This document shows, piece by piece, positions 1-64,000 of a stretch of DNA of 64,000 bases (position 1 is the stretch's first letter; each line of letters starts with the position of its first letter). The stretch is from Deltaproteobacteria bacterium (lineage in GTDB: Bacteria; Desulfobacterota; Binatia; DP-6). Under the pieces are notes generated by a model. The model was not told the origin of the DNA. It ran no database searches and saw only the letters and a list, made by a program, of their open reading frames with translations. The translations under genes and the position numbers were made by a program. The stretch lies in the NCBI GenBank assembly GCA_005888095.1, contig VBKF01000090.1, positions 1 through 64,000 of the forward strand, in the 5' to 3' direction.

Positions 1-1991
1 TGGTCGGGCAGACGCTCGCGGTGGAGACGGAATCGGGCACGCTGCAGCTTCCCGTCATCGCCGATCCGGCGGTCGACCCGAGCTTCGGCACGGGCGTGGT
101 CAAGGTGACGCCGGCGCACGACCCCGCCGACTGGGAGATGGGCCAGCGCCACGGGCTCGCGCTCCGCTCGGTGGTCGGCACGGACGGTCGCATGACCGCG
201 GAGGCCGGGCGCTATGCCGGGCTCGACCGCTTCGAGTGCCGGAGGCGCATCGTCGAGGACCTCCGCGCGCTGGGCCTCCTCGAGCGCGAGGAGCCGTACC
301 GGCACCGGGTCGGGGTGTGCTACCGCTGCGGCACGGTCGTCGAGCCGCTCGTCTCGCGCCAGTGGTTCGTCAGGATACAGCCGCTCGCGCTCCCTGCGAC
401 GGCCGCGGTGCGCGACGGCCGGACGCGCTTCATCCCGAAGCAGTGGGAGAACACGTACTTCGCGTGGATGGAGAACATCCGCGACTGGTGCATCTCACGC
501 CAGCTCTGGTGGGGGCATCGCATCCCCGTCTGGACGTGCGAGGGCTGTGGCGAGACGGTCGTCGCGCGCGACGACCCGACCGAATGCCCCGCCTGTCGCG
601 GCGCCGCGCTGGTTCAGGAAGCCGACGTCCTCGATACCTGGTTCAGCTCGGCGCTCTGGCCCTTCTCGACGCTCGGTTGGCCGGAGCGCACGGCGGACCT
701 GGCACGCTACTACCCCACCAGCGTGCTCGTCACCGGCTTCGACATCATCTTCTTCTGGGTGGCGCGCATGGTGATGATGGGGCTCCGCTTCACCGGCGAC
801 GTGCCCTTCCGCGACGTCTACATCCACGGCCTGATCCGCGACCCGCTCGGCCAGAAGATGAGCAAGTCGAAGGGCAACGTGATCGACCCGCTCGGGCTGC
901 TCGACACCTACGGGACCGACGCGCTCCGCTTCGCGCTCGCCGCCTTCGTCGGCATGGGGCGGGACATCAAGCTCGCACCCGAGCGGATCGAGGGCTACCG
1001 GAACTTCGCCAACAAGCTGTGGAACGCGGCTCGTTTCGTCCTGATGAACGTCGAGGGTGCCGGCTCCGCCGCCCCCGCCGTCGCCGACACCCTCTCGCGT
1101 GGCGAGCGGCCGCCGGACGCTGCCTTGCCGGACCGCTGGATCCTCTCGCGGCTCGAGCGCGCGACCGCCGAAGTGCGCGAGGCGCTCGACGCCTATCGCT
1201 TCAACGACGCGGCGGTGCGGCTCTACCAGTTCACCTGGAACGAGTTCTGCGACTGGTACGTCGAGGCGGCCAAGATCCCGCTCGGGGCGGGAGGCGCCGC
1301 GGCCGAGCGGACGCGCGGCGTGCTGCTCCACGTCCTCGAGCGGCTGCTTCGCCTGCTCCATCCGATCATGCCCTTCATCTCGGAGGAGATCTGGCAGGCG
1401 GTGGTGGCCGAGGGCTGGGGGGCGGCGCGCGCGGCGCGCTTCCCGCCGAGCATCATGGTGGCGGAGTACCCGCACCCGCTCGGCACCCTGCTCGACGACG
1501 CGGCCGAGGCCGACATGGGGCGCCTGATGGCCCTCGTGCGCGCCGTCCGCAATCTCCGCTCCGAGCTGAACCTCCCGCCGTCGCGGCGGCTCGCCGCCGA
1601 GGTCTTCGCGGCGGACGCGGCCGCCCGGCGCCTGCTCGAGGCCGCGTCGGAGCTCATCACGACCCTGGCGCGCATCGACCCGCTCACGCTCCTCGACACG
1701 CCCACGCGGCCCCGCCACGCGGCCATCGAGACGCTCGACGGCATCGAGCTCTACGTGCCGCTCGCGGGCGTCGTCGACGACGTCGGCGGCGAGCTGCGCC
1801 GGCTCGAGCGGGAGCTCGCGAAGGTGGAGGACGAGCTCGGCGCGACGGCGGCGAAGCTCCGTAACCCGCAGTTCACCGAGAAGGCGCCCGAGGAGGTGGT
1901 GGAGGAGGTGCGGGCGAAGGGCGTCCAGCTCGAGGAGCGGCGCGCGGCCCTCGGCCGGAGCCTCGAGCGGCTGCGCGGGATGGAGGCCTGA
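1..1991 (+). CDS. valS: Valyl-tRNA synthetase, 3' part (5' end lies before the window)
   Basis: Charges tRNA-Val with valine in the cytoplasm. The frame is open from base 3, so the N-terminal Rossmann half and its HIGH motif are off the window. Visible in order: the end of the CP1 editing domain with [13 protein letters not shown], a Cys-rich stretch near residue 200 (CEGCG...CPAC), the KMSKS loop ([15 protein letters not shown], residues near 285), the anticodon-binding helical domain, and a C-terminal coiled coil rich in Leu, Glu and Arg (about the last 65 residues), which is typical of ValRS and not of IleRS. The last codon is followed directly, in the same frame, by the nadC coding region. 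Confidence 0.97.
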
Positions 1992-2069
1992 ACGGCGGAC
2001 CCCGCCACAGACCCCTTCTGGGACCACCCGCGCATCGCGGCGCTCATCGACCTGGCGCTCGAGGAGGAC

Positions 2070-2855
2070 GTGGGCGGCGGCGACGGGACATCGGAAGCCC
2101 TCGTGCCGTCCGGCACGAGGGCCCGCGGCATGCTTTACGCAAAGCAGCGTCTCGTTGTCTGCGGCCTGCCGCTCCTCCACCGCGTCTTCGGCGCGCTCGG
2201 CGCGGTCCGCATCACCCTTGGAGCCCGGGAGGGGGCGCAGGCCGAGCCGGGCGACGTGCTGGCGACGCTCGAGGGCGACGCGCGCGCGCTGCTCGCCGGC
2301 GAGCGGCTGGCGCTGAACCTCCTCCAGCACCTCTCGGGCATCGCGACGCTGACCCGCACGTGCGTCGAACGCGTCCGCGGCACGCGTCTCGTGGTGCGCG
2401 ACACGCGGAAGACCGTCCCGGGTCTCCGGCTGCTCGGCAAGTACGCGGTGCGCACCGGCGGCGGCACCAACCATCGCCTCGCGCTCGACGACGCGATCCT
2501 CATCAAGGACAACCACCTCGTGCTGCGCGGCGGCAGGGTGGCCGACGCCGTTCGCGCCGCCCGCGCGGCCGCGCCCGGGCTGCCGCTCGAGGTCGAGTGC
2601 CGGACGCTCGGGGAGGTCGAGGAGGCCGTCGCCGCGGCGCCCGACCTGATCCTCCTCGACAACATGTCGCTCGCGGGGCTCGCCGAGGCGGTGCGGCTGG
2701 TCGCCGGGCGCGTGCCGCTCGAGGCCTCGGGCGGCATCGGGCCGGAGGACCTGCCCGAGGTCGCCGCCACCGGCGTGGACTACGTCGCCATGGGCATGCT
2801 GACCCACTCGGCGCCGGCCGCCGATCTGAGTCTGAAGCTCGCACCGGTGCCATGA
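2070..2855 (+). CDS. nadC: Nicotinate-nucleotide pyrophosphorylase (carboxylating)
   Basis: Converts quinolinate and PRPP to nicotinate mononucleotide in de novo NAD synthesis. The family signature DTRKTVPGLRLLGKYAV, the GGGTNHR loop and the KDNH segment are present, followed by the C-terminal barrel strand ASGGIGPEDL. The start is a problem. The first ATG/GTG/TTG in frame is GTG at 2070, but the conserved N-terminal helix (FWDHPRIAALIDLALEED) is encoded upstream between 1992 and 2069. That stretch is open back to the valS stop and has no standard start codon. The true start may therefore be non-canonical (ACG 1992 or CTG 2052), or there may be a sequence error. It overlaps birA by 4 bases. 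Confidence 0.93.
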   Translation: MGGGDGTSEALVPSGTRARGMLYAKQRLVVCGLPLLHRVFGALGAVRITLGAREGAQAEPGDVLATLEGDARALLAGERLALNLLQHLSGIATLTRTCVERVRGTRLVVRDTRKTVPGLRLLGKYAVRTGGGTNHRLALDDAILIKDNHLVLRGGRVADAVRAARAAAPGLPLEVECRTLGEVEEAVAAAPDLILLDNMSLAGLAEAVRLVAGRVPLEASGGIGPEDLPEVAATGVDYVAMGMLTHSAPAADLSLKLAPVP

Positions 2856-3820
2856 CGCCGGGCGAGCGGATCGTCGCCTGGCTGCGCGCCTCCACGGCGC
2901 CGCTCTCGGGCGAGGAGCTCGCTCGCCGCCTCGGCTGCTCGCGCGCCGCCGTGTGGAAGCAGATCGGGGCGCTGCGCCGTCTCGGGTACCGGATCGAGGC
3001 GCGGCGCGCGCATGGCTACGCGCTGGCGGCTGCGCCCGATCGGCTCGGGCCCGCGGAGCTCGCGCCGCACCTCGCCGGCCGCTGGCGTGACATCCGCTGG
3101 CTGGCCGAGACCGACTCGACCCAGCGCGTCGCGCGCGAGCTCGGCCGGGCGGGCGCCCCGGAGGGGACGGTGGTGATCGCCGAGGCGCAGACCGCGGGTC
3201 GCGGCCGGCTCGGGCGCACGTGGCACTCGCCGCGGGGCGTGAACCTCTACTGCTCGATCGTGCTCCGGCCGCCGCTGTCGCCGGCCGCCGTGCCGCAGGT
3301 GGCGCTGGTGGCGGGCGTGGCGGCGGCTGCGGCGCTCGCCGAGACGCCGGGCCTCGCGCCGCGCCTCAAATGGCCGAACGACGTCCTCATCGACGGCCGC
3401 AAGGTCGCGGGAATCCTCACCGAGATGGAGGCCGAGGTCGAGCGCGTGCACCACGTGATCCTCGGCATCGGCGTCAATCTCAACGCGCCGCGCGCCGCCT
3501 TCCCGCCCGAGCTGCGCGAGCGGGCGACGTCTCTCTTCCTCGCCACCGGGCGTCGGGTCGACCGCGCCGCCGTCACGGGCCGGTTGCTCGCCGCGCTGGA
3601 GGCGCGTTATGGTCGCTTCCTCGAAGGCGGATTCGAGGCGGTGCGAGCCGAGTGGGAGTCCTACTCTTGCCTGACCGGAACGGACGTGCGTGTGGCCTCG
3701 GCCGAGGGTGAGATGGCGGGGCGGGTGCTCGGGCTCGATACCGACGGCGCGCTCATGCTCGCGCGTCCCGACGGTACCAGCACCCGAATCGTCGCAGGCG
3801 AGGTGACAGTCCGGGGCTGA
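2852..3820 (+). CDS. birA: Bifunctional biotin-[acetyl-CoA-carboxylase] ligase / biotin repressor
   Basis: Activates biotin to biotinyl-AMP and attaches it to carboxylase carrier proteins. It is 322 residues long, the usual length of class II BirA. Residues about 1-65 form a winged helix-turn-helix (GEELARRLGCSRAAVWKQI), so it probably also represses biotin genes. The catalytic domain follows, with the biotin/ATP loop GRGRLGRTWHSPRG and the KWPNDV motif, then a small SH3-like C-terminal domain. The ATG at 2852 overlaps the nadC stop (ATGA), implying translational coupling in a nadC-birA-coaX cofactor cluster. No BirA operator could be recognised in the window. Confidence 0.95.
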   Translation: MTPGERIVAWLRASTAPLSGEELARRLGCSRAAVWKQIGALRRLGYRIEARRAHGYALAAAPDRLGPAELAPHLAGRWRDIRWLAETDSTQRVARELGRAGAPEGTVVIAEAQTAGRGRLGRTWHSPRGVNLYCSIVLRPPLSPAAVPQVALVAGVAAAAALAETPGLAPRLKWPNDVLIDGRKVAGILTEMEAEVERVHHVILGIGVNLNAPRAAFPPELRERATSLFLATGRRVDRAAVTGRLLAALEARYGRFLEGGFEAVRAEWESYSCLTGTDVRVASAEGEMAGRVLGLDTDGALMLARPDGTSTRIVAGEVTVRG

Positions 3821-3822
3821 CC

Positions 3823-4602
3823 GTGCTGCTCGCGATCAACGTCAACAACACCTACACGAAGATCGGCATCTATTCGGGCGCTCGTCTGGCCCTCAACTGG
3901 CGGCTCCAGACGGAACCCGGGCGCACGGCGGACGAGTACGGGGTCTTCCTGCTCGGGCTCTTCGAGGCGGCCGGGGCCGCCGTCTCCGCCATCGACGCGG
4001 TCATCGTGGCGAGCGTCGTGCCGCCGATGAACCCGATCATCGACGAGCTGGCGCGCAAGTTCTTCCGTCAGGAGCCGATGCAGGTGGGGCCCGGCATCCG
4101 CACGGGCATGCCGATCCTCATGGAGAACCCGAAGGAGGTGGGTGCCGACCGCATCGTCAACGCCGTCGCCGGCTACGACCGCGCGCGCAGCGCGTGCATC
4201 GTCGTCGACTTCGGGACGGCGACGACCTTCGACTACGTGACCGCGCGCGGCGAGTACGCTGGCGGGGTGATCGTGCCGGGCATCGCCATCTCGCTCGACG
4301 CGCTCTTCATGCGCACGGCCAAGCTGCCACGGGTGGAGCTCGTCCGGCCGCCGCGGGTGGTGGGTCGCAACACCATCCACGCCATCCAGTCGGGTGTGAT
4401 CCACGGCTACACGGCGCTGGTCGACGGCCTGGTCGAGCGCATCCGGCGGGAGAACGACCCGCAGGCCCGCGTGCTCGCCACGGGCGGGCTCGCGTCGCTC
4501 ATCGCGCCCGAGTCGTCCACCATCGAATCGGTGGACGAGTTCCTGACCCTCGACGGGCTTCGCATCGTCTACGAGCGCAACGGAGGACGAGATGCCAGCT
4601 GA
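3823..4602 (+). CDS. coaX: Type III pantothenate kinase, with unusual N-terminal phosphate motif
   Basis: Phosphorylates pantothenate in the first step of coenzyme A synthesis. It has 259 residues and the ASKHA-type fold signatures of CoaX: VVPPMNPII, GADRIVNAVAGYD (carrying the catalytic Asp of GADR) and VDFGTATTFD. The first phosphate-binding motif, usually DxGNT, reads NVNNTYTKIG here, so the Asp and Gly are both Asn. GTG at 3823 lies 2 bases after the birA stop. The pairing with birA is common in bacteria. The changed motif could mean altered cation or nucleotide handling. Family assignment is secure, activity slightly less so. Confidence 0.92.
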   Translation: MLLAINVNNTYTKIGIYSGARLALNWRLQTEPGRTADEYGVFLLGLFEAAGAAVSAIDAVIVASVVPPMNPIIDELARKFFRQEPMQVGPGIRTGMPILMENPKEVGADRIVNAVAGYDRARSACIVVDFGTATTFDYVTARGEYAGGVIVPGIAISLDALFMRTAKLPRVELVRPPRVVGRNTIHAIQSGVIHGYTALVDGLVERIRRENDPQARVLATGGLASLIAPESSTIESVDEFLTLDGLRIVYERNGGRDAS

Positions 4603-6685
4603 CGAGGTCGCGAAGGTCCAGAACATCGCCGTCGTCGGGCAGGGCGGGGCGGGGAAGACGACCGTGGCGGACGCGCTGCTCTTCGCGGCTGGAGCGGTGA
4701 CCCGCCTCGGGCGGGTCGACGACGGCACGTCCGCGTTCGACACCGAGCCCGAGGAGCAGCGCCGCAAGACGACGATCACCGCCGCCCTCCACCACGTCGC
4801 GTGGCGCAAGCACGAGGTGAACCTGATCGACACGCCCGGCTACTCGTCCTTCCTGCACGACGCGCGCAACTGCCTCCACGCCGCCACCGGCGCCGTCCTG
4901 GTCCTCGGCCCGACGGGGGGCGAGGTGAAGGTCGAGGCCGAGAAGGTCTGGGGCTGGCTCGCCGAGCTCGGCATCCCCGCCGTCGGCTTCATCACGCGCA
5001 TGGACCGCGAGCGCGCCGACGTCGGGCACGCGCTGAAGGACCTCCAGGCGATCGGTGCCAAGCCCGCGCTCCTCCAGCTCCCCGTCGGCCGCGAGGCGGA
5101 GTTCCGCGGCGTGATCGACCTGCTCTCCGGCCGCGCCTATCTGTACCAGGGGGAGTCGGGCGTCGTGCAGGAGGCGGCCCCGCCCGCCGAGCTCGCCGAC
5201 GAGGTGCGGGCGGCGCGCGAGCGGCTGGTCGAGACGATCGCCGAGGCCAACGACGCGCTCCTCGAGAAGTACCTCGAGGGGGTGGAGCTGACGGCCGACG
5301 AGCTCGGGGCCGGCCTCCGCGAGGGCGTGCGCGCGGGCAAGTTCCTGCCCGTCCTCTGCGGGGCGGCGGGCCGCGCCATCGGGCTCCATCCGCTGCTCGA
5401 CGCGATCGTCGACCTGCTGCCGTCGCCGGCGGACCTGAAGCCCTGGGTGGGGGACAACCCGAAGACGGGCGACAGCGTCGAGCGGGCCGCCGATCCCACG
5501 GCCCCCTTCTCCGCCTTCGTCTTCAAGACGATCGTCGATCCCTTTGCCGGCCGCCTCTCCGTGCTGCGCGTCGTCTCCGGCCGCATCCACGCCGACCTCA
5601 ACTGCATCAACTCGGCCCGCGACGTCCGGGAGCGCATCGGCCACCCCCTCAAGCTCGAGGGCAAGAAGCAGACGGCGGTGACGGCGGCGGTGGCGGGCGA
5701 CATCGTCGCGGTCGCGAAGCTGAAGGACGTGGCCTCCGGGGACACGCTCTGCGACGAGAAATCGCCCATCGTCTTCCCGCCGCTGCCCGACACGCCGGCG
5801 GCGATCTCGTTCGCGGTTGCGCCGAAGAGCAAGGCCGACGACGAGAAGGTCATGCAGGGGCTCCACCGCCTCATGGAGGAGGACACGGCGCTCCGCGTCC
5901 ACCGCGACGAGCAGACCAAGGAGTTCGTCGTCTCGGGTACCGGGCAGCTCCACCTCGAGGTGGCGATCGAGCGGCTCAAGCGCAAGTTCGGCACCGAGGT
6001 GGAGCTGAAGGCGCCGAAGGTGCCGTACAAGGAGACGATCAAGGGCTCGGCCAAGGCGCAGGGCAAGTACAAGCGCCAGACCGGCGGCCGCGGGCAGTAC
6101 GGCGACACCTGGCTCGAGATCGCCCCGCTCGCGCGCGGCAAGGGCTTCGAGTTCGAGGACGCGATCGTCGGCGGCGTGATCCCGCGCAACTTCATCCCCG
6201 CCGTGGAGAAGGGCATCCGCGAGGTCCTCCCGCAGGGCATCCTCGCCGGCTACCCGATCGTCGATCTGAAGGTGAAGCTCTACGACGGCACGTACCACGA
6301 CGTCGACTCGTCGGAGATGTCGTTCAAGATCGCGGCCTCGATGGGGTTCAAGAAGGCCTTCGAGATGTGCAAGCCCGTGCTGCTCGAGCCGATCATGACG
6401 ATGAACGTCGTCGTGCCCGACGAGTGCATGGGCGACGTGATCGGCGACTTGAACAGCCGCCGCGGCAAGGTGGTGGGCGTCGAGCCCAAGGGCAACGGCC
6501 AGCAGGTGATCAAGGCGCACGTGCCGATGGCGGAGGTCCTGCGCTACGCGCCCGACCTCCGCTCGATGACCAGCGGGCGCGGCGATTTCGCCCTCGAGTT
6601 CTCGCACTACGAGGAGGTGCCGCCGCACATCGCCGAGAAGCTCATCAAGGAGGCGCAGGCCACCCGGGCCGAGCGGCATGGCTGA
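4592..6685 (+). CDS. Elongation factor G paralogue (EF-G2-like translational GTPase)
   Basis: A 697-residue protein with full EF-G architecture: GTPase domain, domain II, and domains III-V with the ribosome-contacting region near residue 490 (GGRGQYGDTWLEI). Its GTPase motifs are divergent. G1 is GQGGAGKTT and G2 is RKTTIT. G3 is DTPGYSSF where canonical EF-G has DTPGHVDF, so the catalytic switch-II His is Tyr. G4 is TRMD where canonical factors have NKMD. This fits the FusA2/EF-G2 subgroup and not the housekeeping translocase, which is normally encoded with rpsL/rpsG/tuf. Its start lies inside the end of coaX (11-base overlap) and its end overlaps the next gene by 8 bases, so it looks co-translated. 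The role may be specialised translocation, ribosome rescue or recycling. Confidence 0.9.
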   Translation: MPADEVAKVQNIAVVGQGGAGKTTVADALLFAAGAVTRLGRVDDGTSAFDTEPEEQRRKTTITAALHHVAWRKHEVNLIDTPGYSSFLHDARNCLHAATGAVLVLGPTGGEVKVEAEKVWGWLAELGIPAVGFITRMDRERADVGHALKDLQAIGAKPALLQLPVGREAEFRGVIDLLSGRAYLYQGESGVVQEAAPPAELADEVRAARERLVETIAEANDALLEKYLEGVELTADELGAGLREGVRAGKFLPVLCGAAGRAIGLHPLLDAIVDLLPSPADLKPWVGDNPKTGDSVERAADPTAPFSAFVFKTIVDPFAGRLSVLRVVSGRIHADLNCINSARDVRERIGHPLKLEGKKQTAVTAAVAGDIVAVAKLKDVASGDTLCDEKSPIVFPPLPDTPAAISFAVAPKSKADDEKVMQGLHRLMEEDTALRVHRDEQTKEFVVSGTGQLHLEVAIERLKRKFGTEVELKAPKVPYKETIKGSAKAQGKYKRQTGGRGQYGDTWLEIAPLARGKGFEFEDAIVGGVIPRNFIPAVEKGIREVLPQGILAGYPIVDLKVKLYDGTYHDVDSSEMSFKIAASMGFKKAFEMCKPVLLEPIMTMNVVVPDECMGDVIGDLNSRRGKVVGVEPKGNGQQVIKAHVPMAEVLRYAPDLRSMTSGRGDFALEFSHYEEVPPHIAEKLIKEAQATRAERHG

Positions 6686-7220
6686 GGAGCAGGAAGGGGA
6701 GGAGGCGGTCGCCGAGCTCGTCCGCTCGATCGAGGCGGGCTCGGACACGATCAACGTCCCGGCGGAGCTGATCGACGAGCCGGCGGAGGCCGCGCCCCCG
6801 CCGCCGCGGAGCCTCTACGGGCGGATCCTGACCATGAGCATCGCCGAGAAGCTCAAGCTCGCGCTCCGCGGCAACAAGGATGCGCGCGCGATTCTCATCC
6901 GCGACTCGAGCAAGCTGATCCGCCGCTTCGTGATGCAGAACCCGCGCCTGTCCGACGCCGAGGTGATCGCCATCGCGCGCAACCGGAGCAGCGACGACGA
7001 GCTGCTGCGCGTGATCGTCGAGCGCCGCGAGTGGATGCGGAACTACCAGGTGCGGCTCGCGCTCGTGACCAACCCGAAGACGCCGCTCGCGGTGGCGCTC
7101 AGGCAGCTCCCGACGCTCGGCGAGCGCGACCTCCGCATGCTCGCCAAGTCGCGGAACGTGCCGCAGACCGTGGTGGCACAGGCGCGGCGGCTGGTGCTGG
7201 CGATGGGTCGGCAGGCGTGA
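6678..7220 (+). CDS. Conserved hypothetical helical protein
   Basis: A 180-residue soluble protein without signal peptide or membrane segment. The first 50 residues are acidic and Pro-rich. The rest is a run of short amphipathic helices containing GNKDARAILIRDSSKLIRRF, ERREWMRNYQVRLALVTNPK and AKSRNVPQTVVAQARR, reminiscent of HEAT-like or leucine-rich helical repeats. I recognise similar proteins from deltaproteobacterial genomes but know no function. The ATG at 6678 lies within the end of the EF-G paralogue, so the two are probably co-expressed. Confidence 0.75.
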   Translation: MAEEQEGEEAVAELVRSIEAGSDTINVPAELIDEPAEAAPPPPRSLYGRILTMSIAEKLKLALRGNKDARAILIRDSSKLIRRFVMQNPRLSDAEVIAIARNRSSDDELLRVIVERREWMRNYQVRLALVTNPKTPLAVALRQLPTLGERDLRMLAKSRNVPQTVVAQARRLVLAMGRQA

Positions 7221-7229
7221 AGCGGGCGG

Positions 7230-7390
7230 TCAGAGCCACCCCGCCCGCTTGAAGCGCGCGTACAGCAGGGCGCACGCGCCCACCATTGCGCCGCCGGCGA
7301 CCGGGTATGCCCACCGCCAGTGCAGCTCGGGCATGAACTCGAAGTTCATGCCGTAGACGCCGGCGATCAGCGTCGGCACGGCCTCCCGTC
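7230..7390 (-). pseudogene. corA-type magnesium channel, 3' remnant only
   Basis: Reading the minus strand, the last 50 or so residues match the C-terminus of CorA: the pore signature [17 protein letters not shown] followed by a second hydrophobic segment and a basic tail ending at TGA (7230-7232). Upstream of VPTLIAG the similarity stops abruptly, and the preceding codons ([14 protein letters not shown]) look unlike CorA. The roughly 260 upstream residues of a normal CorA (cytoplasmic funnel and stalk helix) are absent. I read this as a 5'-truncated relic. It lies between the EF-G operon and the SGNH gene, in a 254-base gap that otherwise holds only the next gene's Shine-Dalgarno (AGAGGAGG near 7463). 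Confidence 0.75.
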
Positions 7391-7474
7391 TGTGCCCCAG
7401 CGCGCCGGCGGGCGCAATCAATTCGGGCCGCGTCGCTTTCGGGCTCCCACGCCGTCGGCTAGAGGAGGCGGGCC

Positions 7475-8413
7475 ATGCGTGCAGTCCGCTGGCTCGCGGC
7501 GGCGGTGCTGGGATTGGCCGGGCTCGCCGGGCTCGGCGAGGCGGTGCTGCGCCTGGCGGGGTTCGGGCACCCGATCCTCTACGACAACCGCGCGGCCTAC
7601 GGCTACCGCCCGCTGCCGGACCAGACCCGACGGCGCTTCGGAGGCGCGCGCGTCCACGTCAACAACCTCGGGCTGCGCGGCGCCGACGTGACGCCCGAGC
7701 GGCCGCCCGGCGCGCTCCGCATCCTCTTCCTCGGCGACTCGGTGACGTGGGGCGGCAGCTACGTGGACGACGCCCAGCTCTTCGCGACGATCGCCGCCGA
7801 CACCGTGCGACGCCAGCATCCCGGCCGCTTCACGGCGGTGGAGGCGCTCGACGCAGGCGTCAACGGCTGGGGTGCCGAGAACATCGCCGGCCTGGTCGGC
7901 GCCGAGGGCGAGTTCCCTGACGCCTTCGGCAGCGACGTCTGGGTGCTGACCATCCTCGACGACGATTTCCGGCGCGAGAGGACGCACGTGGGCGAGGTGC
8001 CGTACTTCAACGTCTCGCCGGCCATGGCGTGGGAGGAGCTGCTCGTGCTCGGTGCCTACCGGATCGTGACGACGTACAAGCGCCCGAAGCCGGCCGCCGA
8101 CTTCGAGCGCATCGGGCGAGAGGACCTCGAGGTCTACCGGGCGCTCGCCGCGCACGCACGCGCGCGGGGAGCCCTCGTGCTCTTCGTCTGGCACCCCGGC
8201 CGGGCGGCGGTGGGCGGCGCGGAGGAGGTCTGGAAGGGACGGCTCGCCGCGATGGCCGCCGACGCCCGCGTGCCGTTGCTCGACCTCCTGCCGGCCTACC
8301 GGCACGCGGGCGGCGCCGCCCTCTACGTCGACGGGCTCCACCTCGGCGTCGCCGGACACGCGGTCGCGGGGCGGGCGATCGGGGAGTGGCTGGCGGAGGC
8401 GGTGCTCAGATGA
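7475..8413 (+). CDS. SGNH/GDSL-type hydrolase, membrane-anchored or secreted
   Basis: A 312-residue protein with an N-terminal hydrophobic segment (residues about 4-24) that can act as signal anchor. Block I is present as [10 protein letters not shown] (nucleophile Ser), and the C-terminal catalytic block as [12 protein letters not shown] (Asp and His). A conserved NNLGLRG segment precedes block I, as in SGNH proteins associated with surface polysaccharides and alginate acetylation. It may therefore be an O-acetyl esterase or acetyltransferase-like enzyme acting outside the inner membrane. A good Shine-Dalgarno (AGAGGAGG) sits 7 bases before the ATG. It lies next to, but faces, the minus-strand glycan genes. 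The substrate is unknown. Confidence 0.82.
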
Positions 8414-8453
8414 GCGGGCGTCGACGGGATGCCGTTCTCTCATGGGCGCCGGG

Positions 8454-10358
8454 TCACTGCACGTAGCCGAGGGCCCGGAGCCGATCGCCGAAGCTCGCAT
8501 CGTACCCCGAGGGCTGCGGTGGGGCTGGCACGGTCTCCCGCCAGCGCTGCAGGACCTGTCTCATCGAGTCGCCCTCGGGCGCGGTGCCGTATCGGTTCTC
8601 GCGCTCGGCGGGGTCGCGGCCGAGGTCGTAGAGCTCGAAGCGCCCGAGCGCGGGCGCGTGTATCAGCTTCCAGCCCGCCATGACGAGCGACAGGACCTCG
8701 ATACGGTTTCCCGCCGGCGCGATCCCCACGGCGGTCTCGGACACGGCGGCGCCGGCCCCTCCCCCGCGCAGCAGGTTACGACCCGGTAGGCCAGGGGGCG
8801 TGGCGATGCCCAGCAAGGCTGTGATCGTCGGGAAGAGATCGATGCCCTGGGCGAGGTCCGTGCGGCGTCCCGCACGGACTCCCGGGCCGAAGATCACGAG
8901 CGGGACCCGGATGGATTCCTGATAGAGCTGTGACCCGTGCCTGAGCCGCCCGTGTTCCTGGAACTCCTCGCCATGGTCGGCCGTCACGATGACGAGCGTG
9001 GAGTCCCGCACGCCGAAGGCCGCGAGGCCATCGAGCAGCATTGCGAGCTCTGCATCCCAGGCCCCGACCTCGCCGTGGTAGAGGTGCCGGAGATGCCCGA
9101 TCTCCGCCGCCGAGAGGGGCGGGGCTCCCTTCCTGTTCAGCGCGTCGGCCGTGTCCCGCACCCAGCCCGCGGCGATCGCGGGACGGACGCCCGCGGGGGC
9201 GGCCGGCCGGAACGCGGCGGGAGGCGTGTATGGATCGTGGGGCTCCATGTAGTGGAGGTAGGCGACGAAACGGTGGCCACGGTTGCGCTCCAGCCAGCGC
9301 AGGAACGTCCGGTTGACCGCTGCCGCCGGCGTCCAGTTCCGGCCCGCCGGGTCCCAGCTGAACTCCACGAACGTCTCGAAGCCCTGGGCCAGGTTGGTTG
9401 CCCGCGAGACGAGGGGATTGGCCGATACCCCCACCGTCGTGATGCCGGCGTGCGCTGCCTGCTCGGCCCACGTGGTCACCGCGTCGCTCAGCAGCTCTCC
9501 GCGGCCGCGCTCGTCGTCGTCGACCGGCTGGCTCCTCACCGCCCCGTGGCTGCGCGGATGCAGGCCGCTGAGGAGCGAGGCCACCGACGGGAGAGTCCAG
9601 CTCGACTGCGCGACGGCGTGCTCGAACACCAACCCTTCGGCCGCCAGGCGGTCGAGCGTAGGCGTCCGGCTCGGTTCGGCACCGTAGGCGCCGACGGCGT
9701 CCGCACGCAGCGTGTCGACCAGCAGCACGAGGACGTTCGGCGTCCCGGGCGCGGCCGGCTGCCGGTCACGCACGGTGTCGCGGACGGCCCGAACGCGGGT
9801 CCAACCCGGCGCCCCGGCGGGCGGCCGATCGCGGCGTTCGGCGACCGTCTCGAGCACGATCTCGACCGGGCGGTCGACGTCGAGCCCGAGGTCGATTCGC
9901 TCGTCGAACCAGCGCCGGTCGCGGTGGTGCGCGGCGGGGTTGACGAGCCGCTGGTACAGCCTGCGCCCGTCGACGGTCACGATGAAGCGCACGCCGCTCG
10001 CGCGCTCTCGCCGGCCTGGCGTGGTCTCCATGCCGGCACCGAAGCGCAGCGCGGCGCCGGCGGGCAACGTGGCGCGGAAGCGGATGCGGGCTCCGGGCGG
10101 CGCCACGATCGCCCGGCGCGCGCCGGCGCCGCGTAGCGGCTCCCCGGGCTGCACGACTCCCTGACGCACGAGGGCGTCGGGGGCCTCGGCCGCGACGTTG
10201 TCACGGTCGAACGCCGCGCTCAGGTCGGCGATCACGTCCTCGGTGACGATCCGCGCCGGAAGAGAGAACTCACGCGAGCGGAGTCGGACCCATACGACGG
10301 CGGCGCCGACGAGGAGCGCCACGCCCGCAGCCACTCGCCGACGGCCGTGCGGCGTCAT
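8454..10358 (-). CDS. Sulfatase-like hydrolase/transferase A (membrane-anchored, Thr-type)
   Basis: A 634-residue protein. Residues about 8-25 form a membrane anchor, residues about 30-200 a beta-rich extracytoplasmic domain shared with the two paralogues upstream, and residues 205 onward an alkaline-phosphatase-superfamily domain. Metal-site motifs are clear: LLVDTLRADAVGAYG and TADHGEEFQEHG. The nucleophile region reads SWTLPSVASLLSG. The Cys/Ser-x-Pro-x-Arg motif of formylglycine sulfatases is absent and Thr occupies the position, as in phosphoethanolamine and phosphoglycerol transferases. It may thus move or remove a phospho- or sulfo-group on a surface glycan. The start is ATG 10358, overlapping the upstream transferase stop. 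The protein ends LRALGYVQ, a C-terminal motif shared by all four such proteins here. Confidence 0.88.
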   Translation of the reverse strand: MTPHGRRRVAAGVALLVGAAVVWVRLRSREFSLPARIVTEDVIADLSAAFDRDNVAAEAPDALVRQGVVQPGEPLRGAGARRAIVAPPGARIRFRATLPAGAALRFGAGMETTPGRRERASGVRFIVTVDGRRLYQRLVNPAAHHRDRRWFDERIDLGLDVDRPVEIVLETVAERRDRPPAGAPGWTRVRAVRDTVRDRQPAAPGTPNVLVLLVDTLRADAVGAYGAEPSRTPTLDRLAAEGLVFEHAVAQSSWTLPSVASLLSGLHPRSHGAVRSQPVDDDERGRGELLSDAVTTWAEQAAHAGITTVGVSANPLVSRATNLAQGFETFVEFSWDPAGRNWTPAAAVNRTFLRWLERNRGHRFVAYLHYMEPHDPYTPPAAFRPAAPAGVRPAIAAGWVRDTADALNRKGAPPLSAAEIGHLRHLYHGEVGAWDAELAMLLDGLAAFGVRDSTLVIVTADHGEEFQEHGRLRHGSQLYQESIRVPLVIFGPGVRAGRRTDLAQGIDLFPTITALLGIATPPGLPGRNLLRGGGAGAAVSETAVGIAPAGNRIEVLSLVMAGWKLIHAPALGRFELYDLGRDPAERENRYGTAPEGDSMRQVLQRWRETVPAPPQPSGYDASFGDRLRALGYVQ

Positions 10359-11293
10359 CGCCCGGTCGTCCGGACCACACCCAGCCGCCGCACCGCTCGG
10401 AGCGTGGCGCTCGGGAGCAGCAACGCGGCAAGCGCACCGGCGGCGGGGCGGCTTGCCACCGTGCGCGGGCACTCGCGGAGCGCCCGGCCTGCGAGCCCGA
10501 TCGCCGTCGAGCGGTCCTCGGCGGCCATGGATGCGGCGTCGTACCAGTAGAGGCGGGCGCGGGCGGCCGCGCGGCTGAGGTGCGCCAGGCGGGGCATGTC
10601 GCTCTCGAGGTAGAGCCGGTCGACCACCCGCAAGCCGCCCTCGAGCACCTTGGCGCGTGCCGTGTTGTCGCCGTGCACCCGGTAGAGCGTGAGCTCCTCG
10701 TCGACGACCGCCACGGGGTACCGCCGGGCGAGGCGCAGCCAGAGGTCCCAGTCCTCGCACGCGTGCAGGGTGGCCTCGAAGGCGCCGACGGCCTCGAGGC
10801 AGGTGCGACGTACGAGCACGGACGCGAGGATGATGACGTTCCCGCGCATCAGCCGGGGCAGGATCCAGCCGGAGACCGCCCGGAGCGGCTTGCGGGTGAG
10901 GAGCTCGCGGCCCGCTGCGTCGATGAAGCGCGCCGCCGTGTAGCAGAGGCCTGCGGCCGGGTCGGCGGCGAGCGTGGCGACCTGCCGGGCGAGCTTCTCC
11001 GGCCGCCAGAGGTCGTCGGCATCGAGGAAGGCGACGAGCGGCCCCGACGACATGGCGATGCCCCGGTTGCGCGCCGCGGACCGTCCCGCTCGCGTCTGGA
11101 GAACGTAACGGATGCGGGGGTCATCTGCATGACCGCCCACCACGCGCCGGGTATCGTCGGTGGAGCCGTCGTCGACGATGACGAGCTCCCAGTCCTGGAA
11201 CGTCTGCCGGCGGACGCTGTCGATCGTCGCACCCAGCCAGCGTGCGCTGTTGTAGGTCCCGATGACGACGCTCACCGTGGGCATGGCGGTCAT
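10355..11293 (-). CDS. Family 2 glycosyltransferase
   Basis: A 312-residue cytoplasmic GT-A enzyme. The N-terminus is VSVVIGTYNSARWLGATIDS, followed by VIVDDGSTDDT and the metal-binding motif AFLDADDLW near residue 90, and a CEDWDLWLRLA acceptor-side motif near residue 185. The C-terminal third is helical. It probably adds one sugar to the growing glycan from an NDP-sugar donor. It sits between sulfatase-like A and B, overlapping both by 4 bases (ATGA), so the three are one translationally coupled unit. A second ATG three codons downstream (11284) is an alternative start. Sugar specificity cannot be read from the sequence. Confidence 0.9.
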   Translation of the reverse strand: MTAMPTVSVVIGTYNSARWLGATIDSVRRQTFQDWELVIVDDGSTDDTRRVVGGHADDPRIRYVLQTRAGRSAARNRGIAMSSGPLVAFLDADDLWRPEKLARQVATLAADPAAGLCYTAARFIDAAGRELLTRKPLRAVSGWILPRLMRGNVIILASVLVRRTCLEAVGAFEATLHACEDWDLWLRLARRYPVAVVDEELTLYRVHGDNTARAKVLEGGLRVVDRLYLESDMPRLAHLSRAAARARLYWYDAASMAAEDRSTAIGLAGRALRECPRTVASRPAAGALAALLLPSATLRAVRRLGVVRTTGR

Positions 11294-13179
11294 TCGACGT
11301 AGCCGAGGGCACGCAGCTTCTCGGGGAAAGCTGGATCGTAATACGTCATAACTGGCGGGGAGGGCGCAGCGGATTCCCAGGCCGCAAGCGTCTCGCGCAG
11401 CGCGGCCCCCTGCGGGACGGCGCCAAAGCGATCGTCGTGCTCGCCGGGATCGTGCGCGAGGTCGTAGAGCTCCGAACGCCCGAGCGCCGGCGCGTGGATC
11501 AGCTTCCACTCGGGCGTGCGGAGCGAGAGGAGTCGGGTCTCCGTCCCGTCGGGACCGATCGCGTTGCGGGTCTCGGAGATCGCCGGCCGAGCGGCGCGAG
11601 CGGCGAGCAGGTTCTGCCCTTCGAGCCCCGGTGGGGGCGGGAGCCCGAGCAGCGCGCTGACCGTCGGGAAGACGTCGATGCCCTGCGCCTGCTCGGCGAC
11701 GCGGCCGGGGACGATGCCGGGACCGGCGATGACCAGCGGAACGCGCAGCAGCTCGTCGTACAGCTGGGTGCCGTGCCCGAGGCGGCCATGCTCCTGGAAT
11801 TCCTCGCCGTGGTCCGCGGTCACCAGGATCACGGTCGATTCACGCACCCCGGCAGCCGCGAGCCCCTCGAGCAGACCGCCGAGCGCCGTGTCCCAGGTCC
11901 GCACCTCCGCCTGGTACAGCGCCCGGAGGTGGCCCACGGCTGCCGGCCCGAGGGGCGCGTGTCGGCCGTGGTTGATCGCCAGCATGAGGTCCTTCACGTG
12001 TCCACGCGCGACCGCGGGCGCAATGCCCTCCGGCGGGACCGGCCGCAGGGCGGCAGGTGGATCGTAGGGCTCGTGCGGCTCCATGTAGTGGAGGTAGGCG
12101 AGGAAGCGCCGGCCGGGGTTCTGGTGGAGCCAGTCGAGGAAGACGCCGTTCACGTCGCTCGCGCGCGCCTCCTCGCGGCTGTCCCGGTTCTCCGGCAGCG
12201 CGATGAAGGTCTCGAAGCCTCGCGCGAGGTTGGTTTCGCGGGAGACCACGAAGTTCGCCGACACGCCGATCGTCGTGATGCCGCCCTGCTCGGCGTGAGC
12301 GGCAAGGGTCGGCAGCGTGTCCGCGAGAAAGCTCGCCTGGACCCGGTCCCCGGTGAGGCCGTGGCTCGTCGGATGGAGGCCCGTGAAGATGGACGCGACC
12401 GAGGGCACCGTCCACGGCGCCTGGGCAATCGCGCTCTCGAACACGAGCCCTTGCCGCGCGAGCCGATCGAGGCTCGGGCTGGGGCTCGGGGCGGCACCGT
12501 AGCAACCGAGCTGGTCGGCGCGCAGCGTGTCCACCAGGAGGAGGAGCACGTTCGGCGCGTCGGGGCCCGCCGGCTGGCGGTCGCGGTGCGTCTGGTGGAG
12601 CACGCGCACGTGGCTCCAGCCCGGTATCCCGGACGGCCGACGCGCGGGCACGGCGACGTCCGTGCTGAGCGTGAGCTCTACCTCACGTTCGGCGAGGCGG
12701 CCCAGCTCGACGCGGTCGTCGAACCAGCGACGGTCGCGGTGGCTGGCGGCGGGGTCGATGGTGCGGGCGAAGACCTCCTCGCCGTCGATGCTCACCGAGA
12801 AGCGGATGCCGGCCAGGCGCGTGTCCCGGGTCGCGGGCCCCTGCACCCCGGTGCTCAGCTCGAGGGCGGCGTCGGCGGGAAGGCGGAGGCGATGGCGAAG
12901 GCGCGACGGCGGTGGCGCCAGGAGGGCGGGCCGGCGGCCGCCGTGCAGCTTGTAGTAGGGATTCGGCTCGAGCTCGCCCGCGCGGACGGGCGCATCGGAG
13001 GGCTCGGCCACCACGGCGCTGCGGTCGAGCGTTCCGGAGAGGTCGGCGACGACGTTCTCGATCGTGATGCGGGAGGGCAGGCGGAGCCGGGTCGAGCGGC
13101 GCGCGACGCGGTCGACCGCGAACGCGAGGGCGAGACAGAGCCCGACGGCGCTCACGACCGCGATCCGCGGGGGAGTCAT
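11290..13179 (-). CDS. Sulfatase-like hydrolase/transferase B (membrane-anchored, Thr-type)
   Basis: A 629-residue paralogue of the genes at 8454 and 13176. It has an N-terminal anchor (residues about 5-22), a beta-rich domain containing ASHRDRRWFDDRVEL, then the catalytic domain with LLVDTLRADQLGCYG, the nucleophile region APWTVPSVASIFTG (Thr where Cys or Ser is expected) and TADHGEEFQEHGRLGHG. It ends LRALGYVE. The family is usually annotated as sulfatase-like, but without the Cys/Ser-x-Pro-x-Arg motif it should not carry formylglycine. The ATG at 13179 overlaps the stop of paralogue C. Tandem position and shared domain order indicate duplication followed by divergence. Confidence 0.88.
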   Translation of the reverse strand: MTPPRIAVVSAVGLCLALAFAVDRVARRSTRLRLPSRITIENVVADLSGTLDRSAVVAEPSDAPVRAGELEPNPYYKLHGGRRPALLAPPPSRLRHRLRLPADAALELSTGVQGPATRDTRLAGIRFSVSIDGEEVFARTIDPAASHRDRRWFDDRVELGRLAEREVELTLSTDVAVPARRPSGIPGWSHVRVLHQTHRDRQPAGPDAPNVLLLLVDTLRADQLGCYGAAPSPSPSLDRLARQGLVFESAIAQAPWTVPSVASIFTGLHPTSHGLTGDRVQASFLADTLPTLAAHAEQGGITTIGVSANFVVSRETNLARGFETFIALPENRDSREEARASDVNGVFLDWLHQNPGRRFLAYLHYMEPHEPYDPPAALRPVPPEGIAPAVARGHVKDLMLAINHGRHAPLGPAAVGHLRALYQAEVRTWDTALGGLLEGLAAAGVRESTVILVTADHGEEFQEHGRLGHGTQLYDELLRVPLVIAGPGIVPGRVAEQAQGIDVFPTVSALLGLPPPPGLEGQNLLAARAARPAISETRNAIGPDGTETRLLSLRTPEWKLIHAPALGRSELYDLAHDPGEHDDRFGAVPQGAALRETLAAWESAAPSPPVMTYYDPAFPEKLRALGYVE

Positions 13180-15056
13180 TCGACGTATCCCAGCGCGCGC
13201 AGCTTCGCACGGAGATCTCGATCGCCCTCCGTCACCGGGGGCGCGGGAGGCGCCTCGGCCTCGAGCGCGGCGAGCTGCTGCAGGAAGGCCGCGGCCTGCG
13301 GCGCCGTCGCGAACCGGTCCTCTCGCTCCGCCGGATCGTGCTCGAGGTCGTAGAGCTCCGAGCGCCCGAGCGCGGGCGCGTGGATGAGCTTCCAGGATGG
13401 TGTGCGCAGGGAGACGAGCGCCGCTCCCGTGCCGTCGGGAAGGCGTCCGTTCAGAGTCTCCGAGACGACGGCACGAGGTTGCCGGGCGCCGAGCAGGTTC
13501 TGTCCCGGCAGCTCCGGGGACGGAGAGAGCTCCAGCAGGGCGGACACGGTGGGGAAGAGATCGATCCCCTGGGCCAGCTCGCTCACGCGCCCGGCGATCA
13601 TCCCGGGCCCCGCGATCACGAGGGGCACGTGCAACGTCTCCTCGTAGAGATGCGCGCCGTGCATCAGGCGTCCGTGCTCCTGGAACTCCTCCCCGTGATC
13701 CGCGGTGACCAGGACGACCGTGGACGTGCGCAGCCCGAGCTCGTCGAGCCGATGGAGGAGCACGCCGAGCGCGTCGTCCCAGGAACGGACCTCGGCGTCG
13801 TACAGGCGGCGCAGGTAGCGGACCTCCTGATCGGGCAGCAGCATCCCCTCGGCCGACAGGAGCTCGTGCACCCACTGGTCGAGATGGCCCGCAGCGACGC
13901 GCGGGCGGATGCCGGCGGGCGGCGGCGGGCGGTAGCGCGCGGGCGGCGTGTAGGGGTGATGCGGCTCCATGTAGTGAAGGTACGCGAGGAAGCGATAGCG
14001 TCGATTCGGGCGCAGCCAGCGGAGGAACGCCTCGTTGACCTCGCTGGCCGTCGCCCAGGTCTTCTCGCGCACCCGACCGTCGTCCCGTGGCGCGAGCTCC
14101 AGCTCCTCGAAGGTCTCGAACCCCTGCGCGTAGTTGGTCGCACGCGAGACCAGCGGGTTGGCCGAGATGCCGACCGTCGAGATGCCGGCGGCGGCGGCGT
14201 GCTCGGCCAGGGTGAGGAGCCTGTCGGGCAGGTACGCGGCGTGTCCGTCGTCGAGGGCGCCGGGGTCTCCGGTCACGCCGTGGCTGCGGACGGGTACCCC
14301 GGTCAGGAGCGAGGCGACGGAGGGCATCGTCCATGGGGCCTGCGCGATCGCGTTCTCGAACACGAGCCCTTCCCGCGCGAGCTGGTCGAGGGTCGGGCTG
14401 GCGCTCGGGGCGGCCCCGTACGGCCCGAGGCTGTCCGCACGCAGCGTGTCGACGAGGAGCACGAGCACGTTCCGGGCGGCCGGAGCGGCCGCCTGCCGCT
14501 CGCGCCGCGTGTCACGCACCACGCGCACGTGGCTCCAGCCCGCCGTGCCGCACGGCCGCCGCCCCGGGTCCGACGTCGAGGTCTCGAGGACGATCTCGAC
14601 CTCGCGATCGCCGAAGGCGCCGAGATCGACGCGCTCGTCGAACCAGCGACGGTCACGTCGCCGAGCGGCCGGGTTGACGGCGCGGGCGAAGAGCCCGCGT
14701 CCGTCGGCGGTCACCCTGAAGCGGACGTCGGCGGTCTTGGCATCGCGCCGGCCGTCGCCTTGCACGCCCACGCCGAAGCGGAGCGCAGCATGCGGGGGCA
14801 CACGCATGCGGTAGTGGAGCGAGGAGGGCGACGGCGTGACCATGGCCTCGCGCATACCCGCATCGGCGCGCAACTCGTGGCCCGGGTGGAACCTGGTGAG
14901 GGAGACGGGCATGTCGGGCGCGGGTGACAACTCGGCGACCAGCTCCTCGGTGTGGAGCTGGCTCGGCAAACGCTGGCTGCGGCCCCAGAAGAGGGCAAGG
15001 GCGGCCGCACCGGCCGCCGCCGCGAACGTGGCGGCGGCGCCCTGGCGCCACGTCAT
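13176..15056 (-). CDS. Sulfatase-like hydrolase/transferase C (membrane-anchored, Thr-type)
   Basis: A 626-residue third member of the tandem set: a hydrophobic N-terminus (residues 5-25), a beta-rich domain with RRRDRRWFDERVDLG, then LLVDTLRADSLGPYG, APWTMPSVASLLTG and TADHGEEFQEHGRLMHG. As in A and B, Thr sits in the nucleophile position. The C-terminus is LRALGYVE. The extracytoplasmic beta domain begins with an SQLHTEELVAELS segment that is recognisable in all three. It starts 13 bases after the stop of the fused glycosyltransferase upstream and probably belongs to the same transcript. The acceptor could be a surface polysaccharide or lipid. The sequence does not say which. Confidence 0.88.
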   Translation of the reverse strand: MTWRQGAAATFAAAAGAAALALFWGRSQRLPSQLHTEELVAELSPAPDMPVSLTRFHPGHELRADAGMREAMVTPSPSSLHYRMRVPPHAALRFGVGVQGDGRRDAKTADVRFRVTADGRGLFARAVNPAARRRDRRWFDERVDLGAFGDREVEIVLETSTSDPGRRPCGTAGWSHVRVVRDTRRERQAAAPAARNVLVLLVDTLRADSLGPYGAAPSASPTLDQLAREGLVFENAIAQAPWTMPSVASLLTGVPVRSHGVTGDPGALDDGHAAYLPDRLLTLAEHAAAAGISTVGISANPLVSRATNYAQGFETFEELELAPRDDGRVREKTWATASEVNEAFLRWLRPNRRYRFLAYLHYMEPHHPYTPPARYRPPPPAGIRPRVAAGHLDQWVHELLSAEGMLLPDQEVRYLRRLYDAEVRSWDDALGVLLHRLDELGLRTSTVVLVTADHGEEFQEHGRLMHGAHLYEETLHVPLVIAGPGMIAGRVSELAQGIDLFPTVSALLELSPSPELPGQNLLGARQPRAVVSETLNGRLPDGTGAALVSLRTPSWKLIHAPALGRSELYDLEHDPAEREDRFATAPQAAAFLQQLAALEAEAPPAPPVTEGDRDLRAKLRALGYVE

Positions 15057-15069
15057 CCGGCGGCCCCTC

Positions 15070-17406
15070 TCACGCGCGCCGTCGCCACGCGCGCACCGCG
15101 GGCAGGGAGGCGAGGAAGCGCACGGTCGGATGGAACCGCAGGCGCCCGAGCGCCCCGCCGCGCGCCGCCCGCGAGTCGTCCAGCGCCGACTTGAGGGTGT
15201 CCTTCATCCGTGCCGGCCAGAGCCAGCCCCTGGCGAGAGCGAAGCGGTAGTAGGGAAGGAGGAGGTTCCTGATCGCGAAGTACGCCAGCGTCCGCCAGCT
15301 CGTGTGGTACGGGTCGATGGCTCCCGTGATCGGCGAGCTGCGCACCCCGGCGACGGCTTGCGCAGCGAGTGCGCGCGCGAGACCGTCCGGGAGGGCAAGG
15401 CGGGGCGCCGTCGCGCACCGCCGCCTGGCCTCCGCCAGCAGCGTCACGAGGCGATCGCCCATCTGCTCGCGGCGGAATTGCTCGCTGACCCGCGCGCGCC
15501 CGCAGGCACCCAGCGATCGGCGCCGCTCCGGGTCGCCGAGCAGCTCGTGGAGCGCCCGGGCGTAGGCCTCGGCGTCGCGGTCGTCGCCGGTCACCGGCAG
15601 CAGGACTCCGCAGTCGGGTGTCACCAGCTCGCGCTGGCCCCCGACGTCGGTCCCGACGACGCAGACGCCACTGGCCATGGCCTCGAAGAGGCCGACCGAG
15701 ATCCCCTCGTAGCGGGACGGGAGGAAGAACACGTCCGCAGCCTGCAGCAGCCGGCGCACGCGGTGCGGCGGCTGGGGACCGAGGAGGCGCACGCGGTCCG
15801 CGAGGCCGTGCCGGCGGACGAACGCTCGCAGCGCGGGCCGATCTGGCCCATCGCCCGCGACGAGCGCGACGAACGACACGCCGGCGTCTCGCAGTCGGCG
15901 CATCGTCTCGGCGAACACGAGTGGCCGCTTCTGCGGGCAGAGCCGGGCCGCGTACACGATGAGCGCCACGCCGTCATCCAGGCCCACCTCCGCGCGCAGC
16001 GCCGCACCCGCGGCGGGATCCGGGCGCCAGGCGGCCACGTCGACGTTCGTGTGACAGACCTCGATCATCGACGCGTCGGCGCCGCGGCCGACCAGCCACT
16101 GCTTGAGGTAGCTGGAGGAGACGATGTTCAGGTCGAGCAGCCCCTGACAGTCCACGACGAGGCGCGGGAACCCGCCCTCGGTCCCGTCTTCCTCCACGAC
16201 GTGGCAGTAGTCCACGACGGCGACGCCGGGGCAGGAGGCGCGGAGGTAGGGCAGCGCGAGGTACGCCAGGAGGGAGTGCGAGAGCACGACCGCGTCCACA
16301 CCCCGCGACACGGTCAGGTAGCGGAGAAAGCGCGGGTAGTCCGCCGGCCGGAGGAAGTGCGGCAGGACGAACACGTCCGGCGTCTGGCTCGCAAACGCCG
16401 GCAGCCAGCTCTGGTCTCCATCCTGCGTCGCTGCGACCGTCACCTCCCATCCGCGCCCTGCGAGCTCGGTCACCAGATCGAGATTGAACTTGTCCGCCCC
16501 GCCGGCGGTGAGCCAGGGCACGAGCACGAGCAGCCGAGGCTTCGTCTTGCGCAGCCGGTTGGTCCACGGCAGCTCGTCACGCAGCGTCGCGCCCGCCCCC
16601 GCGGGGCGCGGAAGGCCGCTCCGCCACAGCCGCGGGTACTTCCGACGCAGGTCCCGGCGGAAGGCGCGCCGCCGCCGCCGATCGTCGAGGTTGGACCAAC
16701 CGCGGTGGGGTCCAGGGCGCCGCCGATACCAGTTCAGGAATTCGGGGACGGTCACGCCCCAGTGGCCGTGGTCGGCCGCCCGCAGCCAGAAGTCCCAGTC
16801 CTCGAGGCCGTCCCTGATGCGCTCGTCGTGGCCGCCGATGGCCAGGTAGACGTCGCGGCGGATCATGGCCGCCGGCTCGACGAGGTTCTCGCGCAGGAAC
16901 GCGTCTCCCTCGTGGAAGCCCCGCCGCCAGAGGTAGTGGGCCGCCCCGAAGCCGACGCAGTAGCCCTTGGCGAACGCGAATTCCGGACGGGACTCGAGGC
17001 ACCACAGGGACTTCTCCACGGCCGTCGGCTCGAGGAGGTCGTCGCCGTCGAGCTGCTGGACGTAGGCGGCCCGCGCCGCGCTCACCGCCGTGTTGCGGGC
17101 GGCGCTGAGGCCGCGGTTCTCCGGGTGGCGGAGCACGCGCACCCGCCGGTCGCGAGCCTGCTGTGCCTCGATGCGAGCGCGCGACGCGGGGTTGGTGGAG
17201 CCGTCGTCGACGATGATCCACTCCCACTGCTGGAACGACTGGCGGAAGACGCTCTCGGCCGTCTCCTCGAGCTCGGGGCCCGGGTTGAAGAGCGGCGTGA
17301 CGATCGACACCGCGGGGGGCGCATCGTCGGCCGGTGCGTAATCGAAGCGGGGCCGCTCGCGCGCCGCGGGCGTGTGGTCGAAGTCGGGCGCCGCCGGGTC
17401 GATCAT
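15070..17406 (-). CDS. Two-domain glycosyltransferase, family 2 fused to family 4
   Basis: A 778-residue protein. Residues about 30-280 are a GT-A domain (SIVTPLFNPGPELEETAESV, IIVDDGSTN, QLDGDDLLEP, DGLEDWDFWLRAADHG). Residues about 288-690 are a GT-B domain beginning LLVLVPWLTAGGADKFNLDL, with ARLCPQKRPLVFAETMRRL and the nucleotide-sugar loop SRYEGISVGLFEAMASG. The last 90 residues are a basic helical tail, possibly for membrane association. Two catalytic domains suggest consecutive addition of two sugars. The ATG at 17406 overlaps the stop of the next upstream transferase (ATGA). Confidence 0.9.
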   Translation of the reverse strand: MIDPAAPDFDHTPAARERPRFDYAPADDAPPAVSIVTPLFNPGPELEETAESVFRQSFQQWEWIIVDDGSTNPASRARIEAQQARDRRVRVLRHPENRGLSAARNTAVSAARAAYVQQLDGDDLLEPTAVEKSLWCLESRPEFAFAKGYCVGFGAAHYLWRRGFHEGDAFLRENLVEPAAMIRRDVYLAIGGHDERIRDGLEDWDFWLRAADHGHWGVTVPEFLNWYRRRPGPHRGWSNLDDRRRRRAFRRDLRRKYPRLWRSGLPRPAGAGATLRDELPWTNRLRKTKPRLLVLVPWLTAGGADKFNLDLVTELAGRGWEVTVAATQDGDQSWLPAFASQTPDVFVLPHFLRPADYPRFLRYLTVSRGVDAVVLSHSLLAYLALPYLRASCPGVAVVDYCHVVEEDGTEGGFPRLVVDCQGLLDLNIVSSSYLKQWLVGRGADASMIEVCHTNVDVAAWRPDPAAGAALRAEVGLDDGVALIVYAARLCPQKRPLVFAETMRRLRDAGVSFVALVAGDGPDRPALRAFVRRHGLADRVRLLGPQPPHRVRRLLQAADVFFLPSRYEGISVGLFEAMASGVCVVGTDVGGQRELVTPDCGVLLPVTGDDRDAEAYARALHELLGDPERRRSLGACGRARVSEQFRREQMGDRLVTLLAEARRRCATAPRLALPDGLARALAAQAVAGVRSSPITGAIDPYHTSWRTLAYFAIRNLLLPYYRFALARGWLWPARMKDTLKSALDDSRAARGGALGRLRFHPTVRFLASLPAVRAWRRRA

Positions 17407-18263
17407 GGCGCCGTTCGCCCATGCCGCAGCTGCCACAGGCGCTCGCGAAGCCAGCGGGCGGCTCGGATGGGCGGGAAGTGGTAGAAGCTCTCCAGGACGT
17501 TCCCGGCCGCCTCGGCACGCTCATGCATCCCGGCGAGCGCGTCCTCCAGCGCCGCTTCGTACGCGTCGCGATGCTTGGCGATCAGGCGACGCAGCAGGGA
17601 GGCGCGCACGCCCGGGCGGCGCGTGGCGACCTCGCGGCCGGCCCGCAGCCGGCGATAGTACGCCAGGACCTCGGGGACGCATTCCCCGCGCCACCCGCGG
17701 CGTGCGGCCGACAACCAGAAGTCCCAGTCCTCGAAGGCCTCGGCGAAGCCCGGGTCGTACCCGCCGACATCGACCCACAGCGCCCGGCGGTAGAGCGAGG
17801 TCACGTGGAGGGTGTTGCGGGTCAGCAGCTCGGCGACGGAGAACTCACCCGTGCGCCAGACACCGTGGTGACGGCCGACGAGACCGACCCAGGTGTAGAC
17901 CACTCCGAGCTGCGGGTCGCGCTCGAGGACGGGAAGGGTCCTCTCGACGTAGCGCGGGTCGAGGTAGTCGTCGGCGTCCAGCGGCAGGATGTAGCCGCCG
18001 CGCGCGTGCTCGACGGCGAGGTTGCGCGCGGTAGCGGGCCCGCGGTTCTCGCCGCGGAGCAGCGTTACCGCAGGCTGGTGCGCCGCCTTCTCGAGGATCG
18101 AGAGCGTGGTTGGGTCGGTCGACCCGTCGTCCACGAGGACGACCTCCACGTTCGGGTAGGTCTGGGCCGTCGCGCTGCCGAGCGCCGTCCGCAGATACCG
18201 ACCCGGGTTGAACACGGGTACCACGATGGAGACGAGCGGGCGGGAACCGTTCGACGCGACCAC
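17403..18263 (-). CDS. Family 2 glycosyltransferase
   Basis: A 286-residue GT-A enzyme with VSIVVPVFNPGRYLRTALGS, VVLVDDGSTDPTT, the donor/metal motif LPLDADDYLDP near residue 95 and EAFEDWDFWLSAARRGW near residue 170. It is closely similar in layout to the GT2 half of the neighbouring fused gene, so the two may be related by duplication. It starts at GTG 18263, 50 bases after the stop of the GT4 gene upstream, and overlaps the fused transferase downstream by 4 bases. It is a cytoplasmic enzyme expected to extend the glycan made by this cluster. Donor and linkage are unknown. Confidence 0.9.
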   Translation of the reverse strand: MVASNGSRPLVSIVVPVFNPGRYLRTALGSATAQTYPNVEVVLVDDGSTDPTTLSILEKAAHQPAVTLLRGENRGPATARNLAVEHARGGYILPLDADDYLDPRYVERTLPVLERDPQLGVVYTWVGLVGRHHGVWRTGEFSVAELLTRNTLHVTSLYRRALWVDVGGYDPGFAEAFEDWDFWLSAARRGWRGECVPEVLAYYRRLRAGREVATRRPGVRASLLRRLIAKHRDAYEAALEDALAGMHERAEAAGNVLESFYHFPPIRAARWLRERLWQLRHGRTAP

Positions 18264-18313
18264 GTCCTATCCTCGGAGCGTTGCCTCGGCGCGCAGGATG
18301 ACGGTGGGACGCG

Positions 18314-19552
18314 TCATCCGTCAAGTTGGCGGACGATATCGGGAGCCCTTCCGCGCCGCAAACTTCGCGCCAGCTCGTACGCACGCATGACCGACGGGCC
18401 AACCTGCGCCCACGTATGCAGCCGCGCGATGCGGCCGCGGCCGCGCGCGACCAGCTCCCGGCTCGTTTCGGGTGCGGCGAGCAGCGCGTCGATGCGAGCG
18501 GCCAGGTCATGGGGTTCGCCCGGACGGAACGTCCACCCGGCGTCACCGATGGCCTCGCGCACGGCGGGGATGTCGGCGCCCAGCACCGGCACGCCGGCGG
18601 CCCATGCTTCGAGGAAGACGATCCCGAACGCTTCCCGCTGCGACGGCAGAACGAGCAGGTCGGCGGCGGCGAGGAGCGAGGCCTTCGCCTCCTCGGACAG
18701 CGGGGGGAGGTCGATGACGCCGTCGGACCTCTCGCGTTCGATCAGCTCCCGGTACCACGCCGTGCCGGGGCCGGCGATGACGAGTGCCGGCCGCGGCCGC
18801 GTCGCGAGCCGCGGGAGCGCCGCGAGGAGCACCTCCAGGCTCTTGTTCATCGACTTGCGGCCGAGGAAGCAGAGCAGCGGAGCGTCTCGGGGAACGCCGA
18901 GGGCGGCGCGCACGGCGTCGCGCGGCATGCTCGGCGGCGCCGCGACGGGCGCATCGACGGCGGTGGACGCGACCACGATGCGCGCCGCGGCCACGCCGCG
19001 ATCCTGCAGCGTCGTGGCCTCGGCCGCCGTGAGCACGATGACGGCATCGTAGCGGCGCAGCAGCCAGTGCACGAGGCGGTGCTCGAACCACGGGTCGCCC
19101 GCATGGAAGTGCGGTGTCAGCACGACCGCGCGCCGGGCGGCACGGGCCGCGAGCCATCCGACGTACGCGTGCGGCCCGGGAAGGCCGTGGACGTGGACGA
19201 CGTCGGCGTTCCGAGCGCCGGCGAATAGGAGCCCGTACAGCTCCGCCGACTGCGGGCGTGCGAGAGCGTGGAGACCCATGGCGCCGAGGAGCTTCGAGAT
19301 CGCACGACCGGCCGGGCGGCCAAGGCGGCAGCGCCGGATGGACACGCCCCCTGCGCGGTCGTGTGCGCCGACGGCGACCGATTCGGCCGGGAGCCCGCCC
19401 GGCCCCCACACCTCGTCCTCGGAGACGGCACGGAGGGTCAGGACGCGCACGTCGTTCCCCTGGGCGCCCTGCCAGCGCGCCAGCCCTTCACACCATCGCT
19501 CCGCGCCCCCGATGGCGGGCGGATAGCGCGGCGTCACGTGCAGTACTCTCAC
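18314..19552 (-). CDS. Family 4 glycosyltransferase
   Basis: A 412-residue GT-B enzyme. The N-terminal acceptor domain starts VRVLHVTPRYPPAIGGAERW, a typical GT4 opening with Gly-Gly-Ala-Glu. The middle contains DVVHVHGLPGP and PLLCFLGRKSMNKSLEVLLAAL. The donor-binding loop is PSQREAFGIVFLEAWAAGVP (Glu-x7-Glu) near residue 315. The GTG start at 19552 overlaps the stop of the small upstream gene by 4 bases. It likely transfers a hexose or related sugar during glycan assembly on the cytoplasmic face. Confidence 0.91.
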   Translation of the reverse strand: MRVLHVTPRYPPAIGGAERWCEGLARWQGAQGNDVRVLTLRAVSEDEVWGPGGLPAESVAVGAHDRAGGVSIRRCRLGRPAGRAISKLLGAMGLHALARPQSAELYGLLFAGARNADVVHVHGLPGPHAYVGWLAARAARRAVVLTPHFHAGDPWFEHRLVHWLLRRYDAVIVLTAAEATTLQDRGVAAARIVVASTAVDAPVAAPPSMPRDAVRAALGVPRDAPLLCFLGRKSMNKSLEVLLAALPRLATRPRPALVIAGPGTAWYRELIERERSDGVIDLPPLSEEAKASLLAAADLLVLPSQREAFGIVFLEAWAAGVPVLGADIPAVREAIGDAGWTFRPGEPHDLAARIDALLAAPETSRELVARGRGRIARLHTWAQVGPSVMRAYELARSLRRGRAPDIVRQLDG

Positions 19553-20082
19553 CGCGGCGAATGGGGCTGGACGAAGGTTCCGCTTATCCGGAGGCGGTCC
19601 TCGTCGGCGGGAGCCGTGCCGGTCAGGTGCGTCTCGATCGTCCAGCGTCCCGCCGGCCGGCCGACGATCAATGGCGGCGGCTCGCTGGAGCCGGAGGCAG
19701 CGACGAAGCGAGCGTCGTTCCGGCGCCACGTGGTCTCGAACCAGCGCTCGGCGATCTCCCCGGGCGCGAGCGTCACGTCCCATGTCAGCTCGAAGCTCAG
19801 CGCCGAGGCGTCGTCCAGCCAGGCCGTGACCACCACGCGAAGGGTCCGAGCCGTCGCGGTCGGATTGACCACACGCACGCGATAGCGGGACGGGCTGCCG
19901 ACGCAGGCGACGGCTTCGCCCGCGAGGGCGGCGAACCCGGCCGCCGGCGGACGAGGCGCGAGGGAGCTCCGGAACACCCCGCCCAGACCGCTCGCCAGCC
20001 GGGCAGCGTCGCATCCGACGTACCAGGTCCGCAACGCCTGGCGCGCCAGCCAGGCCCGTGAACGCGGTGTCGGCTCCTGCAT
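19549..20082 (-). CDS. Hypothetical beta-rich protein at the head of the glycan operon
   Basis: A 177-residue protein starting MQEPTPRSRAWLARQ with no evident signal peptide. Residues 60-175 alternate hydrophobic and polar residues as in an Ig-like or jelly-roll beta-sandwich (YRVRVVNPTATARTLRVVV, RWTIETHLTGT). Similar folds form the C-terminal glycan-binding domain of Wzt-type ABC proteins, so it might recognise or modify the glycan, but I do not recognise the family. It is the first gene of the minus-strand run, overlaps the GT4 start, and is divergent from the plus-strand GT4 gene across about 80 bases. Other in-frame starts exist upstream, but the 20082 ATG avoids overlap with the divergent gene. 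Confidence 0.6.
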   Translation of the reverse strand: MQEPTPRSRAWLARQALRTWYVGCDAARLASGLGGVFRSSLAPRPPAAGFAALAGEAVACVGSPSRYRVRVVNPTATARTLRVVVTAWLDDASALSFELTWDVTLAPGEIAERWFETTWRRNDARFVAASGSSEPPPLIVGRPAGRWTIETHLTGTAPADEDRLRISGTFVQPHSPR

Positions 20083-20102
20083 GCCTCGCGGTCCCACTAG
20101 CA

Positions 20103-20121
20103 GGAAGCCTTCGCGGCTTCC
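20103..20121. promoter_or_regulatory. Perfect 7-bp hairpin in the divergent GT intergenic region
   Basis: GGAAGCC (20103-20109) pairs exactly with GGCTTCC (20115-20121) across a 5-base loop. It sits between the divergent starts at 20082 (minus) and 20162 (plus) and directly upstream of a candidate promoter, so an operator or small transcript-end structure are both possible. No protein footprint can be inferred. Confidence 0.4.
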
Positions 20122-20126
20122 ACGGT

Positions 20127-20155
20127 TTGACAGGCCCCGGCGGGCATTGCAAAAC
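20127..20155 (+). promoter_or_regulatory. Candidate sigma-70-type promoter for the plus-strand GT4 gene
   Basis: A perfect -35 hexamer TTGACA at 20127-20132 is followed after 17 bases by CAAAAC (20150-20155), a weak -10 matching 3 of 6 positions. Transcription would then begin near the GTG at 20162, implying a leaderless message. Support comes from position and the exact -35 only. Confidence 0.35.
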
Positions 20156-20161
20156 GCCGCC

Positions 20162-21490
20162 GTGCCGCTCGACCTCCTGGTCGTGAGCAACGTCTGGCCT
20201 CCGCACTTCATCGGCGGCTACGAGCTGGGAGCGGCGGACCTGGTGGCCGGCCTGGAACGGCGCGGTCACCGGGTGACGGTGCTGACGAGCACGTACGGCG
20301 TCCCGACTCCCCGTCGCGACGGCAACGTGCACCGCCTCCTCTTCGAGGAGATCCATTTTCGTCCCCTCGGCCTGGCGGCGACGCTCGCCGCAACCCTCGC
20401 GAGCGCTCGCGCCCTGCCGCGCGTGCGGCGCTTTCTCGGCCGCGCGCGCTTCACCGTCGTGTGCCTCTTCAACCCGCTCGGACTGAATGCGACGGTCGTC
20501 CAGCGGATCTGCGACAGCGGCCCGCCCGTCGTCGCGTACGTGTCCGACGACTGGGTGGCGCGCTGGCCGACGTGCGATCGGCTGCTCGCGAAGTGGTGGC
20601 TTCCGCGACCTCACCTGGCGCGCTCTCAGCAGCTCGCGCTGCGGGCGCTGCGCCGCCTCCTCACCCGCCTCCATGTGCTCACACCGGAACCCGACCGGCT
20701 GCCGATCCGGCACGCCCTGTTCGTCAGCCGGTTCGTGCGAGACATCAGTCGAGCCCGGCTGCCGTCGCTCGCCACGGCAGACATCATCCCCTGGGGAATC
20801 GACGCCACCCGCTTTCCGTTCCGCGCGCGCCGGGCTGCGGAGCTGGGGAACTGGACCTACGTCGGACAGATCGAGCGGCACAAGGGGCTCGAAACGGCAG
20901 TCGAGGCGGTAAAGCTCCTCCGCGCGCGAGGGGAGGCGGTTCGACTCGCGCTCCACGGTCACGACACGGGGGGCTTCGCAGGCCAGCTGAAGGAGCGTGT
21001 CGAGTGCGAAGGGCTCTCGCAGTGGGTCACGTTTGCCGGCCGGCGGCCGCGCGAGCGCGTGTGGCAGGAAGCCTATGAGCCGGGCGGCCTCTTCGTCCTG
21101 CCGTCGACCTGGGACGAGCCATTCCCGATCGCGTTGCTCGAGGCCTTCGCGTCGGGCGTCCCGGTGCTCACGACGGCCACCGGAGGCACCGGCGAGCTCG
21201 CGCGGGAGGGGCAGACGGCCACCGTGTTCCGCGCCGGCGACGCGGGCCACCTCGTCGAGCGATACCTGGAGCTCCTGCGCGCGCCCGAGCGCGCGGCGGC
21301 GATTGCCCGGCGCGCGCGCAGCATCGTCGATCGCTACCTCCGTCTCGAGACCATGGTCGAGCGGGTCGAGGCGCGGCTCATTGCCGTCGCAGAGGGCCGG
21401 GCTGGAGCCGTAGACGACCCCGATGGACAGGAGATCCATCCGTGGGAGCGTGCGGCGCCGGAGGAGCCGTCGCCCGCAGCGGTGGGCTAG
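20162..21490 (+). CDS. Family 4 glycosyltransferase
   Basis: A 442-residue GT-B enzyme. I place the start at GTG 20162, giving PLDLLVVSNVWPPHFIGGYE, the usual opening of the family, because the 27 codons before it are rich in Arg and Pro and unlike the fold. The donor half has GNWTYVGQIERHKGLETAVE and the loop PSTWDEPFPIALLEAFASGV. The last 40 residues are variable. It is transcribed away from the minus-strand operon and ends head-on with the next minus-strand gene. The two stop codons share the palindrome CTAG (21487-21490). Confidence 0.88.
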   Translation: MPLDLLVVSNVWPPHFIGGYELGAADLVAGLERRGHRVTVLTSTYGVPTPRRDGNVHRLLFEEIHFRPLGLAATLAATLASARALPRVRRFLGRARFTVVCLFNPLGLNATVVQRICDSGPPVVAYVSDDWVARWPTCDRLLAKWWLPRPHLARSQQLALRALRRLLTRLHVLTPEPDRLPIRHALFVSRFVRDISRARLPSLATADIIPWGIDATRFPFRARRAAELGNWTYVGQIERHKGLETAVEAVKLLRARGEAVRLALHGHDTGGFAGQLKERVECEGLSQWVTFAGRRPRERVWQEAYEPGGLFVLPSTWDEPFPIALLEAFASGVPVLTTATGGTGELAREGQTATVFRAGDAGHLVERYLELLRAPERAAAIARRARSIVDRYLRLETMVERVEARLIAVAEGRAGAVDDPDGQEIHPWERAAPEEPSPAAVG

Positions 21491-22485
21491 CGATCCTGTC
21501 CGTCGGGCGCCGCCGGGCTGCAGAGGATCCGGGATCGGTCCGGGCCCGGGGCTCCGTGCGGGCCGGTGCGCCGGGCGGCCAGCAGCGCGAGCGCAAACCC
21601 GGCCAGGTCCCCGGGCATGGCAGGCCGCCAGTCTCGCCAGGCGTCCCTGAGCTTCCAGGGGTGAGCGCCGAGCAGCGCCGCGAGGAGCGGGCGGACGTGG
21701 GCCCGATACAGGCGGGAGGCCTCTCGTCCGAGGGCACGGTAGGGATGTTCGGGGTCGGCGTTGCGGGCGAGGAACAGCATGCGGTTGCGGCGGACGGAAT
21801 AGGGCAGCGTCGGCCCGATCGACTGGTTCTCGAGGTGCTCGATCGTGGGAGCGGCGACGCAGAGCACGCGATAGCCTCGCCTCCGGAGCCGAACGCAGAG
21901 CTCGACGTCCTCGTAGAAGCCCGGGAAGTACCCCTCGTGGAAGCCGCCGAGCTCGCGGAACACACCCCGGCGAATCGCGAGCGCCGCGCCGGGCACATAG
22001 TCGACCACCGCCTCGGAGTCGTACTGGCCGCGGTCGTGCTCTCCCTGCCCGCGGTGCCGGCAGAAGCCATGCTCGCCGATCACGCCGCCGGCCGACTGCA
22101 GGCGTCCATCCGGGTAGACCAGCTTGCATCCGGCGGCGCCGACGTCACGCCGCTCGAACACCGGGCGGCAGAGGGGTTCCACCGCCTCCGGTGGCGGCCG
22201 GGTGTCGGGATTCAGGAAGAAGAGGACGTCGCCGCTCGCGGCGGCGGCTCCGAGGTTGCATCCGGCGGCGAAGCCGCCATTGCGGCGCGCTTCGATCACG
22301 GTCGCCCGAGGCAGGGCACGGCGGAGAACGGCCGCCGTCCCGTCGTGGCTCGCGTTGTCGACGATCAGCACCTCGAGCGCGGGGTAGCTGAGCCGCGAGA
22401 CCGCCTCGCAGAAGGGCGAGATGAACCCGGCGGCATTGAAGGTGACGGTCACGAGCGAGACGCGCGGCCGCGGGCCGGGTGTCAT
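21487..22485 (-). CDS. Family 2 glycosyltransferase, rhamnosyltransferase-like
   Basis: A 332-residue GT-A enzyme of the WcaE/rhamnosyltransferase type: SLVTVTFNAAGFISPFCEAV, VLIVDNASHDGT, FFLNPDTRPP (metal site), AALAIRRGVFRELGGF and FFPGFYEDVELCVRLRRRGY-like acceptor motif (GFYEDVELC). A C-terminal helical region of about 100 residues follows. I chose ATG 22485 because conserved sequence begins there and 38 upstream codons look non-conserved. It ends convergently with the GT4 gene and is divergent from the large methyltransferase-GT gene across about 196 bases. Confidence 0.9.
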   Translation of the reverse strand: MTPGPRPRVSLVTVTFNAAGFISPFCEAVSRLSYPALEVLIVDNASHDGTAAVLRRALPRATVIEARRNGGFAAGCNLGAAAASGDVLFFLNPDTRPPPEAVEPLCRPVFERRDVGAAGCKLVYPDGRLQSAGGVIGEHGFCRHRGQGEHDRGQYDSEAVVDYVPGAALAIRRGVFRELGGFHEGYFPGFYEDVELCVRLRRRGYRVLCVAAPTIEHLENQSIGPTLPYSVRRNRMLFLARNADPEHPYRALGREASRLYRAHVRPLLAALLGAHPWKLRDAWRDWRPAMPGDLAGFALALLAARRTGPHGAPGPDRSRILCSPAAPDGQDR

Positions 22486-22592
22486 GCGGTGTGGCGCCGG
22501 TTGCGGATGCGCGGAGGATACCAGCGTGCGTCCAACGTGGGCAAACTCGGCGTCGCTCGGCTCGTTGACCAGGTAGCCGCCGATCGCTGCGA

Positions 22593-22621
22593 TTGACATC
22601 CGCGGACGCGCTCGCCATTAG
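22593..22621 (+). promoter_or_regulatory. Candidate sigma-70-type promoter before the methyltransferase-GT gene
   Basis: A perfect TTGACA at 22593-22598 is followed by a 17-base spacer and CATTAG (22616-22621), matching 3 of 6 positions of TATAAT. The predicted start near 22628 leaves a leader of about 55 bases before GTG 22682. This is the second exact TTGACA in front of a plus-strand gene in this locus. Confidence 0.35.
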
Positions 22622-22681
22622 CGCTGGGCGGTACGGCCGTTCGCCGGTCGCACGCCTCCGGGGGCCTGCCGCTCGCACGAC

Positions 22682-25456
22682 GTGAACGTCTTCGACCTAC
22701 CGTTCGATCAGTACCAGCGCTATCGCGCGGTGTCCGATCTCCTCGCCTCGGCCGACGCTGGTCCACCCGGCCTCGTGCTCGAGGTCGGCGGCGGCTTCGA
22801 GAGCCGCCTGTCGGCGTTTCTTCCCGAGACCGAGGTCGTCATCGCGGATCTCGAAGTCGCGCCCGGGACCACCTTCGTGCGGCCGGTCCGTGCCGACGGA
22901 TGCCGCCTGCCGTTTCGCGACCGCACCTTCCCGGCCGCGATCACGATCGACACGCTCGAACACTTGCCCGCCGAGACCCGGCCCGCGCTCCTCCGCGAGC
23001 TGCGGCGGGTGACGACGGGACCCGTCATCACGGCATGCCCGGTGAGCAGCGTGGAGAGCGTTGCGGCCGAGCTCGCGCTCGGGGCCTGTTACCGGGCCCT
23101 CTTTGCGACGGACCACCGCTGGCTCGCCGAGCACCTGGCGCGCGGGCTGCCCACCGCGGCGGAGATCGAGGCCGTGCTCGCCGGCTTCGGCGGCGCCTGG
23201 CGCAGCCAGTGGAACGGCTACCTCCCCGAGTGGGAGCCCCTGATGTTCCTTCATCTGGTCTTCGACGAGATGCCCGGGGGGGCGGCGGACGTTGCCGCGG
23301 TGCGCGCGCTCGACGCGCTCTACAACGAACGCCTCTACCCCTTCTCGAACCGCCCGCCAGCCTATCGCATGGTGTGGATTCACGTCCCACGGGCGGCGGA
23401 GCTGCCGCCGGTGCGGGCGGAAGAAGCGAGCGCGCCACCGGCGGAAGCGCGGCTGGCGTTCGACGCCGCGCTGCGAGCGGCCGCCGAGGCGGTGAAGGGG
23501 GGTCGCCATCGCGAGCGGGTGAACGCCGACCGCAGTCGAGTGGAGCGGCTCCGGGTCGAGACCATCGCAGAACGCGACCGGCTGCGAGCGGAGGTCCACC
23601 GTCTCCGCGCCGAGCAGGAGCGGCTCGAGATCGACCGACGTGCGTGGATCTCGGAATGTGAGTACCTGCAACGGCGGTGCAGCGTGCTCACCGAGGAGCG
23701 CGCGGAGGTCGACGCGGAGCGCGACGCCCTGAGGGCGCAGGTCGGTGAGCTCCGCTGGCGGCTCGGCCGCCTCTGGCCGCTCGACCGTGTTGCCGACGTG
23801 GTCGCGCCCGTGGTGCGCCCGCTGCTGGCATCCGTGCGTCGCCGCCAGCGCCGCGGCTCCAATCCCTACGGAACCAACGTGCAGGCGCGGCTCACGAGCT
23901 CCCAAGCGGCCGTGACCAAGAGCACGCCGACGCTGACAATACTCGTGAGCGTGCGGGATGGCACGAGAGAGGAAGCCCTCCAGCGGACGCGGCAGAGCAT
24001 TCGGGAGCAAAGCGCCCCGCCACTCGAGGCCCGAGAAGTCCGGCCCGTGCCCTCAGGGCTGGCAGACATCAAGGGCAGCCACGTGGCCTTCGTGCTCCCC
24101 GGCGATCGCCTCGCACCGAATGCCTGCGCCGAGATCACTCGGGCGCTCGACGAGCACCCCGACGCGACGCTCGTCTACACCGACGAGGACGAGTGGCCCC
24201 CACGCGGCCAGCGGCAGAACCCACAGTTGAAGCCGGCGTGGGACCCCGAGCTCGCACGAGCGGCCGGATATCCGGGCTCGCTCGCCTGCTACCGGCGTGA
24301 CCTGCTGGCGCGGGTTCCGTCCGGCTTGTCGGTTGCCGAGATCGGCTATGCGCTCACGCTCGCCGCGACGGAACACGAGGAGCGACTGGTGATCCACGTG
24401 CCGCTCGTCCTCTATCACGGCGACCCGGCCAACCGCGGGCGCAGACGCATCGATCCGGGCGCGGCGGCGCCTCAGGCCCTGCTGGCGGCACACCTCGAGC
24501 AATGTGGAGAGAATGGGCGGGTGATCCCGGCCGGCCCGGGCTTCCGGATTGCGCGCCCTGTCGATCCCCACACGTGCGCGACGATCGTGATCCCGTACTG
24601 CGACGGCCCCGACCTGACCGCCCGGTGCGTCCAGAGCCTTCTCTCTCACACCCGTCACCCGAGCTGGGAGATCGTCTTCGTCGACAACCGCAGCACGGAT
24701 CCGCGGGCCGAAGAGGTCGTGACGGGGCTGATCAGGACCTATCCGGACTGCGTCCGCCGGCTGCGCTATCCCTTGCCTTACAACTTCAGCGCTATGAACA
24801 ACCTCGCCGCGAGGCAGGCCCGCGGCGACGTCCTGGTCCTGCTCAACAACGACACCGAGATCCTCACCGACGACTGGCTCGAGCAGCTCGTTTCGCTCGC
24901 CAACCGGCCCGCGGTGGGGGCGGTCGGCGTGCTGCTCTTCTATCCCGACGGCCGCATCCAGCACTGCGGCGTCGTGCTCGGCATGGGCAGCTGGCCTGGC
25001 CGAGCGCACGGTGTGGCCGGGCTCCTCTTTCGCGGCTGCCGACCCGAGGAGGCCGATCCGCTCTTGTACGCCTACGACCGGCGGGCCGGGGCGGTGACGG
25101 CGGCCTGCGTCGCGATCCGTCGTGACCGCTACCTGGAGGCGGGCGGCCTCGATGAGGCCTTGCGCAACGACTTCAACGATGTCGACCTGTGCCTCAAGCT
25201 TGCGGCCCGCGGCTGGCACACGCTCTACACGCCACACGTGCAGGCGACACACCACGAGTCGGCAACCCGTAGCTACCGCGCGCTGGACACGCGTGAGGTC
25301 GAGCTCATGTTCGAGCGCTGGGGCGACCGCCTGGCTGCTGATACCCACGTGAGCCCGCACTTCGACCGTACGACGCTGCGTCCGCCACTGGCGATGCGGT
25401 CGTCGGCGGGCTCTCATGACGCGCGGCGTCTGGTCGGCGATTCCGCCTCCAGATGA
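22682..25456 (+). CDS. Methyltransferase - coiled coil - double GT2 fusion protein
   Basis: A 924-residue cytoplasmic protein starting at GTG 22682. Residues 25-190 are a class I SAM-dependent methyltransferase (VLEVGGGFESR, then TIDTLEHLPAETRP). Residues about 265-365 are a charged coiled coil (Arg/Glu/Leu heptads). Residues about 415-610 are a GT2-like domain with YTDEDEW. Residues about 625-880 are a second GT2 domain with IVIPYCDGPDLTARCVQSLL, FVDNRSTD and VLLNNDTEILTDDW near 720, plus NDFNDVDLCLKLAARGW. The layout resembles O-antigen chain-terminating or elongating enzymes in which a coiled coil measures or tethers (as in WbdD-like systems), although that comparison is inference. It probably adds sugars and a methyl cap. 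Confidence 0.88.
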   Translation: MNVFDLPFDQYQRYRAVSDLLASADAGPPGLVLEVGGGFESRLSAFLPETEVVIADLEVAPGTTFVRPVRADGCRLPFRDRTFPAAITIDTLEHLPAETRPALLRELRRVTTGPVITACPVSSVESVAAELALGACYRALFATDHRWLAEHLARGLPTAAEIEAVLAGFGGAWRSQWNGYLPEWEPLMFLHLVFDEMPGGAADVAAVRALDALYNERLYPFSNRPPAYRMVWIHVPRAAELPPVRAEEASAPPAEARLAFDAALRAAAEAVKGGRHRERVNADRSRVERLRVETIAERDRLRAEVHRLRAEQERLEIDRRAWISECEYLQRRCSVLTEERAEVDAERDALRAQVGELRWRLGRLWPLDRVADVVAPVVRPLLASVRRRQRRGSNPYGTNVQARLTSSQAAVTKSTPTLTILVSVRDGTREEALQRTRQSIREQSAPPLEAREVRPVPSGLADIKGSHVAFVLPGDRLAPNACAEITRALDEHPDATLVYTDEDEWPPRGQRQNPQLKPAWDPELARAAGYPGSLACYRRDLLARVPSGLSVAEIGYALTLAATEHEERLVIHVPLVLYHGDPANRGRRRIDPGAAAPQALLAAHLEQCGENGRVIPAGPGFRIARPVDPHTCATIVIPYCDGPDLTARCVQSLLSHTRHPSWEIVFVDNRSTDPRAEEVVTGLIRTYPDCVRRLRYPLPYNFSAMNNLAARQARGDVLVLLNNDTEILTDDWLEQLVSLANRPAVGAVGVLLFYPDGRIQHCGVVLGMGSWPGRAHGVAGLLFRGCRPEEADPLLYAYDRRAGAVTAACVAIRRDRYLEAGGLDEALRNDFNDVDLCLKLAARGWHTLYTPHVQATHHESATRSYRALDTREVELMFERWGDRLAADTHVSPHFDRTTLRPPLAMRSSAGSHDARRLVGDSASR

Positions 25457-25669
25457 TGGCAAGGACCGTACTCCGGACGCCCGCAGACGAGCTTCCGTTA
25501 CCTCCCCGCAGTCCTTTACAAGGGATACTGATGTCGCCCCGTGCGGGCTGTGCGGTGACCCTGGCCATGGCGGCGCTTGTCGGTCTCGTCCGCGGGCACG
25601 CCTGCCACATACCCGATCGGGATGACGTCACGCTCCGCCCGCCATCCCTCGCTGTCGAGGGGGTGTTCT

Positions 25670-26464
25670 ATGGAGTGCACCGCGATGGCTGAGCCCGACC
25701 GCCGCCCGCCGGACGCCCGCGCGGCCTTCTTCCTCTACCTAGCGAGCCTCCAGCGTCCCAAGGTGCTCGAACTCGGTACCAAGCGCTCCATTCCCGACCG
25801 CGGCACGAGCCACAAGGAAGAGATACTCCGCTTCAACCCGACGGCCGTCCACGTTGGTGCCGATGTCGAGCCGGGGTTGGACGTCGACGTCGTAGTTGAC
25901 GCACACCGGCTCACAGAAAACTTCCCGCGCGCCACATTCGATGCTTTCATCGCCGCCTCGGTCTTCGAGCACCTTCGATGGCCTTGGCTCGCCGCGTTGG
26001 AGCTGAATAGGGTTCTCAAGGTTGGGGGTATCGGCTTCGTACAGTCCCACCAGTCCTTTCCGATTCACGCATACCCCGCTGATTATTGGCGCTTCAGTAC
26101 GGAGGCCTGGGGGGCGCTCTTCTGTCCCGAGATGGGCTGGCGGGTGGTGTCCGCGAACTACGACTTCCCCTGTCGTGTTGTCCCACTGGTCGAGGTCGCT
26201 GTGTGGAACGAGACTTCGCCGTCCTATCTCAACTCCTCGGTGTGCGTGCAGAAGACTGCCGAAGTGTCGCGTGGGCGTTTCCGCTGGCGCGTAGACCTCG
26301 ATGCCGCGGTCGCAGTGGGGTCTGATCCGAATGGCATGCCGTTCCCTCAGGCTCCTCCCGAGCCGTGGTGGTATACGGTCTATCGCCGTCTTGCGCCCCT
26401 CGTTCCCCGCGCGGTTCGCCGCAGGGGCCGGCGCTGGCTGGACCAGCGCGCGGCGCGCGGCTGA
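25670..26464 (+). CDS. SAM-dependent methyltransferase-like protein
   Basis: A 264-residue protein. I start at ATG 25670 because GAGGGGG lies 7 bases upstream. ATG 25685 is the alternative. The SAM-binding region is unusual but recognisable: KVLELGTKRSIPDRGTSHKE (motif I), HVGADVEPGLDVDVVVDAH (acidic loop) and FIAASVFEHLRWPWLAALEL (motif IV), then VLKVGGIGFVQSHQSFPIHA. Its G+C is visibly lower than its neighbours, as for the next 1.5 kb, suggesting later acquisition. It probably methylates a sugar of the surface glycan. The 213 bases between it and the previous gene contain nothing I can support. Confidence 0.75.
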   Translation: MECTAMAEPDRRPPDARAAFFLYLASLQRPKVLELGTKRSIPDRGTSHKEEILRFNPTAVHVGADVEPGLDVDVVVDAHRLTENFPRATFDAFIAASVFEHLRWPWLAALELNRVLKVGGIGFVQSHQSFPIHAYPADYWRFSTEAWGALFCPEMGWRVVSANYDFPCRVVPLVEVAVWNETSPSYLNSSVCVQKTAEVSRGRFRWRVDLDAAVAVGSDPNGMPFPQAPPEPWWYTVYRRLAPLVPRAVRRRGRRWLDQRAARG

Positions 26465-26542
26465 CTCGCGTCACCGTCGGGCCTACTCGATCACGCGGAA
26501 GGCCAATCTTCTTTCGTCCCAACTATAATAGTTCAATCCTCG

Positions 26543-26746
26543 TTATCCGACGCTGACCCCCGCCGGCCCCTGCTTCAGGACCCGGAGCCCCGGTCCGGAG
26601 CCGCATATACGGACGAGTAGTTCCGTCGGAAGCTTCTCGAATGCCTCCAGGGCGCCCTCCTGCCTACCGTTCGCCCAGAGTCCCCAAAAAATGGCTCCGA
26701 ACCTGCCGACCTCAGGATCTCCGAGCCCCGGTTCGCCACCGATCAC
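26543..26746 (-). pseudogene. Possible relic of a family 4 glycosyltransferase
   Basis: On the minus strand an open stretch reads FGAIFWGLWANGRQEGALEA, then FEKLPTELLVRICGSGPG and LRVLKQ. This resembles the GT4 segment in which FxGRxxxxKG...AFxxLP is followed by LxIxGxGP..LxxL. Everything before and after (acceptor domain, donor loop) is missing and the stretch is only 67 codons. It lies in a 392-base gap (26465-26856) that has no other recognisable gene and an AT-richer patch near 26510-26550. Weak evidence; a non-coding coincidence is possible. Confidence 0.3.
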
Positions 26747-26856
26747 CCTGCGCTACCCGGCGCCATCCCCTGGCCCGCTACCCATAAGCGCATAAAAGGT
26801 CGGACGCTTCGAGCCGGACGCGACAGTGCGGAAGAACCCCAGATCCCGGTTGATCC

Positions 26857-27870
26857 TTACGGCCTTTGCCAGCGCCAGCCGTTGATGACGATTGGATCGG
26901 CGACCGGTGCGGTCCCCCATCCGAAATAGAGCCAATACTGCTGTGGGGACCCGGGCACGGGAAAGGCATGCCCGGTCTGGGCGCGATAATTGGGAGCACC
27001 GTTGATTCCCGGAAACGAGGAGTCGTCGACGAAGGTGATTCCATCGGTGGATTTCAGCCGATTGATCCTAAATGGCGTACCGGAGTCGTAGAGCATCTCG
27101 TATCCGCTCGCGGTTTTCAGAACGTCGGGATTGACGTGATAGGGAAGGACCACACGGATCGGCGAGGTTGCCCGGAAGAAGTCCACCTGCGGGTTGATAG
27201 TGGCGCGTTGGACCGACCCGTCGGTTGCCGGGTCGTTGGTGTTGACGAAGAAATAGAGGTAGACGAGGCTCTCGCTGATCTTGACCGCCGATGGCGACCA
27301 GGCTCCGCCGTTGTTCAGACCGTTGTTAATCCCGATGACCAACTGCGGCGTAGACCAGGTGACACCGTCGTAGCTCGTGGCGCCGTAGGTGACGTTGTGC
27401 CCCGTCGTGTAACAGTCCGTGACGGTGGTGCAGCCAGTGAGATACATCAAATACACGAGCCGCGCGGAGGGGCTACCGGCCGGGTACGAGACCGCGATCA
27501 CCGAGGGATCGTTGAAATGATATCCGGCCGAGTTGATGACCGAGGTCGGTGCCGTCCAATTCCTCAGGTTCGTGGACGTGGAATGGTAGATGCGATCGTT
27601 TCCGTATTGGTCGCGATCGGCGCAGTTCTTCCAACCGCCGCACCACATGTGGAACAGGCCTGGTTGTGCCGCGTCCTGAAGGACCGTGGGGCTGTAGAGC
27701 TGGCTACACCCATCCTCTTGCGGGTAGATCACGGCGGTCTCCAGCACCGTATCCTGGCCTGTGATGGCATCGCTCGCCACCGGGAGGAAACACGCCACCC
27801 CAATCGCGATCAAAAGTCGTTGGGCTGGGCCGGTTGGCGTTACGAGTTGGTGACCCGATCGGATAGACAT
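26857..27870 (-). CDS. Secreted beta-propeller protein, glycosidase family 43-like fold
   Basis: A 337-residue protein with a signal peptide (hydrophobic core LLIAIGVACFLPVA, cleavage near SDA, residues about 18-35). The mature part is rich in Trp, Tyr, Asn and Asp with repeated blade-like segments (STSTNLRNWTAPTSVINSAG, GATSYDGVTWSTPQLVIG, RLKSTDGITFVDDSSF), as in five-bladed propellers of the GH43/62/117 groups. I cannot identify the three catalytic acids with certainty, so it could be a glycan-binding protein. Base composition is clearly lower in G+C (mid-50s to low 60s by eye) than most of the window, and an IS3 relic follows directly, so horizontal arrival is likely. Confidence 0.75.
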   Translation of the reverse strand: MSIRSGHQLVTPTGPAQRLLIAIGVACFLPVASDAITGQDTVLETAVIYPQEDGCSQLYSPTVLQDAAQPGLFHMWCGGWKNCADRDQYGNDRIYHSTSTNLRNWTAPTSVINSAGYHFNDPSVIAVSYPAGSPSARLVYLMYLTGCTTVTDCYTTGHNVTYGATSYDGVTWSTPQLVIGINNGLNNGGAWSPSAVKISESLVYLYFFVNTNDPATDGSVQRATINPQVDFFRATSPIRVVLPYHVNPDVLKTASGYEMLYDSGTPFRINRLKSTDGITFVDDSSFPGINGAPNYRAQTGHAFPVPGSPQQYWLYFGWGTAPVADPIVINGWRWQRP

Positions 27871-27903
27871 GGACCCGAATGCCGAACCGAGAGCTGATGC
27901 TCT

Positions 27904-28100
27904 CTATGACCAGGACTCCCTCACCTGGCGTCTCGCGGCCGGCGCTACAGCTTTCGCTGGAGGACGTCCTTGATCGCGGCGTCCTCGAGCCCGGGCTCCG
28001 CGTACATGCGCTTCAGCTTCGCGTCTCGGCTTCGAGTTCCTTCGTCCGCCGAAGCTCCGCGACCGAAGTGCCCGCGGACTTCGAGCGCCACACAGCAGGT
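27904..28100 (-). mobile_element. IS3-family insertion sequence relic (end of orfA, start of orfB)
   Basis: Minus strand, from 28100 downward: VWRSKSAGTSVAELRRTKEL then EAETR in one frame, a one-base shift, then KLKRMYAEPGLEDAAIKDVL and QRKL with a stop at 27945. This is the familiar end of IS3 orfA, the leucine-zipper region (consensus like ENRRLKRMYAELALENAAIKDVL). In an overlapping frame the beginning of orfB is recognisable as KAVAPAARRQVRESW, ending at a stop at 27904. The HTH part of orfA, the DDE domain of orfB and both terminal repeats are missing, so it cannot move. Between the next gene's stop (28166) and 28100 I see nothing else. Confidence 0.75.
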
Positions 28101-28165
28101 CCGCCACTGGGACTCCCGCCGCGGTCGGCGATGCCTCACGGCCACTCGCCCGGACCCGCGGCGGC

Positions 28166-31100
28166 TCAGCCCACTTGCGCCCGCTGCTCGACGGTCGCGC
28201 CGCCGAGGTAGCGCACGATCGGTTCGACCACGGTGCGCCAGTGAAAACGGGGCCGGATGCCGGGGACGTTGGCGGCAATCGCGTGGCGCGCGGCGGGGTC
28301 GTTGGCGAGTGCGAGGATGGCATCGCGCATCGGCCCGACCTCGGCGCCGGGCAGCACCACGCCAAGCCGGTGGCGTTCGATCAGCTCGGCCATGTCGTCC
28401 CCCGCGTTCACGAGCATCGGCAGCCCGGCCCAGATGTAGTCGAGCACGCGCGTGCGCGCGGAGATCTCGGTCTCGAAATTGGCCGGCTGGCAGTAGACGC
28501 CGAGGTCGGCCTCGAGCAGGTAGTCGGCGCGGCGCGCGTAGGGGACCGGGTACTCGTTGAAGATGACACTGCGGCCGAGCGCGTGCAGCTCCTCGGCCAG
28601 CTCGCGGGCGCGGCGCGCCATGCGCGAGGGCTCGCCGCCCGGGCGGCGGTAGAAGGAGAAGAAGAGCTTCACCCGCGGATCCTCGCGATGCGCCTCGTGC
28701 ACGGCGCGGATCAGTGTGAGCGGGTCGAGCCAGTCCCAGATTCCGCCGAACCAGATGAGCACGAAGTCGTCGTGGCCGATCCCGGGCACGCGGCCGCGCA
28801 GCACCATCTGGCTCTTGGTCGGCGGCTCTTCCGGGATGCCGAAGCCGACCACGTCGATCAGGCTGCGGAACTCGCGGTCGGCCTCGCCGGGCCCCCGCGT
28901 GAGCCGGCCGCAAGCGGTGAGCATGCCGAGCCAGTAGAGCCGCTGGCGCTCGTTGCCGCAGACGAAAAAGCTGGCGCGCAGGAGCGCCTCGCGGATGATC
29001 TGCGTCGCGAACTCGTACTCACGCGGTCCGACGTCGAGGTTCTCGACGTGGATCGGTGTCACCATGTCGGCGATGATCGGCTGCCCAGCGCGGTCGAGGT
29101 CGGGGTAGCGGTGGAGCACGTCGCCCTGGACGAGAATCGCGGCGTGGCGGTCAGCCAGCGCGGCGGCCGCCCCGCCGAGCGGAGGGAGCGAGACCAGCTC
29201 GAAGCCGCGGCCGCGGAGATCGGCGGGGAGCACGTGAGGAACGGCGAGCGTAACGCGCAGCCCGTGAGCCGCGAGCGAGGTCGCCATCTCGTAATGCCGC
29301 ATGCCGAGCCCGATGCGGACGTCGCCGATCACGTCGGGGGTGACGACGAGGAGGTCGCGCGCGGCTGGGAGGCGGACGCCCTGGTAGCCGAGCTCGTAAA
29401 CGAGCGTGCCGGGCACCGGCCGCCCGTCGACCTGGAGCCCCTCCGCGCGGTCCGTCCGGCACCACAGCGTCACGCCGTCTCCCGGGCGGGCGTCTGGGCT
29501 CGAGACCGCGATCGTGAAGCGCCGCCCCGCCGCGTCGCGGATCGGCTCGAAGACGAAAGTGTGCATGCGGTTGTCGGTGAACTCCTCGGCGGGCAGGACC
29601 ACTTGGCGCAGCGCCTGCCCCGTTCCGTCGCGCACGAGCACCTCGAGCCGGCTGCGGTTGCGGCGGGCGAAGGTGCCGATCTTCAGGCGCACGCGGGCGA
29701 GGCCATCGTGCGCGCCCGTCACCTCCTGCTCGAGGCGCCGGCCGTGGACGAGCTCGCCGGGCGCGACCTCCGTGCCGTCGTCGCTGGCCGCCGCGCCTGC
29801 AAAGGCGGCGAGCGCCGGCTGCGCCGCAGCCGTGACGGCCGGGGATCCGCCGGCGAGCCGCGCCCGCGCGATCCGCATCGCCTTGCGGACGATGCGCTCG
29901 GGCAGCCCCCCGCGCGTGACGAACCACTCGACCGCCCCCGCGAGCCGGCTCAGCAGCTCGACGCCCCGGCCGGCGACCTGTACGAGCTGGTGCACGTCGG
30001 CCTCGAGCGCACTGCGCTCCCTGGATCCGGCGCCCGAAAGCAGCTGCGACCGCCCGGCGGCGGCCGTGCGCTCGCGGCTCTCGCGCTCGAGCGCTTCGGT
30101 AGCCGCTCCCACGCGCTGTGCGACGGTGTCCAGCTGGCGTTGGAGATCCTCCCACATCTGTCCGAAGAACATGACCGCCTGCCCGAGGACCGGTCGGTGC
30201 GCTGGCGGGAAGCCGGTGCGCTCGAGCGCCAGCTCGGTCATGCTGCGCAGCCCGGCCGCGTGGGCTCGCAGCCGCAGCTCGGCCACTGCCTTGTTCCACA
30301 GCAGCGTGTCGCGCGTCGTGGGCTCCATCGGCTCGTCGCGGCCGAGCAGCTCCTCGAAGAGCGCGAGCGCCTCGGCCGCCCGGTCACCGTGGAGCAGCGC
30401 GATACCTTCGTGGAGGCGGGCGCGAGCGAACCACCCCGACCCGAAGAGGCCCGGGAAACTCTCCTGGAGCGCGCTCAGATGCGCGGCGACGGCGAAGTCG
30501 CGCCGCGCCGCGTCCGGGTCCCGGGCATGGAGGAGCGCCACCATGCCCCGGTAGAAGTGGTACCGCCCGACCGAGGCCGGTACCCGGCGCATCAGCTCGA
30601 GCAGCCCCTCCCGCCGCAGCCCGAGCGCCGTCTCGGGCCGAAAGCCCGCTGCCGCCAGCAGCCTGTCCATCGCGGCGAGGTGCGGCCCGGCGTCGGCGAA
30701 ACGGCCCGCGTTGACGGTGTGCTCGATCAGCCGATGGAGCGCGCCGGCGTAGAGGCTGTCTCCCGGTGTCGCCGGGTGCGCCGCGAGCAGCGTACGGAGA
30801 TACCACTCGACGAGGACACCGCCGCCCGCCTGCACCCCGGCCCATTCGAGCTCAGCGGGGATGCGTCCCGGCTCGCGGGCGGCGACAGCGATCATACGCT
30901 GCCGGCCCGTGGAGCCCTCGCTGAGGAAGGTTCGTACGTCGCGCAGGCCGCGACGACCGAGCAGGAGCCGCAGCGAGGCCGGGGAGAGGATGTTCAGGTG
31001 GAAGCCCGGGCCGAATGACTCGTACCACTGGAGCTCCGTCCGCCCGCCGTCGGCCAGCACCTCGGCGTTCGGCGTGGTGAGCACGAGGAAGCCCTCTGGG

Positions 31101-31651
31101 GCGAGCGGCGCGAGCAACGTGTCGACGAAGGCGTCGGGGTCTGGCACGTGCTCGAGCACCTCGGAGGCGATGACGACATCCGCGCAGCCCGGCACTCGCG
31201 CCTCCTCGAGCCGCGCGCGCTCGAGCCGCACACCGAGCTGCTCGCGGCCGAGGTCGGCGAACTCCGAGGGCTCGACGCCGATGGCCTCCCACCCGAGCGC
31301 CTGGGCCATGTGCACGGCGAAGCCGAAGCCCGGGCCCGCCTCGAGGTAGCGAACTGGCCGCTCGGGCTGGCCGACGAGCATACGAGCGAGATGGAGCAGG
31401 CAGGCCATGAACTGGAGCCCCGCCTCGGCCTCGACGTACACCTTGACGCGCACTGCGAGATCGACGCCCGCGGCGTTCTCCCCGCGGTCGTCGAGCGGCA
31501 CCGGCACTGCGTCGAGCACGGTCGCGCACGCCGCGCACCGGAAGAAGTGGTGCGGCTCGCCGGTCATGGCGGCGTGGGTCGCCAGGAAGGCGAGGGCGCG
31601 GCTGCCGCACAGGCGGCAGCGGGTGACGAGGGGCGGCGGTGGGTCGGTCAT
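28166..31651 (-). CDS. Methyltransferase - helical linker - GT4 fusion protein
   Basis: A 1161-residue protein. Residues 8-45 are a zinc ribbon (CRLCG...FRCAAC). Residues about 95-250 are a SAM methyltransferase (VRYLEAGPGFGFAVHMAQAL, VVIASEVLEHVPDPDAF, FLVLTTPNAEVL). Residues about 260-560 are helical and TPR-like. A coiled-coil and beta-rich linker follows, then from about 765 a GT-B transferase (LLVVTPDVIGDVRIGLGMRH, VLIWFGGIWDWLDPLTLIRA, DYIWAGLPMLVNAGDDMAEL). The Zn-ribbon plus methyltransferase resembles C-methyltransferases acting on dTDP-sugars, but the overall chain suggests a multifunctional glycan-modifying enzyme. The start is ATG 31651, which overlaps a stop codon belonging to a relic ABC ATPase upstream. 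Confidence 0.88.
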   Translation of the reverse strand: MTDPPPPLVTRCRLCGSRALAFLATHAAMTGEPHHFFRCAACATVLDAVPVPLDDRGENAAGVDLAVRVKVYVEAEAGLQFMACLLHLARMLVGQPERPVRYLEAGPGFGFAVHMAQALGWEAIGVEPSEFADLGREQLGVRLERARLEEARVPGCADVVIASEVLEHVPDPDAFVDTLLAPLAPEGFLVLTTPNAEVLADGGRTELQWYESFGPGFHLNILSPASLRLLLGRRGLRDVRTFLSEGSTGRQRMIAVAAREPGRIPAELEWAGVQAGGGVLVEWYLRTLLAAHPATPGDSLYAGALHRLIEHTVNAGRFADAGPHLAAMDRLLAAAGFRPETALGLRREGLLELMRRVPASVGRYHFYRGMVALLHARDPDAARRDFAVAAHLSALQESFPGLFGSGWFARARLHEGIALLHGDRAAEALALFEELLGRDEPMEPTTRDTLLWNKAVAELRLRAHAAGLRSMTELALERTGFPPAHRPVLGQAVMFFGQMWEDLQRQLDTVAQRVGAATEALERESRERTAAAGRSQLLSGAGSRERSALEADVHQLVQVAGRGVELLSRLAGAVEWFVTRGGLPERIVRKAMRIARARLAGGSPAVTAAAQPALAAFAGAAASDDGTEVAPGELVHGRRLEQEVTGAHDGLARVRLKIGTFARRNRSRLEVLVRDGTGQALRQVVLPAEEFTDNRMHTFVFEPIRDAAGRRFTIAVSSPDARPGDGVTLWCRTDRAEGLQVDGRPVPGTLVYELGYQGVRLPAARDLLVVTPDVIGDVRIGLGMRHYEMATSLAAHGLRVTLAVPHVLPADLRGRGFELVSLPPLGGAAAALADRHAAILVQGDVLHRYPDLDRAGQPIIADMVTPIHVENLDVGPREYEFATQIIREALLRASFFVCGNERQRLYWLGMLTACGRLTRGPGEADREFRSLIDVVGFGIPEEPPTKSQMVLRGRVPGIGHDDFVLIWFGGIWDWLDPLTLIRAVHEAHREDPRVKLFFSFYRRPGGEPSRMARRARELAEELHALGRSVIFNEYPVPYARRADYLLEADLGVYCQPANFETEISARTRVLDYIWAGLPMLVNAGDDMAELIERHRLGVVLPGAEVGPMRDAILALANDPAARHAIAANVPGIRPRFHWRTVVEPIVRYLGGATVEQRAQVG

Positions 31652-31791
31652 CGACCGACCGCGACGGCGCCCGGCTCGACGCTCGAGGCGACCGCACCCG
31701 TCCGCTCGCTGAATGCACGGACCGCCGCGGACGGACCGTCGGCTTCTATCCGCCCGACCGCCATCCACACCGCGCGTTCGCAGATCACCGG
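31648..31791 (-). pseudogene. 3' remnant of a Wzt-like ABC-transporter ATPase
   Basis: Minus-strand codons ending at TGA 31648-31650 spell VICERAVWMAVGRIEADGPS then AAVRAFSERTGAVAS. The intact wzt at 34509 reads QLCEHVVWLNEGRVVADGPA then RQVVDAFVSRSAPVA at its C-terminus, an obvious match in content and position. Upstream the similarity stops and a TGA at 31822-31824 closes the frame, so the nucleotide-binding domain is gone. Its stop overlaps the next gene's ATG as ATGA, the coupling used throughout the locus. The rest of this 316-base gap (31792-31967) shows no recognisable gene. Confidence 0.65.
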
Positions 31792-31967
31792 CGGGCGATC
31801 TAGCACACGCTCGCGCGGCTGTCATAGAGCCGATACGCGGAAGACCACCGCGCGGCGGAACTCCTCAGACGGAACGCCGGAGTTGAACGACAGCACCGTG
31901 CAACATAAAAAGGCCGCCTGTTCTCCGCCACCTCGTGCAAGGCCCGCTCGGAACGGGGGCCGGAGGG

Positions 31968-34496
31968 ATGAGCAGCGCTCATCACGAACTCCCGCATCGC
32001 GAGGCGGGGGGGGGCACGCCCGCGCAGGAGCGCCGTCCACCTGCCGCGCGCCCCGACGAGGCGCGGGCCGATCTCGAGTGCCTCGTCGGTGACCTGAGCG
32101 AGCAGCAGTTCACCCCGGAACGGCAGATCGACGCGCTCTCGTGGCGGCTCACGCTCCTCGAAGGCGCGCCCGGCATGCGGCGGTTCGTCCGCAGCGTCTG
32201 GCGCGCACTCCGCCGCAGGCAGGTCGTCTTGACGCCGCGGCCCTCGAACGACGTGGTGTACCGGGATGCGGCAGCCAGCGAGTGGGAGTCCGTCGGGAGC
32301 GACCCGGGCCTCGAGCTCGTGCCCCGCGGCCGCTACCCGACGGGTTGGGTCCAGCTCGACTTCGAGCTTGTGAGCGGCGTGGCTGGAGCGCGCCCGCCGC
32401 TTCTCCATGTCGGACGCGGAGGGGGGTACACGCCGAGCGGATGCATTCGGCTGCCGTGGCCTGAGGGCGGGCGCATTCGGGCGGTGGCGAACCTCGCGAC
32501 GGTCGTGCACTCGCTCCGCCTAGACCCGCTCGACCGGCCCGGCACGTTCCGGCTGGGGCGCCTCGCGATTCGGGAGATGGGACGCCCCGAGGTGGGGCTG
32601 CGGCTGGCGGTGCCCGCCCTCTGGTCGCTCATGCGTCGGCCGCGTCGCATCCCAGGGGCGGTAGCCGACCTCGTATCGCTCCTGCGGGCAGGCGGCCTTC
32701 AGGCGCTCAAGAACCGGATGGTCGGCAAGGACCAGGTCGATAGCCAAGCGGTGCGCTACAGCGATTGGGTGGCGGCCTTCGACACGCTCGCGCCCGCGGA
32801 TCGAGTCGCGATCACTCGCCGCCTCGAGGCGCTCCCCAACCGGCCGCTCCTCTCGGTCGTCATGCCCGCCTACAACACCCCCCGGCGCTGGCTCACGCGT
32901 GCCATCGAGTCGGTCCGGGCTCAGCTCTACCCCGAGTGGGAGCTGTGCGTCGCCAACGACGCCTCGACGGCTCCACACGTGCGCCGTGTGCTCGACGCGT
33001 ATGCCCGGCGCGATCCGCGCGTTCGGGTCGTGCACCGCGAGACGAACGGGCATATCTCCGAGGCATCGAACAGCGCGCTCGCAGTCGCGCGCGGAGACTA
33101 CGTCGTCCTCATGGACAGCGATGACCAGCTGCCCCCGCACGCGCTGTACGTCGTCGCCGAGCAGCTCTGCGCGCACCCCGAGACCGATCTCCTCTACAGC
33201 GACGAGGACAAGATCGACGAGCGCGGGCGCCGCTTCGGCGCGTACTTCAAACCTGACTGGAACCCCGACCTCTTCCTGTCGCAAAATTACTTCTCGCATC
33301 TCGGCGTCTACCGCACCTCGCTCGTTCGGGAGGTTGGCGGCTTCCGGTCGGTCACTGACGGCAGCCAGGACTATGATCTCGCGCTCCGCTGCGTCGCGCG
33401 CACACGGGCCGAGCGCATCCGCCACGTGCCGCACGTCCTCTACCACTGGCGGGCGATCGAGGGCTCGGGCGCGATGGCCGCCGACGCCAAAGCATACGCG
33501 CACCCGGCAGCCGAGCGAGCGGTGCGCGATCTCGTCGCCGTGATCGACCGGCGAATCGAGGTATCAGCCGGCCCCTTTCCCACGACTTACCGAGTGCGAT
33601 GGCCGCTCCCGGTCGAGCCGTTGCTCGTCTCGCTCATCGTGCCGATGCGCAACGGTCGGGCGGTCCTGGAGCGGTGCGTGGAGAGCGTGCTCGGCCGGAC
33701 GAACTACCCGCGGCTGGAGCTGCTCGTGGTCGACAACCAGGCTGACGATCCGGCGACGCTCCAGTACCTGGCCTCGCTCGCGCAGAGCGGTCGAGCGCGA
33801 GTGCTGCGTTACGACCGACCCTTCAACCACTCCGCGATCAACAACTTTGCCGCCCGGGCCGCGCGCGGCACCGTGCTCGGGCTGGTCAACGACGACATCG
33901 AAGTCATCGGCCCCGGCTGGCTTTCGGAAATGGTGTCGCAGGCGCTCCGCCCGGGGATCGGAGCCGTGGGCGCGCGCCTCCTGTACGCGAATGACACCGT
34001 GCAGCACGCCGGCATCGTGACCGGTCTCAATGGCCTCGCCGGCCACGTGCACCGCTACCTGCCGTCTGAGGAAGGGGGGTATTTCGGCCGCGCCCGCCTC
34101 GTCCAGAACGTGTCCGCAGTCACGGGGGCGTGCCTGGTCGTCCGGCGAGAAGTTTTCGAGCAGGTGGGCGGGCTCGACGAACACAACCTGCCCGTCGCCT
34201 TCAACGACGTCGACTTCTGCCTGCGCCTCGAGGAAGCGGGGTACCGCAACCTGTTCACGCCCTACGCCGAGCTCTACCACCACGAGCCACTCGGCCGGGG
34301 CGCGGACGACACCCCGGAGAAGCGCGGGCGCTTCCAGCGAGAGTTCGATTACATGCTGCGGCGTTGGGGGGACCGGCTGCGGGGCGATCGCTACTACAGC
34401 CCGAACCTGTCCCTCGGCACCGAGGTGGTGGAGATCGCGTGGCCGCCGCGGGCCGAGAAGCCGTGGCTCGAAGCCGCCGCCAGCGCTACGCGCTGA
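31968..34496 (+). CDS. Double family 2 glycosyltransferase with N-terminal extension
   Basis: About 842 residues. The N-terminal 280 residues hold a short coiled-coil-like stretch and a beta-rich region of unknown function. Residues about 290-520 are a first GT2 domain (VVMPAYNTPRRWLTRAIESV, VLMDSDDQLPPHAL, YSDEDKID). Residues about 550-800 are a second (LIVPMRNGRAVLERCVESVL, VDNQADDP, LVNDDIEVIGPGWL, AFNDVDFCLRLEEAGY). The domain pair is close to the C-terminal half of the gene at 22682. The start is uncertain: ATG 31968 has GGAGGG immediately adjacent, which is too close for an ideal ribosome site, and GTG 31935 is possible. It ends 12 bases from the convergent wzt. Confidence 0.86.
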   Translation: MSSAHHELPHREAGGGTPAQERRPPAARPDEARADLECLVGDLSEQQFTPERQIDALSWRLTLLEGAPGMRRFVRSVWRALRRRQVVLTPRPSNDVVYRDAAASEWESVGSDPGLELVPRGRYPTGWVQLDFELVSGVAGARPPLLHVGRGGGYTPSGCIRLPWPEGGRIRAVANLATVVHSLRLDPLDRPGTFRLGRLAIREMGRPEVGLRLAVPALWSLMRRPRRIPGAVADLVSLLRAGGLQALKNRMVGKDQVDSQAVRYSDWVAAFDTLAPADRVAITRRLEALPNRPLLSVVMPAYNTPRRWLTRAIESVRAQLYPEWELCVANDASTAPHVRRVLDAYARRDPRVRVVHRETNGHISEASNSALAVARGDYVVLMDSDDQLPPHALYVVAEQLCAHPETDLLYSDEDKIDERGRRFGAYFKPDWNPDLFLSQNYFSHLGVYRTSLVREVGGFRSVTDGSQDYDLALRCVARTRAERIRHVPHVLYHWRAIEGSGAMAADAKAYAHPAAERAVRDLVAVIDRRIEVSAGPFPTTYRVRWPLPVEPLLVSLIVPMRNGRAVLERCVESVLGRTNYPRLELLVVDNQADDPATLQYLASLAQSGRARVLRYDRPFNHSAINNFAARAARGTVLGLVNDDIEVIGPGWLSEMVSQALRPGIGAVGARLLYANDTVQHAGIVTGLNGLAGHVHRYLPSEEGGYFGRARLVQNVSAVTGACLVVRREVFEQVGGLDEHNLPVAFNDVDFCLRLEEAGYRNLFTPYAELYHHEPLGRGADDTPEKRGRFQREFDYMLRRWGDRLRGDRYYSPNLSLGTEVVEIAWPPRAEKPWLEAAASATR

Positions 34497-34508
34497 TGCG
34501 CCGCCGGC

Positions 34509-35303
34509 TCAGCTCGCCGCCGCAGCCACCGGCGCCGAGCGCGACACGAACGCGTCGACGACCTGCCGCGCCGGTCCGTCCGCCACCACGCGCCCCTCGT
34601 TGAGCCAGACGACGTGCTCGCAGAGCTGGAGGATCGATTCGGGCGAGTGGGATACCAGGACGAGCGTCGTGCCGCGTCGCATGATGCTCTCGATGCGCTC
34701 CGTGCACTTCCGCTGGAACTCGATGTCGCCGACCGAAAGGACCTCGTCGACGAGCAGGATGTCGGGCTCGACGTCGGTCGCGATGGCGAACCCGAGCCGC
34801 GCCACCATGCCCGTCGAGTAGGTGCGCACTGGCGCGTCGATGAAGTCGCCGAGCTCGGAGAATGCAACGATGCGCTCGAACCGCCGCTGCATCTCGCGGC
34901 GCGACCGCCCGAGGATCGCCCCGTTCAAGAAGACGTTCTCGCGGCCCGAGAGCTCCGTGTCGAAACCGGCCCCGAGCTCGAGCAGGGGAGCGACGTGGCC
35001 GTTCACCGTCACGTCACCGCCCGTCGGACGGAGCACCCGGGCGATCACCTTCATCAGTGTGGTCTTGCCGGCCCCATTCCGGCCGATGATGCCGAGGGAC
35101 GCGCCGCGCGGAATGCGCACGCTCACTTGCGCAAGCGCGTCCAGCTCGTGGTAGACCACGCTGCCGCGGAGCCACTTGATCGCGAACTCCTTGAAGGTCG
35201 GGATCCGCTCCCGCGGCACGCGGTAGCGGACGGAGACGTCCCGGAGCTCGATCGCGAGGGTGCTGGCCGGCACGGTCTCAGACCAGGTAGGCGATCCGGT
35301 CAC
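34509..35303 (-). CDS. wzt: ABC-type polysaccharide exporter, ATP-binding subunit
   Basis: Powers export of a lipid-linked glycan across the inner membrane together with the permease encoded just upstream. Walker A is GRNGAGKTT, the signature region is VRTYSTGMVARLGFAIA (the Wzt/TagH-type YSxGM in place of LSGGQ), Walker B is DILLVDEVLSVGD and the H-loop is LVSHS. With about 264 residues it lacks the roughly 150-residue C-terminal glycan-binding domain of O9a-type Wzt, so export should not depend on recognition of a terminal cap by this subunit. GTG 35303 overlaps wzm by 26 bases. GTG 35273, 4 bases after the wzm stop, is equally plausible as start. Confidence 0.93.
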   Translation of the reverse strand: MTGSPTWSETVPASTLAIELRDVSVRYRVPRERIPTFKEFAIKWLRGSVVYHELDALAQVSVRIPRGASLGIIGRNGAGKTTLMKVIARVLRPTGGDVTVNGHVAPLLELGAGFDTELSGRENVFLNGAILGRSRREMQRRFERIVAFSELGDFIDAPVRTYSTGMVARLGFAIATDVEPDILLVDEVLSVGDIEFQRKCTERIESIMRRGTTLVLVSHSPESILQLCEHVVWLNEGRVVADGPARQVVDAFVSRSAPVAAAAS

Positions 35304-36054
35304 TGTAGCGATCGAAGATCGCCCAGCCGATGACCAGCGTGCCGATGGCCGCCACGGTGGCGGTGATCATCACGTGCGAAGAGGGGAGCGCCCCCTGGTA
35401 GATGGGTGTGCGGAAGGCCTCGACGAGATGGGTCATCGGGTTGAGCAGGATGAGGCGGCGGTAGTGATCGGGAAGGGCGCTCAACGGATAGATGATGGGC
35501 GTCAGGTACATCCACGCGGTGAGGATCACGCCGTAGATCTGGACGGTGTCGGCAAACATCACGCAGAGCGGCGCCAGTGCGAGGGAGAGGCGCAAGGAGA
35601 AGAGCGTCGCGAGGAGGATCGGCACGGGGAGAAAGGCCATTGCCAGGCTGAACGGGTGGCCCACGCACAGCATGATGATCACGAGCGGGACCAGCGAGAT
35701 GATCAGGTTGACGGTTCCGGCAAGCACCGTGGCGATCACGAAAATGCTCTTCGGGACGTAGATCTTCTTGATGAGGGGGGCATAGCCGAGGAGGCACCCG
35801 GTGGACCACGATGTCGCTTGCGCGAAGAAGTTCCAGAGCACGAAGGCGGAGAGGAAGTACACCGTGAAGTGCTCGACCGTCACGCGGAGGATGTGGGCGA
35901 ACACGATGGTGAAGATCACCATGAGCAACAGCGGGTTCAACATCGTCCACAGGATACCGAGCGCCGAGCGCTTGTAGCGGACCTTCAGATCTCGGGCGAC
36001 GAGGTCACGAAGCAGGCTGCGGTAGCGCATGACCTCGCGCAGCGAGTCGAGCAC
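35278..36054 (-). CDS. wzm: ABC-type polysaccharide exporter, permease subunit
   Basis: A 258-residue inner-membrane protein of the ABC-2/TagG family. It has six hydrophobic segments, preceded by the amphipathic RDLVARDLKVRYKRSALGIL typical of Wzm N-termini. The segment YLTPIIYPLSALPDHYR, with LLNPMTHLVEAFR before the last transmembrane helix, is a family hallmark. GTG 36054 is the start. Together with wzt it forms the exporter of the cluster, which therefore uses ABC-type export and not a Wzx/Wzy flippase route. Confidence 0.94.
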   Translation of the reverse strand: MLDSLREVMRYRSLLRDLVARDLKVRYKRSALGILWTMLNPLLLMVIFTIVFAHILRVTVEHFTVYFLSAFVLWNFFAQATSWSTGCLLGYAPLIKKIYVPKSIFVIATVLAGTVNLIISLVPLVIIMLCVGHPFSLAMAFLPVPILLATLFSLRLSLALAPLCVMFADTVQIYGVILTAWMYLTPIIYPLSALPDHYRRLILLNPMTHLVEAFRTPIYQGALPSSHVMITATVAAIGTLVIGWAIFDRYSDRIAYLV

Positions 36055-36132
36055 CCGGCCCGCGTAGCAAAACGGCGATGGCAGAGCAAATCGCGGCTCC
36101 CGAGTCTGCGACCCGTGCGCTCCACGGTCGGC

Positions 36133-37494
36133 TCAGCGCACGTAGCCGAGCGCGCGCAGTCGGTCGTCGAGGCGAGCATCTACGGAGACCGGCGCCGCCG
36201 GGGCCGTCAGGCCCGAGCGTGCGTCGGCGCGCGCGCGCAACTCGGTCGGGGACGCGCGCGTGATCAGGTTGTCACGCTGCCGCGGATCGCGCGCCATGTC
36301 GTAGAGGCCCTCGCCTGTCGCGCTGCGAATGTACCAATCGGGACCGCGGATGACGGTGACAGCGAGGGGGTGCGCCTGCACTTCGGGAGCCTCGATCCGG
36401 CCCCCGGCGGTCCAGAGGAAGGCATGCTCCAGCGCGAAGAGCGGCCGCTCCGGCGGCGGCGCGCCGCCGCGCAGGAGCGGAGCCAGGGAGACACCGTCGA
36501 GGCCCGGCCGCCGCTTGACGCCGAGAAGGTCGATCAGCGTCGGCATGACGTCGACCAGCGACACCGGTGTGTCGACCGTGCGCGGACGAATTCCCGGCGC
36601 GCGTACCAGGAGCGGCACGCGGATCACGTCTCCGTGCAGCCGGCCGCCGTGATGCGTCCGCCCGAGCTCGGGATCGAAGCCCTCGCCGTGATCGGAGACG
36701 AGCACGAGCACGGTCGAGTCCCACAGATGCCGGGCGCGCAGGGTGTCGACCAGCCGCGCCACGGCCGTGTCGAACTCGGCGACCTCGAGCTCGTAGAGGC
36801 GGCGCAGCTCGGCCCACGTCTCCGGCGGGCAGCGCCGCTCTGCCTTGAGGCAGGCGGTGAGTTCCTCGGGCGTCTCGACAGGGCGTTGTGGAAGGCGCTC
36901 GACCGTAGCCGGATGCAGGCGGAAGTAGTCGTGAACCGCGTAGCTGTGGAGGAAGAGGAAGAGGGGCACGGCGTGTGGCTGCCGGGTCGCCAGGAAGGCG
37001 AGCCCGCGCTCCAGGCGATCGTCTGCGCCGGTGCTGTCGGAGGCCGCCTCGGGTCCGACCGGGCCGGTCCCGGCGATCCGCTCCTCGTACCGTTCGAAAC
37101 CCTTCGCGAACCCGTACCGCCGATCCAGGTATCCGCCGCCGGTGAAGGCGACCGTCTCGTATCCCGCGCGCTTGAGCTCCTTCGCGAGCGTGGGCACGCC
37201 TTCGCCCAGACGAAGACGGCGATCGGTCGCCCCATGCCGATCGGGATAGAGGCCGGTCAGCAGGGACGCGTGCGACGGGAGGGTCCATGATGCGGTGGCG
37301 AGAGCCTCGCTGAAGCGGACGCTCGCGCGCGCCAGCGCGTCGAAGCCCGGCAGCTCGGGCGCCGCTGGCGCAAACGCCCGGAGCGCGTCGCGATTGAGCG
37401 TGTCGACCGACACGATCACGACGTTCGGCGGTGTGGCCCGGGTGCAACCGAGCGAGGCCACCAGCGCGAGCGTGACGAACCGGGACAGGCGCAC
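36133..37494 (-). CDS. Sulfatase-like hydrolase/transferase D (lipoprotein-like)
   Basis: A 453-residue protein without the beta-rich domain of paralogues A-C. The N-terminus VRLSRFVTLALVASLGC ends in a lipobox-like LGC, so it may be a lipoprotein. The catalytic domain starts at residue 24 (NVVIVSVDTLNRDALR), with the nucleophile region SWTLPSHASLLTGLYP (Thr for Cys/Ser) and the metal motif VSDHGEGFDPELGRTHHGG. It ends LRALGYVR, the same C-terminal tag as A-C. It lies 78 bases upstream of wzm on the same strand and probably modifies the exported glycan or its lipid carrier in the periplasm. Start is GTG 37494. Confidence 0.87.
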   Translation of the reverse strand: MRLSRFVTLALVASLGCTRATPPNVVIVSVDTLNRDALRAFAPAAPELPGFDALARASVRFSEALATASWTLPSHASLLTGLYPDRHGATDRRLRLGEGVPTLAKELKRAGYETVAFTGGGYLDRRYGFAKGFERYEERIAGTGPVGPEAASDSTGADDRLERGLAFLATRQPHAVPLFLFLHSYAVHDYFRLHPATVERLPQRPVETPEELTACLKAERRCPPETWAELRRLYELEVAEFDTAVARLVDTLRARHLWDSTVLVLVSDHGEGFDPELGRTHHGGRLHGDVIRVPLLVRAPGIRPRTVDTPVSLVDVMPTLIDLLGVKRRPGLDGVSLAPLLRGGAPPPERPLFALEHAFLWTAGGRIEAPEVQAHPLAVTVIRGPDWYIRSATGEGLYDMARDPRQRDNLITRASPTELRARADARSGLTAPAAPVSVDARLDDRLRALGYVR

Positions 37495-37589
37495 CTCGCG
37501 CCCTTAGCGCGTATGCGGCCGGGACTCCAGCGCGTCCCGTGGTGCGCCGATCCCGCCCCCGTCGCGTTCCGGCCTGGACCCTTCGATCG

Positions 37590-39002
37590 TCACGTTCCCG
37601 ACTCGTTGAAGAGATTCAACCGCCTGCGCTTCAAGTAGTCCAGCTTCCAGTCGAGGCCTGCTGCTTGGGGCGAGGGGTGCACGGTGAAGTGGGTCAGACG
37701 ATCGCAGGCAGCAATGTCGGCGCGCTGCAGGTAGCAGGCCCTCCACCGAGCCTTGCCCCCGCAGAAACCCCTGAGCAGGCCGCGATACTGCGCATGCACG
37801 CGGAGCTCGCCGGTGATCAGCAGGGCCGCAAAGGCCACAGTCGCCAGACGGCGGGCCCACCCGCCCCCCAGTCGGAGCGCCAGGTAGATGGCGAAGAGCC
37901 CTGGCACCAGGTACAGCACGTACCGGGACGCTTGGCTGGTCTCCACTCCCTGGCAGATCCGTCCCACGGTGGCATTCGCCACGAATAGCGTCGTGAAACC
38001 GGCGAACGTCAGGAGCACCGCGGACGACGTGCCGGACGCGTCGCGCGATCCCGCCCTCCTCGCCGCCGTGACTACGAGCGCGAGCAGCGTCGCCAAGGTG
38101 CCGAGGCCCAGCAGGACCGAAATCTTCGTCTTGCCCAGCCACCCGAACGGCAAGCTGAGCATGAGCGCGGCGTAGGGGAAGTACTCCCACGGACGCGGGT
38201 GCGGGAACTCGAAGCAGGCCACTGCCGTTGTGTACCGGTAGCCGACCATGAACGCCGCCAACGTGGCCACAGCCACCACAACGCAGAGCGCGAGGAACGG
38301 GACGCACTCTCGCCCATCCACCGCGCGCCTCCCTGCCTCGATGGCGATCAGGAACGGCGTGATCAACCCCAGCAAGATGCCGAAGCCCGTGTAGACCGAC
38401 AGGGCATTGAGCGCCAGCAGCCCCGCGGTTCTGAGATAGAGACCGGGCAATGTGAGGCACAGGCCGAAGAGCATGAGCAGGAGGAGCGGCACCGGCCCGT
38501 GCGACATATCGGGAGTGATGACGAATATCTCGAACGACCGGAGCGTCAGGAACAGCAGCGGAACGAGCGCGTCCCAGAGATCGATCCTGCCGCTGAGTCG
38601 CGCTTTCACGAGCAACGCAACCGGCACGCACAGCACGACGACGACGCCGGCGACCACCGCATCCATGACACTGTCCCATCGGCTCAGGTCGGCCACCAGG
38701 CCGGTGAGGATCCCGCCCACCCTGAGCCGGTGCGGCCCGTGCTGCCAGCGGAAGAGCGTCCACACGCTGGCGCCCTGGAAGAGCGGGTTGTAGTAATCCC
38801 ACTGGTCCCGGAAGAGAATGTTCACCTGCTTCCTGGCGATGAAGCGAAAGAAGCGCCACGACAGGAGCCCTCCTACCGCCACGATCAGCCCGAGTGCGCT
38901 CCACGCCGACGCGTTCGCGGCGACACCCGCCCCTTGCCGGACTGTCGCCGCGGCTTCCCGCCGCGCATCGCTCGTCGTGTTCGAGAAGGTCACGGGCGGC
39001 AA
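37590..39002 (-). CDS. Polytopic membrane protein of the glycan locus
   Basis: About 470 residues with ten or more hydrophobic segments. A conserved-looking loop after the first segment reads FRDQWDYYNPLFQGASVWTL then FRWQHGPHRLRVGG. Its acidic and aromatic character and its position resemble the first periplasmic loop of GT-C transferases or ligases, which use polyprenyl-linked donors. It ends in a soluble tail of about 65 residues with four Cys (FCGGKARWRACYLQRADIAA). I cannot name the family. The start is uncertain: TTG 39002 or GTG 38993. It heads the minus-strand run that continues through sulfatase-like D and wzm/wzt. Confidence 0.75.
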   Translation of the reverse strand: MPPVTFSNTTSDARREAAATVRQGAGVAANASAWSALGLIVAVGGLLSWRFFRFIARKQVNILFRDQWDYYNPLFQGASVWTLFRWQHGPHRLRVGGILTGLVADLSRWDSVMDAVVAGVVVVLCVPVALLVKARLSGRIDLWDALVPLLFLTLRSFEIFVITPDMSHGPVPLLLLMLFGLCLTLPGLYLRTAGLLALNALSVYTGFGILLGLITPFLIAIEAGRRAVDGRECVPFLALCVVVAVATLAAFMVGYRYTTAVACFEFPHPRPWEYFPYAALMLSLPFGWLGKTKISVLLGLGTLATLLALVVTAARRAGSRDASGTSSAVLLTFAGFTTLFVANATVGRICQGVETSQASRYVLYLVPGLFAIYLALRLGGGWARRLATVAFAALLITGELRVHAQYRGLLRGFCGGKARWRACYLQRADIAACDRLTHFTVHPSPQAAGLDWKLDYLKRRRLNLFNESGT

Positions 39003-39163
39003 GCTATGCCGTGATGAGCGAGACGCGCGGTGAGTCCGTCATGGTGGTCCGGAGAGAGCGCGGACTAACATGAACGGAACCGCAGCTCCAGGGAACGTGG
39101 GGCGCTGAGGAACGTCGGGCGCTCGCCGAGCGGTGCGCGCCGGATCCGCCTTGCGTGGCGCTC

Positions 39164-39179
39164 GTTTTTCTTGTTTGAG
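39164..39179 (+). promoter_or_regulatory. 16-base leader element, copy 1 (before icd)
   Basis: GTTTTTCTTGTTTGAG occurs here, 7 bases before the icd ATG, and again identically at 40636-40651 before mdh. Both copies are preceded by CTTGCG and GCTCG at nearly the same distance. In a 70% G+C genome such a T-rich exact repeat upstream of two functionally linked genes is unlikely to be chance. It may be a promoter-proximal or translational control element. Confidence 0.55.
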
Positions 39180-39186
39180 GAGCCGG

Positions 39187-41617
<2,431 letters not shown>

Positions 41618-41634
41618 GCGGCGGGGGCTGTCCG

Positions 41635-41754
41635 CTAGGCCTCGCCCCACCAGCGGCGCATGTCGAGCTCGAGCGCTTCGAACGGCTCGGTGCGGACGAG
41701 CGCTCCCCCCTCGACGACGTCCTGGTAGGTGGCCCGGCGTCGCGCGGTGCTCAT
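41635..41754 (-). pseudogene. Collapsed remnant of a Uma2-family (DUF820) gene
   Basis: A 39-codon minus-strand reading frame starts MSTARRRATYQDV and ends RTEPFEALELDMRRWW. The first part resembles the N-terminus, and the second the C-terminus, of Uma2 proteins (restriction-endonuclease-like fold, normally about 190 residues). An internal in-frame deletion of some 150 codons would explain it. It lies in the 264-base gap between mdh and sdhC. The rest of that gap holds only the sdhC leader, with a GGGCGCGAGCCC inverted repeat near 41820. Confidence 0.55.
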
Positions 41755-41881
41755 CGCCAAAGCATACCATTGCGCGCGCGGCGGACCATACCTGGCCGTG
41801 GATTAGAAAGTGTGATCACGGGCGCGAGCCCTTTTCATTGGTCTCCGGCGCGAGCGTCCTGCTACCCTTGAGGCACCCTCG

Positions 41882-42520
41882 ATGAACGGTCCCGCGCAGT
41901 CCCGGCGACGGTTCGTCCTCCGCCGCCTCCACTCGCTCACCGGCATCGTCCCGATCGGCGCCTATCTCTTCGCGCACATCTTCCTCGAGAACTCCTTCGT
42001 CCTCGGCGGGCCGGCGAGCTTCGAGCGGCTGGTCGCGGCGATCGCGGCCTTCCCGGCGCCGCTGCTGCTCACCATCGAGGTGCTCTTCATCTGGGGCCCG
42101 CTCCTCTTCCACGCCATCTACGGCTTCGTGCGCGTCGCGGACGCCGAGCTCGACAACCCCCTGCGGACCGACTACCTGGGCGCCTACCTCTACACGCTCC
42201 AGCGCCTCTCGGGCGTCATCGCCTTCCTCTTCGTCGGCTGGCACGTGTGGAGCACGCGCATGCAGTACTACTTCTTCGGCGCCGAGATCACCTACGGCTT
42301 CATGCACCGCATGATGGTCGACCCGATCACGTTCACCATCTTCCTGGTCGGCGTCCTCGCCTCGGTCTTCCACTTCACCAACGGCATCTGGACCTTCTGT
42401 GTGACGTGGGGCATCACCGTTGGCCCGCGCGCGCAGCGGACGCTGCGCGCCGTGTGCCTCGGCTTCTTCGTCGTCATGTACGGGACGGCGTTCGCCATCC
42501 TCATGGCGTTCCGCGCCTGA
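41882..42520 (+). CDS. sdhC: Succinate dehydrogenase / fumarate reductase cytochrome b subunit
   Basis: A 212-residue inner-membrane subunit with five hydrophobic segments, the cytochrome b558 type of Bacillus and many deltaproteobacteria in which one polypeptide replaces the SdhC/SdhD pair. His residues able to ligate two hemes occur in the helices (RRLHSLTG, FAHIF, FHAIYG, GWHVW, FHFTNG). This class usually reacts with menaquinone. No sdhD follows; sdhA starts 2 bases after the stop. Confidence 0.93.
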   Translation: MNGPAQSRRRFVLRRLHSLTGIVPIGAYLFAHIFLENSFVLGGPASFERLVAAIAAFPAPLLLTIEVLFIWGPLLFHAIYGFVRVADAELDNPLRTDYLGAYLYTLQRLSGVIAFLFVGWHVWSTRMQYYFFGAEITYGFMHRMMVDPITFTIFLVGVLASVFHFTNGIWTFCVTWGITVGPRAQRTLRAVCLGFFVVMYGTAFAILMAFRA

Positions 42521-42522
42521 CG

Positions 42523-44277
42523 ATGGCGCGGCCCCGCTTCATCGTCGTCGGCGGCGGGCTGGCGGGCCTGATGACCACCATCCGGGTCGCCGAGGCGGGG
42601 TTCCCCGTCGACCTGTTCTCCGTCGTGCCCGTCAAGCGCTCGCACTCGGTCTGCGCGCAGGGCGGGATCAACGCCGCGGTCAACTGGAAGGGGGAGGGCG
42701 ACTCGCCCTGGCGCCACTTCGACGACACGATCTACGGCGGCGACTTCCTCGCCAACCAGCCGCCCGTGAAGGCGATGTGCGAGGCCGGGCCGGGGATCAT
42801 CTTCCTCCTCGACCGCATGGGCGTGCCGTTCAGCCGCACCGCGGAAGGGCTCCTCGACTTCCGGCGTTTCGGCGGCACGCTCTTCCATCGCACGGCCTTC
42901 GCCGGCGCGACCACCGGCCAGCAGCTCGTCTACGCCCTCGACGAGCAGGTGCGCCGGCACGAGGCGGCGGGGCTGGTGCGGAAATTCGAGAAATGGGAGC
43001 TCTGCTCGGCGGTGATCGACGAGGCGGGCCGCTGCCGCGGCATCACCGCGCTCGACCTGACCCGCATCGAGGTGCAGGCCTTTCCCGCTGCGGCCGTCAT
43101 GCTCGCCACCGGCGGCCCGGGCATGGTGTTCGGCAAGAGCACGAACTCCGTGGTCAACACCGGCAGCGCGGCCGGTGCGGCCTACCAGCAGGGCGCGTAT
43201 TACGCCAACGGCGAGTTCATCCAGGTCCATCCGACCGCGATCCCCGGGCCGGACAAGCTCCGGCTCATCTCCGAGTCGATCCGCGGCGAAGGCGGCCGCG
43301 TGTGGGTGCCGCGCGACGGACGGCCGTGGTACTTTCTCGAAGAATGGTACCCGACGTACGGCAACCTCGTGCCGCGCGACGTCGCCACGCGCGCGATCTT
43401 CAAGGTCGTCTTCGAGATGGGTCTCGGCATCGACGGCCAGCCGATGGTCTACCTCGACGTGAGCCACCTCGACCCGGCGATGCTCGAGCGCAAGGTGGGC
43501 GGCGTGCTGGAGATCTACGAGAAGTTCGTGGGCGACGATCCGAAGAAGGTCCCGATGAAGATCTTCCCGGGCATGCACTATTCCATGGGCGGGCTCTGGG
43601 TCGACTACGCGCAGATGACGAACGTGCCCGGTCTGTTTGCGGCCGGCGAGGTCGACTACCAGTTTCACGGCGCCAACCGGCTCGGCGCCAACTCGCTGCT
43701 CTCCTGCCTCTACAGCGGGCAGATCGCCGGGCCGGCGATGGTGGCCTATGCCCAGGGGCACGCCAGCGCCGCGTCCGACGGCATCTTCGAGCCGGAGGTG
43801 AAGCGGCAGCAGCAGGCCTACGACCGGATCCTCGGGATGGACGGCCCGGAGAGCGCCTACGTGCTGGCGCGCGAGATGGGCGAGTGGATGACGGCCAACG
43901 TGACCGTCGTGCGCGACAACAAGAAGCTGGCGGAAACCGATCAGAAGCTGCTGGAGCTGAAGGACCGCTGGGGCCGCATCGGCATCAGCGACCGCGGGCG
44001 GTGGGCCAACCACGACGTCTCCTTCGTCAAGCAGCTCTGGAACATGCTCGAGCTGGCACGGGTCATCACGCTCGGGGCGCTCCGGCGGGACGAGAGCCGC
44101 GGCGCGCACTACAAGCCCGAGTTCCCGAACCGTGACGACGCGCAGTGGCTCCGGACGACCAGGGCCCGCTGGACCTCGGACGGTCCCCAGTTCTCCTACG
44201 AGCCGGTCGACGTGTCGCTCATCCCGCCGCGGCCGCGGAAGTACGACGCGACGATCGGGGCAGAAGCGCGTGGCTGA
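42523..44277 (+). CDS. sdhA: Succinate dehydrogenase / fumarate reductase flavoprotein subunit
   Basis: A 584-residue FAD subunit that oxidises succinate on the cytoplasmic side. The dinucleotide fold is VVGGGLAGLMTTIRVAEAG. The covalent-FAD His region is RSHSVCAQGGINAAVN. The substrate and catalytic region includes PTAIPG and RGEGGRVWVPRDG, and the second FAD segment is AAGEVDYQFHGANRLGANSL. It is the Bacillus-subtilis type, consistent with the single cytochrome b subunit. It overlaps sdhB by 8 bases. The complex could work in either direction depending on the quinone. Confidence 0.96.
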   Translation: MARPRFIVVGGGLAGLMTTIRVAEAGFPVDLFSVVPVKRSHSVCAQGGINAAVNWKGEGDSPWRHFDDTIYGGDFLANQPPVKAMCEAGPGIIFLLDRMGVPFSRTAEGLLDFRRFGGTLFHRTAFAGATTGQQLVYALDEQVRRHEAAGLVRKFEKWELCSAVIDEAGRCRGITALDLTRIEVQAFPAAAVMLATGGPGMVFGKSTNSVVNTGSAAGAAYQQGAYYANGEFIQVHPTAIPGPDKLRLISESIRGEGGRVWVPRDGRPWYFLEEWYPTYGNLVPRDVATRAIFKVVFEMGLGIDGQPMVYLDVSHLDPAMLERKVGGVLEIYEKFVGDDPKKVPMKIFPGMHYSMGGLWVDYAQMTNVPGLFAAGEVDYQFHGANRLGANSLLSCLYSGQIAGPAMVAYAQGHASAASDGIFEPEVKRQQQAYDRILGMDGPESAYVLAREMGEWMTANVTVVRDNKKLAETDQKLLELKDRWGRIGISDRGRWANHDVSFVKQLWNMLELARVITLGALRRDESRGAHYKPEFPNRDDAQWLRTTRARWTSDGPQFSYEPVDVSLIPPRPRKYDATIGAEARG

Positions 44278-45034
44278 GGGGCGGACGATCGAGCTGCGGG
44301 TGAAGCGCCAGGACGGCCCCGGGGCGCCGCCGTACTGGCAGAGCTTCACGATCCCCTGGAAGCCGCAGCACAACGTGCTCTCCGCGCTGATGGAGGTCCG
44401 CACGAACCCCGTGACGACGTCGGGCGAGCGGGTGCCCGCGCCGGTCTGGGACGCGAGCTGCCTCGAGGAGGTGTGCGGCTCGTGCGCGATGGTGGTGAAC
44501 GGGCAGGTCCGCATGGGGTGCACCGCGCTGGTCGACAAGCTCCGCCAGCCGATCGTCCTCGAGCCCATGACGAAGTTCCCGGTGGTCCGCGACCTGATGG
44601 TCGACCGGAGCCGGATGTTCGAGGCGCTCAGGCGGCTGAGCGTCTGGGTCCCGCTCGACGGCACCTACGACCTCGGCCCCGGCCCGCGCCTGTCGCCCGA
44701 GCTGCAGCAGTTCCGCTACGCCCTCGATCGCTGTATCACCTGCGGATGCTGCCTCGAGGTCTGCCCCCAGGTCCACCGTGACGACCCGCCCGGCACCGGC
44801 TTCGTCGGCGCCGCCGCCATCGGCCAGGCGCTCCTCATGAACCTCCACCCCACCGGCCAGCTCAACAAGGACGACCGTCTCGACGCGCTCATGGGCCCGG
44901 GCGGCGTGGCCTCCTGCGGCAACGCGCAGAACTGCGTCGAGGTCTGCCCCAAGGAGATCCCGCTGACCCACGCCATCGGCGAGATCGGCCGCCAAACCAC
45001 CCTTAAATGGCTGAAGGACATCTTCGCTCGATGA
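44270..45034 (+). CDS. sdhB: Succinate dehydrogenase / fumarate reductase iron-sulfur subunit
   Basis: A 254-residue electron-transfer subunit. The plant-ferredoxin-type [2Fe-2S] ligands are in [18 protein letters not shown] with the fourth Cys in RMGCTALV. The [4Fe-4S] and [3Fe-4S] ligands are in [14 protein letters not shown] and [17 protein letters not shown] start at GTG 44270, giving [16 protein letters not shown] and an 8-base overlap with sdhA. Longer in-frame starts would run deep into sdhA. It ends 173 bases before sucC, a gap filled with strong hairpins. Confidence 0.96.
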
Positions 45035-45076
45035 GGAGCGTGAGCGTGAGGAGCAATGCGCAGTTCGAGCAGCGAT

Positions 45077-45201
45077 GCGCGCGAAGCGCGCGAGCGACAA
45101 CTGGGGAGGCCGAGCGAGGCTTCGCCGAGCCGGCCGACGGGGTCCGGGGGCATCGGAGGAGCGGAGCGCCCGAAGGGCGCGAGCACCGGACGGGCCCCCG
45201 G
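45077..45201 (+). promoter_or_regulatory. Highly structured leader between sdhB and sucC
   Basis: Three inverted repeats lie in 125 bases. GCGCGC-GAA-GCGCGC is at 45077-45091. GCGCCC-GAA-GGGCGC is at 45166-45180. Enclosing the second is an 8-bp long-range pair, CCGGGGGC (45144-45151) with GCCCCCGG (45194-45201), ending 6 bases before the sucC ATG. The large stem would bury the sucC ribosome site, so it could reset expression between sdh and suc. No T-run follows, so a classical terminator is not supported. Confidence 0.5.
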
Positions 45202-45207
45202 TAGGTT

Positions 45208-46374
45208 ATGAACATACACGAGCACCAGGCGAAGGAGCTGCTCCGCCGCTATGGCGTCGCCGTGCCCGACGGGGAGGCCTGCTTCACCGTCGACGCGGCG
45301 GTGGCAACCGCCAACCGGCTCGGCTTCCCCTGCGTCGTGAAGGCGCAGATCCACGCCGGCGGGCGCGGCAAGGCGGGCGGCGTGCAGGTCGTCCGGGACG
45401 CCGGCGAGGCCGAGGCGGCGGCGCGGACGCTCCTCGGCAAGACCCTCGTGACCCACCAGACCGGACCGCAGGGCCGCGTCGTCCGCCGGCTCCTCGTCGA
45501 GCGCGCCTGCCGGATCACGCGCGAGCTCTACCTCGGCATGGTGGTCGATCGGACCAGCGGCCGTATGACGGTGATGGCCTCGACCGAGGGCGGCGTCGAG
45601 ATCGAGGAGGTGGCGGCGCGGACGCCGGAGAAGATCCTCCGCGAGACGATCGACCCGGCGGTCGGCTTCGCCGCCTACCAGGGCCGCCGGCTCGCCTTCG
45701 GGCTCGGGCTCACGAAGGAGCAGGTGGCGAAGGCGGTCGGCTTCATGACGGCGCTCGCGCGGTGCTTCGTCGAGTCGGACTGCTCGCTCGCCGAGATCAA
45801 CCCGCTCGTCGTCACCGCCGATGGCGGCCTCCTGGCGCTCGACGCCAAGATCGGCTTCGACGACAACGGCCTCTTCCGGCACCCCGAGCTGCGCGAGCTC
45901 CGCGACCCGTCCGAGGAGGACCCGCGCGAGCAGGAGGCCGCCAAGCACGACCTCTCCTACATCGCGCTCGACGGCAACATCGGCTGCATGGTGAACGGCG
46001 CCGGCCTCGCCATGGCCACGATGGACATCATCAAGGCGGCCGGCGGCATGCCGGCCAACTTCCTCGACGTCGGCGGCGGCGCCACGACGGAAAAGGTGGC
46101 GGCCGCCTTCCGCATCCTCCTCTCCGACGCCGCCGTGAAGGCCATCTTCATCAACATCTTCGGCGGCATCCTCCGCTGCGACGTGCTGGCCGATGGCGTC
46201 GTGCAGGCGGCGCGCGGGGTGGGGCTCTCCATCCCGCTGGTGGTCCGCATGGAAGGCACGAACGTCGACGAGGGAAAGGCGATCCTCGCCGGGTCGGCGC
46301 TCGACATCATCACGGCGAGCGACATGCTCGACGGGGCGAGGAAGGCGGTCGCGGCCGCGGGGAGGCGCTCATGA
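45208..46374 (+). CDS. sucC: Succinyl-CoA synthetase (ADP/GDP-forming) beta subunit
   Basis: A 388-residue ATP-grasp subunit that pairs with SucD to make succinate and NTP from succinyl-CoA. It opens [20 protein letters not shown], with nucleotide loop [26 protein letters not shown] and the CoA/phosphate-handling region [19 protein letters not shown] and [15 protein letters not shown]. It overlaps sucD by 4 bases (ATGA). Placement after sdhCAB forms a contiguous succinyl-CoA to fumarate segment of the TCA cycle. Confidence 0.97.
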
Positions 46375-47258
46375 GCGTCCTCGTCGACCGGCGCACGCGC
46401 GTCCTCACGCAGGGCATCACGGGCGCGACCGGCCAGCTGCACACGCGCCTCTGCCGCGAGTACGGCACGCAGATGGTGGCGGGCGTCACGCCGGGCCGGG
46501 GCGGCACCGACTTCGAGGGCATCCCGATCTTCGACACCGTGGCGCGGGCTGTCCGGGAGACGGGTGCGGACGCCTCGGTGATCTACGTCCCGCCCGCCGG
46601 CGCGGCCGACGCCATCATGGAGGCGGCCGACGCGGGGCTGCGCGTTGTCGTCTGCATCACCGACGGGGTGCCGGTGCTCGACATGGTGCGCGTCAAGCGT
46701 TTCCTCGAGGGCCGGCCGACGCGGCTGATCGGCCCCAACTGCCCGGGCATCATCACGCCCGGGGAGTGCAAGATCGGCATCATGCCGGGCTACATCCACA
46801 CGCCGGGACGGGTGGGCGTCGTGTCGCGCAGCGGCACGCTCACCTACGAGACGGTCCACCAGCTGACGCTGCTCGGCATCGGGCAGTCGACCTGCATCGG
46901 CATCGGCGGCGACCCGATCATCGGCACGGGCTTCGTGGATGCGCTCCGGCTGTTCGACGAGGATCCGGCCACGGACGCCATCATCCTGATCGGCGAGATC
47001 GGCGGCACGGCGGAGGAAGACGCGGCCAGCTTCATCAAGGCCCACGTGCGGAAGCCGGTGGTCACCTTCATCGCGGGACAGACGGCGCCCAAGGGGAAGC
47101 GGATGGGCCATGCGGGCGCGATCATTGCGGGCGGGCGCGGCACCGCCGCGGAGAAGATCGAGGCGTTCCGCGCGGCGGGCGTGCGCATCGCCCCGAGCCC
47201 CGCCGAGCTCGGCGCGACCATGCAGGGCGCCCTGCGGGAGGCGAGGCTGCTGTCATGA
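46371..47258 (+). CDS. sucD: Succinyl-CoA synthetase alpha subunit
   Basis: A 295-residue CoA-binding subunit. It has the CoA fold motif [16 protein letters not shown], the [20 protein letters not shown] segment and the phospho-His loop [18 protein letters not shown]. The enzyme phosphorylates that His during turnover. It overlaps sucC and ndk by 4 bases each, so sucC-sucD-ndk is translationally coupled. That arrangement would place NDP kinase next to a nucleoside-triphosphate-producing enzyme. Confidence 0.97.
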
Positions 47259-47689
47259 AGGAGCGAACGCTGTGTATCGTCAAGCCGGACGCGATGCGAA
47301 AGCGCGTCCTCGGCCGCATCCTCGCGATGATCGAGGAGCGGGGGCTCGTGCCCGTCGTCGCCCGGATCGTCTCGCTCGCGCCGGGTGACGCCGAGCGCTT
47401 CTACGCCGTCCACCGCGAGCGGAAGTTCTTCCCCGACCTCGTGCGCTTCATGAGCTCGGGGCCGGTCTTCGTCGCCGTGCTCGAGGGCGAGGAGGCGATC
47501 GTCCGCTGGCGGGATCTCATGGGCCCGACCGACTCGACGAAGGCGCCGAAGGGCACGATCCGCGGGGAATTCGGCACCGACGTCGAGAAGAACGCCGTGC
47601 ACGGCTCGGACGGCGCGGAGACGGCACGGGCCGAGATCGGCTTCTTCTTCGCAGGTCTCGAGCTGCCGGGGGAGACGGCGGGGGCGTGA
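47255..47689 (+). CDS. ndk: Nucleoside diphosphate kinase
   Basis: A 144-residue enzyme that moves the gamma phosphate of ATP to other NDPs through a phospho-His. The opening [19 protein letters not shown] carries the KPDA motif. The active site is [19 protein letters not shown] 47255 overlaps the sucD stop. Length and motifs are canonical. Coupling to sucCD fits exchange between GTP/ATP made by succinyl-CoA synthetase and other nucleotides. Confidence 0.97.
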
Positions 47690-47731
47690 TGAGGGGCGCT
47701 CCGCGCCGACGTTGTGCTATGTGGTCGCGCG

Positions 47732-48043
47732 GTGCAGCTGTCGAGATTGGGCGAAGCGATAGTCGCGGAGCGGAAGGTCGTGGGATACTAACTCGCACTC
47801 AACCACCCCACGGGCCGCCACAAAGCTCTTTGGCTGATCGAGCACGGATTTACCCCTGACGCCTGGGGGATTCTCGCGGCCGCGATCAAGCGCCATGCTG
47901 CCACGCATGAGGTCGCGCGCGTCGATGATTCTCCCTTCGGGAAGCGCTACGTGATAGAAGGGCCGATCGTGACACCTGACGGTCCCAATCCGATCGTTCG
48001 CTCGGTCTGGTTCATCGAGACCGGCGACGACGTTCCGCAGTAG
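47732..48043 (+). pseudogene. DUF6883-like gene interrupted by an in-frame TAA
   Basis: From GTG 47732 the frame reads VQLSRLGEAIVAERKVVGY, then TAA (47789-47791), then continues LALNHPTGRHKALWLIEHGF, ending GPNPIVRSVWFIETGDDVPQ at TAG 48041. The two parts together make one DUF6883-like protein of about 103 residues, in which the stop replaces a residue of the conserved Y-L-L-N strand. There is no in-frame start soon after the stop. I therefore call a nonsense-mutated gene, unless the base is a sequencing error. It directly precedes the DUF4926 gene. Such small genes often come in pairs. Confidence 0.7.
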
Positions 48044-48052
48044 GAGTGGCAC

Positions 48053-48277
48053 GTGATCCGCGAGCTCGACAACGTCATCCTGACCGTCGACCTGCCGGAG
48101 CATCGCCTGCGGCGCGGTGACGTGGGCACGGTGGTCCTGCTGCACGGCGACCGTGGCTACGAGGTCGAGTTCGTGGCGCTCAACGGCGAGACCTTGGCCG
48201 TCGTCACGCTGGAGCGATCGAAGGTCCGCCCCATCGGGGAAGGCGAGATCGCCCACGCCCGGCAGGTCGCGGCTTAG
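48053..48277 (+). CDS. DUF4926-family small protein
   Basis: A 74-residue protein with a single SH3-like beta-barrel: LDNVILTVDLPEHRLRRGDV then GTVVLLHGDRGYEVEF, a pattern of Gly and Val strands characteristic of DUF4926. AGGAG at 48042-48046 is 6 bases before GTG 48053, a good ribosome site, and it overlaps the stop of the broken DUF6883-like gene. The pair may be a toxin-antitoxin-like or accessory module. With the partner broken, this would be the surviving half. Function is unknown. Confidence 0.75.
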   Translation: MIRELDNVILTVDLPEHRLRRGDVGTVVLLHGDRGYEVEFVALNGETLAVVTLERSKVRPIGEGEIAHARQVAA

Positions 48278-48380
48278 GCATCGACGAGCCCGCCTCCACG
48301 TTGCCTCGCCACGGGTCGAGGAAGGCAGTTGAACCTCTGGACCTCCCGCCGCGTACCACCGAGCAGGAGGGAACGAGCCC

Positions 48381-48818
48381 ATGCCTGAGACCCGCAAGTG
48401 CCCGTATTGCGCCGAGGAGATCCGCGCCGAAGCGGTGCGGTGCCCCCATTGCCGGAGCCGGGTGGCGACCACCGACCACGACCGGTGGTACCGCAATCAC
48501 CCGGAGCGCCGGGTCGCGGGCGTGGCGGCCGCGGTCGCGCACGCGCTCGCCCTGCCCATCATGGGCGTGCGCCTCGGCTTCGTCGTTCTGACCTTCGTGC
48601 ACCTCCTCGGGCCGATCGTCTACGGCGCCCTCTGGCTCCTCGTCCCCTTCGCGCCGGGCGACCCCTCGCCGCTCGAGCGCGCGCTCGCCGCCGGGCAGGA
48701 CTGGTTCGCAGGGCTCCGAGTCCACTGCCGGGCCGCGCCCCCACCGCCCGACGCCCCGCGCAGCGCGAAACCAAATGGCCTCGGCACGGGTGCCGTCCCG
48801 GGAAGCCCGCTCGTATGA
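48381..48818 (+). CDS. Zinc-ribbon and PspC-domain membrane protein 1
   Basis: A 145-residue protein. Residues 6-24 are a double CxxC ribbon (KCPYCAEEIRAEAVRCPHC). Residues about 36-90 are a PspC-like domain (NHPERRVAGVAAAVAHALAL then PIMGVRLGFVVL) with two hydrophobic segments. The C-terminal 45 residues are Pro-rich. It is a paralogue of the gene at 49815, and the two enclose a sigma/anti-sigma pair. PspC proteins respond to membrane stress in other bacteria. Here the zinc ribbon suggests a regulatory contact. An AGGAGGGA site precedes the ATG. Confidence 0.82.
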   Translation: MPETRKCPYCAEEIRAEAVRCPHCRSRVATTDHDRWYRNHPERRVAGVAAAVAHALALPIMGVRLGFVVLTFVHLLGPIVYGALWLLVPFAPGDPSPLERALAAGQDWFAGLRVHCRAAPPPPDAPRSAKPNGLGTGAVPGSPLV

Positions 48819-48839
48819 TAGAGGTCCGCCCGGCCGCCG

Positions 48840-49349
48840 ATGGCGACCGACGAGGACCTCATCGGGGCGGTCGCGACGGGCGACGGGCGGGCGCTCGAGG
48901 AGCTCTGCCGGCGATACGAGCGTGGGCTCCATCAGTTCATCTTCCGGCACACCGGCGGGCGCGACGTCGATGACCTCTACCAGGAGACCTGGCTGCGGGT
49001 GGTTCGCGCCGCGCGGCGCTTCGATCGCCGCCGGCGCTTTTCCACGTGGCTCTTCCAGATCGCCGTCAACCTCTGTCGCGACTGGCACCGTCGGCGACCG
49101 CCCGAGCCGGTCGACCCCGCGGACATCGAAGCGACCCGCGAGGGGACGGCCGCCGCGGCCGACGCGGCGCTCGATGCGCGCCGCCTCCTCGCCGCGCTCC
49201 CCGAGCCGCAGCGGAGCGCCGTCATCCTGCGCTACTACCACGACCTCGGCGAGGAGGAGATGGCGGAAGTCCTCGGCTGCCCGCGGGGCACCGTGAAGAG
49301 CCGCCTGCACCACGCGATGGCACGCCTCACCCGGATGGCACGGCAATGA
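48840..49349 (+). CDS. RNA polymerase ECF sigma factor
   Basis: A 169-residue extracytoplasmic-function sigma factor. Region 2 is at residues about 10-75 (ALEELCRRYERGLHQFIFRH, DVDDLYQETWLRVVRAARRF, FSTWLFQIAVNLCRDWHRRR). Region 4 is at about 110-165 (LPEPQRSAVILRYYHDLGEE then EMAEVLGCPRGTVKSRLHHA) with a clear helix-turn-helix. It overlaps by 4 bases the gene for its likely zinc anti-sigma factor. It likely controls a stress regulon that may include the neighbouring PspC-like genes. No duplicate promoter motif could be confirmed by eye. Confidence 0.94.
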   Translation: MATDEDLIGAVATGDGRALEELCRRYERGLHQFIFRHTGGRDVDDLYQETWLRVVRAARRFDRRRRFSTWLFQIAVNLCRDWHRRRPPEPVDPADIEATREGTAAAADAALDARRLLAALPEPQRSAVILRYYHDLGEEEMAEVLGCPRGTVKSRLHHAMARLTRMARQ

Positions 49350-49822
49350 GCGAGTGCGACGAGGTGCTCGCCAGGCTCTTCCTCCGCCGCCCGCTCGACG
49401 CCGGCGCCGCGGCGCACCTGTCCGCGTGTCCGCGCTGCTCCAGCGAGCAGCGGCACGTGCGGCGAGTCGCAGAGGCACTCGCCTCGCACGACGTGCCGCC
49501 GCCGGCCTCGACGCTCTCGGCGCGTGTCCTCGGGGCCGCCGCGCCGCTCCTCGCGCGTCACGCGCGGCGCGCCGCCTGGCGCACGCTCGCGCGCGCCCTC
49601 GCGGCGGCGCTCGTGCCGCTGCCTCTGATCGTCTTCCTCGATTTCTACCTCGTGCGGGCGATGTACGGCGTGCTCGACGCCCTGCTGCCGCGCGCGCTCA
49701 GCCTCTACGTCGTCTTCAACTACGCCGCGACGCTCACGCTCCTGCTCGCGCTGACCTACGGGATGATCCCGATCGTCGCCGAGCGGCAGATGCGTCTGCG
49801 GCGCGAGGAGAGCCGTGCCTGA
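49346..49822 (+). CDS. Zinc-binding transmembrane anti-sigma factor
   Basis: A 158-residue protein. The N-terminus has the ZAS-type zinc motif HLSACPRC (His-x3-Cys-x2-Cys). Two hydrophobic segments follow, at residues about 85-105 and 125-145, giving a short membrane hairpin with little periplasmic sequence. It is coupled to the sigma factor gene by ATGA, the standard arrangement in which the anti-sigma factor holds its partner at the membrane until a signal arrives. It overlaps the second PspC-like gene by 8 bases. Assignment rests on motif and position. Confidence 0.85.
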   Translation: MSECDEVLARLFLRRPLDAGAAAHLSACPRCSSEQRHVRRVAEALASHDVPPPASTLSARVLGAAAPLLARHARRAAWRTLARALAAALVPLPLIVFLDFYLVRAMYGVLDALLPRALSLYVVFNYAATLTLLLALTYGMIPIVAERQMRLRREESRA

Positions 49823-50147
49823 GGTGGCGAGCAAGCGCTGCCCGTACTGCGCGGAGGAGATCCGGGCCGAGGCCGTCAAGTGCCGCTACTGCGGCAGCTT
49901 CCTCGAGCCCGGGAATCCGCTGACGCGCACCTGGTACCGCTCGCGCGAGGGCAAGATGATCGCCGGCGTGTGCACCGGGCTCGCCGAGCAGTTCGGCATC
50001 TCGGTGACGATCCTCCGCCTCGCCTTCGTGCTCGGCACGCTGATCGGCGGCCCCGGCCTCATCATCTACGTCGTCCTCTGGGTCGTGATGCCGTATCGCC
50101 CGCCGGGGCAGGCGGCGGGCCACGAGGTGACGGCCCGGGGCCCGTAG
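49815..50147 (+). CDS. Zinc-ribbon and PspC-domain membrane protein 2
   Basis: A 110-residue protein. Its ribbon KRCPYCAEEIRAEAVKCRYC is nearly identical to that of the paralogue at 48381. It is followed by a more canonical PspC domain (REGKMIAGVCTGLAEQFGIS, then VTILRLAFVLGTLIGGPGLI) and ends MPYRPPG. It starts at GTG 49815 inside the anti-sigma gene, so it is probably co-translated. The sigma, anti-sigma and two PspC-like proteins look like one envelope-stress module. Confidence 0.88.
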   Translation: MPEVASKRCPYCAEEIRAEAVKCRYCGSFLEPGNPLTRTWYRSREGKMIAGVCTGLAEQFGISVTILRLAFVLGTLIGGPGLIIYVVLWVVMPYRPPGQAAGHEVTARGP

Positions 50148-50200
50148 CGTCCGCAGGCCCTTGGTAGCGCGCGCGGCACCGCGGCGCTAAGCTGGCCGAC

Positions 50201-51268
50201 GTGCCGCGGCCGGACATCCAGGACCTCGACCGCGCGGAGCTCGAGTCCTGGTGTGCGCGCGTCGGCGAGCCCCGCTACCGGGCGGCCCAGGTCCTCACCT
50301 GGCTGCACCGCAAGCGGGCCGCGACCTTCGACGAGATGTCGAGTCTCTCGCGCGGGCTCCGCGCGCGGCTCGCGGCGGAGTTCAGCCTCCATCGCCTCGA
50401 GCCTGCGTTGGTCGCCGAGTCGGCCGACGGGACTCGGAAGCTCCTCTTCCACCTGCCGGGCGAGCGCGGGTTTCCCGCGGCGGCCATCGAGAGCGTGCTC
50501 ATCCCGCAGGTCGGCCGCGCCGGCGGCGCCCGCGACCGCCTCACGCTCTGCATCTCGAGCCAGGCCGGCTGCGGCATGGGCTGCCGCTTCTGCGCGACGG
50601 CACGCATGGGCCTCGTCCGCAACCTGCGTCCCTCCGAGATCGTCGGGCAGGTGCGGACCGGGATCGAGCTCGCGGCCCCGGCGCCGCTCACCAACGTCGT
50701 CTTCATGGGCATGGGGGAGCCGCTCGCCAACTACGGACCGGTCAAGACCGCCCTCGACATCCTGACCGCCGAGTGGGGCTACGCCATCTCCCCCCGGCGG
50801 ATCACGGTCTCGACGGTCGGCCTCGCGCCCGCCGTCTCGCGCCTGATCGCCGAGACGGGCGTCAACCTCGCCGTGTCGCTCAGCGCGACGACCGACCCGC
50901 AGCGGGACCGTCTGATGCCGGTCAACCGCCGCTTTCCGCTCGCGGCGCTCCTGCGCGCCTGCCGCGAGCTGCCGCTGCCGCGCCGCAAGCGCATCACCTT
51001 CGAGTACGTGCTCCTCGCCGGCGAGAACGATGCCGACGCGGACGCCCGCCGCCTCGTCCACCTGCTGCACGGGCTTCGCGTCAAGGTGAACCTGATCCCC
51101 TTCAACCCGTTCCCCGGCGCCGGGTTCGCCGCGAGCCCCCGCGCCCGCATCCTCCGCTTCCAGGCGATCCTGCGCGCGCACGGCATCGGCGCCACCGTCC
51201 GCGAGAGCCGCGGGCAGGACATCCAGGCGGCCTGCGGGCAGCTCGCCGCGGCGCGCCCGGCCGCCTGA
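50201..51268 (+). CDS. rlmN: Dual-specificity 23S rRNA / tRNA adenine-C2 methyltransferase
   Basis: A radical-SAM enzyme that makes 2-methyladenosine in 23S rRNA (A2503) and in some tRNAs. The cluster motif is CGMGCRFCATARMG (Cys-x3-Cys-x2-Cys). The SAM region is NVVFMGMGEPLANYG. The second, methyl-carrying Cys lies near the C-terminus in RGQDIQAACGQLA. Of 355 residues, the N-terminal 90 form the accessory RNA-binding domain. Start is GTG 50201. It lies 53 bases after the PspC-like gene and immediately before the lipid kinase gene. Confidence 0.95.
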   Translation: MPRPDIQDLDRAELESWCARVGEPRYRAAQVLTWLHRKRAATFDEMSSLSRGLRARLAAEFSLHRLEPALVAESADGTRKLLFHLPGERGFPAAAIESVLIPQVGRAGGARDRLTLCISSQAGCGMGCRFCATARMGLVRNLRPSEIVGQVRTGIELAAPAPLTNVVFMGMGEPLANYGPVKTALDILTAEWGYAISPRRITVSTVGLAPAVSRLIAETGVNLAVSLSATTDPQRDRLMPVNRRFPLAALLRACRELPLPRRKRITFEYVLLAGENDADADARRLVHLLHGLRVKVNLIPFNPFPGAGFAASPRARILRFQAILRAHGIGATVRESRGQDIQAACGQLAAARPAA

Positions 51269-51269
51269 C

Positions 51270-52208
51270 GTGCCGGGGATCGGCGTCGTCGTCAATCCGC
51301 ACGCCCGGGGCAATCTCGACGGCGGCGGCGAGCGCGCCCAGCGCCTGGCCGAGGTGGTCGGCCACGACGGCGTCGTCCGCGTCACGCAGTCGGTGCGCGA
51401 GATCCAGGACGTCGCGCGGGAGTTCCGCGAGCGCCGGACGGAGATCCTCGCCATCTGCGGCGGCGACGGGAGCTATCACTGCACGCTGAGCGGCTTCCGC
51501 GCCGTGTACGGCGACGAGCCGCTGCCGCTGCTGCTGCCGCTCCGGGCCGGCACGATCAACTACGTGGCGGACGCGACGGGCGGACGGCGCGGCCGCCCGG
51601 AGGGCATGCTGGCCCGCGTCGTGCGCGACTACCGGAGCGGGCACAACTACGAGACGACGGAGCGCGACCTGCTGCGTGTCAACGGCGTCGAGCACGGCTT
51701 CGTGCTGAGCTTCGGCACGGCGGTCAACTACCTGCGCGCCTACTACGCGATGGAGAAGCAAGGGCCGCTGCACGCGGCGCGGCTGCTCGCACGCCTGATC
51801 GTCTCGGCGCTCACCGGCACGCACGCCGCGCGCGCCATCTTCCAGGCGACCGCCGCCGACGTCGAATGCGACGGGGAGCCCGTGCCCTTCCGGCAGTTCA
51901 CGTTCTTCTTCGCGGCCACCGTCGACCGGATCGCGCTCGGCTTCCGGCCGACCTATCTGGCCACGCGCAAGCGGGGCTACATGCACGTCGTCGGCGGCCC
52001 GGTCCCCGCCATGCGGCTCATCCGCCGCGCCGTCCGCATCTACCGCGGCTTTCCGACCAACGAGCCGACGCTCTTCGACAACCTCGGGTCCCGCGTGACC
52101 ATCCGCTTCTTCCGCCCCGAGCACTACATGCTCGACGGCGACATCCTGCCGCCCGCGGAACGGCTCGACGTCGACGTCGCCTGCCGGGTCACGTTCATTC
52201 GCGGGTGA
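51270..52208 (+). CDS. Diacylglycerol/lipid kinase-family protein
   Basis: A 312-residue protein with the DAGK catalytic fold: VVVNPHARGNLDGGGERAQR, nucleotide motif AICGGDGSYHCTLSGF (usually GGDGTxxxxxNG) and LPLRAGTINYVADATGG, the counterpart of PxGTxNDxA. Substitutions at both motifs (GSYH for GTxx, TINY for TxND) suggest either a different lipid substrate or altered catalysis. Later segments match the C-terminal beta domain of YegS/DgkB-type enzymes. The start GTG lies 1 base after the rlmN stop. It likely acts on membrane lipids. Confidence 0.85.
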   Translation: MPGIGVVVNPHARGNLDGGGERAQRLAEVVGHDGVVRVTQSVREIQDVAREFRERRTEILAICGGDGSYHCTLSGFRAVYGDEPLPLLLPLRAGTINYVADATGGRRGRPEGMLARVVRDYRSGHNYETTERDLLRVNGVEHGFVLSFGTAVNYLRAYYAMEKQGPLHAARLLARLIVSALTGTHAARAIFQATAADVECDGEPVPFRQFTFFFAATVDRIALGFRPTYLATRKRGYMHVVGGPVPAMRLIRRAVRIYRGFPTNEPTLFDNLGSRVTIRFFRPEHYMLDGDILPPAERLDVDVACRVTFIRG

Positions 52209-52315
52209 GGGGCGGTCGCGCTCCCACCATTTTGCGAGCGATATGCCGTGGGAGAGGGATTTGTGGCCCTGGCTCCCGGGACTAGACGGGAGGCTGCAGG
52301 AAGGAGGTTCCAAAG

Positions 52316-52771
52316 ATGAGATACCTCGTACGCGGCCTTCTCGCCCTCGGTCTCCTCTTCGGCACGGTGCGGTTCGCCAGTGCCGGCTGCGACCTGAGCG
52401 ACCCGACCACCAAGGCGCAGGTCGACGCGGCGCGCGCGGCCGCCGACCAGGCGTGCGACGCGGCGGGCACCGGCTGCACCACGGCAACGAGCCACGGGCG
52501 GTACGTCTCGTGCGTGGCGCACCAGGTGAACCAGAACACGTCGCTGCCGAAGGAGTGCCGGGGCGCCGCCAAGAAGTGTGCCGCCCGCTCGACCTGCGGC
52601 AAGCCGGGCTTCGTCACCTGCTGCCGGACCAGCTCGAGCGGCACGACGAAGTGCAGCACCAAGAGCAGCGCCTCGGGCTGCACCGACCACGCGCCGGCGG
52701 GCGGCAGTGCCTGCGTGGGGAACCACCCGAGCTGCTGCGACGCCTGCACGGACACCGGCTGCGCTCCGTGA
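52316..52771 (+). CDS. Cys-rich secreted protein of unknown function
   Basis: A 151-residue protein with a clear signal peptide (hydrophobic core about residues 7-17, cleavage near FASA-G). The mature part contains 16 Cys, including two Cys-Cys pairs (TCCRT, SCCDACTDTGC), so a disulfide-rich extracellular fold is expected. An unusually strong ribosome site, AAGGAGG, lies 8 bases before the ATG, implying high expression. The 107 bases upstream contain no gene. There is no recognisable family; similar small Cys-rich proteins are frequent in deltaproteobacteria. Confidence 0.72.
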   Translation: MRYLVRGLLALGLLFGTVRFASAGCDLSDPTTKAQVDAARAAADQACDAAGTGCTTATSHGRYVSCVAHQVNQNTSLPKECRGAAKKCAARSTCGKPGFVTCCRTSSSGTTKCSTKSSASGCTDHAPAGGSACVGNHPSCCDACTDTGCAP

Positions 52772-52885
52772 GTCGCCGGTGAGCGACCGGTCGCCCGCCG
52801 CGCCGGCGGGTGACCGGCCGTCGGGTTTGCACCGGACGCGTTTTTCCCTACCATGTGCCGGCCGCGGCCCCGGACGCGGCGCGGC

Positions 52886-53746
52886 ATGGCGGAACCCACC
52901 CTCGGCGTCATCGGCGGCAGCGGGCTCTACGAGCTCCCCGGCCTCTCGGCCGTCGAGCGGGTGCGCCTCGAGACGCCCTTCGGCGACCCGTCCGACGAGT
53001 TCGTGATCGGCCGCCTCGGCGGCACGCGCCTCGTCTTCCTGCCGCGCCACGGGCGCGGGCACCGCCTGCTTCCCTCGGAGCTGCCGTTCTGCGCCAACCT
53101 CTACGGGATGAAGCAGCTCGGCGCGGAATGGATCGTCGCGGTCAGCGCGGTCGGCAGCCTGCGCGAGGAGATCGCGCCCGGGCACGTCGTCGTCCCCGAC
53201 CAGTTCATCGACCGCACGCGCGGCCGCCGCAGCACCTTCTTCGGGAGCGGCGTCGTCGCCCACGTGCAGTTCGCCGATCCGCTCTGCCCGGAGCTGTCGC
53301 GCGCCCTTGCCGCCGCGGCCCGCGCCGAGGGGGCGACCGTCCACGCCGCCGGCGTCTACGTGTGCATGGAGGGCCCGCACTTCTCGACGCGGGCCGAGTC
53401 GCATCTCTACCGGAGCTGGGGCGCGCACGTGATCGGCATGACGAACCTCCAGGAAGCGAAGCTCGCGCGCGAGGCCGAGATCTGCTTCGCGACGCTCGCG
53501 CTCGCCACCGATTACGACTGCTGGAACACGGCGCACGCGGACGTCCAGATCGAGGACGTGCTCCGCGTGCTGCAGGCGAACGTCGACCTCGCGCGCCGGA
53601 CGATCGTCCGCGTCGCGGCGGCGTTGCCGCCGCGGACCGGCTGCCCCTGTCCCGATGCGTTGCGCCACGCGATCATCACCGACCGCGCGGCCATCCCGCC
53701 GGCGGTGCGCGCAGCGCTCGCCCCCATCGCGGGGCGCTGGCTGTGA
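52886..53746 (+). CDS. 5'-methylthioadenosine phosphorylase-family enzyme
   Basis: A 286-residue PNP-family-2 enzyme that phosphorolyses methylthioadenosine (or a related nucleoside) to adenine and the sugar 1-phosphate. It has the phosphate loop LGVIGGSGLYELPG, the base-site segment FLPRHGRGHRLLPSE, the substrate region YVCMEGPHFSTRAESHLY, and IGMTNLQEAKLAREAEICFA followed by TDYDCW. Start ATG 52886 begins the conserved fold; an upstream ATG at 52853 would add an Arg-rich tail. GTGA overlap couples it to the kinase gene. Confidence 0.92.
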   Translation: MAEPTLGVIGGSGLYELPGLSAVERVRLETPFGDPSDEFVIGRLGGTRLVFLPRHGRGHRLLPSELPFCANLYGMKQLGAEWIVAVSAVGSLREEIAPGHVVVPDQFIDRTRGRRSTFFGSGVVAHVQFADPLCPELSRALAAAARAEGATVHAAGVYVCMEGPHFSTRAESHLYRSWGAHVIGMTNLQEAKLAREAEICFATLALATDYDCWNTAHADVQIEDVLRVLQANVDLARRTIVRVAAALPPRTGCPCPDALRHAIITDRAAIPPAVRAALAPIAGRWL

Positions 53747-54645
53747 GCGCCGTCGCGGTCGTTGGCTCGGTCGCGTTCGACGACATCGAGACCCCGGCGG
53801 GGCGGGCGGAGCACGTGCTCGGCGGGTCGGCGACCCACTTCGCGGTCGCGGCCAGCTACTTCGCCCCGGTCCACCTGATCGCGGTGGTGGGCGACGACTT
53901 CCCGGCCGCCGAGCGCGACTACCTCGCCGCGCGCGGCATTGACCTCTCCGGGCTCGAGGTGCGGCGGGGGCGGACGTTTCGCTGGAGCGGCCGCTATCAC
54001 GAGGACCTGAACGTCCGCGACACGCTGGCGCTCGAGCTGAACGTGTTCGCCGATTTTCGCCCGGCTGTTGCCGCGGCCGTCCGCCGCGCGCCGTACGTGT
54101 TCCTCGCGAACATCGATCCGGCCCTCCAGCAGGGCGTGCTCGCGCAGTTCGAGCGGCCCGCGCTGGTCGCCTGCGACACGATGAACCACTGGATCGAAAG
54201 CGCCCGCGAGCCGCTCGAGGCGCTGCTGCCGCGCATCGACCTGCTGGTGGTGAACGACGAGGAGGCGCGGCTCCTCTCCGGCGAGCGCAACGTCGCACGC
54301 GCCGCGCGCCGCATCCTCGCCCGCGGCCCGCGCTCCGTCCTCATCAAGCGCGGCGAATACGGGGCGATCCTCTTCTCCCCCGAGTCGGTCTTCGCCGTGC
54401 CCGCGTTCCCGCTCGAGGAGGTCTTCGACCCGACCGGCGCGGGCGACACCTTCGCGGGCGGGATGATCGGCTACCTGGCGGCCACCGGGGACCGATCCGA
54501 CGGCGGGCTCCGGCGCGCCATCGTCTACGGCAGCGTGCTCGCCTCCTACGTGGTCGAGGACTTCGGCGGACGCCGGCTCCGCGCGCTCAGCCGCGACGAC
54601 GTCGAGCAGCGGTATCGACAGTTCGTCGCGCTCACCGAGTTTTGA
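53743..54645 (+). CDS. PfkB-family sugar or nucleoside kinase
   Basis: A 300-residue ribokinase-fold enzyme. The N-terminus has the substrate motif VLGGSATHFAVAASYF. The C-terminal anion-hole signature is FDPTGAGDTFAGGMIGYLAA (catalytic Asp of GAGD). Coupling to the MTA-phosphorylase gene suggests a link to methylthioribose or adenine metabolism, but PfkB specificity cannot be read from motifs alone. Start GTG 53743. The next gene starts inside its stop (TTGA). Confidence 0.88.
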   Translation: MSAVAVVGSVAFDDIETPAGRAEHVLGGSATHFAVAASYFAPVHLIAVVGDDFPAAERDYLAARGIDLSGLEVRRGRTFRWSGRYHEDLNVRDTLALELNVFADFRPAVAAAVRRAPYVFLANIDPALQQGVLAQFERPALVACDTMNHWIESAREPLEALLPRIDLLVVNDEEARLLSGERNVARAARRILARGPRSVLIKRGEYGAILFSPESVFAVPAFPLEEVFDPTGAGDTFAGGMIGYLAATGDRSDGGLRRAIVYGSVLASYVVEDFGGRRLRALSRDDVEQRYRQFVALTEF

Positions 54646-55634
54646 GCTCCACGGCGCCCGCGCTCTCGGTCGTCATCCCGCTCTACAACGAGGCGGAGAG
54701 CCTGGAGCCGCTCATCGCCGAGCTCGGCCCGGTGCTCGATTCGCTCGGCCGCCCGGCGGAGATCGTCGCGGTCGACGACGGGAGCAGCGACGGGAGCTTC
54801 GAGCGCCTCGTCGGGCTCGTCGCGCGCGAGCCGCGGCTCCGCGTCGTCCGCCTGGCGCGCAACTACGGCCAGACCGCCGCCCTCGCCGCCGGCATCGAGC
54901 ACGCGCGCGGCGGGATCATCGTCTCGATCGACGCCGACCTGCAGAACGATCCGCGCGACATCCCGCGGCTCCTGGCCGCGCTCGACGGCGACGTGGACGT
55001 GGTGAACGGGTGGCGGAGGCCGCGGCGCGACCCGTGGCTCCGCCGCCGCCTCCCGTCCGCGCTGGCGAACCGGCTGATCTCCCTGGTCACCGGCACGGCG
55101 CTGCACGACTACGGCTGCACGCTGCGCGCCATGCGAGCGCCGGTGGCGAAGGAGCTGCAGCTCTATGGCGAGCTCCACCGCTTCATTCCCGCGCTGGCGG
55201 CGGACCTGGGCGCGCGCCTCGTCGAGATCCCCGTGCACCATCGGCCGCGGCGGGCCGGGCGCTCCAAGTACGGGCTCTCGCGCACGCTGCACGTGCTGCT
55301 CGACCTCCTGACCGTCAAGTTCCTCTCTGGCTTCTCGACGCGCCCGATCCAGCTCTTCGGGCTGTTCGGCCTGGTGTGCGCCGCCACCGGGCTCGCGCTC
55401 ACCGCCGAGCTCGGCTTCGAGCGCCTCGTGCTCGGCGTCCGGCTGGCCAACCGCCCCGTCGTCCTCCTCGCGATCCTCATGGTCGTCGTGGGGATCCAGT
55501 TCGTGTCGATCGGGCTCCTCGGCGAGATGCTGGTGCGCACGTACCACGAGTCGCAGGCGAAGCCGATTTATCGGGTAAGAGAGGTCGTTGAATTGACTTC
55601 CCAGGAGGGCGTCGGTATGCGTGGCCGTCCATGA
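54642..55634 (+). CDS. Polyprenyl-phosphate glycosyltransferase (DPM1/GtrB-like)
   Basis: A 330-residue GT2 enzyme that transfers a sugar from an NDP-sugar to a lipid phosphate carrier. GT-A domain: LSVVIPLYNEAESLEPLIAE, VAVDDGSSDGS, SIDADLQNDPRDIP (metal site). It is followed by HHRPRRAGRSKYGLSRTLHV, a conserved membrane-proximal segment, and two transmembrane helices at about residues 235-305. The start is TTG 54642 overlapping the previous stop. Adjacent nucleotide-sugar genes suggest that the donor is UDP-glucuronate, UDP-xylose or a 4-epimer. Confidence 0.92.
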   Translation: MSSTAPALSVVIPLYNEAESLEPLIAELGPVLDSLGRPAEIVAVDDGSSDGSFERLVGLVAREPRLRVVRLARNYGQTAALAAGIEHARGGIIVSIDADLQNDPRDIPRLLAALDGDVDVVNGWRRPRRDPWLRRRLPSALANRLISLVTGTALHDYGCTLRAMRAPVAKELQLYGELHRFIPALAADLGARLVEIPVHHRPRRAGRSKYGLSRTLHVLLDLLTVKFLSGFSTRPIQLFGLFGLVCAATGLALTAELGFERLVLGVRLANRPVVLLAILMVVVGIQFVSIGLLGEMLVRTYHESQAKPIYRVREVVELTSQEGVGMRGRP

Positions 55635-56947
55635 AGCTCTGCGTCATCGGCACCGGCTACGTCGGGCTGGTCGCCGGTACCTGCTTCGCCGAGAGCGGCA
55701 ACGACGTCGTCTGCATCGACAACGTCGTCGACAAGATCGAGGGGCTCCGCCGCGGCGTCGTGCCCATCTACGAGCCAGGCCTCGCCGAGCTGATCCGCCG
55801 CAACGTGAGCGAGGCCCGGCTGTCGTTCTCGACCGACCTGGCGGACGCGGTGCGGCGGAGCGTCGTCTGCTTCATCGCCGTCGGCACACCCGGCGACGAC
55901 GACGGCAGCGCCGACCTGAGCGGCGTCATGGCCGTGGCGCGCGACATCGGGCGCGCGATGGACGGCTACCGGGTGGTCGTCGCCAAGAGCACCGTTCCGG
56001 TCGGCACCTCGACGCGCATCCGCGAGGCGCTCGCCTCGGTCACCAGGCACCCCTTCGACGTCGTCTCCAACCCGGAGTTCTTGAAGGAGGGCGCCGCGAT
56101 CGAGGACTTCATGAAGCCCGATCGTGTGGTCATCGGCAGCACGAGCCCGCGCGCGATCGACGTCATGCGCGAGCTCTACGAGCCGTTCGTCCGCACGGGA
56201 AACCCGATCCTCACCATGGACAACCCGAGCGCCGAGATGACCAAGTACGCCGCGAACGCGCTGCTCGCGACGCGCATCTCGTTCATGAACGAGATCGCGA
56301 ACCTCTGCGAGCGGGTCGGCGCGGACGTCGACCAGGTGCGGCGCGGGATCGGCTACGACCGCCGGATCGGCCACCACTTCCTCTTCCCGGGCGTGGGCTA
56401 CGGCGGCTCCTGCTTTCCGAAGGACGTGAAGGCGGTCATCCGCACCGCGCGCGAGCAGGGCCTGGCCTTCCCGGTGCTGGCGGCCGTGGAAGCGGTGAAC
56501 GAGGAGCAGAAGCGGCGCCTGGTGGACAAGGTGATCGCCCACTTCGGGTCCACCCTGCGGGGCCGGCGCTTCGCCGTCTGGGGGCTCGCCTTCAAGCCCC
56601 GCACCGACGACATGCGCGAGGCGCCGTCGATCACCGTCGTCGAGGGGCTGCTCGGGCGCGGCGCCACGGTGGCGGTGCACGACCCCGAGGCCCTCGGCGA
56701 GGCGCGGAAGCAGTTCGGCGACCGCGTCTCCTACCACCGGGTGAACTACGAAGCGCTCAAGGACGCGGACGCGCTGCTCATCGTCACCGAGTGGAACGAG
56801 TTCCGCCGCCCCGACTTCCCGCGCATGAAGCAGCTCCTGCGCCAGCCGGTCATCTTCGACGGGCGGAACCTGTACGAGCCGGAGGTCATGCGGGAGCACG
56901 GCTTCACGTACTTTCCGATCGGGCGCGCCTCGGTGCGCCCGGCCTGA
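55631..56947 (+). CDS. ugd: UDP-glucose 6-dehydrogenase
   Basis: Oxidises UDP-glucose to UDP-glucuronate using two NAD. It has 438 residues with the motif [20 protein letters not shown], the catalytic Cys in [18 protein letters not shown], and [18 protein letters not shown] in the C-terminal domain. It starts ATGA-overlapped with the transferase and is followed by UDP-xylose synthase, giving the UDP-glucose to UDP-glucuronate to UDP-xylose route in consecutive genes. Confidence 0.96.
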
Positions 56948-56953
56948 GGACCG

Positions 56954-57894
<941 letters not shown>

Positions 57895-57898
<4 letters not shown>

Positions 57899-58824
57899 AG
57901 ATCCTGGTGACCGGCGGCGCGGGCTTCATCGGCTCGCACGTGGTCGACGCCTGCGTGGCCGCGGGCCACGACGTGATCGTGGTCGACGACCTGTCGACCG
58001 GCCGCCGCGAGAATTTGAACCCGCGCGCGCGGTTCCACCAGCTCGACATCGGCGACCCGCGCACGGCCGAGCTCGTGCGCGACGAGAAGCCCGAGGTGCT
58101 CAACCATCACGCGGCCCAGATGGACGTCCGCCGCTCGGTCGCCGACCCGTTGTTCGATGCACGCGTCAACATCCTCGGCACGATCCATCTCCTGGAAGCG
58201 GCGCGCCACGCCGGGGTGAAGCGGCTGGTCTTCGTCTCCTCGGGCGGCGCCGTCTACGGCGAGCAGGAGACCTTCCCGGCGCCCGAGACCCACCCGACAA
58301 ATCCCGTGAGCCCCTACGGCGTCAGCAAGCGGGCTGGCGAGCTGTACGCCTTCTTCTTCCAGGCGGAGTACCGGCTCCCGTTCGTCGCGCTCCGCTACGC
58401 CAACGTCTACGGGCCCCGCCAGGATCCGCACGGGGAGGCGGGCGTGGTCGCGATCTTCACGGGCCGGATGCTCGGCGACGAGCCGGTGGTCGTGAACGGC
58501 GACGGGCGGCAGACGCGCGACTACCTCTACGTGGGCGACGTCGCGCGCGCCAACCTCCTCGCGCTCGAAACGCGCGCCACCGGGCCGTTCAACATCGGCA
58601 CCGGTGTCGAGACCGACGTCAACGCGCTGGCGAGCCTGCTCCTGGCGGCGGCGGGCAGCCGCTCGCAGGTCCGCCACGGGCCGCCCAAGTCGGGCGAGCA
58701 GCGGCGGAGCGTGATCGACTGCCGCCGCGCGGCGGAGCTCCTCGGCTGGCGGCCGGAGGTCTCGCTCGCCGAGGGTCTCGGGCGCACCGTCGCATGGTTC
58801 CGCGAGCGCGCCGGAGCGGGTTGA
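57895..58824 (+). CDS. NAD-dependent sugar epimerase (GalE-like)
   Basis: A 309-residue extended [38 protein letters not shown], Tyr-x3-Lys as [13 protein letters not shown], and [12 protein letters not shown]. It is similar to UDP-glucose/UDP-glucuronate 4-epimerases. In this operon the likely substrate is UDP-glucuronate, UDP-xylose or UDP-glucose. It is slightly shorter than E. coli GalE (338). Its stop TGA overlaps the ATG of the lipoprotein gene. Confidence 0.92.
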
Positions 58825-59300
58825 TGCCCAGCTGCGCGCGGCGTGGCGCGGCGGTGTTTCTCGCGGCCACGCTCGCCGCCTGCGCGGACCGCCGCGCCGT
58901 CGTCGTCGAAGCGGAGCCGGGCGCCATCCTCTGCCGCCAGGGCGCCGACTGCGACGCGAAATGGGCTCGCGCTCGCGAGTGGGTCACGGCGCACTCGCGC
59001 TGGAAGCTCCGGGAGGACACGGCCGCGGTCATCGCCACCGAGAGTCCGGTCGACTCGCTCTCGCCCGCGTTCACGATCCGCCGGCTCGCGCGGCCCGAAC
59101 AACCGCACGGCGAGGCGATCGTCTTCGCGGCGGGCTGTAGCCCCGAGCGGGTGCAGGCCTTCGTGGACCATGTGCCCCGCCGCGGAGCGCGCTGGCGGAA
59201 GGTCGCCGGGCCGGCGCCCAAGCACACCGAGTGCGAGCCGCCGGTCGACCGGCTTGAGGCCGACTTCGTGCACTTCGTCACCGCGCCAGCGGCGCGCTGA
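58824..59300 (+). CDS. Putative lipoprotein of unknown function
   Basis: A 158-residue protein whose N-terminus [20 protein letters not shown] ends in a lipobox LAAC, predicting lipid attachment. The mature part is small, with three more Cys after the lipobox Cys ([34 protein letters not shown]) and no known domain. It overlaps the epimerase stop by one base (TGATG), so it belongs to the nucleotide-sugar operon. It is possibly an envelope protein of the same pathway. Confidence 0.75.
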
Positions 59301-59341
59301 ACGCCGTCGCTTGCGGAACGCGACCGCCGACCGTACATTCC

Positions 59342-61147
59342 GTGGACTTGGACACCGCTCGCATCCGCAACTTCTCGATCATCGCGCACATCGACCACGG
59401 GAAGTCGACGCTGGCCGATCGTCTACTCGAGCAAACCGGCGCCGTATCGCCGCGCGAGATGGCCGAGCAGTTTCTCGACGACATGGAGCTCGAACGCGAG
59501 CGCGGCATCACGATCAAGGCACGGTCGGTCCGGCTCGCGTACCGGGCCCGCGACGGCCGGGACTACGTCCTCAACCTGATCGACACCCCCGGCCACGTCG
59601 ATTTCTCCTACGAGGTGTCGCGGAGCCTTGCCGCCTGCGAGGGCGCGATCCTCGTGGTCGACGCCTCGCAGGGCGTGCAGGCGCAGACGGTCGCGAACGT
59701 CTACCTGGCGCTCGACCACGACCTCGCGATCGTGCCGGTGATCAACAAGATCGACCTGCCGAGCGCCGAGCCCGAGAAGGTGCGGCACCAGATCGAGGAG
59801 ATCATCGGCCTCGACGCCTCCCGCGCGATCCTGGCGAGCGCCAAGGAGGGGGTGGGGACCGAGGACATCCTCGAGGCCATCGTGCGTGACATCCCACCAC
59901 CCCGCGGCGCCGAGGACGCGCCCACCGCGGCGCTCATCTTCGACTCGTGGTTCGACCCCTACCACGGGGCGGTCGTGCTGGTGCGGGTCTTCGACGGCAC
60001 GCTCCGCAAGGGCCAGCGCATTCGCATGATGTCCACGGGCAAGGAGTTTCTCGTGACGCGCGTCGGTGTGCTCGCGCCGCGCGCCGTCGAGGTACCGGAG
60101 CTCGGCCCGGGCGAGGTGGGCATCGCCATGGCCGCGATCAAGGAGGTGCACGACACGAAGATCGGCGACACCATCACCGATGCCGAGCGCCCGGCCGCCG
60201 CCTCGCTCCTGGGCTTCCGTCCGGTGAAGCCCATGGTGTTCGCCGGCCTCTACCCGGCGGAATCGGCGCAATACGACGCGCTCCGCGAGGCGGTCGAGAA
60301 GCTCCGCCTGAACGACTCCTCGTTCACCTACGAGCCGGAGACCTCACTCGCGCTCGGCTTCGGCTTCCGCTGCGGCTTCCTCGGGCTCCTGCACATGGAG
60401 ATCGTCCAGGAGCGTCTCGAGCGCGAGTTCGGACTCTCGCTCATCACCACCGCGCCCACGGTCGCCTACCGGGTGGTCAAGCGCGACGGGCAGGCGCTCG
60501 TAATCGACAGCCCGGCGAAGCTGCCGCCGCCCCTCCAGGTCGACCGCATCGAGGAGCCATACATCCGATCGACGGTCCACCTGCCGGTCGAGTTCCTCGG
60601 CAACGTGCTCGCGCTGTGCGAGGAGCGGCGCGGCCTGCAGCGGGAGATCCGCTATCCGGGCGAGACGCGCGTGATGCTTGTCTACGAGCTGCCGCTGGCC
60701 GAGATCGTCATGGACTTCTACGATCGCCTCAAGTCGATGACCCGCGGCTACGCCTCGATGGACTACGAGTACCTGGACTTCCGCCCCGCGGAGCTCGTGA
60801 AGCTCGACATCCTCATCAACGCCGACGTGGTCGATGCGCTCTCCGTGATCGTCCACCGCGATCACGCCTACGTCCGCGGCCGCGAGCTGACGCAGCGGCT
60901 GCGCGAGCTGATTCCGCGCCAGATGTTCGAGGTGGTGATCCAGGCCGCCATCGGCGCCAAGGTGATCGCGCGGGAGACGGTGAAGGCGCTGCGCAAGAAC
61001 GTGACCGCGAAGTGCTACGGGGGCGACATCACCCGCAAGCGGAAGCTCCTCGAGCGGCAGAAGGAGGGGAAGAAGCGGATGAAGCAGGTGGGCCGCGTCG
61101 AGATCCCGCAGGAAGCGTTCCTCGCGGTGCTCAAGGGTGGCGGCTGA
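59342..61147 (+). CDS. lepA: Elongation factor 4 (LepA), translational GTPase
   Basis: A 601-residue ribosome-dependent GTPase that influences translocation and ribosome assembly. All G motifs are canonical: [20 protein letters not shown] (G1), [16 protein letters not shown] (G3 with catalytic His), [10 protein letters not shown] (G4). The unique LepA C-terminal domain is present ([20 protein letters not shown] then [10 protein letters not shown]). GTG 59342 starts [20 protein letters not shown]. It is followed at 27 bases by lepB, the classic lepA-lepB arrangement. Confidence 0.97.
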
Positions 61148-61174
61148 AGGGGCGCTCGTCTATCATGGCCCGCG

Positions 61175-61840
61175 ATGGCTAAGCTCGAGCCCCGGAGCGC
61201 CGCCGACGCGGTGCCCGGGCCGGTCCCGAGGCAGAAGTCGACGGCCCGCGAGTACGCGGAGGCCCTCGGCGTCGCCCTCCTGCTCGCACTCCTCATCCGA
61301 ATGTTCGTGGTGCAGGCGTTCAAGATCCCGTCGGGCTCGATGCTCCCGACGCTGCAGATCGGCGACCACATCCTGGTGAACAAGTTCATTTACGGGGCGC
61401 GGATGGAGATCCCGCTCACGCAGGTCTCGCTCGGTCAGCTCCCGGGGCTGCACGCGCCCAAGCCGGGTGATGTCATCGTCTTCATCTGGCCGAAGGACCG
61501 TTCCAAGGATTTCATCAAGCGCGTCATCGCCGTCGGCGGCGAGACCGTCGAGGTCCGCAGCAAGCAGGTCTACATCAACGGGAAGCTGCGGGACGATCCG
61601 CACGCCACCTACGCGCCGCCGCGCGGGGGCCCCGGGAGCGGGGAGAACTACGGCCCGTACACGGTGCCCACCGGCACGGTGTTCGTGATGGGCGACAACC
61701 GCGACCAGAGCTACGACTCTCGCTTCTGGGGCACCGTGCCGCTCTCCGACATCAAGGGCAAGGCGCTCATCATCTACTGGTCGTGGGACGGGCCCGACCG
61801 CTGGGTGCGCTGGGAGCGCATCGGGCGGCTGGTGTACTGA
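61175..61840 (+). CDS. lepB: Signal peptidase I
   Basis: A 221-residue inner-membrane protease that removes signal peptides of Sec-exported proteins. One N-terminal transmembrane segment (residues about 28-46), then the nucleophile motif FKIPSGSMLPTLQIGDHILV, the general-base Lys in SKDFIKRVIAVGGETVEV, and GDNRDQSYDSRFWG. It lies downstream of lepA and ends 3 bases from a convergent hydrolase gene. It would process the several secreted proteins in this window. Confidence 0.96.
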   Translation: MAKLEPRSAADAVPGPVPRQKSTAREYAEALGVALLLALLIRMFVVQAFKIPSGSMLPTLQIGDHILVNKFIYGARMEIPLTQVSLGQLPGLHAPKPGDVIVFIWPKDRSKDFIKRVIAVGGETVEVRSKQVYINGKLRDDPHATYAPPRGGPGSGENYGPYTVPTGTVFVMGDNRDQSYDSRFWGTVPLSDIKGKALIIYWSWDGPDRWVRWERIGRLVY

Positions 61841-61843
61841 GGC

Positions 61844-62683
61844 CTACCGCGCGAGCAGCTCACCCAGCGCCGTATTGAAGGCATCGGGCTCCTCGAGGAA
61901 CGGGGCATGGCCGCTCTCCTCGAAGACCACGAGCCGCGCCCCGCGGATGCCCTTGGCGATCGCTTCTCCGCCGGCGAGGGGCAGTAGTCGATCGTGGCGG
62001 CCATGGAGCACCGCCGTCGGGACGTCGAGCGTCCGGAGATGCGGGCGGAGGTCGGCGGCGAGCACGCCCTCGAGGCAGGCCGAGGCCACGTGCGGCGGGG
62101 TCTTCTGCATCTGCGCGACGGCCCACGGATGGAGCGGCGACTCGGCGCCCTGCTTGAAGAAGTCGGCCGCGAGCTGCCGCGTGAAGGCCCGGAAGTCCCT
62201 GGCGACGGCAGCCCGCATCTCGGCTGCACGATCCGGCGCGGCGCCCGGGTTCTTCGGGTCGTCGAGACCCCCCGGGGTGGTGCACACGAGACCGAGGGCG
62301 CTGACGCGCTCGCCGAGCCGCCGGGCCAGCTCGAGGACGACGAGCCCGCCCATGGACCAGCCGACGAGCGCGAGGCGCGGCACGCCGAGCGCGCGCACGA
62401 GGTGCTCGAGGTCGCCCGCGAGCGCGCCGATCGTGTAGCCGGTGCGGGGATGGGAGGACTCGCCGTGACCGCGCAGGTCGACGGTGACCAGCGTGAAGCG
62501 GTCGCGGAACGCCTGCACCTGGCGCTCCCAGAACGTCCGGTTGCAGGTCCACCCGTGGACGAGAAGCACGGGCGGGCCGGTGCCCGCCCGATCATAGCGG
62601 AGCGAGACCCCGGCGTGCGAGAGAAACGGCACCTGGCGGCTCGTACCGTGCGCGGTCGGGCGGTGCAAGGAGGTGGCCGGCAT
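61844..62683 (-). CDS. Alpha/beta-fold hydrolase
   Basis: A 279-residue soluble enzyme: oxyanion segment PPVLLVHGWTCNRTFWERQV, nucleophile elbow LVGWSMGGLVVLELARRLG (Ser of GWSMG), acid in HGRHDRLLPLAGG, and catalytic His in FEESGHAPFLEEP. It resembles BioH/MhpC-type esterases, and the substrate is not predictable. I begin at ATG 62683. Upstream in-frame codons would overlap the divergent methyltransferase gene. It is convergent with lepB. Confidence 0.88.
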   Translation of the reverse strand: MPATSLHRPTAHGTSRQVPFLSHAGVSLRYDRAGTGPPVLLVHGWTCNRTFWERQVQAFRDRFTLVTVDLRGHGESSHPRTGYTIGALAGDLEHLVRALGVPRLALVGWSMGGLVVLELARRLGERVSALGLVCTTPGGLDDPKNPGAAPDRAAEMRAAVARDFRAFTRQLAADFFKQGAESPLHPWAVAQMQKTPPHVASACLEGVLAADLRPHLRTLDVPTAVLHGRHDRLLPLAGGEAIAKGIRGARLVVFEESGHAPFLEEPDAFNTALGELLAR

Positions 62684-62723
62684 TTCCCGCACCGGCCGTC
62701 GGATGGTAAGCAGGACATGACCC

Positions 62724-63560
62724 ATGGCACGGGAGCACGACCGGATCCGTGACGAGTGGCAGGCGGTCGCGGGCGGCTGGCGGCGATGGGAGCCCCTCTT
62801 CCAGTCCTTCACCTGGCCGGTGGCGCTGCGCATGGCGGCGGTCGCGCAGATCGGCGCCGGGCAGCGCGTCCTCGACGTCGGCTGCGGCATCGGTGACCCG
62901 ACCCTCCAGGTGGCCGTGCTCGTCGGCCCGCACGGGCGCGTGCTCGGCATCGACCTGGTCGAGGAGATGCTGGCGACGGGCCGCGAGCGGGCGGCGGCGC
63001 TCGGCCTCGCCCACGTGGAGTTCCGCGCCGCCGACATCGCGACGCTCGACGTCCCCGCGGCGAGCTTCGACGCCGTGCTCGCCCGCTGGAGTCTCATCTA
63101 CCTGGACGCTGTCTCGGGTGCCCTCGCCCGTCTGCGCCGGGCCCTCGGGGCCGGGGGCCGGATCGCCGTGACCGCCTGGGCGCCGCCCGCGGACAACCCG
63201 TGGATCGCGATCCCGATGGAGGAGCTCGCGCGGGTGCTGCCCGTTCCGCCTCCGGACCCCGCCGCGCCGGGGCTGTTCTACCTGTCGGCCGACGGCGCGC
63301 TCGCCGAGGCGCTGCGCGCGGCGGGCTTCCGTAACGTCGCCCAGGAGCGCGTGCAGCTCTCGCAGTTCGCCCGCGAGGTGAGCGAGTTCTGGGCGATGCT
63401 GGCCGACATGGCCGGGCCGCTGGCCCCGCTGGTCGCCGGCCTCGCCGGTCCCGAGCGCGAGCGGGTCATGCGCTCGGTGAGCGAGCGGCTCGGGCGTTTC
63501 CGGAGCGGCGACGTCTTCCGCATCCCCGCGCAGGCGCAGCTCGCCTGGGGCGAGCTCTAG
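62724..63560 (+). CDS. Class I SAM-dependent methyltransferase (UbiE/Methyltransf_11 type)
   Basis: A 278-residue protein with motif I VLDVGCGIGDPTLQVAVLVG, acidic loop LGIDLVEEMLATGRER, ADIATLDVPAASFDAVLARW (motifs II-IV) and GGRIAVTAWAPP. Similar proteins act on quinone rings or small molecules. No genetic context fixes the substrate. Start ATG 62724 is 40 bases from the divergent hydrolase start. The TAG is followed within 5 bases by the first hairpin of the repeat cluster. Confidence 0.85.
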   Translation: MAREHDRIRDEWQAVAGGWRRWEPLFQSFTWPVALRMAAVAQIGAGQRVLDVGCGIGDPTLQVAVLVGPHGRVLGIDLVEEMLATGRERAAALGLAHVEFRAADIATLDVPAASFDAVLARWSLIYLDAVSGALARLRRALGAGGRIAVTAWAPPADNPWIAIPMEELARVLPVPPPDPAAPGLFYLSADGALAEALRAAGFRNVAQERVQLSQFAREVSEFWAMLADMAGPLAPLVAGLAGPERERVMRSVSERLGRFRSGDVFRIPAQAQLAWGEL

Positions 63561-63564
63561 GAGC

Positions 63565-63962
63565 GCGACCCAAGACATCTTGGGTCGCGAACCGGACGCG
63601 AGGGTGTTCCGTCGCGATCACGCCCGACTGTCCTGCCGCGGCTGGCGAAGCCAGCGCGGCAGACGAACACGCGCGGTTCCACGGCCACCGCAGACAGGCC
63701 CAATCGGCAACCGATAAACATGAGTGCCGCGAGACCTCTGGAACGGCGCGTGTCGGTTGTGCCGCGCTGGCTTCGCCAGCCGCGGCACGGCGGTCGCGCG
63801 TGCCGCGAGCGCCACATGCTCGCGTCCGTGCCCGCGACCCAAGAAGTCTTGGGTCGCGCTCCTAGTAGGCCGACCCAAGACTTCGTCTTGGGTCGCAAAG
63901 CGAGAATGTGCGCCGCGTGAGCACGCGACCGTAATGCCGCGGCCGGCGAAGCCGGCGCGGCA
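63565..63962. repeat. Cluster of six palindromic hairpins in two interleaved families
   Basis: Family A (GCGACCCAAGA...TCTTGGGTCGC, about 24 bases) occurs at 63565-63588, 63834-63857 and 63871-63895. Family B (TGCCGCG-CTGGC-GAA-GCCAG-CGCGGCA, 28 bases) occurs at 63634-63661, 63760-63787 (opposite orientation, loop TTC) and 63935-63962. Stems stay paired where sequences differ (CTGGC/GCCAG against CCGGC/GCCGG), a sign of selection on structure. The order is A, B, B reversed, A, A, B. The 440-base region holds no convincing gene. Possibilities are REP/BIME elements, terminators or nucleoid-protein sites. Confidence 0.85.
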
Positions 63963-64000
63963 AAACGAGCCGGACACGTCAACGACCCGAAGCCCGCAGG

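Follow-up and report, generated by a model that had tools for sequence, protein, structure and literature searches.

Positions 63,561 to 64,000 of the window (the whole stretch of 64,000 nucleotides analysed here) contain six hairpins of two types, and the locus raises the question of whether these are an array of independent palindromic repeats or parts of a larger unit. The original prediction described them as an interleaved mosaic of two hairpin families, present in both orientations, with compensating stem changes and a resemblance to BIMEs. All six hairpins were found at the positions given, and the TGCCGCG-type hairpin does occur in reversed orientation (Table 1). CGACCCAAGA was seen six times in the window compared with 0.07 expected from shuffling, and all six occurrences lay within the hairpin stretch. 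The mosaic itself did not stand, however: both hairpins are fixed parts of one element of ~309 bp, each copy of which has the order CTAG, terminal hairpin, inner hairpin, centre, inner hairpin, terminal hairpin, CTAG.

As shown in Table 1, the window holds one complete copy and the beginning of a second, and the CTAG at 63862-63865 is common to the two, serving as the right border of copy 1 and the left border of copy 2. The array had been described as starting 5 bases past a stop codon, and this TAG indeed sits within the CTAG that borders the element. The end motif of the element is TA-GGAGCGCGACCC. Each end is an inverted repeat able to pair with itself as a hairpin, and the element as a whole is nearly palindromic; the 309-bp unit, taken as a single strand, forms one long fold-back (z ~ -18 for DNA and ~ -20 for RNA). 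Copy 2 occupies L040:2862-3132 on the contig. The expectation that the array might be longer than the window was correct in that copy 2 runs past the edge, but it continues only to ~64132, ~132 bases beyond, and there the array stops. At this far end the outer TA is lost, and GCTCCCCG is found in place of GCTCCTAG. In a separate part of the window (8453-14730), we observed three long direct repeats that are 63-78% identical and spaced by ~2.8 and 1.9 kb; these are probably tandem paralogous genes.

Table 1. Window coordinates of the two element copies, their parts and the upstream reading frame
Feature	Position	Strand	Remarks
Upstream methyltransferase-like ORF, 278 aa (function judged from sequence only)	62724..63560	+	L040:1724-2560; TAG stop (63558-63560) inside the bordering CTAG
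Element copy 1, complete 309-bp MITE-like unit, CTAG to CTAG	63557..63865	.	
Left TIR with terminal hairpin GCGACCCAAGA-CA-TCTTGGGTCGC	63557..63589	+	33 nt, 97% complementary to 63833-63865 (repeat search); GCGACCCAAGA-type hairpin at ~63565-63588
Left inner hairpin TGCCGCGGCTGGCGAAGCCAGCGCGGCA	63634..63661	+	TGCCGCG type; retained in nearly all aligned copies
Right inner hairpin	63760..63787	-	TGCCGCG type, reverse orientation; exact reverse complement of left inner hairpin 63634-63661
Right TIR with terminal hairpin GCGACCCAAGA-AG-TCTTGGGTCGC	63833..63865	-	GCGACCCAAGA-type hairpin at 63834-63857
Element copy 2, 271-bp subfamily	63862..64000	.	Cut by the window edge
Copy 2 left terminal hairpin, longer-loop variant	63871..63896	+	GCGACCCAAGA type
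Copy 2 left inner hairpin	63935..63962	+	TGCCGCG type; stem CCGG/CCGG replacing CTGG/CCAG

The genome from which the window comes (G000, a soil bacterium) is a draft of 271 contigs, some of which terminate inside these elements. A search with the exact pattern of the terminal hairpin gave 57 matches in this genome, mostly as pairs 269 bp apart, compared with none for the reversed control pattern, and the inner hairpins recur alongside in aligned copies. These 57 hairpins across the genome rule out a purely local duplication. The 309-bp unit gave ~20 full-length matches in G000 at 83-100% identity on the best strand; among 20 full copies the median identity was 92.6%, and some pairs of copies were 100% identical. 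Copy 1 matched C127:34089-34397 and C92:60523-60831 at 100% (rounded) over 309 bp and ten or more other copies at 95-96%. The 26 elements measured in G000 were 270-311 bp long and fell into a main form of 307-311 bp and a subfamily of 270-271 bp, further 271-bp members of which were found on C21, C97, C178, C210 and C221. The copies show the MITE features examined: they are short, lack a transposase gene, are near-identical with fixed ends and carry 33-bp TIRs. Solo hairpins are rare relics in G000, where hairpins otherwise lie within the fixed 309/271-bp units. One such relic (C94:55691) consists of 40 bp, CTAG-hairpin-CTAG, and the corresponding gene end in G001 holds a full element. Being palindromes, the terminal hairpins are also direct repeats, and deletion of the interior would leave a product of this kind.

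A second repeat family was observed in G000 at L088:3048-3178 (C97:36547) and ~30 further places, for example C140:39727, C161:11850 and C91:38007. Its ~32 copies are ~110-130 bp long, 87-100% identical and contain GC-rich hairpins; the left end is ragged, and the right end is usually fixed as GAT followed by CTAG, CTAA, TTAG or TTAA, an arrangement suggestive of the opposing gene's stop codon.

Most of the elements measured in G000 have CTAG at both borders. When joined flanks were searched in sister genomes, orthologous empty sites carried a single CTAG in G001 (L052, L054 and L076) and the altered forms CTA, CTAC and GTAG elsewhere; one CTAG at the empty site and two at the occupied site show that the target is duplicated. 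One copy, at C92:60523, lies within a tyrosine-transposase relic and splits it; the frame of the relic is continuous across a single CTAG (GLVGLDERP). The empty orthologous sites, together with the 100% identical copy pairs, show that the element has spread recently. Insertions shared between genera were set aside as evidence of age, since two genomes that each place tens of copies at a small number of CTAG gene ends may share sites by chance. As the duplicated unit, TA and CTAG both fit the G000 copies and are indistinguishable there, whereas copies in G005, which belongs to another genus of the family, favour TA. There, TA was present 4-8 nt outside the hairpin at 24 of 39 ends, compared with 5% by chance, and this figure is conservative, since ~5 of these ends may be inner sides that the script assigned wrongly. 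The bases around this TA vary and the outer bases are unequal, as in L138 (A-TA...TA-T). Since TA remains constant while the surrounding bases vary, the duplicated unit is likely TA rather than all four bases of CTAG.

The whole insertion pattern fits a MITE-like non-autonomous transposon that duplicates TA inside CTAG, in the IS630/Tc1-mariner manner. We put the probability at roughly 75% that the stretch consists of two adjacent copies of a MITE-like element that inserts at the TA in CTAG, with an enzyme of the IS630/Tc1-mariner group as its probable mobiliser. A preference of IS630 for TA in CTAG is named in the title of a paper by Tenzen & Ohtsubo (1991) listed in PMC2170065. Two of the IS630-type (PF13358) loci, one in G001 (L106) and one in G002 (L107), have inverted repeats that start in CTAGTGG, indicating that this group uses CTAG in these genomes; the inner ends of these IS630 elements differ from those of the hairpin element. 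PF13358 had no match in G000 or G005. No autonomous copy with the same ends was found among G000 sites allowing up to three mismatches, and no autonomous partner with matching ends and a DDE_3 transposase was found in these draft genomes, where absence is not proof. Unpaired TAGGAGCGCGACCC sites in G002, considered as candidate autonomous copies, belonged mostly to a ~340-bp subfamily with CGACCCGAGA stems that is this genome's own. From the target and the ends, with no matching transposase found, a DDE enzyme of the IS630/Tc1-mariner type appears most likely.

It is possible, if rather unlikely, that the MITE is instead moved by an IS5-, IS701- or IS481-type enzyme and that the duplication comprises the 4 bp of CTAG/YTAR and not TA. 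MITEPsy1, which is marked "IS5?" and related to ISPsy2, duplicates 4 nt (PMC3189936), and the G000 copies fit a 4-bp CTAG duplication. However, the outer four bases of G005 copies are often unequal at the two ends around a constant TA, and PF01609 was absent from both G000 and G005 and PF00665 from G000.

The exact hairpin was found in 4 of the 58 genomes searched (G000 itself, G001, G002 and G005), all of one family, and 54 genomes were without it. Sister species have their own element subfamilies. Public records with the hairpin were mostly soil MAGs labelled Deltaproteobacteria (DP_26, DP_3); the hairpin was also observed on a 4.6-kb contig (L072, VAYC01000340.1) binned as an Actinobacteria MAG with the same soil sample label as DP_26, and this contig is possibly mis-binned. 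The compensating stem changes of the original prediction were confirmed both within the window and across species. In the inner stems, the CTGG/CCAG of copy 1 is replaced by CCGG/CCGG in copy 2 and by CCAG/CTGG in a relative. Among 21 distinct terminal hairpins, changes on both sides were seen at 4 of the 11 pairs, and 97.8% of pair cells were standard, a proportion biased upward since many hairpins were found by pairing (for the G002 set, the search used one arm only). The covariation score of the terminal hairpins exceeded those of all 500 shuffles.

An alternative is that these are REP/BIME-like repeats moved as single-stranded hairpins by a RAYT (HUH tyrosine transposase), with two inverted hairpins, each bearing a short conserved GGAG/CTAG tag at the foot, making up one mobile BIME. 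REPs are most often tagged GTAG and paired into BIMEs (PMC8266576); here, the compensating changes that keep the hairpins, the REP-like location at gene ends and the GGAG adjoining the hairpin foot all agree with such an origin. A RAYT partner was sought with PF01797 and with a five-member alignment, and RAYT-like matches, fragments included, numbered 13 in G000, 13 in G001 and 25 in G002. However, none of the RAYT-like copies examined was flanked by these hairpins, and neither model found a RAYT in G005 despite its 52 hairpins, so RAYT was rejected as the partner. Moreover, REPs do not feature a spacing of 269 bp, 33-bp inverted repeats or a duplication of CTAG/TA, and the recurring units are of 309/271 bp with CTAG/TA borders, not palindromes of 20-40 bp carrying a GTAG or CGTC tag at one end. 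We consider movement by RAYT improbable. RAYT-like transposases, for which the original prediction proposed a search, are thus present but, in the copies examined, unlinked to the hairpins, and the BIME resemblance survives in the gene-end location and the compensated stems but not in the architecture, which has defined ends and a duplicated CTAG/TA and does not consist of two independent REP families. The RAYT-like tyrosine transposase genes (for example, L118, L122, L213 and L214) are a family in their own right, with a weak match to NF047646 and, in several copies, a shared CCCTATTCAA-like stretch upstream; because this family is multi-copy with many fragments, it is probably mobile itself.

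DDE transposases have no need of hairpin ends, and this class alone leaves the compensating stem changes unexplained. Conceivably, an enzyme recognises the ends as hairpins, single-stranded or cruciform, and still duplicates TA in CTAG, with the element docking at stop codons genome-wide. We regard this as unlikely to be the case; if true, it would combine REP-like hairpin ends with MITE-like insertion and make use of the rarity of CTAG. A ~190-bp element in G001 (L291:1480 onward, C450) has the ends CTAGGAGC(A/G)CGACC without terminal hairpins, which suggests that the transposon end is defined by the shared end sequence and not by the hairpin.

The position of the copies relative to genes follows from the target. 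CTAG had the lowest observed/expected ratio of the tetranucleotides tested in the window (0.17, with 10 seen and 60 expected under a second-order Markov model). The copies were located at gene ends: 23 of the 26 G000 elements are placed at a TAG that terminates an open frame of 80 or more codons, and for 11 of these this holds on both sides. In G002, 16 of 17 elements are placed at such a TAG. Other CTAGs in the same loci were at such frame ends in 29 of 34 cases. These counts refer to open frames and not to called genes, and because such frames run long by chance in G+C-rich DNA, we quote as a control that, per strand, 27% of TAGs without a preceding C reach this frame length. The gene-end position is thus accounted for by a target that is depleted and mostly found at TAG gene ends. 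That the copies are selected 3'-end elements (bidirectional terminators or mRNA stabilisers), spread or kept for a benefit at gene ends and not parasites, is very doubtful. The location, often at convergent genes, the compensating stem changes and the strong fold (z ~ -18 to -20) would suit such a role, but several orthologous sites in sister genomes are empty, CTAG targeting already explains the location, and no T-tract or terminator-like site was found in the region. Rfam gave only chance matches far below gathering scores.

On the MITE-like reading, a gene-less element would be moved in trans by a transposase encoded elsewhere and would insert at the TA within CTAG, duplicating TA. With CTAG very rare and mostly present as C-TAG at gene ends, insertion would usually spare coding sequence and would give each of two convergent genes its own TAG. 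Hairpins thus placed in the 3' untranslated region may act on transcripts as ends or stabilisers. A selfish element of this kind can spread without breaking genes, since its CTAG target is mostly the end of a TAG-terminated gene. This offers a simple reason why some bacterial palindromic repeats resemble 3'-end regulatory elements, namely that a depleted CTAG target amounts to TAG gene ends. The family also lets hairpin conservation and transposition be separated by experiment, which bears on the origin of REP-like repeats.

Several known systems share parts of this design. The Streptococcus pneumoniae element RUP, a MITE ascribed to IS630-Spn1, is gene-free and present in ~100 intergenic copies with TIRs and a TA target (PMC2229807). 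RUP measures 107 bp, has repeats of 9 bp and has been given a proposed partner IS, whereas the present element has 33-bp self-complementary ends and a length of ~309 bp, and no partner was found for it. The Neisseria Correia/NEMIS elements are likewise TA-ended MITEs with inverted repeats, the transcripts of which are proposed to form stem-loops, but they are 107-155 bp long with other ends, and the passages of PMC2229807 consulted describe no docking at CTAG stop codons. MITEPsy1 of Pseudomonas syringae is a MITE targeting CTAG or YTAA (PMC3189936), but it is 100 bp long, has 18-bp repeats and a 4-nt duplication, and is linked to ISPsy2. REP/BIME systems with RAYT (GTAG- and CGTC-tagged REPs) also place conserved palindromes, frequently as inverted pairs, downstream of genes (PMC3733652), but REPs are 20-40 bp palindromes with these tags; the unit here is ~309 bp long, carries long inverted repeats and a CTAG/TA duplication, and shows no link to RAYT genes. 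A literature search for stop-codon docking of MITEs returned no match. Compared with the published MITEs RUP, Correia and MITEPsy1, the element differs in its self-complementary 33-bp ends, the palindrome formed by the whole element and its strong docking at stop codons.
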